From Gammaproteobacteria bacterium (GTDB taxonomy: Bacteria > Pseudomonadota > Gammaproteobacteria > JAADHQ01): a DNA stretch of 34,136 bases. The notes under the pieces are model-generated. The model did no database searches, had not been told where the DNA came from, and saw nothing but the letters and a program-made list of their open reading frames with translations. Of the stretch, positions 1 to 34,136 are shown piece after piece. The DNA lies in assembly GCA_011052215.1 (NCBI GenBank), contig DRJK01000120.1, forward strand, positions 1 to 34,136, written 5' to 3'. Within the stretch, counting starts at the first letter, position 1; the number at the start of each line of letters is the position of its first letter. The translations under genes were made by a program, and so were the position numbers.

Positions 1-85
1 ATGGCCGGATCAAGACACGCAAAACATGCCATCCATGGCGGCTCGGCTGCCGCGTCCGTGCGGCAGACGGTCTTGATCCGGCCAT
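1..85. repeat. Nested palindromic element at left edge
   Basis: A perfect 16-bp inverted repeat (ATGGCCGGATCAAGAC at 1-16, its complement at 70-85) encloses two smaller hairpins: GCCAT/ATGGC at 28-39 and CTGCCGC/GCGGCAG at 47-66. The folded form would be a three-way junction. The outer arm starts exactly at the window edge, so it may be longer. It could be a REP/MITE-like intergenic repeat or a strong RNA hairpin ending an upstream transcript. No T-run follows it on the plus strand. Its family is unknown. Confidence 0.6.
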
Positions 86-177
86 ACCGATTCCATGTCC
101 TCACATTTATATGTGCTTCATAAAGTTAACGGGACCATTAACAGTGATATCAGCAGATTAAATTGAGGAATAATCTT

Positions 178-993
178 ATGGTTACCTTTAAGCCACTTTT
201 TTGCCGGATAAAATACCTTCGGGCAGTACTGATTACCCTGTTTATCTCCATGTTCATGGTGGGGCCGGTTCTGGCGGTTGAAATAACCAGCCAGGAACAG
301 GCTGAAAAACTGATAGGGGAAATCAGCAAAAGAATAGACGGGAACCGTGGTGATGCCGCACTCTTTGTTCAACGAGGGGCGGTCTATTTTAAATTACGTG
401 ATTTTGACAGTGCGGTTGAGGACTACACCCGTGCAATCAAGATCAATGATAAACTTGACCAGGCCTGGTTTGGTCGTGGCATGGCGCAGGCCCGACTGGG
501 TTACATCGATGAAGGCATTGCTGATCTGAGTGTGTTCATTAAAAGGAACCCGAACAGCTCCCTGGCCTATACCAAGCGTGGTGTGCGTTACCTGTGGAAG
601 GGCGACAAGGAAAGTGCACGCAAGGATCTGACCCGGGCCGTTGATCTGGATCCGAATAATGCCGAGGCCCATGACGACCTTGGTGTGGTTTTGGCACAGG
701 CGGGTAAATACAGAGAGGCCATCGCCCATTTTCGTCTCACCGTGAGACTGGACCCCACATACCAGAAGGGCCATCATAATCTGGCCATGGCCCTTTATGT
801 GGTTGAAAAAGATGAGCTGGCCCTGGCGCGGGTAAACATTGCACAAAAACTGGATCCTGATGCACGTAATACCCTGCTACTGAAAAGCGAGATACTCAAT
901 GCAATGGGGCGAGTGGCGGAGGCCGGCAAACTGAAGGACGAGGCGATGTTCCTGCAGGAAGGGAACTGGTCGGAGCGTGCACCGATAGAATAA
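178..993 (+). CDS. Exported tetratricopeptide-repeat protein
   Basis: This is a 271-residue protein with a basic N-terminus and a hydrophobic segment ending near VGPVLA, which reads as a signal peptide or anchor. About five tandem TPR helix pairs follow, with typical units such as AWFGRGMAQARLGYIDEGI and AHDDLGVVLAQAGKYREAI. TPR proteins are protein-binding scaffolds, and no catalytic motif is visible. The ORF track starts at a TTG (163), but that TTG lies within TTGAGGAA, which looks like the ribosome binding site of the ATG at 178, so I start there. The gene converges on the YiiX-like gene. Function cannot be narrowed beyond a periplasmic or membrane-tethered TPR scaffold. Confidence 0.85.
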   Translation: MVTFKPLFCRIKYLRAVLITLFISMFMVGPVLAVEITSQEQAEKLIGEISKRIDGNRGDAALFVQRGAVYFKLRDFDSAVEDYTRAIKINDKLDQAWFGRGMAQARLGYIDEGIADLSVFIKRNPNSSLAYTKRGVRYLWKGDKESARKDLTRAVDLDPNNAEAHDDLGVVLAQAGKYREAIAHFRLTVRLDPTYQKGHHNLAMALYVVEKDELALARVNIAQKLDPDARNTLLLKSEILNAMGRVAEAGKLKDEAMFLQEGNWSERAPIE

Positions 994-1093
994 CCCGTGG
1001 CGGGTTGTGTTTTATAAAGGCCTTGCGCCCTCCGCTTCTTTGCGTTGTAAAAATCGAATATCAGCTTTCCCGTATTATTCCAGAAAAAATTAT

Positions 1094-1705
1094 TCAGTGC
1101 ATGGACTCGATCAGTACGGCATTGTTATGCCGGTAGGTGTCTTCAATAGTGATAAACCGGCCCCCTGATTTTTGTGCGGTCGGTTGTATGAGGTTGGGCT
1201 GACTGACCTCGGCACTGGCGCGCCAGACAAGTTCGGTGCAATACATGACATTGCTGCTGTCCAGATCAAACCGTGTGTCAAAGGCAATGTGCTGGTGGGC
1301 ATAACGGCTTGCTGTCCGAGCCAGTTTATTCTGTTGCTGTCTGTCCAGTTTCAGGCGGTACACGGCCCAGTCACTGACATCGCCGAGGAAATCAGACAGG
1401 GGTTCCCTGACAACCCCGTTGTACCCCTTATCATCATCCTGGATAGAGTGAACGACATAGGCCTTCCGGTTTTTCATTACGGCTATTCCGACATGTGAAA
1501 AGCGTCTGTCGGATATCGAGAAACTGGCGGCGATATCCGACATCATTCCCTTGCCTCTGCGCAATATCAGGTCACCGTTCTGCACCCCCGTCAGCCGGAG
1601 TGACTGGCCGACAGCCTGCGCCTGTCCTGAAAGAGCCAGGGTAGAGGCAAGCAGCCAGGCCAGCCTGACCAGAGAATTTATTTTTTTTCCTCGTGTACCT
1701 TCCAC
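1094..1705 (-). CDS. YiiX/NlpC-P60-like papain-fold hydrolase, exported
   Basis: The 203-residue protein has a signal peptide (cleavage likely after SGQAQA) and the hallmarks of the YiiX/YaeF (DUF830) permuted papain fold: a start of the type NGDLILRRG, the catalytic histidine in RFSHVGIAV (H71), and the catalytic cysteine in MYCTELVW (C156). Family members hydrolyse amide or thioester bonds in the envelope, but their substrates are mostly unknown. The start is a GTG at 1705 preceded by GAGGA at suitable spacing. It overlaps the end of the upstream lipoprotein gene by 28 bases, which points to translational coupling. The exact substrate cannot be inferred. Confidence 0.8.
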   Translation of the reverse strand: MEGTRGKKINSLVRLAWLLASTLALSGQAQAVGQSLRLTGVQNGDLILRRGKGMMSDIAASFSISDRRFSHVGIAVMKNRKAYVVHSIQDDDKGYNGVVREPLSDFLGDVSDWAVYRLKLDRQQQNKLARTASRYAHQHIAFDTRFDLDSSNVMYCTELVWRASAEVSQPNLIQPTAQKSGGRFITIEDTYRHNNAVLIESMH

Positions 1706-2052
1706 TTGCCCTTTTCCTCGATCAGGTGCATGGTCTGGACCTGACCACCCTCTTTATTACGGAATTCGACGGTGGCCTTATCACCCTCAATTTTTTCATT
1801 TAGAAGAATGAATGAATAATTTTCATTCTTTTTCATTTTTGCACCCATCGGAGCACCCATTTTCCCCATCATCTCGATCAGTTGCCCGGTCTGTTCAGAG
1901 GCATATTGTCTGGCCTCGTTAAATTCGGCCTTTGATAAGTGTGTCATAAATTTTTTGGCGACCTCACCGGGACTGGCGGGGCTACAGGCGGCAACAAGGC
2001 CGGTAAAAATAAACAAGATGAGTACGCGAATGATATGACTGGGTTGTTTCAT
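1678..2052 (-). CDS. DUF4878-like lipoprotein
   Basis: This 124-residue protein has a lipoprotein signal peptide with lipobox VAAC (C23). The mature part resembles the DUF4878/NTF2-like fold: SPGEVAKKFMTHLSKAEFNEARQYAS, then strands ending VEFRNKEGGQVQTMHLIEEKGKWKV. Such proteins are outer-membrane or periplasmic lipoproteins of unknown role. A Met/Gly/Lys-rich linker (MMGKMGAPMGAKMKK) sits in the middle. It is first in a two-gene minus-strand unit with the YiiX-like hydrolase and is divergent from the histidine kinase. The fold is inferred from sequence pattern only. Confidence 0.75.
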   Translation of the reverse strand: MKQPSHIIRVLILFIFTGLVAACSPASPGEVAKKFMTHLSKAEFNEARQYASEQTGQLIEMMGKMGAPMGAKMKKNENYSFILLNEKIEGDKATVEFRNKEGGQVQTMHLIEEKGKWKVHEEKK

Positions 2053-2233
2053 TATTTTTCCTTTGGCTGATAGCAGAATACAGATCCATTCTAGACCAGG
2101 AAGTGTTGGCAGGCACTAATTTGCGGGCGAATGTTAATTATGGGCTAACAAAGTTACACATAATAAATAATCTAAATTGTTTTGCAATTTGTGCCGATAA
2201 CCATTTGTGTCACTCTGCATGTGAATCAGAAAA

Positions 2234-3406
2234 ATGCTAGCGAATGAAAAACAACCAGACCTGGAGTCCAGAATCCAGTATCTGGAGGAAAAGAACAGGG
2301 GACTTGTTGAAAGGGTCAGGTTGCTTTCTGTCAATAATCGTGAGCAGTCTTCGCTGATCAATACATTGATGGAAAATGTTCCTTTTGGTGTAATGATTAT
2401 TGATGCAAATCAAAAAATCATCCAGATAAATAAATCAGCGGAAACCGTTCTGGGTATTAATCGTGTGACCGCCATTGGCCACGGTTGCGGTGAGTTTTTC
2501 GGGTGTCATGAGCAGTATGAGGCCTGCCCTGTTTTTGATCGTGGCGAGCCTGTTCTCGTTGACGAAATAACCTGTAATGATATCAAGCTGATGAGGAGTG
2601 CTGTCGTGGCATCATACAGGGATGAGAAAGTCCTGATTGTTACGTTTATTGATATCACAGAAATTGACAGGGCACGTGAGGCAATCATAGCTGCATCCCG
2701 CGCAAAGGATGATTTTCTGTCAAAAATAAGTCATGAACTGCGCACACCACTCAACGCCATTATCGGTTTCTCGGATATATTAAGGTCCGACAGGCAGCTC
2801 CTGAATAGTGATGAGATGCTCGAGATGCTCGAGATGATCAGCGATTCAGGGATGGAGCTGCTGGATATCATCAATACAGTACTGGATCTTTCGCGGATCA
2901 AGTCGCAGGCAGTTAAATTGCTGGAGGGTGAATTTGATATTAATCAACTTGTCGACAACCTGACCAGGAAGGTCCGGCCTTTGATGGAAAAAAACAGCAA
3001 CACCTTCATAACGAATTGTCCCGAGGGGTTTGGCAGCATGAACGGGGACAGCCCGCATCTTTCGCAGGTCCTGTTTAATATCCTGGGGAATGCGGCCAAG
3101 TTCACCCAGAACGGAACGGTGACCCTCGATGTGGGTTCTCAAGAGGATGGAAATCTGCGATGGATTGTTTTTTCAGTAAAGGATAGCGGTATCGGTATGG
3201 AGCCCGGAGAGGTGTCCAGGGTTTTTAATGGATTTGAGCAGGCAGATAATTCGAGTAGCCGGGGTTATGCGGGTTTGGGTGTAGGGCTGACCATCGCCTT
3301 GCAGCTTGTCGATATGATGGGTGGTGGTATTGATGTCGAGAGCAGGAAAGGTGAGGGATCCCTGTTTACCGTCAGGGTGCCGGCCAGGAGTCCGGCAGAC
3401 GCCTAG
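2234..3406 (+). CDS. PAS-domain sensor histidine kinase
   Basis: A 390-residue, apparently cytoplasmic hybrid-less kinase. Order: a coiled coil (about 10-45), a PAS domain (about 40-145), HisKA with phospho-acceptor H167 in KISHELRTPLNAIIGFSDIL, and HATPase_c with the N box (NILGNAAKF, about 282-290), G1 DSGIGM (317-322), F box and G2 GLGVGL (347-352). No transmembrane segment or receiver domain is present. The PAS domain holds cysteines C85, C91, C98 and C114, a spacing that could bind a metal or cluster or respond to redox. No response regulator is adjacent, so it is an orphan here. A 9-bp tandem repeat (GAGATGCTC) gives EMLEMLEM. It converges on the DsrE-like gene with a 4-base overlap of the ends. 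Confidence 0.9.
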   Translation: MLANEKQPDLESRIQYLEEKNRGLVERVRLLSVNNREQSSLINTLMENVPFGVMIIDANQKIIQINKSAETVLGINRVTAIGHGCGEFFGCHEQYEACPVFDRGEPVLVDEITCNDIKLMRSAVVASYRDEKVLIVTFIDITEIDRAREAIIAASRAKDDFLSKISHELRTPLNAIIGFSDILRSDRQLLNSDEMLEMLEMISDSGMELLDIINTVLDLSRIKSQAVKLLEGEFDINQLVDNLTRKVRPLMEKNSNTFITNCPEGFGSMNGDSPHLSQVLFNILGNAAKFTQNGTVTLDVGSQEDGNLRWIVFSVKDSGIGMEPGEVSRVFNGFEQADNSSSRGYAGLGVGLTIALQLVDMMGGGIDVESRKGEGSLFTVRVPARSPADA

Positions 3407-3738
3407 AACGTTATAACCTTGTCTGCCTCCATGGTGATGTCGTACAGGTTTTGCATTGAGCCCATTTCACAATTCAGATCTTCTCGCAGAAAGGGCATTT
3501 CATCTTCCCTGAGTTCACAACACAGATCGCAGCCGACAAGTTTGCCACCATATTCCTCGTAATAATCCAGTTGCTCTCGTATATTGTATTTAATTGAATC
3601 CAGCGACAGGCATTCCACACCTTTGCCTAACAGAAAAATGCTGACGGTTTTATCGTAGCCCAGCGCGGTATTGCCCAGCCTGAATGCGTTCCACACCACC
3701 TCGGGGTCGTTGGAATAGATAATGATAGCCAGGTTCAT
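3403..3738 (-). CDS. DsrE/DsrF-fold protein (possible sulfur transfer or redox)
   Basis: A 111-residue protein that starts with the DsrE-family pattern MNLAIIIYSNDPEVVWNAFRL and continues with ALGYDKTVSIFLLGKGVE. DsrE/F/TusD-like proteins are small cytoplasmic Rossmann-like proteins, and some carry persulfides on a conserved cysteine. Here there are cysteines at 43, 70, 73, 74 and 90. The GCDLCCELRE stretch is placed where family members often have their active cysteine. No tusBCD or dsr partners are next to it, so a sulfur role is a family-level inference. Its 3' end overlaps that of the kinase gene by 4 bases. Confidence 0.75.
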   Translation of the reverse strand: MNLAIIIYSNDPEVVWNAFRLGNTALGYDKTVSIFLLGKGVECLSLDSIKYNIREQLDYYEEYGGKLVGCDLCCELREDEMPFLREDLNCEMGSMQNLYDITMEADKVITF

Positions 3739-3847
3739 TTTTTAATAATGGAGTAAGGGCTATGTTTGTCAAGCCCTGCTTGTAATGGATGAGGTTGCAG
3801 CGGGGAAAATAACAGGCACCGGTTTTCAGGTTGCCCGTATCCGGATG

Positions 3848-5008
3848 TTATTGTTTGCGGTTGAAACTTAACCATGATAGCAGGCGTACTACTTTTGCCC
3901 AGCACCATTCCTTGAACCGGCTCACCCAGGGTCGTTTGTGCCAGTCGGCGGCCAGGATTTCCCTGCTGCTGGAGAAGTCTGTTTCAAACAGTTGTTGCAC
4001 CTGGCAGGCAAAACCGGGGTCATCGACCTCCTGGTTGGCCTCCAGATTCCACCTGAAATTCCAGCGGTCAACATTGCTTGAACCGATGCTGGTCCATTGG
4101 TCACATAACAGTATTTTAATATGTGTAAAGCGGGGTTGATATTCATATACACGCACGCCACGGCGCAGTAAGCGGGAATAGAAATGTCTGCCCATGTGCC
4201 TTACCCAGGGGTGGTCGCTGTGTGGTCCCGGCAACAGTATTCTGACATCAATGCCCGAATGTGCCTGTCTGGACAGCGCCTTCAGGAGTTTGCGCGAGGG
4301 TACAAAATAGGCGGTGGCCAGCCAGACCCGCGACTGTGCCCCCCTTATCCTGTTGACAAAAGAACGGATGATTTCGGAGTGGGTAAAAGACCTGCTTTCC
4401 ACTACCAGGCCGGGTTGTGGTGACGCCAGTTTCGGTAACGGGGCAGATTTGTATCTTTCAATCCGGCTGGTTGTGCAGCGTTTCCAGAAATCTTCAAACA
4501 GGGTTTGCCAGTCAGCGACACAGGCACCGGTAATATGGATAACGGCCTCATGCCAGTAATAGTGCGGATGGCTGGCCCGGTCAAAGTCATCCGTGATACC
4601 CATTCCTCCGGTATAGGCCGTCATACCATCGATCAGCAGTAGTTTGCGATGGTCACGAAACAGGTTGCGCCGCAGCCGGCCATATTGCAACGGGTTATAA
4701 AAATGAATGGAAATGCCGGCGTCCTGCAAGCGGACCCTGTCTGAATTCTCCAGACCCAGCGAGCCAAAGGCATCCAGGAGGACATGGATATTGACGCCCC
4801 TGTGGCTGGCCGCCATCAAAGCGTCAATAAAACGACTGGCAACCACCCCGGATTCGAACAGGTACATCTCCAGGTAAATGCAGGTTTTGGCCTGTTCAAT
4901 GGCACCCAGCATGTCGGCATAAAAAACGTCACCATCGACAAGCAGGGTGAAGTGATTATTTTCACGCCACGGAAACCGGTATTTTTTCAGTGCCCTATTT
5001 TGATTCAT
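3848..5008 (-). CDS. clsB: Phospholipase D family protein, cardiolipin synthase B-like
   Basis: The 386-residue protein carries two HKD motifs: HRKLLLIDG (H120, K122, D127) followed by TGG, and HIKILLCD (H296, K298, D303) followed by IGSSNVD. This is the duplicated PLD catalytic core used by bacterial cardiolipin synthases to transfer phosphatidyl groups at the inner membrane. It lacks the two N-terminal transmembrane helices of ClsA, so it is closest in layout to ClsB. Length fits that subgroup. The symbol is a best match by architecture; another PLD-family phosphatidyltransferase is possible. Confidence 0.85.
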   Translation of the reverse strand: MNQNRALKKYRFPWRENNHFTLLVDGDVFYADMLGAIEQAKTCIYLEMYLFESGVVASRFIDALMAASHRGVNIHVLLDAFGSLGLENSDRVRLQDAGISIHFYNPLQYGRLRRNLFRDHRKLLLIDGMTAYTGGMGITDDFDRASHPHYYWHEAVIHITGACVADWQTLFEDFWKRCTTSRIERYKSAPLPKLASPQPGLVVESRSFTHSEIIRSFVNRIRGAQSRVWLATAYFVPSRKLLKALSRQAHSGIDVRILLPGPHSDHPWVRHMGRHFYSRLLRRGVRVYEYQPRFTHIKILLCDQWTSIGSSNVDRWNFRWNLEANQEVDDPGFACQVQQLFETDFSSSREILAADWHKRPWVSRFKEWCWAKVVRLLSWLSFNRKQ

Positions 5009-5175
5009 GCAAAGAACTTGTCCACATCAGCAATTCTCTCTTGTATTTGCTATATTTACATGATTCCAAAGCTCTTTTTTACAGCTTAGGTGATATTCAG
5101 GTGTAATAGTTGTAATTTATGACTCTTTTTCATAGTCTTTCAAGTACGGAGCCAGGAATGGTCCGCATGTTTTAT

Positions 5176-5200
5176 CAGGGTATGCTTTATGCATACCCTG
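5176..5200. repeat. 10-bp perfect inverted repeat upstream of glgP
   Basis: CAGGGTATGC and GCATACCCTG flank a 5-base loop (TTTAT), about 75 bases before the glgP start. No T-run follows, so a simple intrinsic terminator is unlikely. It could be an operator or an mRNA leader hairpin controlling glgP. Confidence 0.5.
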
Positions 5201-5273
5201 TGTCATTACTGTTCGGGTCGATCTGCGGATGGGTGGCCTTGTTAAAAAACAATAAACAGCATGGATAATATTT

Positions 5274-7826
5274 ATGGGAATTACGCGCTACAGTCTTGAG
5301 GTACAGGCAGTTATCCCCAGGGAACTGGTCCGCCTCAGCGAATTGTCTGAGGATTTGTATTACAGCTGGGACCGCCATGTGCGCAGCCTGTTTCACAGGC
5401 TTGACCGGGATTTATGGGATTCGAGTGGCCACAACCCCAAGGTGTTCCTGCGCAGAATTTCACAATCCATACTCGATGATGCCGTACTCGATACCGTTTA
5501 CATGGATGAGTACAACCGTATCCTGGCCATGTACGATAGCTACAAAAATAAAAACACACATAAACAAATCGAAGGGCTTTTTGATAATGACGACCTGGTC
5601 GCCTACTTCAGTGCGGAATTTGGCGTTCATGAGAGCCTGCCTATTTATTCCGGTGGCCTGGGCATACTGGCCGGCGATCATTGCAAGGCCGTCAGTGATC
5701 TGGGTATTCCATTTGTTGCGGTCGGCCTGCTGTATCGGCAGGGATACTTTATGCAGACCATCGATGTGCATGGTAACCAGGTTTCACACTATCAACAGAC
5801 CGATTTTAATGACCTTGCAATAAGGCCTGCAACCAATGCCCGTGGTGAAGAGCTGCATGTGACAATTTCATTGCCTGGCAGGGAGCTGACGTTACGCGTC
5901 TGGCTGGCCCGCCTGGGGCACATCAAGCTCGTATTGCTGGACTGTGATGTGTCAGTGAATACGGACGAGGACCGTTTTATTACCCATCAGCTTTATGGTG
6001 GTGACCTGCATACCCGTATCCAGCAGGAAATGGTACTGGGCCTGGGTGGCGTCAGGGCATTGCGGGCCATGGGGCTGGCGCCCAATGTCTGGCACATCAA
6101 TGAAGGACATTCGGCCTTCCAGATCCTTGAGCGTTGTCATGAGCTTGTGCAGGCCGGGATGGACTTCAAATCAGCACTGGAACTGGTGGCCTCCGGCACG
6201 GTGTTTACAACCCACACCCCGGTTGCGGCAGGGCACGATATTTTTGACCATGACATGATGGACACTTATATGGGTGAGTACGTCAAAGGCCTGGGAATCA
6301 AGATGAAACAACTGTTGGCACTGGGCAGCTCGCCGGCTAGCCGCGGTGGCTTTAACATGACAGCCCTGGCGTTGCGTGGTTCACGTTTCCATAATGGTGT
6401 CAGTCGCATACACGGCGAGGTGGCATCGAGGAATGAGGCCTATATCTGGCCCCAGATTCCACACGAGGAAAACCCGATTTCCTATGTGACCAACGGTGTG
6501 CATGTACAGACTTTCCTGGCGCGCGAATGGACCAGCCTGTTTGATATGCGGTTCCGTGAATGGCGCAATGAATTACTGAATGAGTCTTACTGGGAATGTA
6601 TCGATGAAATACCCGACCACAGGGTATGGAGTCTGCAACAGTCGCTGAAAACCGAACTGATCAAGGATGTTCATGATCGTGTGTTATTGCAGCACAGAAG
6701 AAATGGTTGCAGTGAGGCCCTGCTCAGGCGTATATGCCAGCATATCAGTGAGCCGGAAAAAGACATGCTGGTACTGGGTTTTGCCAGGCGGTTTGCAACC
6801 TACAAACGCGCAACCCTGATTTTTTCAAACCCCGACCGCCTGAACCGGCTACTGAACGATCCGAAGCGCCCGGTTTTGCTTATTTTTGCCGGCAAGGCCC
6901 ACCCCAGTGATTTACCCGGCCAGCAGTTGATCCGCCAGATACACGAATATTCAATGATGCCGCAATACCAGGGCAAGATCATCCTGCTGGAAGGTTATGA
7001 CATGGCATTGGCCAGAAAACTGGTTACCGGTGTGGATGTCTGGCTGAACAACCCGGAATACCCGCTTGAAGCCAGTGGTACGTCGGGTGAAAAGGCGGGC
7101 ATCAACGGTGTGTTGAATCTCAGTGTGCTCGATGGCTGGTGGGGTGAAGGTTTTAACAGTGATAATGGCTGGGGTATTTCAGCACACGGGCCGGAGTTTG
7201 ATGCCGACTACCGTAACCACGAAGAGGCATCGGATTTAATGGATATCCTCGAGAAAGAGGTGATCCCGCTATACTTCAACCGCGACAGCCAGGGGTACTC
7301 CAGTGAATGGGTCAGGATGTCCAAGGCGTCAATGAAATCAATCATCCCGCAGTTTAATGCACAACGCATGGTGAGAGACTATGTCAAAAAATTCTACGTC
7401 CAGGCAAAGGAAAAATCAGCGCGAATGTTTTTTGATAACGCAGCCCCCGCACAACAACTCGCTGAATGGAAAAGCAAGATCCTGTCCTGCTGGGCCGGTG
7501 TTGTTATCAAACGGCTGGATGAGGTGAAAAAAGAGATTATCTTTGATGAGGATTTGTCGGTCAGGGTCGGCGTGTTCCTCAACGGCCTGTCGCCCGAAGA
7601 TGTAGTTGTGGAATGTCTGGTGGGTACAGAGGAAAATGGCAGTGGATTCAACATGCATGATTCCTTTCGCTTCACGGATGGAGGTGACGGGGAAAATGGC
7701 GAACGTATTTTCTCCCTTGAAATGAAGCCCAGCCTGTCCGGGTTGCAATTTTACAAGATACGGGTTTTCCCCTACCACTCATTACAGGTACATCCTTTTG
7801 AAACGGGCTGTATGATCTGGCTCTAG
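5274..7826 (+). CDS. glgP: Alpha-glucan (glycogen/maltodextrin) phosphorylase
   Basis: An 850-residue GT35 phosphorylase of the bacterial/archaeal subtype that begins with a DUF3417-like region (LSEDLYYSWDRHVRSLFHRL). It releases glucose-1-phosphate from alpha-1,4-glucans using pyridoxal phosphate. Visible family blocks are YFSAEFGVHESLPIYSGGLG, TTHTPVAAGHD, FARRFATYKR, and the PLP-lysine region EASGTSGEKAGINGVLNLS, where K607 should carry PLP. In most members this reads GTSGMKA or GTGNMK, so E606 before the lysine is a small departure. The start ATG has only a weak Shine-Dalgarno. It is the first plus-strand gene of the glycogen island and stands 27 bases before lgt. Confidence 0.93.
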   Translation: MGITRYSLEVQAVIPRELVRLSELSEDLYYSWDRHVRSLFHRLDRDLWDSSGHNPKVFLRRISQSILDDAVLDTVYMDEYNRILAMYDSYKNKNTHKQIEGLFDNDDLVAYFSAEFGVHESLPIYSGGLGILAGDHCKAVSDLGIPFVAVGLLYRQGYFMQTIDVHGNQVSHYQQTDFNDLAIRPATNARGEELHVTISLPGRELTLRVWLARLGHIKLVLLDCDVSVNTDEDRFITHQLYGGDLHTRIQQEMVLGLGGVRALRAMGLAPNVWHINEGHSAFQILERCHELVQAGMDFKSALELVASGTVFTTHTPVAAGHDIFDHDMMDTYMGEYVKGLGIKMKQLLALGSSPASRGGFNMTALALRGSRFHNGVSRIHGEVASRNEAYIWPQIPHEENPISYVTNGVHVQTFLAREWTSLFDMRFREWRNELLNESYWECIDEIPDHRVWSLQQSLKTELIKDVHDRVLLQHRRNGCSEALLRRICQHISEPEKDMLVLGFARRFATYKRATLIFSNPDRLNRLLNDPKRPVLLIFAGKAHPSDLPGQQLIRQIHEYSMMPQYQGKIILLEGYDMALARKLVTGVDVWLNNPEYPLEASGTSGEKAGINGVLNLSVLDGWWGEGFNSDNGWGISAHGPEFDADYRNHEEASDLMDILEKEVIPLYFNRDSQGYSSEWVRMSKASMKSIIPQFNAQRMVRDYVKKFYVQAKEKSARMFFDNAAPAQQLAEWKSKILSCWAGVVIKRLDEVKKEIIFDEDLSVRVGVFLNGLSPEDVVVECLVGTEENGSGFNMHDSFRFTDGGDGENGERIFSLEMKPSLSGLQFYKIRVFPYHSLQVHPFETGCMIWL

Positions 7827-7853
7827 CCCGATCATCACAAAAAGGAAATTATT

Positions 7854-8651
7854 TTGAAGTTCGATAAAGCCCTGTTTGTCTGGAATGCAGACCCGATCCT
7901 GTTTAGTGCAGGCCCGGTTACTGTTCACTGGTACGGTGTATTGTTTGCCGCTGCCTTTCTGGTTGGCCTGCAAATCATGCGTTGGATATATGACCGCGAA
8001 CAACGCAAACCGGAAGAACTGGACAGCCTGTTTATCTATATCCTGGCAGGTACCATCATCGGTGCGCGCCTGGGACATGTTTTTTTCTATGACCCCGCAT
8101 ACTATCTTGCCAATCCACTGGATATCTTCAAGATCTGGAAGGGTGGGCTGGCAAGCCATGGTGGCGCTGTGGGCATCCTCATTGCGGTTTATCTATACTC
8201 GCGTAAAAACGGCCACCCGTCATGGCTCTGGATACTGGACAGGTTTTGCATGACGGCCGCACTGGGCGGGGCCATGATCAGGATAGGTAACTTCTTTAAC
8301 TCGGAAATTATCGGTACGCCTGTTAATGGTGGCATTGTCTTTGAACGTTTCGACAGTCTCCCCAGGCATCCGGTGCAGTTGTATGAGTCATTTACCTACC
8401 TGCTTATCTTTATTGTGATGCTGGTGATTTACCAGCGTTTCTGGAAGACATTGCGTGACGGAAAGTTGTTCGGGGTGTTCCTCGTCATGTCATTTTCGGC
8501 ACGGTTTTTTCTCGAGTTTTTCAAGGTGCGTCAGGCGAGCTATGCACAGGGTATGGATCTCAGCGTGGGTCAATGGTTGAGTATCCCGTTTGTGATATTT
8601 GGTCTGATACTGATAGTGAGGGGCCATAAGGAAAAAACAGATCTTTCCTGA
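7854..8651 (+). CDS. lgt: Prolipoprotein diacylglyceryl transferase
   Basis: A 265-residue polytopic inner-membrane enzyme that moves diacylglycerol from phosphatidylglycerol to the lipobox cysteine of prolipoproteins. It shows the Lgt marks: VHWYGVLFAAAFLVG near the N-terminus, GGLASHGGAVGI (about 100-111), the signature GAMIRIGNFFNSEIIG, and RHPVQLYES. Multiple hydrophobic helices span the length. The start is TTG at 7854, preceded by AAAGGAAA at good spacing. It is unrelated to glycogen metabolism but follows glgP closely, so it may share its transcript. Confidence 0.95.
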   Translation: MKFDKALFVWNADPILFSAGPVTVHWYGVLFAAAFLVGLQIMRWIYDREQRKPEELDSLFIYILAGTIIGARLGHVFFYDPAYYLANPLDIFKIWKGGLASHGGAVGILIAVYLYSRKNGHPSWLWILDRFCMTAALGGAMIRIGNFFNSEIIGTPVNGGIVFERFDSLPRHPVQLYESFTYLLIFIVMLVIYQRFWKTLRDGKLFGVFLVMSFSARFFLEFFKVRQASYAQGMDLSVGQWLSIPFVIFGLILIVRGHKEKTDLS

Positions 8652-8716
8652 GGGTGTTTCCGGGGCATCCGGCTGACTCGTATAACCAGGAAGATTCCAG
8701 TCAATGTATGCCGGCA

Positions 8717-8746
8717 TAAAAAACCCGACCGATAATTCGGCCGGGT
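8717..8746 (-). terminator. Intrinsic terminator of the porin gene
   Basis: On the minus strand a G+C-rich stem (ACCCGGCCGA / TCGGTCGGGT, one internal mismatch, loop ATTA) is followed directly by TTTTTT. It lies 27 bases after the porin stop. Between convergent lgt and porin it may also serve lgt, although the T-run favours the minus strand. Confidence 0.85.
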
Positions 8747-8772
8747 CAGAAGATCAGACATGATTGTTATAA

Positions 8773-9891
8773 TTAGAATACGTACTGAGTCTGCAGGAAT
8801 ACCTCTTTTTCATCAGCACCACTGACACCCTTGAGGTTTTTACCCACACGATAGGTGAGCTGTATCTTGATATCCTGTTTTTTAAGGAACCAGTTGGCAC
8901 CGATGGAAGTTCGGTTCCACTTGGTCGCGTAGTTGTCGGCATCCTGTGACTGGTAACCGGCAACGATTTCCAGGGTGCTGGGTACGACCATGTAGCCACC
9001 CTTGACCATGTAATTGGTGAGCTTGGTGGAGCCATTCTTGTACAGGCCGCTGGTGAGCGTAGTGTCGATCAAATCGGATGAGAAGTTGTTGTATTCTGCA
9101 TCGACCGACAGGCCAGCGTTGCGGTAGGCACCACTGATTTCAAACCCGGTCACTTTGTCAACGTCGGCGCCGCCTGGCGGTGTAATATCCTTGTCATTAT
9201 TCCAGGTGAAGGCAGCTATACCGATGGTGGCCTTTTGTTTGCGGTGGAAGTCACCCTGTGACATTTTCAGGTAACCGAAAGGGTGGAAATCGACTCGTCC
9301 ACCCACCATGATACCTTCATTATATGTGGTCTTGTTGACGACCGAGCCAAAGTCAATCTTGGACGCATCAGATTTGATGGCACCCATGGCAGCGGATGCA
9401 CGCCAGCTTATTTTCTTGTCGGCGGTCTTGCCCTTCAGGTGAACACCGGCCTGACGATCCGGTGTGCCATAGTTGTGATCACCGTTAAAGGTTCGTTCCA
9501 CAAACTGCTGGTGTTTGGATGAAGTGAGGAATTCACGTGAGAAGGGGAAGTTGTAGTTACCGACGATGATCTTCACGCCCTCAAAGCCCTTGTATTCCAT
9601 GTATGCGTCCTTGACGGAGACCTTGGCCTTGCCCATGTCCCACTGGAACTTGCCTTTCCAGTCCTTGTGAATGCTACCTTCAATGTAAGGTCGAAAGCGG
9701 CGGAAGAACAGGTTATCGGTACTGCTTCCGGTATCCGGTTTTTTCTGGTGGTATTGTAACTGGATACGGCCACCCAGTTTCAGGTATTTGTCCCCTTTCT
9801 TGTATTTGACGCCGCCGGCAGTAGCCGTTATGGCGTAGTTGCTGGCAGCCAGGGCTGTGATTATCGCAAGCGTAATGGTTTTTTTATTCAT
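8773..9891 (-). CDS. Outer-membrane porin, OprO/OprP (phosphate-selective porin) family
   Basis: The mature start is chosen at 9891 (MNKKTITLAIITALAASNYA) because a GGAGAG site lies just upstream and the signal peptide begins there; the longer ORF adds 48 residues without sense. The result is 372 residues: a signal peptide, then a beta-barrel beginning LKLGGRIQLQYHQKK and DNLFFRRFRPYIEGSIHKDWKGKFQWD, which is typical of the OprO/OprP family, and ending with the barrel signature QTQYVF. Family members pass phosphate or polyphosphate in Pseudomonas, but many relatives have other or unknown substrates. Its position in an island with glycogen genes, near ppk1/ppx, makes phosphate uptake attractive but unproven. 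Confidence 0.88.
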   Translation of the reverse strand: MNKKTITLAIITALAASNYAITATAGGVKYKKGDKYLKLGGRIQLQYHQKKPDTGSSTDNLFFRRFRPYIEGSIHKDWKGKFQWDMGKAKVSVKDAYMEYKGFEGVKIIVGNYNFPFSREFLTSSKHQQFVERTFNGDHNYGTPDRQAGVHLKGKTADKKISWRASAAMGAIKSDASKIDFGSVVNKTTYNEGIMVGGRVDFHPFGYLKMSQGDFHRKQKATIGIAAFTWNNDKDITPPGGADVDKVTGFEISGAYRNAGLSVDAEYNNFSSDLIDTTLTSGLYKNGSTKLTNYMVKGGYMVVPSTLEIVAGYQSQDADNYATKWNRTSIGANWFLKKQDIKIQLTYRVGKNLKGVSGADEKEVFLQTQYVF

Positions 9892-10070
9892 GGCAGACTC
9901 TCCAGGTATGATAAATACGGAACTTTCCCGGTCATGTTGTTTTGTTCCTGCCGGGAAAACGAGGTCACGAGTATGAAGAGGGGTGATGACAGAAAAGTGT
10001 AAGAGGGATGAAGGTTTTATGACGGCGCGCATCACACGGCCACTTATGTGTCAAACCTGCCATTCGGAGT

Positions 10071-10126
10071 GTGCAACCGCGCCCCGGTACGGTTGCACAG
10101 ATGCAGGAGGCAGCATTGCACCGGGG
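10071..10126. repeat. Overlapping alternative hairpins between malQ and the porin gene
   Basis: GTGCAACCG (10071-10079) pairs perfectly with CGGTTGCAC (10090-10098). The loop of that hairpin contains CCCCGGT (10082-10088), which can instead pair with ACCGGGG (10120-10126). The two pairings exclude each other. This lies in the 282-base gap that should hold the porin promoter, and no T-run accompanies either stem. Function unknown; it may be a leader structure for the porin mRNA. Confidence 0.45.
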
Positions 10127-10173
10127 ACGATGGGTTACCTGGTTTTAATGATCACCTGGATAGAGTATCGGGG

Positions 10174-11643
10174 TTAACGGCCATAAAGGTGTGTCAGGTA
10201 CTTAAGCCGGCTGGCCAGGTCATCGGGTACCTGCTGCCATGTAAAGCGCCATGACCAGTTGCCCTCCTGCGTTCCGGGTACATTCATACGATGACCTTTG
10301 TCCAGTGCCAGTATATCCTGCATGGGGAACACACAAAGCCGGGCAACCGATGCCATGGCGGCACGGATGATGGGCCATGGCATGGCTTCGGAGCTATTGC
10401 CAAGGTAATCTTTTACAAGATGTTGCAGTTCCGGGGTCAGGGCGTTAAACCAGGACAGGGTGGTGTCGTTATCATGAGTGCCCGTGTAAACAACGCAGTC
10501 TTCAACATGGTTGTGGGGCAGATACGGGTTGGAGGGATTGCCTGAGAAGGCGAACTGGAGTATTTTCATTCCCGGTATATTGAAGGCGGTGCGGAGTGCA
10601 TCCACTTCGTCGGTAATCGTACCCAGGTCTTCGGCAATAATGGGTAACGGGTTAAAACTGGCATACAGTTTTTCCAGCAAGGCATAACCCGGCGTCCTGA
10701 CCCATTGTCCATGAATGGCAGTTTCAGCATCGGCCGGTATTTCCCAGCAGGCCTCAAAGCCGCGAAAATGGTCTATCCTGACAACATCAAACAGATCCAG
10801 TTGTGTTTGCATACGATTGATCCACCAACTGAACCCGTCTTGCTGCATTGTGTCCCAATGATAGAGCGGGTTACCCCATCTTTGCCCCTGTTCAGAGAAA
10901 TAATCGGGCGGGACGCCGGCTACCGTGATGGCCTGACCATGTTCATCAATGGTGAATAGTTCCCTGTGCGCCCAGACCTCTGCACTGTCATGGGCAACAA
11001 AGATAGGCATGTCGCCAAACAGGAATATGCCACGCTCATTGGCATATTGTTTGAGTTCATGCCATTGCCTGAAAAATACAAATTGCTCAAACTTGATACG
11101 CTCTATGTCTTTTTTCAGTTTTTTGCGTGCCTTGCCCAATGCATCGGGTTCACGGTCACGCAGGTCTGCCGGCCAGTCCATCCATCCGGTCTGTTTGAGG
11201 TTTGTTCTGATGGCAACAAACAGTGCATAGTCGTCCAGCCATGAGGATTGTTGCCGGGTAAAGTGCCTGTATTGTTCGTAGGAATCATCCTTAAGCTTTA
11301 AAAAACGTTTACAGGCAATGTCCAGGGAGCGGGTTCGTATTTCATCATCGACGGGATGTTTGTTCATATCCCGGGGGGTCAACCAGCCGCGGTCCTTTAA
11401 CCAGTCCATGCTGATCAACAGCGGGTCGCCTGCATGCACCGACAGACACTGGTAAGGTGACCTGTCTTCGTGGGTCGGTCCCAGTGGCAGCATTTGCCAG
11501 ACATTAATGCCCGAGGACTGCAGGAATTCAATGAAACGATATGCCTGGTGCCCGATGTCGCCGTGGTCGTGTGGACCGGGGAGTGATGTCGGATGGAGTA
11601 AAATGCCGGACCTGCGTTTGTCCAGCAAATGAAAGGCGCTCAC
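10174..11643 (-). CDS. malQ: 4-alpha-glucanotransferase (amylomaltase, GH77)
   Basis: A 489-residue GH77 enzyme that disproportionates maltodextrins, feeding chains to the phosphorylase. The catalytic triad is visible: nucleophile D291 in VRIDHFRG, acid/base E338 in IIAEDLG, and D391 in TGTHDND. The family opening RRSGILLHPTSLPGPHDHGDIG and SPYQCLSVHAGDPLLI are intact. The start is GTG at 11643, overlapping the stop of the GH57 gene in a GTGA junction, which indicates coupled translation. It is the third gene of the glgC-GH57-malQ unit. Confidence 0.95.
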   Translation of the reverse strand: MSAFHLLDKRRSGILLHPTSLPGPHDHGDIGHQAYRFIEFLQSSGINVWQMLPLGPTHEDRSPYQCLSVHAGDPLLISMDWLKDRGWLTPRDMNKHPVDDEIRTRSLDIACKRFLKLKDDSYEQYRHFTRQQSSWLDDYALFVAIRTNLKQTGWMDWPADLRDREPDALGKARKKLKKDIERIKFEQFVFFRQWHELKQYANERGIFLFGDMPIFVAHDSAEVWAHRELFTIDEHGQAITVAGVPPDYFSEQGQRWGNPLYHWDTMQQDGFSWWINRMQTQLDLFDVVRIDHFRGFEACWEIPADAETAIHGQWVRTPGYALLEKLYASFNPLPIIAEDLGTITDEVDALRTAFNIPGMKILQFAFSGNPSNPYLPHNHVEDCVVYTGTHDNDTTLSWFNALTPELQHLVKDYLGNSSEAMPWPIIRAAMASVARLCVFPMQDILALDKGHRMNVPGTQEGNWSWRFTWQQVPDDLASRLKYLTHLYGR

Positions 11644-13340
11644 GTTGTCTCCTGTCCCGGTCGCATGACGCCACCCATGGCCGGTGAACCGCTGCCATGT
11701 GTGAAGGTTTGGGACAGGTACCCGGGCGGCTCCCTTTTAATAAGGGTGTAGAGGATAGACAGATTGAGCCTGAACAGGTGTTCAAAATCGCTGACGGTAT
11801 TGGCCGGGTTGTAATCACCGAACCACCAGAACCAGTCTGACCCCTCGCAAATGGCCAGTTGGTGCTCGGCACGTTCAAGCTGTTTGCCACGGATCGTCCT
11901 GTTGCGGACTGATTTATCAAAGGCGTGTTTGGCATCACCGAGCATGTCCCATGCGCGGTTTTTGTCTGCATCACCGATCCAGGTGGAAAATGTGCCATAC
12001 ACCCAGCTGCCGGCAACCACGGTTTCAAGCTGGACATGTTCCGGATTTCCGGACAGGTATTCACTGTAGGTTGTTAATGATATGTCCGGGTGAGTACCAA
12101 GCTGGCGATAAAGTGCATCAAGAAAATAAAAGCCGTTTTCCGGGTAGTATTCCCAGGCATTTTCGCCGTCGAGGATGATGGAAACAATTGTGTCATCATG
12201 TTCATTACAGGCCTCGGCAATATTTTCAAGGTGGTGCACAAGGTTGGCAACAGCGTCATCGGCATGCCATTTCGAGTAATCAAATCCAATCAGGTCAGAC
12301 AGACCTTCATCACGAAAAAAGCAGGTAAGGGAATTACTGCCAATCCGGTAAGGTTGGTGAATGCAGTTGATATCGTCCCTGTTTGATTTGTTGATACTGT
12401 TATGTAATACCGAACCACCACTTGCAGCCCATTGGAACCCGGAGTCATTCAGCAGTGTCAATGTGTCGTTACTCAGGCTTCCCTCGGACGGCCAGCAACC
12501 GGCCGGCTTTATGCCAAAATGTTTCTGGAAACATTCAATGCCTTTCTCCAGATGCCAGCGCACGCGTTTTTTACCTTGTGGATATTTTTCCAGCAGCGGC
12601 AGGGGCGCATCCGGCATGGCCTCGGTTGTACTTTTTATGTCAAGTAACAACGGCATGATCGGATGTGCATAAGGTGACATGGCGAGCTCAACACGACCCT
12701 GGACCGCCAGATTCCTGTAGCGGGGGATAACGGAGGCAATCAGTTCGTGGATAACCACAACCAGATTACGCCGGTCATGAAGTGTATAGCCGGACTCCTT
12801 ACTGGCAAGTTGTTTGATAACCTCGTTTTCCCGGCGGACGGTTTCACCCATCCAGCCAAGGTGATGCCACACCAGCAAGTCAAATATAAACTGATCTTCC
12901 ATGTACGTTAACATGTCCTGTTTTTCGAGAATGGTCACAGCGATATCCGCCAGGCGTTTATAGGGTTTGAATCGATCGATGATTCGGGTCTGGTTGGAAC
13001 GCAGGCAATCATGAATCAGCTTGTTGCACTGCTCGGCCGAGATGGGTAATACAGGCTCTGCCAGTGCAGATAATAACGGGTCGCGTATCGGTGTCCCGTC
13101 ACTGAAAAATTCAGTAATCTGTTCCTGGTAGTCCTGTAGCTGATCGAGCAGTACCGGTGCAAAGTTGACCACGGCACGTGCATTTTCATTTTCTTCCAGG
13201 TGTGCCGCCATATCAACATAATCCTTGATGGCGTGCAGATAGGTCCAGGGTAACTGGTACTCATTGGTTCTCAGGTCGCGATACTCGGGTTGATGCATGT
13301 GCCACATCAGCACGACATCAAGTTTTGCCTTATCTGACAT
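11640..13340 (-). CDS. GH57 glycoside hydrolase (alpha-amylase/glucanotransferase type)
   Basis: A 566-residue GH57 protein acting on alpha-glucans. Conserved regions are visible: [11 protein letters not shown] (residues 10-20), [10 protein letters not shown] with the predicted nucleophile E286, and [14 protein letters not shown] with the predicted acid/base D391. GH57 members include alpha-amylases, 4-alpha-glucanotransferases, amylopullulanases and branching enzymes; this layout fits the cytoplasmic amylase/transferase group rather than the GH57 branching enzymes, and a GH13 branching enzyme is present nearby. Its start overlaps the glgC end by 11 bases and its stop overlaps the malQ start by 4, so the three genes are one operon. 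Exact specificity cannot be read from sequence. Confidence 0.9.
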
Positions 13341-14598
13341 GGTGTAGTTCCTGCCCCAGCATTTCCGGTGTTACCAGGACAACACCTCCAGGGCTGACAT
13401 GGAAACGTTTGGTGTCGTCTTCAGTTTTCTTGCCGATAATCATGTTATCAGGTATCGAGCAGCCCTTATCAATAATTGCACGATAAATCTCACAATGTTT
13501 TCCAATTTTAACATTCGGCAGTACAACCGAGTCTTCCACGTGTGAGTATGAGTTGATCGTTACGTTCGAGAACAGCAGTGAATGGCGAACCATAGAGCCG
13601 GATATAATGCAGCCCCCGGATACCATCGAGTCCACGGCCATGCCACGTCTTTCATCATTATCGAATACAAACTTGGCGGGAGGAAGTTGTTCCTGATGGG
13701 TCCAGATTGGCCAGTTCTGGTCATACAGATTCAATTCAGGGGTGACCCCGATCAGCTCCAGGTTTGCTTTCCAGAATGCGTCCACGGTACCCACATCCCG
13801 CCAGTAGGCCTGTTCCCCGCTTTCCTCTTCACGAAAGGCGTAGGCATGAATATTGTATTGATCGATAATGGAAGGAATGATGTCTGTACCAAAATCATGA
13901 CTCGAATTGTTATTGTCCGCGTCCTTGATCAATTGTTCGAACAGGAAATCACGGTTAAAAACGTAGATTCCCATCGACACCCGGGCGGTATTCTTTCTCC
14001 CTGGAGCCGGTTCAGGGTTGTCCGGTTTTTCTATAAAGCTGCGTACCCGGTTATCCTTGTCTATGCCGAGAACCCCGAATGATCTGGCCAGTTCCATTGG
14101 CACCTCGATACTGCCGATGGTCATATCGGCCTGGCTGTCTTCATGTGCCGCCAGCATGGGGCCGTAATCCATTTTATAGATATGGTCGCCGGCCAGTAGC
14201 AGGACATAGGAGGGGTCATGGTTGCGGATAATGTCCAGGTTCTGGTAAACCGCGTCGGCTGTGCCCTTGTACCAGGATGTTTCGATGCGTTGCTGGGCAG
14301 GTAATAGCTCGATAAACTCACCGAACTGCCCACGCAGGTGCCCCCAACCCTGCTGGATATGCAAAATCAGTGAATGGGCCTTGTATTGGGTGATGACCCC
14401 GATGCGCCGGATACCCGAATTGACGCAATTAGACAGCGGGAAATCGATAATGCGGAATTTACCGCCAAAGGGCACGGCGGGCTTGGCTCGCCAGTATGTC
14501 AGGCGCCTCAACCTGGAGCCCCGGCCTCCCGCCAGAATCAGTGCCAATGTGTCCCGTGTCAGAAGACTGATGAAACGGGGCTGTGTTTTCATAATCAT
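13330..14598 (-). CDS. glgC: Glucose-1-phosphate adenylyltransferase (ADP-glucose pyrophosphorylase)
   Basis: A 422-residue enzyme making ADP-glucose, the committed donor for glycogen. It shows the nucleotidyltransferase loop [17 protein letters not shown], the [26 protein letters not shown] block, [20 protein letters not shown], and a C-terminal left-handed beta-helix ([20 protein letters not shown]). Length matches E. coli GlgC (about 430). A GGAGA site precedes the first ATG; an ATG two codons later is an alternative. It is first in the minus-strand unit and divergent from glgB across 231 bases that must carry both promoters, in which I see no convincing sigma-70 pair. Confidence 0.95.
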
Positions 14599-14829
14599 TA
14601 CCGGGATATCTCCATATAAATCATTTTTGTTACACCAGAGTTGCTATTATGTCTGAGTTATTTAAATAGTCCATAGACATTAAATTTATATAACATAGTT
14701 CATTGGCATGTATCAGTGGTGCTATAGTTGGACTCTATTCAATATTACATGTACTTTGATATTGCGCAAATGACCCCACACTCCCGGGTGAAAAAGGGAA
14801 GATGGATAAGGATGTCCGGATAGTATGAA

Positions 14830-17013
14830 ATGAATATGAAAAAAGCCAAAATTATGCTCGACGATGGTCTGCTGAGAATCATAGAGGCACGCCAGCACGA
14901 TCCTTTTTCTGTATTGGGCAGGTTTGATGCAGGCCAGCAGGACAGGGTACGTGTGTATATCCCCGGGGCTGCGAGTGTTCAGATGGGTGAAAATAACCTG
15001 CCAACCGGCAGGATAGAGGGCACAGACTTTTTCGAGTGGCTGGGTGACGGAAAGCAGTTGCAGGGTCATTACCAGGTCAATTGGCGGGATAGTAATGATA
15101 CCCGGCATACCTACATTGACCCTTATACCTTTTCCCCGCAATTATCGGATTTTGATCTGCATTTGTTTGGCGAAGGAAAACACTGGTGCATCTATAAACA
15201 TCTGGGCTCGCATGTTCGTGAAGTAGACGGGCATACAGGCGTGCTGTTTGCCACCTGGGCACCGAATGCAGAAAGGGTCAGCCTGGTTGGCGACTTTAAT
15301 CAATGGGATGGCAGGGTGCTACCCATGCGTTCGCGGGGTACCAGCGGGGTATGGGAGCTCTTTGTCCCGGGAATCAAGCCAGGTTGTGTTTACAAATACG
15401 AGATACGCAACAGGGAAAATGAAAGCATCCAGTTAAAAGCCGATCCTTATGCGCAACAGTTTGAAATACGGCCCAGGACGGCCTCACGCGTTATCCGGTG
15501 CAATGAATACATCTGGCAGGATCAGCCCTGGATGCAGCAACGAAGTGAAGTGGACTGGCTGCACTCACCCATGTCTGTTTTTGAAGTCCATCTGGGCTCC
15601 TGGCAACGTGAATCAGAATATGATTTTCTGAACTACCGTGTTTTGGCACACCGGCTGGTGGACTATCTGAAGCCGCTGGGTTTCACCCATATTGAATTAA
15701 TGCCGATCACGGAACACCCGCTGGATGATTCATGGGGTTATCAAACAACCGGTTACTATGCACCAACCAGCCGGTTTGGTGAACCCGATGACTTCCGTTA
15801 TTTTATAGATTACTGTCATCAACATGGTTTTGGCATTATCCTCGACTGGGTGCCGGCACACTTTCCCAAGGACGGTCATGGGCTGGCAAGGTTTGACGGC
15901 AGTGCCCTGTATGAGCATGAAGACCCCCGCCGTGGAGAACATCGCGACTGGGGGACGCTGATTTATAACTACGGTAGAAACGAAGTCAGGAATCTGTTGC
16001 TGGGCAGTGCCAATTTCTGGCTGGAAGAGTTTCATATCGACGGCCTGCGGGTCGATGCCGTGGCATCCATGTTGTACCTGGACTATTCACGCGAGGAAAA
16101 TGACTGGGTGCCCAATATATATGGTGGTAATGAAAATCTGGAGGCGATTGATTTTCTGAGGGAACTCAACATTGTTACCCATACCGAGCACCCGGGGACC
16201 ATGGTCATAGCGGAAGAATCCACATCGTGGCCGCAGGTGACCCGGCCAACCTGGGTCGGTGGGCTCGGGTTCTCAATGAAATGGAACATGGGCTGGATGC
16301 ATGACACCTTGCAGTACATGAGCAAGGACCCGATCTACAGGCAATATCAGCACGACCAACTGACCTTCGGTCTGTTATATGCATTTACTGAAAATTTTTT
16401 ACTGCCTTTTTCCCATGATGAGGTTGTTCATGGCAAGGGCTCCATGCTGAATAAAATGCCGGGTGATGAATGGCAACGTTTTTCCAACCTGCGCCTGCTG
16501 TACAGCTATATGTTTACCTATCCCGGTAAAAAACTCCTGTTCATGGGCACCGAGTTCGGTCAGGGCAGTGAGTGGAATCACAATCGTGGCCTCGACTGGT
16601 ACGTTCTGGACTATGCCCTGCATCAGGGGGTGCAACACCTGGTGGCTGACCTGAATAAACTCTATACCGGAATCCCTGCCCTGCATAAGTTTGATTTTGA
16701 TGCCGCAGGCTTTGAATGGATCGATTGCCATGATTCTGCGCAGTCTGTATTGAGCTATATCCGGCGGGCAGAAGACGAGTATGTTATTGTCATTCTGAAT
16801 TTTACGCCGACACCCAGGAAGCATTACAGGATCGGCGTACCTGAGCTGGCATATTATCAGGAGATATTCAATTCAGACTCTGATTACTATGGTGGTAGTA
16901 ATATGGGTAATGCAGGCGGCCTGCAAAGCGAGGCCAAACCCTGGATGGACCGTAAATATTCCGTCAATATCACCCTGCCACCCCTGTCGGCAGTGGTGCT
17001 GAAGAAGGCCTGA
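14830..17013 (+). CDS. glgB: 1,4-alpha-glucan branching enzyme (GH13)
   Basis: A 727-residue GH13 enzyme that makes alpha-1,6 branches in glycogen. It has the long N-terminus of the E. coli type: a first module ([11 protein letters not shown]), then CBM48 ([24 protein letters not shown]), then the barrel. Catalytic residues align with E. coli D405/E458/D526 at the same spacing: D409 in [16 protein letters not shown]462 in AEES, D530 in [10 protein letters not shown]. Its stop overlaps the glgA start by one base (TGATG), so glgB and glgA are cotranslated. Length and motifs are complete. Confidence 0.96.
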
Positions 17014-18464
17014 TGTTGCAAAAAGTTTTGTTCGCCAGCAGCGAGGTTTACCCTTTGATCAAAACCGGCGGTCTGGCTGATGTTGCCGGCAGCCTGCCGG
17101 CGGCATTGTGTTCTTCAGAATATGATGTGCGACTTGTTTTGCCTGCCTATCAGTCCGTGATGGACGAAATCAGTAAAATGCGCTGCATGGCCAGGCTGAG
17201 CATGCCGCAGGGTGAGGTCAGGATCATGCTTGCTGATCTGCCAGGTAGTTCGGTAAAGATATGGCTGGTTAACTACCCGCCTTTTTTTGACCGTCCCGGC
17301 AACCCTTATCTCGGTCCGGATAGTCTGCCCTGGCACGATAATGCAGATCGCTTTGCCCTGTTTTGCAAGGTCATTGTTGAAATTGCAATGAAGCGTACAC
17401 GCCTGAAATGGAAGCCTGACATCATTCACTGCAATGACTGGCAAACCGGGCTGGTTCCGGCCCTGCTATCGCTGGAGGAAGGTGCGCCACCCTCGATTTT
17501 CACGGTACATAATATGGCCTATCAGGGCCAGTTTCCTTATTCAACATTTGTTGCCCTGGGCCTGCCAGAGTTGTTCTGGTCCTATAATGCACTGGAATTT
17601 CATGAACAACTGTCTTTTATAAAGGGTGGTCTGGTGTACGCGGATAAAATAACAACCGTCAGTCCCGGTTATGCAAGGGAAATCCAGACAGAAGAATTTG
17701 GCGGTGGCCTGGAAGGATTATTGCAACATCGTTCCGGCGATGTCCATGGCATCCTGAATGGAATCAATATTGATGAATGGAACCCCGAGACCGACCGGTA
17801 TATCAAACAGAATTACAGTATCCGCACGATTGAAAAAAAGAAAATAAACAAAAAGGCACTGCAAAAAATTGTCGGGCTTCCACAGAAACCCGCCATCCCG
17901 CTGATCGGATTTATCGGACGTCTCGTTGAGCAAAAGGGCATTGATATCATCTTGCAGGCCATGCATGAAATCATGAAGGAATCGGTGCAAATGGTTTTTC
18001 TGGGCACAGGTGACCCTGAATTTCAGCAGGCCCTGAAAAAATTTGTAACCCAGTATCCCGACAGTATTGCCGCCAATATTGGTTATGATGAACAACTGGC
18101 ACACCAGATAGAGGCCGGTGTTGATCTGTTTCTGATGCCATCACGATTCGAACCCTGTGGTTTGAACCAGCTATACAGCTTTCGTTATGGCACACTCCCG
18201 CTTGTCAGGAAGGTTGGAGGATTGGCCGATACAGTTATCAATGCCGGTTCGGCAAATATCCTGACCGGCAAGGCGAACGGTTTTGTTTTTGACGGTGACG
18301 AGGACTGGGACTTGCTGCAGGCATTGAAGCGCGCCATCAATATGTATCAAGATAAGCTAACATGGAAGAAGTTGCAATTAACAGGGATGTGGCGTGACTC
18401 ATCCTGGGACAGCAGCGCACTGGAGTACCAGGCACTTTATCAGCAGGTTCTGGCTGATTCCTGA
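17013..18464 (+). CDS. glgA: Glycogen synthase, ADP-glucose dependent (GT5)
   Basis: A 483-residue GT5 synthase that elongates alpha-1,4 chains from ADP-glucose. It shows the donor-binding KTGGLADVAGSLP near the N-terminus (K17), HCNDWQTGLVPALL, FTVHNMAYQGQFP, the C-terminal domain start IPLIGFIGRLVEQKGID, and SRFEPCGLNQLYS with catalytic E380. Length matches bacterial GlgA. AAGAAGG inside the end of glgB serves as the ribosome binding site. It is the last gene of this plus-strand pair; the next gene is on the opposite strand. Confidence 0.96.
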   Translation: MLQKVLFASSEVYPLIKTGGLADVAGSLPAALCSSEYDVRLVLPAYQSVMDEISKMRCMARLSMPQGEVRIMLADLPGSSVKIWLVNYPPFFDRPGNPYLGPDSLPWHDNADRFALFCKVIVEIAMKRTRLKWKPDIIHCNDWQTGLVPALLSLEEGAPPSIFTVHNMAYQGQFPYSTFVALGLPELFWSYNALEFHEQLSFIKGGLVYADKITTVSPGYAREIQTEEFGGGLEGLLQHRSGDVHGILNGINIDEWNPETDRYIKQNYSIRTIEKKKINKKALQKIVGLPQKPAIPLIGFIGRLVEQKGIDIILQAMHEIMKESVQMVFLGTGDPEFQQALKKFVTQYPDSIAANIGYDEQLAHQIEAGVDLFLMPSRFEPCGLNQLYSFRYGTLPLVRKVGGLADTVINAGSANILTGKANGFVFDGDEDWDLLQALKRAINMYQDKLTWKKLQLTGMWRDSSWDSSALEYQALYQQVLADS

Positions 18465-18479
18465 AAACGCGGTTCTTCC

Positions 18480-18683
18480 TTATGATGCCTTTTTCTGTGT
18501 CGAATCCAGGCAATCCTCTTTCCACAGGCAGATCTTCTGGTCACAAAAGTGATCAGCCGGTGTAGCAAAGCAGTCAAAATTGCCTTCCTTTCGCTGTATG
18601 GCACGAATAATATCTATTTTGCTGGCGCGGCTTGTTTTCAGACCGTACTCACGGGCGATGGTTCGAATTTCCTGAATGTGCAT
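18480..18683 (-). CDS. Small SAP-like domain protein with Cys-rich tail
   Basis: A 67-residue protein. I start at 18683 (MHIQEIRTIAREYGLKTSRA) because GGAGG sits 5 bases upstream; the ORF track extends 11 codons further. The first 40 residues form a helix-extended-helix typical of SAP or Rho N-terminal-like nucleic-acid-binding domains (EYGLKTSRASKIDIIRAIQR). The tail FDCFATPADHFCDQKICLWKEDCLD has four cysteines that could bind zinc. Similar small proteins are familiar as conserved hypotheticals in gammaproteobacteria. It converges on glgA with a 15-base gap. Role unknown. Confidence 0.7.
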   Translation of the reverse strand: MHIQEIRTIAREYGLKTSRASKIDIIRAIQRKEGNFDCFATPADHFCDQKICLWKEDCLDSTQKKAS

Positions 18684-18932
18684 CTGGGCCTCCATGCTGA
18701 AGTTGTAAAACTGCATCCTTAAAGTATTTCTATGTTATAGCCGAATAATAGAGATATTCCAGATTAGAGACAATTGATTGTTTGCTGCGGTCGGTATTGT
18801 TATTTAATACTAAGCAAACAAGGTTCTATTTTCTGTATCGGGCTTTATGTTCAAAATGATTGAACTACAGTTAACAATAAGGGTTGTTTTATCGGCCTTG
18901 TTATTCTTACACAACGCGACAGGAAGTGACTT

Positions 18933-19841
18933 ATGCGACTGGCTTTGATCGGTTTAGGAAAAATGGGCGCCAACATGGCGCGACGCCTGCTGCAGGCAAA
19001 GATAGAGGTGGTGGGTTTTAATCGCTCACCGGGGATTGTCAAGGAATTGTCTGGTGAAGGATTGATATCTGCCGACACAATCCTGCATGCGGTGCAGCAG
19101 TTGCAATCACCACGCATTATCTGGCTGATGATTCCAAGTGGCAGTCCGACAGACAATACCATCCAGGACCTGATCCCGATGCTGGAAGGGGGAGACATTA
19201 TCATTGATGGTGGTAATTCCAATTACCATGACAGTCAGCGGCATGGCGCCTTGCTGGCCAAGCATGGCATCGGCTTTGTTGATGCAGGCACCTCGGGCGG
19301 GATCTGGGGGCTGAAGAACGGTTATTGCCTGATGGTGGGTGGCGAAAAGCAGGTAGTTGCACAGATTGAACCCGTATTGAAGGCGCTGGCACCTGCCCAG
19401 GACAGGGGGTGGGCGCATGTTGGTCCGATTGGTGCCGGTCATTTTACCAAGATGATTCACAACGGCATTGAATATGGAATGATGCAGGCCTTTTCCGAGG
19501 GTTTTTCACTGATGAAAGGCAAGGAAGAGTTCAATCTGGATATGGCGCAAATCTCCGAGCTATGGCGGCACAGCTCCGTGGTTCGAAGCTGGTTGCTGGA
19601 CCTGATGGCTGATTTTCTCGTGCAGGATCAGGATTTGAAAGAGGTTGAACCGTTCGTCGCCGACTCCGGCGAGGGGCGCTGGACAGTCGTCGAATCCGTG
19701 GATCAGGGTATAGCTGCCCCCGTACTGTCCCTGGCATTGCAAATGCGGTTTAGTAGTCAGGACACGGAAGGATATGGCAACCGCCTGTTGTCGATGATGC
19801 GTAATGCCTTTGGTGGTCATTTTGTACAGGGCAAGGAGTAA
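18933..19841 (+). CDS. gnd: 6-phosphogluconate dehydrogenase, decarboxylating (short type)
   Basis: A 302-residue short-form enzyme (the long E. coli type is about 470) that oxidises 6-phosphogluconate to ribulose-5-phosphate and CO2. Features are LALIGLGKMGANMARRL (dinucleotide loop), IIDGGNSNYHDS, DAGTSGGIWGLKNGYCLMVGG, and the catalytic lysine K173 in HFTKMIHNGIEYGMMQ. Many short-form enzymes are taken to be NAD-preferring, but the loop after strand two here reads GFNRSPG, an Asn-Arg-Ser pattern of NADP users. AGGAAG precedes the ATG. It opens a tight run with zwf (6-base gap), the thioesterase and ppk1. Confidence 0.92.
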   Translation: MRLALIGLGKMGANMARRLLQAKIEVVGFNRSPGIVKELSGEGLISADTILHAVQQLQSPRIIWLMIPSGSPTDNTIQDLIPMLEGGDIIIDGGNSNYHDSQRHGALLAKHGIGFVDAGTSGGIWGLKNGYCLMVGGEKQVVAQIEPVLKALAPAQDRGWAHVGPIGAGHFTKMIHNGIEYGMMQAFSEGFSLMKGKEEFNLDMAQISELWRHSSVVRSWLLDLMADFLVQDQDLKEVEPFVADSGEGRWTVVESVDQGIAAPVLSLALQMRFSSQDTEGYGNRLLSMMRNAFGGHFVQGKE

Positions 19842-19847
19842 GCGGGA

Positions 19848-21335
19848 ATGATTGAGCCTTGTACATTTATTATCTTTGGCGCTACGGGTAACCTCGCACG
19901 TAATAAATTACTTCCCGCCCTGTATCACCTCGAAGAGGCAGAAAAACTTGGTGAGGGCATGACCATTGTCGGCATGGGGAGGAAGGAATATACGCGTGAA
20001 AGCTGGCAGCAGCATGTAAGGGATCTACTGGAGTCGCGTGTACGTGGAAAACTGGACGAGGAGGTGTTCGGTAGGCTGTGTGGCCGTTTGTATTACGAGA
20101 GCGGCAACCTACATGAAAAAAGCACCTATGAAAAAATAAACACATTGCTGATGGACAAGGACAAGTTCAGCCCGAATGTGATCTTCTATCTTTCTATTCC
20201 ACCATCAGAATATGCGCAAACAGGCCGGCTGTTGGCGGAAGAGGGGCTGAATAATGAAGATCGGGGGTGGCGTCGTTTAATAATCGAAAAACCCTTTGGC
20301 TATGATGGCGAGAGTGCAAAAATTCTTGATAAAGGCCTGCATCGTGATTTTCAGGAAAGTCAAATATTCAGGATCGATCATTATCTTGGTAAAAGCATGG
20401 TGCAGAACGTGCTGGTATTCCGGTTTGCCAACCTGATGCTGGAACCACTATGGAATCGTAACTACATTGATCATATCCAGATCACGCACTCGGAATGTCA
20501 GGGTATCGCAGGTCGTGCAGGTTATTATGATTCTTCAGGCGCACTGCGCGACATGCTGCAAAGTCATTTATTGCAGATGTTAACCCTGGTGGCCATGGAG
20601 CCGCCGCCGGCACTTGACTCCGAATCCCTGCGTGATGAAAAGGTGAAGGTGTTGAAATCCATCAGACCCATCCCGAAAAATGCGGTGCATGCCCATGCCT
20701 TTCGCGCACAATATGCATCGGGCAACATTGATGGAGAGGCGGTCAACGGGTATCTGGATGAAGAGGGTATTCGGCCCCAGAGTACCACCGAGACATTTGC
20801 ATCCATGAAACTTTATATCGATAACTGGCGCTGGCGTAACGTACCATTTTATTTGCGGACCGGGAAGCGGCTGAAAAAAAACAGTTCACTCATCAGTATT
20901 CGTTTCAAACATCCGCCACAGCAACTGTTTCGTCAATCACAGATTGAACAGTTAAAACCAAACTGGATTGTGTTGGGTATTCAGCCGAATGAATGTCTGC
21001 GCATCGAGATGCAGACCAAACAAACCGGGCTTGAAATGCGTACACAGACGACACAACTGGATGCCGGTTACTGCACGGTATCGGATATGCAGATTGATGC
21101 ATACGAGGGTTTGTTACTGGACGTAATGGAACATGACCATTCCCTGTTTCTTCGTTATGATGAAATAAAGTGGGCCTGGAAAGTAGTGGACCCTATCCTG
21201 AAGGTATGGTCGACGGAGCGTGAATATATTCATACCTACCCTGCCGGTACCTGGGGGCCGTGGGAGGCAAACAGGATATTTGACCGGGAAGACCAGTTCT
21301 GGCGGAACTCACTGGCCGAGGATGATACGCATTAA
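19848..21335 (+). CDS. zwf: Glucose-6-phosphate 1-dehydrogenase
   Basis: A 495-residue enzyme catalysing the first oxidative pentose phosphate step. The cofactor loop [19 protein letters not shown] (about 10-28), IIEKPFGYD, and the substrate-site block [13 protein letters not shown] with catalytic H178 are all present, as is the C-terminal YRTGKRLKK-like region ([13 protein letters not shown]). Full family length. AAGGAG within the end of gnd is its ribosome binding site. With gnd upstream and pgl at 25655-26371 the full oxidative branch is in the window. Confidence 0.96.
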
Positions 21336-21348
21336 TTGTGACGGGTTT

Positions 21349-21759
21349 ATGAGTAAAGATGTGAAGTTTGCACGCCTGGTCGGAGTCAGACGTGAGCAAG
21401 GCGGCGAATTAATGGAGCTGCCATTCAGTGATAACATCCAGAATCATATCGGCAACATGCATGCCAGCGCCCAGTTTGCATTGGCAGAAATCAGTAGTGG
21501 CGATTTTATGCGCAGAAGGTTTTCAGGGCTTGAAGGAAAGGTATTGGCGGTTGTCAGGAATGCCGAGATAAAATACAGTAAGCCTGTTAGAGGTGCATTG
21601 AAGGCCCATGCTGAAATTGACGATGAAGATGAAAGTCGTTTTTTACAACAACTGGAAGCAAGCGGCAGAGCGAAATTGGCAGTACAGGTCAGACTGGTAT
21701 CAGAAAACGGTGAAGCTGCAACGACTGCGGTTTATCACTGGTTTGTCACAAAACTGTAA
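21349..21759 (+). CDS. Hotdog-fold thioesterase-like protein (DUF4442/YiiD-C type)
   Basis: A 136-residue protein chosen to start at 21349 (MSKDVKFARLVGVRRE), 13 bases after zwf; the track ORF begins inside zwf and is too long. The stretch MELPFSDNIQNHIGNMHASAQFALAEISSG matches the DUF4442/PaaI-like hotdog pattern, in which an N-H-x-G-x-M loop precedes the long central helix and leads into the active site. Relatives hydrolyse acyl-thioesters or are uncharacterised. Its place between zwf and ppk1 gives no clear link to either. Substrate unknown. Confidence 0.75.
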   Translation: MSKDVKFARLVGVRREQGGELMELPFSDNIQNHIGNMHASAQFALAEISSGDFMRRRFSGLEGKVLAVVRNAEIKYSKPVRGALKAHAEIDDEDESRFLQQLEASGRAKLAVQVRLVSENGEAATTAVYHWFVTKL

Positions 21760-21806
21760 TATTAAATACAGTATATTGTAACACTGGTTATTATGGTGTG
21801 ACTCAC

Positions 21807-23930
21807 ATGGCAGAAAAACAAAATTATAAAATGGCAGATAATATTGCAGAATTAAAACCGGCCCAGACCGTGCGTGATCTTAAATCACATGAATTATTTA
21901 TTAATCGTGATTTAAGCCTGCTTGAATTTAACCGTCGCGTCCTTGAACAGGCACTGGACGAGTCCAGTCCGCTTCTGGAAAGGTTGCGTTTTCTGTGCAT
22001 TTCCAGCACCAATCTGGATGAGTTTTTCGAGATACGGGTATCTGGCCTGAAACACAAGGCAGAAATCGGGCTCGGCGGCGTAGGTTCCGGTGGGCTTACC
22101 CCGCAGGAGGCACTCAATGAAATACGGGCCAAATGCCTTGATCTTGTTGCCGAACAATACCGTGTCCTGAATGAAGTATTGCTCCCCCGGCTCGAAGAAA
22201 ATGGTATTCGTTTTATTCGCCGAAGTGACTGGAATCAGGAACAGGATGAATGGTTGCACCAGTTTTTTCAGGAATCACTGGTACCGGTATTGACCCCGAT
22301 GGGGCTGGATCCCGCACACCCTTTCCCCCGCATCCTGAACAAGAGTCTTTCCTTTATTATATCACTGGAAGGTAAGGATGCCTTTGGGCGCAATTGCAAT
22401 ATGGCAGTAGTCCAGGCGCCACGTTCCCTGCCCAGGCTGATTCAGATACCCGGTCATATAAAAGGCACAGGCGTACAGGATTTTGTCTTTTTATCCTCAA
22501 TAATCCATGCCTACGATGATGAATTATTTCATGGTATGAAAGTCAAGGGTTCATTCCAGTTTCGAGTGACCCGTAACAGTGATCTGTTTGTCGATACGGA
22601 GGAAGTGGATAACCTGCTGCGCGCGATGGAAGGGGAACTGCTATCGCGAAGGTATGGACAGATGGTCAGGCTGGAGATTGACAGCGAATGCTCTGATGAT
22701 GTCATTGCCTTTCTGCTCAAGAGCTTCAAATTGCAGGAAACCGATGTGTATCGGGTTAACGGGCCGGTCAATCTGAGTCGCATGTTGCAGGTCTGTGATC
22801 TTGAGAATCGGAGCGATCTGCGTTTTTCACCTTATGGCCCAAGAAAATCGCTGCAGCTTGGCAAGGGCAAGGATATTTTTTCAGTTCTCAAACGTCAGGA
22901 TGTATTGCTGTATCACCCCTTTGAATCCTTTTTACCGGTCATTGAGTTTCTGGCGCAATCAGCCAGGGACGACGGCGTGCTGGCCATCAAACAAACCCTG
23001 TACCGTACCGGCCCCAAGTCTGCTGTAGTCGATGCCCTGGTGGATGCCGCCCGTGCCGGGAAGGAAGTGACCGTCGTAATCGAGTTGCGCGCACGGTTTG
23101 ATGAAGCAGATAATATTACCCTGGCCAACCGGTTGCAGGAGGCGGGGGCACATGTTGTATATGGCGTAGTGGGTTACAAGACCCATGCAAAAATGGTGCT
23201 GGTGGTCAGACGTGAAGGTAAAAAACTGAGAAAATATGTACACATGGGTACCGGAAATTATCACCCGCGTACCGCAATGATCTATACTGACTACGGCCTG
23301 TTTACCAGTGATGTGCAGATAGGTGATGATGTCAGCAATGTATTTATGCAGCTAACCAGTCTCGGCAAGGTGGCGAAACTACATAAACTCCTGCAGGCAC
23401 CGTTTACCCTGCATGTTGCTATCCTGAAAAAAATTGATCGGGAAAGGAATAATGCCAGACAGGGTCTGCCTGCCCGCATCATTGCCAAAATGAATTCGCT
23501 GACTGAAACACGGATTATCGAGGCGTTGTACAAGGCATCAATGGCAGGCGTGGAGATAGACCTGATTATTCGAGGGATCTGCTGCTTACGTCCTGGCATG
23601 GAAGGTGTTTCTGAAAATATCAGGGTTCGATCGATAGTTGGCCGTTTTCTGGAGCATACACGTGTTTTCTATTTCCAGAATAATGGTGAATCCGAGGTCT
23701 ACTGCTCCAGTGCCGACTGGATGGATCGCAACATGTTCCACCGGGTCGAAATCAGTTTTCCAATCCAGACAAAGCGCATTAGCAAGGAAATCTTCAAACA
23801 CCTGGAATATTATTTAAAAGATAATACCCAGAGCTGGGTATTGCTGCCAGATGGAACCTATCAACGTGCCTTCAATGATGAGCCTGCATTCTGCGCCCAA
23901 CTCCAGCTTATGGATGATATGACAAGGTAA
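21807..23930 (+). CDS. ppk1: Polyphosphate kinase 1
   Basis: A 707-residue enzyme that builds polyphosphate from ATP reversibly. It opens with FINRDLSLLEFNRRVLEQALDE and LRFLCISSTNLDEFFEIR, typical of the PPK1 N-terminal domain. The PLD-like catalytic part has the phospho-histidine H460 in KTHAKM and H479 in HMGTGNYHPRTA, spaced exactly as H435 and H454 of E. coli. The ATG at 21807 is preferred over the GTG three codons earlier; neither has a strong ribosome binding site. It closes the gnd-zwf-thioesterase-ppk1 run and converges on ppx across a strong palindrome. Confidence 0.95.
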   Translation: MAEKQNYKMADNIAELKPAQTVRDLKSHELFINRDLSLLEFNRRVLEQALDESSPLLERLRFLCISSTNLDEFFEIRVSGLKHKAEIGLGGVGSGGLTPQEALNEIRAKCLDLVAEQYRVLNEVLLPRLEENGIRFIRRSDWNQEQDEWLHQFFQESLVPVLTPMGLDPAHPFPRILNKSLSFIISLEGKDAFGRNCNMAVVQAPRSLPRLIQIPGHIKGTGVQDFVFLSSIIHAYDDELFHGMKVKGSFQFRVTRNSDLFVDTEEVDNLLRAMEGELLSRRYGQMVRLEIDSECSDDVIAFLLKSFKLQETDVYRVNGPVNLSRMLQVCDLENRSDLRFSPYGPRKSLQLGKGKDIFSVLKRQDVLLYHPFESFLPVIEFLAQSARDDGVLAIKQTLYRTGPKSAVVDALVDAARAGKEVTVVIELRARFDEADNITLANRLQEAGAHVVYGVVGYKTHAKMVLVVRREGKKLRKYVHMGTGNYHPRTAMIYTDYGLFTSDVQIGDDVSNVFMQLTSLGKVAKLHKLLQAPFTLHVAILKKIDRERNNARQGLPARIIAKMNSLTETRIIEALYKASMAGVEIDLIIRGICCLRPGMEGVSENIRVRSIVGRFLEHTRVFYFQNNGESEVYCSSADWMDRNMFHRVEISFPIQTKRISKEIFKHLEYYLKDNTQSWVLLPDGTYQRAFNDEPAFCAQLQLMDDMTR

Positions 23931-23946
23931 AGAAAATAGAGAAAAT

Positions 23947-24023
23947 ATAAGAAAATAGGGTCAGACTCGATATAATTCATTTATTTTCTTCTAATTATAT
24001 CGAGTCTGACCCTATTTTCTTAT
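23947..24023. repeat. 31-bp perfect palindrome between ppk1 and ppx
   Basis: Arms 23947-23977 and 23993-24023 are exact inverted copies around a 15-base loop; the core is GGGTCAGACTCGATATAATT. The outer flanks are A-rich on the left and T-rich on the right, so transcripts from either side would form a hairpin followed by a U-rich tract. It fills most of the 99-base gap between convergent ppk1 and ppx and could end both. Its length and perfection suggest an inserted repeat element rather than an ordinary terminator. Confidence 0.8.
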
Positions 24024-24029
24024 TTTCTC

Positions 24030-25514
24030 TCATGTGAACAGGAATCTATAGCCCGCCTTGTCGAGATATCCGACTTCGGCCTCAAGGTCACTCTTTGTCA
24101 GGGGATGTGCCGATAACCAGTCCTGATCAAATGACAGGTTGATCTGTTTATTGTTAACTGTTATTGCCGGTATGTTCGATTCCTCTTCAATGCGGCTCCG
24201 GTTTAACAGGATCGCGAGTCGTAACAGTATGGTAAGCCGTTCACCGACCTGATTATTATCCGATTCAAATTCATTAAACAGTTCCATGTTTAATGAGCGC
24301 CTTTGCTGCTGAATTATTAAAGACAATAGCTGCTGGCCCTGGCGTGAAAAGCCAAGCAGGTCGGCATGCCCTGTCAGATAGGCGCCGTGTTTGTGAAAAT
24401 GGTTATGTGCAATGGAGAGACCGGCTTCATGCAGTATCGCGGCCCATTGTAATGTTTTTTTTGCATCCCCCCGGTTTTTAAACCAGGATTTTTTCACTTG
24501 CCCGAATAAATGCTGTGCCGTTTTTTCTACCCGATTGGCATGTGCGCGGTCTATGACAAAACGTTTGGCAAATTTTTCCACAGTTTCACTGCGGGTGTTT
24601 TTCTTTTTATCGCGCCCTATCAGGTCATAAAGAATTCCTTCACGCAGTGCTCCGTTTGATACGACCATATTTTCGATATCAAATGCATCAAATATTGCGT
24701 TCAGCACTATAGTGCCACCTGTGATAACAGGCAGTCGTTCTGCCTTGATACCTTTGAGCGAAACTTTATCGATATGGCCGGCATCGAGCAGGTGGTCAAG
24801 TATCTTGTCCAGAGCGTCTCGCGTAATTCCGTGGCTGGACCATCCTTGTTCGATTGCTATTTTTTCTATTGCCCTGACTGTACCCGATGAGCCGATTGCA
24901 TCCTGCCAACCAAGATTTTTATAGGTATATATGGATGGTTCCAGTTCTCTCATAGCATGCATATGCGCCTTCAGGATTTTCTTCCGGGTGATTTCCCCGC
25001 TGCTGAAAAAATATTTGGTCATGCTGACACAGCCCATATAGAGGCTTTCCATACGGATGGGTTTGTAGCGTTCTCCGATAATAATTTCCGTGCTTCCACC
25101 GCCGATATCGACAACCAGTCGCTGACCATTATCAGAAGCCACATTATGTGCAACCCCGGAATAAATCAGGCGAGCCTCCTCAATACCGGAAATAATCTCG
25201 ATAGGGTGGCCGAGAATTTTCTCACCCCTGGACATAAACCTGTTGGAGTTATGGGCCTTTCTCAGGGTATTGGTGCCGACTATGCGTACGACATCGGCAT
25301 CCAGATGCCGTATTCTCTCTCCAAAACGGGCAAGGCAATCGAATGCCTTGTTCATGAACTCAGGGGAGATATTATTTTTTTCATCCAGACCTGAGGCGAG
25401 TCGGATCATTTCACGAATCCTGTCCAGCACAATAATCTGGCCGGATTCATTTTTGCCGACGATCATGTGAAAACTGTTAGAACCCAAGTCGATTGCTGCC
25501 AGAATATGTTGCAT
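24030..25514 (-). CDS. ppx: Exopolyphosphatase (Ppx/GppA family)
   Basis: A 494-residue ASKHA-fold phosphatase that removes terminal phosphates from polyphosphate. It has the phosphate-1 loop AAIDLGSNSFHMIVGK at the N-terminus and the phosphate-2 loop VVDIGGGSTEIIIGE, then a C-terminal HD-like helical domain (WAAILHEAGLSIAHNHFHKHGAYL). Length fits Ppx (about 500-515). GppA (pppGpp phosphohydrolase) cannot be fully excluded, but the adjacent ppk1 favours Ppx. It is 140 bases downstream of pgl on the same strand and may share its transcript. Confidence 0.92.
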   Translation of the reverse strand: MQHILAAIDLGSNSFHMIVGKNESGQIIVLDRIREMIRLASGLDEKNNISPEFMNKAFDCLARFGERIRHLDADVVRIVGTNTLRKAHNSNRFMSRGEKILGHPIEIISGIEEARLIYSGVAHNVASDNGQRLVVDIGGGSTEIIIGERYKPIRMESLYMGCVSMTKYFFSSGEITRKKILKAHMHAMRELEPSIYTYKNLGWQDAIGSSGTVRAIEKIAIEQGWSSHGITRDALDKILDHLLDAGHIDKVSLKGIKAERLPVITGGTIVLNAIFDAFDIENMVVSNGALREGILYDLIGRDKKKNTRSETVEKFAKRFVIDRAHANRVEKTAQHLFGQVKKSWFKNRGDAKKTLQWAAILHEAGLSIAHNHFHKHGAYLTGHADLLGFSRQGQQLLSLIIQQQRRSLNMELFNEFESDNNQVGERLTILLRLAILLNRSRIEEESNIPAITVNNKQINLSFDQDWLSAHPLTKSDLEAEVGYLDKAGYRFLFT

Positions 25515-25654
25515 GGTTTATTTATCTGTATTACTCAATTTAACTCAAAACCTGCCTGCCGCTTACATATCAACTACATTCTTTACAGATTAACGAGGCA
25601 GCAATGATCTTTGTTGGTTATTAAATCCTAGCAGATTTTCTGAAGCCTGTTTAT

Positions 25655-26371
25655 TTATCCAGCGTATGCGTCTTTATCAACAAACCAGGATAATTGCCCC
25701 AGCGGCCTTATTCCCTGAATCGGGAAGGAGACATCAGGATTGTCAGTATTCAGAACCTGATGAACAATCTCTGATTTATCGCTTCCCGAAATCAGGACAA
25801 TGGCCTGTTTCGCCCGATTAATCAGGGGATAGGTCATGCTGATCCGCCAACTCCGGAATTTTTCCACATAGACAGCACTGACGGGCCGGGTATCTTCGTG
25901 AAGAATGTCTGTACCCGGGAAAAGTGAAGCCGTATGCCCATCCTGCCCTATCCCAAGCAGCACAAGATCAAGGCCGGGCAGATTGCCGATTTCCTGCGCA
26001 TAACGATTGGCGCATTCCTGTGCGGTATCACAATCGGTTGGAATCGGGTGAATATTACCGGCAGGTATGGGTGCGCGTTCAAAAAGTGATTTATGTGCCA
26101 TGGCATAATTACTATCATCATGATCATGTGGAACCATTCGCTCATCACCGAAGTAAAAGTGGCAGGATGCCCAGGGTATCTGTTCGATCAGAGGGCTGCT
26201 GGTCAGTTGCTGATATAGTCGTTTCGGGGTTCCCCCCCCTGCCAGGGAAAAACTAAAAACCCCTTTTGCCTGTACACATTCATTGGCATATTGAGCGATA
26301 CAGGCCGCAGCCTCTTTGAAAAGCTCATCAGCACTGTTTGAAATGATCAGTTTATCCGGGGAATACCCCAT
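25655..26371 (-). CDS. pgl: 6-phosphogluconolactonase
   Basis: A DevB-type lactonase of 238 residues, starting at the ATG at 26371 (MGYSPDKLIISNSADELFKE) rather than the GTG five codons earlier. Motifs are SLAGGGTPKRLYQQL, FYFGDERMVPHDHDDSNYAM and LVLLGIGQDGHTASLFPG, all characteristic of the family. It hydrolyses the product of Zwf to 6-phosphogluconate. It is divergent from mpl and separated from zwf/gnd by ppk1 and ppx, an arrangement that interleaves polyphosphate with pentose phosphate genes. Confidence 0.93.
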   Translation of the reverse strand: MGYSPDKLIISNSADELFKEAAACIAQYANECVQAKGVFSFSLAGGGTPKRLYQQLTSSPLIEQIPWASCHFYFGDERMVPHDHDDSNYAMAHKSLFERAPIPAGNIHPIPTDCDTAQECANRYAQEIGNLPGLDLVLLGIGQDGHTASLFPGTDILHEDTRPVSAVYVEKFRSWRISMTYPLINRAKQAIVLISGSDKSEIVHQVLNTDNPDVSFPIQGIRPLGQLSWFVDKDAYAG

Positions 26372-26510
26372 GTTGTGTATGTACACCTGTTGGCAGTTAT
26401 ACTTTTAATAACATAGACAAGCCACGGCTCAGGGTCAAGCAGTAACCTGTTTCAGTATCAACCGCAACTGTGTTGTAATAACAGTTTACGGATTTTACGG
26501 CAGGGTCTGG

Positions 26511-27878
26511 ATGCATATTCATATACTGGGAATTTGTGGTACCTTCATGGGTGGGATCGCCTTGCTGGCAAGGCAGGCGGGACATGAGGTCAGTGGTTCA
26601 GACCAGAATGTTTATCCCCCCATGAGCACACAGCTTGAGGAGCAGGGTATTAGTTTGATGGAAGGCTATGACCCTGCCCATCTCGATAATCGCCCCGATA
26701 TGGTCGTGATTGGTAATGTTATGAGCCGGGGCAACCCGGTAATTGAGTTAATTCTTAATCGGGGCATACCCTGTACATCGGGGCCACAGTGGTTATATGA
26801 GTATGTGTTGAAGGATCGTTGGGTGCTGGCAGTGGCTGGCACACACGGCAAGACGACAACCAGCAGCATGCTGGCGTGGATACTGGAATATGCAGGAATG
26901 AACCCCGGCTACCTGATAGGCGGGGTGCCAGATAATTTCGGGATATCGGCCCGTTTTGGTGACGAGCCTTTCTTTGTTATTGAGGCCGACGAATATGACA
27001 CAGCATTTTTTGACAAGCGTTCAAAGTTTATCCATTATCACCCGCGCACACTGGTTGCAAATAACCTGGAGTTTGACCACGCGGATATTTTTACTGACCT
27101 GGCAGATATCCAGCGGCAGTTTCATTATCTTGTCAGAACGATCCCGGGTGAGGGCCTGATAATCTGTAATAGGGATTCACCTGCATTGGATACAGTTCTG
27201 GAGCAAGGTTGCTGGACACCGGTCGAAAAATTTTCCTGTGCGGCCGATTCTGCTGAAGGCTGGAATGCACGTAACATGCGTGCCGATGGCAGCAGTTTTG
27301 ATTTGTATCTTGATAACTACCAGCAGGGCAGGCTGGAGTGGGCGCAATTGGGGCAGCATAATATCAGTAACGCGATGGCAGCTATTGCCGCGGCACGGCA
27401 TGCCGGTGTCCCAACCAGGGTTTCACTGGAGGCCCTGTCAGGGTTCAAGGGTGTAAAACGCCGCCTTGAACTACGCGCAGATATAAAGGGGATTCGATTG
27501 TATGATGATTTTGCCCATCACCCGACCGCCATTGAAACCACATTGGCAGGGCTGCGTGGACACGTCGGGGATAAACGGATTTGTGTATTACTGGAGCCCC
27601 GTTCAAATACCATGCGCATGGGTATCCATGAAAACACGTTGGCAAATTCATTGAGAGAGGCAGACACCGTTTCCCTCTATCAGCCCGGGGAAATGGCCTG
27701 GAACCTGAGCAGCGTTACAAATGAACTGGGGGACAAGGCGAAACTCTTTGCCAGTGTGGACGACATGGTTGATGATCTGAAAAAACAGACCAGGCAAGGT
27801 GACAGTATTGTAGTGATGAGCAATGGTGGTTTTGGCGGTATACACGGCAAGCTTGAAAAAATGTTACAACTGCTATAA
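26511..27878 (+). CDS. mpl: UDP-N-acetylmuramate:L-Ala-gamma-D-Glu-meso-DAP ligase
   Basis: A 455-residue Mur-ligase family enzyme for peptidoglycan recycling; it joins the recovered murein tripeptide to UDP-MurNAc in the cytoplasm. The N-terminal MHIHILGICGTFMGGIALLARQ and SGSDQNVYPPMSTQLE are specific to Mpl rather than MurC. The ATP loop is GTHGKTTTSS (K114), followed by EADEYDTAFFDKRSKFIHY. Length matches E. coli Mpl (457). It is followed by ubiX after 28 bases. Confidence 0.95.
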   Translation: MHIHILGICGTFMGGIALLARQAGHEVSGSDQNVYPPMSTQLEEQGISLMEGYDPAHLDNRPDMVVIGNVMSRGNPVIELILNRGIPCTSGPQWLYEYVLKDRWVLAVAGTHGKTTTSSMLAWILEYAGMNPGYLIGGVPDNFGISARFGDEPFFVIEADEYDTAFFDKRSKFIHYHPRTLVANNLEFDHADIFTDLADIQRQFHYLVRTIPGEGLIICNRDSPALDTVLEQGCWTPVEKFSCAADSAEGWNARNMRADGSSFDLYLDNYQQGRLEWAQLGQHNISNAMAAIAAARHAGVPTRVSLEALSGFKGVKRRLELRADIKGIRLYDDFAHHPTAIETTLAGLRGHVGDKRICVLLEPRSNTMRMGIHENTLANSLREADTVSLYQPGEMAWNLSSVTNELGDKAKLFASVDDMVDDLKKQTRQGDSIVVMSNGGFGGIHGKLEKMLQLL

Positions 27879-27906
27879 TTATTCCTGTAACAGGAATTGA
27901 CCTATT

Positions 27907-28527
27907 ATGATGAAATATAAACCAGCCAGTATTTGTATTGCCATAACCGGTGCTTCCGGAGCGCAATATGCGTTGAGATTATTACAATGCCTGGTTGATG
28001 CGGGTGAGTCAGTATATTTACTGATCTCACAACCTGCACAAATTGTTATCGATATGGAAACGGACCTTGAACTACCAGCCAGACCGGGTGATATGCAGGT
28101 ATTCCTGACAGATTATTTTAATGCCGACCCGGATCAGATACAGGTTTTTGGCAAGGAGCAGTGGACTGCACCCGTGGCCAGCGGTAGTGGTGTCCCACGG
28201 GCCATGGTAGTTTGCCCGTGCACAACAGGGACATTATCATCAATAGCCTGCGGTAGTAGCAGGAATCTGATCGAACGTGCAGCCGATGTCGTTCTCAAGG
28301 AAAGAAAGACATTGATACTGGTGCCGCGCGAGTCTCCCTTTTCGGAAATTCATCTTGAAAACATGCTTAAACTTGCCAGGATGGGTGTCACTATCCTGCC
28401 GCCCAACCCCGGGTTTTATTATCAACCGGAAAGTGTGCAGGATGTGATTGATTTTGTGGTTGCACGGATTCTGGATCATCTTGATATCCAGCATACACTT
28501 CTGCCACGTTGGGGCACGGACGAGTAG
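27907..28527 (+). CDS. ubiX: Flavin prenyltransferase UbiX
   Basis: A 206-residue UbiX that prenylates FMN to prFMN, the cofactor of UbiD decarboxylases in ubiquinone synthesis. Diagnostic stretches are ITGASGAQYALRLL (FMN binding), VASGSGVPRAMVVCPCTTGTLSSIACGSSRNLIERAADV, LVPRESPFSEIHLENMLKL and ILPPNPGFYY. Two consecutive ATG codons (27907, 27910) are possible starts. It lies between mpl and the LON-domain gene; ubiD is not in the window. Confidence 0.95.
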   Translation: MMKYKPASICIAITGASGAQYALRLLQCLVDAGESVYLLISQPAQIVIDMETDLELPARPGDMQVFLTDYFNADPDQIQVFGKEQWTAPVASGSGVPRAMVVCPCTTGTLSSIACGSSRNLIERAADVVLKERKTLILVPRESPFSEIHLENMLKLARMGVTILPPNPGFYYQPESVQDVIDFVVARILDHLDIQHTLLPRWGTDE

Positions 28528-28550
28528 ACTCACCGGGGAATGGTCCTCAC

Positions 28551-29135
28551 ATGAAGACAGTTCAATTACCATTATTTCCATTGCATACCGTGCTGTATCC
28601 AGGCTGCCCCCTGCCGTTAAGAATTTTTGAAACCCGGTACCTTGACATGGTGAGCCAATGTCTGAAAACAGAGTCCGGATTTGGTGTCTGTCTGATTGAT
28701 CAGGGGGAGGAGGCCGGTATTGTAAACAGTACAGTCAGTACGGGCGTAACTGCAAAAATAATCGACTGGGATAAACGTACCGACGGGTTGCTCGGCATAA
28801 CCGTTTTGGGGGAAGAGCGCTTCCGGATAGCATCCGTCAGGATAGAAAAGAGCGGACTGGCTGTCGCCAAGGTGGAATTATTGCCTGATGAGCAGTTAAT
28901 TCTGCCAGAAAAATATCAGTCACTGGCGAGTATAGTTGAGCGACTGCTTGCCAATGCAGGACAGCAATATTCCAGCCTTGAGGCTCATTTCACCGATGCA
29001 AGCTGGGTCTCATGGAGGCTCGCTGAATTGTTGCCAATGGATTTGTCAGACAAACAGACATTGCTTGAGATGGGGGATCCCCTCGACAGACTGGAGCATT
29101 TGCATATCATGCTGGAAGGTATGGAGGTTGTGTGA
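28551..29135 (+). CDS. LON substrate-binding domain protein
   Basis: A 194-residue protein starting at 28551 (MKTVQLPLFPLHTVLYPGCPLPLRIFETRY), the usual opening of stand-alone Lon N-terminal domain (PUA-like) proteins; the track ORF begins inside ubiX. Further family features are GFGVCLIDQGEEAG, TGVTAKIIDWDKRTDGLLGITVLGEERFRI, and a helical C-terminal half. There is no AAA or protease domain. Such proteins are probably chaperone-like or substrate-binding, but their role is unproven. It follows ubiX after 23 bases and likely ends the operon. Confidence 0.85.
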   Translation: MKTVQLPLFPLHTVLYPGCPLPLRIFETRYLDMVSQCLKTESGFGVCLIDQGEEAGIVNSTVSTGVTAKIIDWDKRTDGLLGITVLGEERFRIASVRIEKSGLAVAKVELLPDEQLILPEKYQSLASIVERLLANAGQQYSSLEAHFTDASWVSWRLAELLPMDLSDKQTLLEMGDPLDRLEHLHIMLEGMEVV

Positions 29136-29187
29136 TTCCCGGTCAGCATCGGGTATTCAAAATTATAATTGAAAGCCCGCTAACATA

Positions 29188-29208
29188 GGCAGAAAATTAT
29201 TTTCTGCC
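29188..29208. terminator. Hairpin between convergent LON and Fnr-type genes
   Basis: GGCAGAAAA and TTTTCTGCC form a 9-bp perfect stem with a 3-base loop. It lies in the 152-base convergent gap, 52 bases after the LON-domain stop. The stem ends in A/T pairs but there is no separate T-run, so termination is likely rather than certain. Confidence 0.5.
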
Positions 29209-29287
29209 GTCGATTGTCCCGCATGGTTATGTCATGCAGATAAGCTGGAGCCACTTCACATACCATCCGGCCATTGCCCTTTATGCA

Positions 29288-30004
29288 TCATGCTTGCCTG
29301 ATTTTTTCCGTGGCGTCACCTTCAAGGTATTGTTGTAGTCGAGTTCGGTTCAGGATGCGTATTTCACCACGCGGGGCATCAATGATTTTACTTCGTTTTA
29401 ATTCTGCTGTAATCCTGCTCACGGTCTCTTCGGCCAGACCGAGCATCTCGGAGAGTTCCAGTCGTGACAGGATCAACGAGCGCTCTTCATTTGAACTGTC
29501 CTGCTCAGGTGAAAGGGAAAGAATGAGTGACGCCACTTTTTCGGACGCCATTTTGTGCCCAATGGCACGGATCAGCGCATGAGATTGTTCAAGCTCATCA
29601 TTTAACGCATTTATAATGCGTATGGATATGGACGGGTGATCCTGCAGGAGTTTGAGTATAGACTTGTGTCGTACCTTGCACACCTGGGATGCGGTCATTG
29701 CGGTTGTATCATAAGGGTGTACGCGGTCATCAAGCTTATGGAAACCGATTAGATGCCCGGGTTTGGCCAGGCCCAGAATTTGTTCACGGCCGCCAGCGAT
29801 AATGTTGGAGAGTTTTACGTGACCCTCCCTGAGAATGTATAAATAGGTGCTGGGCTCACCTGCACGGAACAATATTTCACCTGCCTTGTATTGCTGCATG
29901 GTGATCATGCTCCGAACCCCGCATTCGGCCTCCGCAGGAAGTCCCTCGTATAACTCCCTGTCACACAATACACATGAGCCGATCTGGCACTGGCAGCCAA
30001 TCAA
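29288..30004 (-). CDS. Fnr-type Crp/Fnr transcriptional regulator
   Basis: A 238-residue regulator with a cysteine-rich N-terminus (C4, C6, C11, C14 in GCQCQIGSCVLC), a cyclic-nucleotide-type beta-roll, and a helix-turn-helix. A fourth ligand candidate, C109 in ASQVCKVRH, aligns with C122 of E. coli FNR. The recognition helix reads AEETVSRI, the E-x-x-S-R set that in FNR reads TTGAT half-sites. An oxygen-sensing [4Fe-4S] role is therefore likely, although N-terminal cysteine spacing differs from E. coli. I prefer TTG 30004 as start: AAGGGG lies 8-10 bases upstream, while the ATG at 30082 has no ribosome binding site and sits inside a palindrome. Divergent from the Cyc2-like gene. Confidence 0.85.
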   Translation of the reverse strand: MIGCQCQIGSCVLCDRELYEGLPAEAECGVRSMITMQQYKAGEILFRAGEPSTYLYILREGHVKLSNIIAGGREQILGLAKPGHLIGFHKLDDRVHPYDTTAMTASQVCKVRHKSILKLLQDHPSISIRIINALNDELEQSHALIRAIGHKMASEKVASLILSLSPEQDSSNEERSLILSRLELSEMLGLAEETVSRITAELKRSKIIDAPRGEIRILNRTRLQQYLEGDATEKIRQA

Positions 30005-30080
30005 TTTAATTTTCCCCTTATAAAAATGTGTTTTACAGATAAAGGGTAACTGATTGGCGAGGCAAATAATATACCGTGTC

Positions 30081-30106
30081 ATTATTCATGTAAGCACATG
30101 AATAAT
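30081..30106. promoter_or_regulatory. 11-bp perfect palindrome upstream of the Fnr-type gene
   Basis: ATTATTCATGT and ACATGAATAAT flank AAGC. It lies 77 bases before the preferred TTG start of the Fnr-type gene, in a position suitable for an operator. Which regulator would bind it is unknown; it is not a canonical FNR box. Confidence 0.45.
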
Positions 30107-30213
30107 AATATTATTTTATAATATAACAAGTCAGTCAGCAGACATATATTTCCATGTCAGAGGTACGATGTAGCAAAGTCTGATGCCAATATATATTTAA
30201 ATAAATAACGTAA

Positions 30214-30256
30214 TTGATAGTAGTCAATGTAATGACAAGCAGTTGCACGGTATAAA
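30214..30256 (+). promoter_or_regulatory. Predicted class II FNR-dependent promoter of the Cyc2-like gene
   Basis: TTGATAGTAGTCAA (30214-30227) matches 9 of 10 defined positions of the FNR consensus TTGAT-N4-ATCAA. A -10-like TATAAA (30251-30256) follows with its centre 33 bases from the box centre. In class II FNR promoters the box is centred at -41.5, giving a spacing of about 32, so the geometry fits. The start site would be near 30262, leaving a leader of about 128 bases before ATG 30390. Confidence 0.65.
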
Positions 30257-30389
30257 TTTAAAAACAGTTCATTTTTTTATTCGGATTAAGGTGTCGGGTT
30301 GGTGCAATGGATCATCGTGTCCAATGCCTGAATCCAACAGGCCCCTGGAAACAGATAACTTTTTCTAAACGTTCAAGGACATTATTGAT

Positions 30390-31598
30390 ATGAAAAAATC
30401 ATATACTACATTGTTCGCTGCATTATCCCTGTTACCATTCATGCTGGGTTCTTTCAGTGCCCAGGCAGTTCCCAGTTTTGCCCGGCAAACGGGCATGGCC
30501 TGTTCATCCTGCCATACCACATATCCGGAACTAACGGCATTTGGCCGCAGGTTCAAGTTACTGGGGTACACCATGACAAACAAAAAACTGGGAGCAAAGG
30601 GCCTGAGTATTGGGCAGCTTCCGCCTATCTCGGTCATGCTGCAAGCAAACGCAACAAATACCAAGGCAAATAACCCCAAATCCAATTCCGAGTTGCCCAG
30701 CGAACTCAGTCTATTTCTGGCAGGACGTATCTCACCCGACATGGGCTCCTTCATACAGGTAACAATGGAGCAGGATACCGGCTTTGCCATTGACAACACC
30801 GATATTCGTTATGCCAGGCAATCAGGTGATAACATTTATGGCATTACACTGAATAACAGCCCCACAACGCAAGATGTCTGGAATTCAACACCTAACTGGG
30901 GATATCCATGGACCGGGGGAGCCAGTGTCAACGCACCCATCATTGCCAGTCTCGGGCAGAGTGTCGCTGGCCTGGGGGCCTATACCCAGATGGGCAACGG
31001 ATTATATGCGGAACTCAGCTTTTATCGTGAAACCGGCGGTTTTGATGCACCGGCAGGAGGGGTAACCGGAACGGCCCGCATAAAAGGCCTTGCTCCATAC
31101 TGGCGCTTCGCCTGGGAGAAGAACCTGTCAAACGGTGATAACCTGATGGTGGGTACTTATGGCATGCAGGTTAAATTGTATGATAATGCCAGCACTCCAG
31201 TGGCAGGCCAGGACAAATACAGAGATATTGCTATTGATACGCAATACGAACATTTTGTCGCGGATAGTGACGACTTGATCAGCGTACATGCCACTTACAC
31301 ACATGAAAAACAAACCCTGGGTATGAGCGCGCCAGGCACATCACCAAAACTGAAGAGTTTGCGTCTTGATGGTACCTATCATTGGGGGCATCGAGTAGCC
31401 GCAACACTGGGTTATAACCAAAATTCCGGCAATAGTGGCGCATATGATGATAATGCCTGGACAGGGCAGATCAGCTACCTGCCCTGGTTGAACACCAAGT
31501 TCACTATCCAGTACACCGCCTATACCAAGTTGGCGGGAGTAACAAGTACGGCCTCAGACAACAATACCTTGCTCTTGCAAGCATGGCTCATGTGGTAA
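30390..31598 (+). CDS. Cyc2-like outer-membrane cytochrome-porin fusion (monoheme)
   Basis: A 402-residue protein: a signal peptide (cleavage near SAQA, residue 26), then immediately one heme motif CSSCH (C38, C41, H42) inside FARQTGMACSSCHTTYPELTAFGRRFKLLGYT, then about 340 residues of alternating beta-strands ending in an aromatic (AWLMW). This order, one heme c followed by a porin-like barrel in about 400 residues, is the layout of Cyc2, the outer-membrane iron oxidase, and of less studied relatives in many Proteobacteria. Whether this one oxidises Fe(II) or another extracellular donor is not decidable here. It stands alone behind a predicted FNR promoter and is followed by a hairpin. Confidence 0.75.
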   Translation: MKKSYTTLFAALSLLPFMLGSFSAQAVPSFARQTGMACSSCHTTYPELTAFGRRFKLLGYTMTNKKLGAKGLSIGQLPPISVMLQANATNTKANNPKSNSELPSELSLFLAGRISPDMGSFIQVTMEQDTGFAIDNTDIRYARQSGDNIYGITLNNSPTTQDVWNSTPNWGYPWTGGASVNAPIIASLGQSVAGLGAYTQMGNGLYAELSFYRETGGFDAPAGGVTGTARIKGLAPYWRFAWEKNLSNGDNLMVGTYGMQVKLYDNASTPVAGQDKYRDIAIDTQYEHFVADSDDLISVHATYTHEKQTLGMSAPGTSPKLKSLRLDGTYHWGHRVAATLGYNQNSGNSGAYDDNAWTGQISYLPWLNTKFTIQYTAYTKLAGVTSTASDNNTLLLQAWLMW

Positions 31599-31604
31599 AA
31601 ATAC

Positions 31605-31690
31605 ACACAACATTAATACCTGAGTATGGTTTTCATACTCAGGCATTCTTTAAATCTTCCCGGTGGATCAGCTTGAAGTATTCGTTAGGC
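31605..31690 (-). repeat. attC-like site after the Imm27-like gene
   Basis: The 86-base segment is bounded on the plus strand by ACACAAC (one mismatch to RYYYAAC) and GTTAGGC (perfect GTTRRRY). The right side, CTTGAAGTATTCGTTAGGC, is very like a classical attC end. Inside is a perfect 10-bp hairpin (CCTGAGTATG/CATACTCAGG, 31619-31643) that may also terminate the Cyc2-like transcript. Orientation is not certain from palindromic ends; minus is chosen because the adjoining genes are on the minus strand. Confidence 0.5.
31619..31643 (+). terminator. Hairpin after the Cyc2-like gene
   Basis: CCTGAGTATG, loop GTTTT, CATACTCAGG: a perfect 10-bp stem 20 bases after the stop, followed by a modest T-rich stretch (CATTCTTT). 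It works as a probable terminator and is also the inner stem of the attC-like segment. Confidence 0.6.
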
Positions 31691-31797
31691 TGTATTTTGG
31701 TGGAAGAAGCTACAAGATATTTCATTTGACTTCTGCCTTGCATTCACTCAGTAGTTTTTCTTAACCACTTCACTAGCTCATTATCATATTTTTCTTG

Positions 31798-32094
31798 TTA
31801 TGTATATGTGTTTTTCGCATTGAACCTTAGCTCTGCATCTTTATATGTCATTTCCATTAAACTTGGTGGCCCGCCTCCATGCATTTCACCTTGCGGGTAA
31901 TATAATAACCAGAATCGCTGATCTTTTGGATCTTGATATAGTTTTTCCCATCCGGATACATCAACTCTAATCAATTTAAAAATGTCTGTAATTAACCATT
32001 CAATTCTTTTGCATGCTTCATTGGACGAAATCTGATCGTCAGTAACTACCCACATACCTTCAATCAATGTTTCATTTTCAGATATTACTTTCAT
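31798..32094 (-). CDS. Imm27-like immunity protein
   Basis: A 98-residue protein with the pattern of the Imm27 immunity family: an opening ETLIEGMWVVTDDQISSNEACKRIEWL, then VSGWEKLYQDPKDQRFWLLYYPQ, then the HGGGPPSL motif (73-77 GGGPP). Imm27 proteins neutralise partner polymorphic toxins in the cytoplasm. No toxin gene or contact-dependent or type VI effector is next to it. It follows the SET-domain gene after 32 bases on the same strand, both apparently inside one cassette. Composition is AT-rich compared with the metabolic genes. No clear Shine-Dalgarno precedes the ATG. Confidence 0.8.
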   Translation of the reverse strand: MKVISENETLIEGMWVVTDDQISSNEACKRIEWLITDIFKLIRVDVSGWEKLYQDPKDQRFWLLYYPQGEMHGGGPPSLMEMTYKDAELRFNAKNTYT

Positions 32095-32126
32095 TAATTT
32101 TTATTTTCATTTTCGTTCTGTATACC

Positions 32127-32603
32127 CTACACTTTCTCGTAAGAATGCCTGGCATCCAACTCAAGCAGGTAAGGAGCTGCAAAACCTTCATACTCTTTCT
32201 TCTTTTCGTCTGGTAAATTTTCCCATCCTGTAATCCTGCCTCGACATCTCTTAGATCCACACATGCACTTCTTCGGAAAGTAGTCGATAATATAGTTTCT
32301 CATAGCATAATCGAATGTTATTTCTTCATTAACACCAATTTCATTTATTGCAATATAATCATGTGCGCCAGTTTCGTTTACTCTAATACCACAATTGGGA
32401 TCACAGGAATGATTAACCTTGGTTATTAATCCAGCATGAAGCACATACTCATTTTCGCCTACCTGCGAAGCATGAGAGTGATTCCCATTCAGCGCTTCTT
32501 TAATAACGCCAACCATTACTATGTCACTAACCTTAAATGATTTTTTAGCGAAAATACCTTCTCCCTTTCCAGAAGACCTCCTTAACTCAAACCCATCTTT
32601 CAT
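32127..32603 (-). CDS. SET-domain protein (putative lysine methyltransferase)
   Basis: A 158-residue compact SET protein. Core features are GKGEGIFAKKSFKVSDIVM (N-SET, about 12-30), the SAM-site motif VNHSCDPNCGI (N64, H65), EEITFDYAM (D98, Y99), and a post-SET zinc cluster CMCGSKRC (C113, C115, C120). SET enzymes methylate protein lysines with SAM; bacterial members are found in pathogens and environmental strains with few known targets. All catalytic marks are intact. GAGG precedes the ATG, and an attC-type core GTTGGGT lies 19 bases upstream of the start, the usual distance for the first gene of an integron cassette. Confidence 0.85.
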   Translation of the reverse strand: MKDGFELRRSSGKGEGIFAKKSFKVSDIVMVGVIKEALNGNHSHASQVGENEYVLHAGLITKVNHSCDPNCGIRVNETGAHDYIAINEIGVNEEITFDYAMRNYIIDYFPKKCMCGSKRCRGRITGWENLPDEKKKEYEGFAAPYLLELDARHSYEKV

Positions 32604-32621
32604 AATGTAGCCTCATTAAAA

Positions 32622-32738
32622 ACCCAACGTAGAGTTCAGCTGCATTTTACTTGCTGCGTTTTTTGCGTGAAAATAAGAGCGTAGTGATCACGCAAAAAAC
32701 GCAGCAGGTAAAATGTCAGATGCAACGACTTGTTATGT
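32622..32738 (-). repeat. attC-like recombination site (integron cassette)
   Basis: The 117-base palindrome is bounded on the plus strand by ACCCAAC (perfect RYYYAAC) and GTTATGT (one mismatch to GTTRRRY). The body is a 28-bp arm (32643-32670) matching 32688-32715 with one T-G difference around a 17-base loop. The right flank GCAACGACTTGTTATG resembles known attC 3' ends of the form AACGACTTGTTAGGC. On the minus strand the cassette core GTTGGGT is followed at once by the SET gene. No integrase gene is present in the window. Confidence 0.75.
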
Positions 32739-32791
32739 TGCGAACCTGCAATATATTATATTCAACTATACAATTAAACAAAAAAACGGCT

Positions 32792-33411
32792 TCACGATGA
32801 CTTACTGGTTGTGACCCAAAGAAATGTTTCATTTGCAATGCAATGATAGCCTTTTGACTCAACACTAAAACCCACATCTCCTAATAGCTTAAACAGTATA
32901 TCAGGTGTTTCATGGCTATAGAATAGTTGTTGGCCTAAGAACTCTTTATATCCGTCAAACTCTTCGCTTCCTGTATATCTTTTGCAGCATAGGTAAAGAG
33001 GATTTTTCCATTTGGAGTGAGCCATCGATATAGCTTGTCAAAAAGCGCACCATGTTGATTCTTTGGGATATGAAACATACTATATATCAATGTAATCGCG
33101 TTAAACTCTCCGTCATCGAACACAGCGGTACATATATCTGAGCATATCGTTTTCATTGCTGGAATATGCTTATTTGCTAACGATAACATTTTTGGAGAAA
33201 AGTCTACTCTGGTAACTGACCAACCTCTGTCAACAAACAACCGAGCGACAGGCACTCCAGCACCGCAACCCGGATCGAGTAAACTGCCCTTGTCAGTTTT
33301 CAGGCTACCCTGATAATTTAGAATTATTTCATCAATATCAAAAAGATCACGACTGTTATCGTAAGATTCTGCAAATTTATCATAAATATTCGACAGTTTT
33401 TCCATTTCCAT
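32792..33411 (-). pseudogene. SAM-dependent methyltransferase, frameshifted
   Basis: Two overlapping ORFs make one class I methyltransferase of about 205 residues. The first (from 33411) holds YDKFAESYD, motif I LLDPGCGAG (44-52) and VDFSPKML; it runs through LTPNGKILFTYAAK and then reads nonsense to a stop. The second continues in another frame with YTGSEEFDGYKEFLGQQLFYSHETPDILFKLL, and GFSVESK to ETFLWVT, as a normal C-terminus. The break is at the A4 run GCAAAAG (32980-32983 on the plus strand); one more A restores the frame. Motif I has Pro where Leu is usual. A strong AAGGAGG precedes the ATG. It could be a true pseudogene or an assembly error. Substrate unknown. Confidence 0.8.
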
Positions 33412-33468
33412 AAAACAACCTCCTTGTCATTTTTGAATATTGGAAATTCTTATCAAAGCCCCACTTTA

Positions 33469-33555
33469 GCAACATAACGTCGCATTTCACCAGTGGCGCG
33501 TCTTTTTTGCGCCATCCGGACCCAAGGGGGTCGGACCCACGTAACTGGTTAAAAT
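33469..33555 (-). repeat. attC-like remnant upstream of the methyltransferase
   Basis: On the minus strand the core GTTATGT (33478-33472) precedes the methyltransferase start by 60 bases. It is exactly complementary to the simple site at the other end of that gene (32732-32738). Beyond it lie a 6-bp stem TGGCGC/GCGCCA (33494-33514) and two copies of CGGACCCA (33517-33524, 33532-33539). I cannot place a convincing outer end (GTTAAAA near 33548 is poor), so only the cassette-proximal side is supported. Confidence 0.4.
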
Positions 33556-33693
33556 TAACAATATTCTACATCAAAACAGATCGTTTGTTCCCCTTAAACA
33601 ACTCATTTTGACCATAAAACTGGCTATTTTAGTACTTTTTTGTTTTTAGACCAGATGATTGTGTCGGTTCGACCCTGGCTTGCACAACTTACA

Positions 33694-34136
33694 TCATAAT
33701 TCCATTATTCCTGACACATTAGGGTTCCTATCAACACGATAGCCTGACTCAACCACGAACTGTGTCCCAAACATCTTTAAGTTTTCAACTAAATTTTTGC
33801 AATATTGAAACCCCGTCTGAGCATCCATTCTTTCCTGGTGTAGTCTTTTTTGCAGCTCGGTTTCAGATAAATTATCTGCCAGACAGGTCACACTCGTCGG
33901 TCTTTTGTTATAAACGCGCGTGTTTAGATTGTTCTCGGCTCGATGCCCCTGAGCATAATAATCTACAACCATCTGTATGGCTAAAAACTGGACTTGCGGT
34001 TTTTCGCTACCCAGCATCAAGAGATCAAAAAATATTTTTGTTAAGTTGAGATCACCCTGACCCATTTGAACTCCCAGCTGTGCCCAATTTTTGTCGTTCC
34101 TGGCTATGAGGACATCCTTGCAATGCGCACCGCGAA
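33694..34136 (-). CDS. Unknown protein, 5' part outside the window
   Basis: The track lists 123 residues from ATG 34065, but the same frame stays open to the window edge and reads sensibly upstream (HCKDVLIARNDKNWAQLGVQMGQGDL), so this is probably the C-terminal 147 residues of a longer protein. A GGAG before the internal ATG makes the short form possible. The visible part is soluble, mixed helical, with two cysteines in the listed region, and lacks any motif I recognise. It is on the same strand as the cassette genes and has similar composition. I assign no function. Confidence 0.55.
   Translation of the reverse strand, partial: RGAHCKDVLIARNDKNWAQLGVQMGQGDLNLTKIFFDLLMLGSEKPQVQFLAIQMVVDYYAQGHRAENNLNTRVYNKRPTSVTCLADNLSETELQKRLHQERMDAQTGFQYCKNLVENLKMFGTQFVVESGYRVDRNPNVSGIMEL

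Follow-up and report, generated by a model that had tools for sequence, protein, structure and literature searches.

A long perfect palindrome between ppk1 and ppx is very probably a miniature element derived from the terminal repeats of a resident Y1 transposase

RAYT-like genes bounded by terminal inverted repeats (TIRs), some of which share GGGGWSAS, are described in Di Nocera 2013 (PMC3733652) together with moderately abundant repeat families that include dimers; the same work places REPs mostly between unidirectional and convergent genes, near 3′ ends. Most TIRYTs belong to subclass 2.1, in which canonical REPs were not found (Quentin 2018, PMC6006769); the RAYT group assignment used here follows that study. 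Here we analysed a palindrome located between two convergent genes in a 34,136-nucleotide stretch of gammaproteobacterial DNA (the window).

The identities of the two genes, ppk1 and ppx, were both upheld by Pfam and NCBIfam. Their stop codons are separated by 99 bp, almost all of which is taken up by the palindrome. The features of the region are:

21798-23930, plus strand: ppk1, polyphosphate kinase 1; its 3′ end adjoins the element
23931-23957, plus strand: left A-rich tail, with repeated AGAAAATA copies immediately upstream of the core
23947-23977, plus strand: left perfect arm, comprising A-rich tail (23947-23957) and the repeat core GGGTCAGACTCGATATAATT (23958-23977)
23978-23992, no strand: 15-nt loop CATTTATTTTCTTCT between the perfect arms
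23993-24023, minus strand: right perfect arm, comprising the core (23993-24012) and tail in the minus-strand reading
24013-24031, minus strand: A-rich tail on the right, reading GAGAGAAAATAAGAAAATA on this strand, with the tail unit repeated
24030-25514, minus strand: ppx, exopolyphosphatase (Ppx/GppA family), stop codon 24030-24032; its 3′ end adjoins the element

The arms (23947-23977 / 23993-24023) are exact reverse complements of 31 nt, bearing out the uninterrupted inverted repeat reported in the preliminary description. The next outward pair (23946/24024) is T-T, and at 95% complementarity the palindrome reaches 39 nt (23939-23977 / 23993-24031). Within each perfect arm the outer 11 nt are A-rich tail, GGGTCAGACTCGATATAATT beginning at 23958. 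This is the longest perfect inverted repeat of the window when loops of 3-40 nt are allowed, whereas the longest perfect inverted repeats in five shuffled windows measured 9-11 nt. The predicted RNA fold has an energy of -52.1 kcal/mol, compared to an average of -15.9 for shuffles (z -12.6). Matches in Rfam (16 at E up to 1) all fell under the gathering scores and were set aside as typical of generic long hairpins, and the titles returned by a literature search with the motif letters looked unrelated. A second strong inverted repeat, with 28-nt arms at 96%, is located at 32643-32715 of the window; it is present as a single copy in the genome and is unrelated to the GGGTCAGA repeat described below.

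The palindrome has the form of a terminator, with a strong stem preceded by an A tract and followed by a T tract. On the plus strand the right tail (24013..24031) is T-rich, like a terminator tract, and its final two bases lie inside the ppx stop codon. A terminator scan did not flag the palindrome because only loops of 3-8 nt were allowed, and the loop here is 15 nt. Judged by this structure, the palindrome probably acts as a bidirectional terminator for ppk1 and ppx. The earlier remark that it is far stronger than needed for termination was fair, but together with its A/T tails it does take the form of a bidirectional terminator. The strong stem between two convergent stops, with its A tract and then T tract, could also be explained by an intrinsic bidirectional terminator that evolved in place for ppk1/ppx, with no mobile origin; we consider this very unlikely, since the same 20-nt core flanks a transposase gene and recurs elsewhere, and the palindrome is missing at this site in two congeners. 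The shared core thus contradicts termination as the origin of the palindrome and leaves it standing as a present role.

A search of the whole 2.6-Mb genome gave six copies of the motif GGGTCAGACTCGA and none of its reversed-pattern control. Two copies form the palindrome arms, two flank the transposase gene of contig C103 in inverted orientation and two are singletons, at C123:4065 and at C44:7752, the latter adjoining a degenerate second copy. Besides the transposase unit only three places carry the motif, fewer than the many dispersed copies that had been anticipated, and 3/3 are located between convergent genes. Over 20/20 bases both palindrome arms agree with the transposase's right terminal repeat; for the left core the agreement runs on through the first 3 nt of the loop (CAT), to 23 nt in total. 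The head of the window copies reads ATAG; GTAG is found at the left transposase flank only. The genome also contains another repeat pair, inverted GGGTCAGAGTCAATT, at L079 1499-1557 (G000:C44:15998-16056), for which no transposase of its own was found in the assembly.

The transposase gene (L016:1939-2625) encodes a protein of 228 aa and is the only Y1/RAYT-type transposase gene of the genome. The inverted GGGTCAGACTCGA on both of its flanks supports the link to RAYTs that had been proposed. The protein matches PF01797 (Y1_Tnp) with 51.7-53.4 bits, scores 77.7 bits against NCBIfam REP_Tyr_transpos, just below the cut-off of 80, and carries HVH and YIELNP, the latter being the class 2 signature Y---NP. 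A search of the PDB by sequence gave no matches, so fold comparison was used. The best PDB match of the structure model (mean pLDDT 73) was 4er8, a REP-associated, REP-bound transposase (E 1.2e-06), and the model shows a helical C-terminal extension of ~100 residues. In TIRYTs of subclass 2.1 the C-terminal extension resembles a helix-turn-helix; no HTH Pfam match was found for the protein here.

In congeners G001 and G003 the ppk1-ppx gap measures 12 and 20 bp, compared to 99 bp here, and the palindrome is absent from it; the element is therefore lineage-specific. The same gap in congener G002 is 631 bp long and contains different DNA (L070 403-1033, G002:C119), which suggests that inserts may have entered it on more than one occasion. 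Congener DNA in this region is only ~72% identical, such that the exact insertion borders are not readable. Judging from this sequence comparison, the palindrome is no intrinsic part of the ppk1/ppx pair: rather than a single copy conserved with these genes, the outcome that the preliminary description had set against mobility, there are six copies in the genome and none in the congener gap. These observations also bear on a regulatory device that would couple ppk1 and ppx by pairing their 3′ ends in a duplex or by way of an RNase III site. Such a duplex is possible only with transcript read-through, when both transcripts could carry complementary 3′ ends. However, a conserved role is made less likely by the lack of the element in congeners, the same repeat is also found between unrelated gene pairs, and either transcript would fold on itself more easily, making this explanation exceedingly improbable.

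The repeat shared with the flanks of the sole Y1/RAYT gene, its dispersed copies and its absence from the congener gap all point to a mobile origin, while the low copy number for a REP-like family counts against it. We consider it very likely that the palindrome is a non-autonomous miniature element made from the terminal repeats of the resident HuH/Y1 transposase and mobilised in trans, which probably serves as a bidirectional terminator. Its structure is best read as two transposase-flanking terminal repeats joined head to head, a dimer of the TIRYT/TIRtron type. In this model the non-autonomous element would consist of the terminal repeat of a TIR-flanked RAYT in two copies, inverted relative to each other, and the transposase would recognise the folded single-stranded repeat, cut beside it and rejoin the ends; recognition, cutting and rejoining have been demonstrated in vitro for E. 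coli TnpAREP (PMC8266576). Mobilised in trans, the element would have entered the site at which the 3′ ends of ppk1 and ppx converge; there the insert may be tolerated because it is located between two 3′ ends, and its stem and flanking A/T tracts would now end transcription from both sides. A striking palindrome would thus be explained as a mobile repeat, with its likely mobiliser identified in the same genome.

Recurrence of the repeat in gammaproteobacterial genomes, mentioned in the preliminary description, is supported by other genomes of the class. In a sample of 369 genomes of the class, 15 contained exact inverted pairs of GGGTCAGA[C/G]TC, 8-38 bases apart; the control gave 0. A gammaproteobacterial MAG (L067) encodes a transposase that is 75-76% identical, with the repeat upstream, and genome G054 contains a second, related transposase (239 aa) flanked by inverted GGGTCAGACTCGA. 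The form GGGGTCAG is present in L067 and in many copies of G003; this genome has AGGGTCAG. Repeats differ between transposases, as another transposase of G003, a RAYT gene at L072 664-1875 (G003:C12), has per side four copies, in inverted orientation, of a different repeat (CCCGGGTCAGAGAACAATTG; AAACCCGGGTCAGAGAACAATTGTTTC). Over all fetched loci, a rough ORF heuristic assigned 23 to tandem, 12 to convergent and 4 to divergent contexts; 15 more fell within open frames and 3 lay at an edge. With these results the TIR-flanked RAYTs, which are little studied, gain a widespread repeat family, GGGTCAGA[C/G]TC.

The arms of the window palindrome share a tail variant, AAGAAAATA, that other copies in the genome lack, and they extend over 31 bp without any mismatch. 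Both properties would fit a variant of the mobile reading in which a single repeat was inserted and the palindrome then grew by inverted copying of one arm (template switching, quasi-palindrome). Inverted pairs of fixed design nevertheless recur elsewhere: genome G197 contains five such copies with the same tails, where dimers therefore seem to spread as units. We regard arm copying as a possible but unlikely route. An explanation of the tail as nothing but locus-specific target DNA was abandoned, as tails are common to copies across the genome in both G197 and G167.

Beyond the dimer itself, full repeats often stand behind 3′-truncated heads with the same tail, possibly a new, class-wide detail. 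Of 105 array-collapsed copies, 20 have the 8 nt that directly precede the core a second time in the 52 nt upstream, compared to 0.3 expected at random positions, and this upstream recurrence is often followed by a truncated core. The pattern CAATRG-N(0-30)-CAATRGGGTCAGA was found at 44 places in 22/369 genomes, with one control match in all. The loci were gathered through the motif itself, and some copies share a genome and are not independent. Arrays of 3′-truncated heads, each behind the same short tail, are seen at L023, L027, L030, L033, L034 and L064 as well as at the CAATRG-N(0-30)-CAATRGGGTCAGA places. Apparent quantal stops at 1, 5 and 11 letters in 25 cases were gone in a larger set. 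We tentatively propose, as a reading that is rather doubtful, a polar process of spread or decay that leaves a full repeat behind at least one of its own 3′-truncated heads (0-13 letters), each after the same 7-13-nt tail. Hairpin copying would proceed as if aborted and then restarted at the tail, and the repeated AGAAAATA units in the window tails would be scars of this process. The truncated heads are compatible with replication slippage at the hairpin as well as with incomplete rejoining by the transposase. The cited literature contains no established in vivo mechanism for insertion or expansion of TIR-type RAYT repeats; if true, the polar pattern would be a sequence trace of either event. 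This concrete and testable trace of repeat self-copying is the part worth following.

Among known systems, IS200/IS605 elements and their derivatives share the transposase superfamily and fold, whereas the transposase here is single-copy and flanked by inverted repeats, and is no multi-copy insertion sequence. The REPINs/BIMEs of RAYTs (Bertels and Rainey 2011, PMC3116915; Nunvar 2010, PMC2817692) likewise consist of two inverted short palindromic repeats, which also flank the single-copy transposase associated with them, but the repeats here lack a constant GT(A/G)G head at the base of a GC-rich hairpin, and canonical REP/REPIN copy number is usually >100 (hundreds), compared to 6 motif copies. 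Two defining features of canonical GTAG REPs/REPINs, the constant GT(A/G)G head and high copy number, are thus absent. TIRYTs/TIRtrons differ in that copies are very few here and that the tails here are A-rich and repeated; GGGTCAGACTCGA is not printed in the text of Di Nocera 2013 (PMC3733652). The likeness to them includes a Y1/HuH transposase gene between inverted repeats of which further copies are scattered through the genome, moderate copy number with dimers, and the class 2 signature Y---NP in the transposase. GGGGWSAS is found in some but not all published TIRs; AGGGTCAG here is one letter off, and many relatives have GGGGTCAG. The element can be ranked as a rather ordinary case within a class that is known but little studied, the repeats of TIR-flanked RAYTs.
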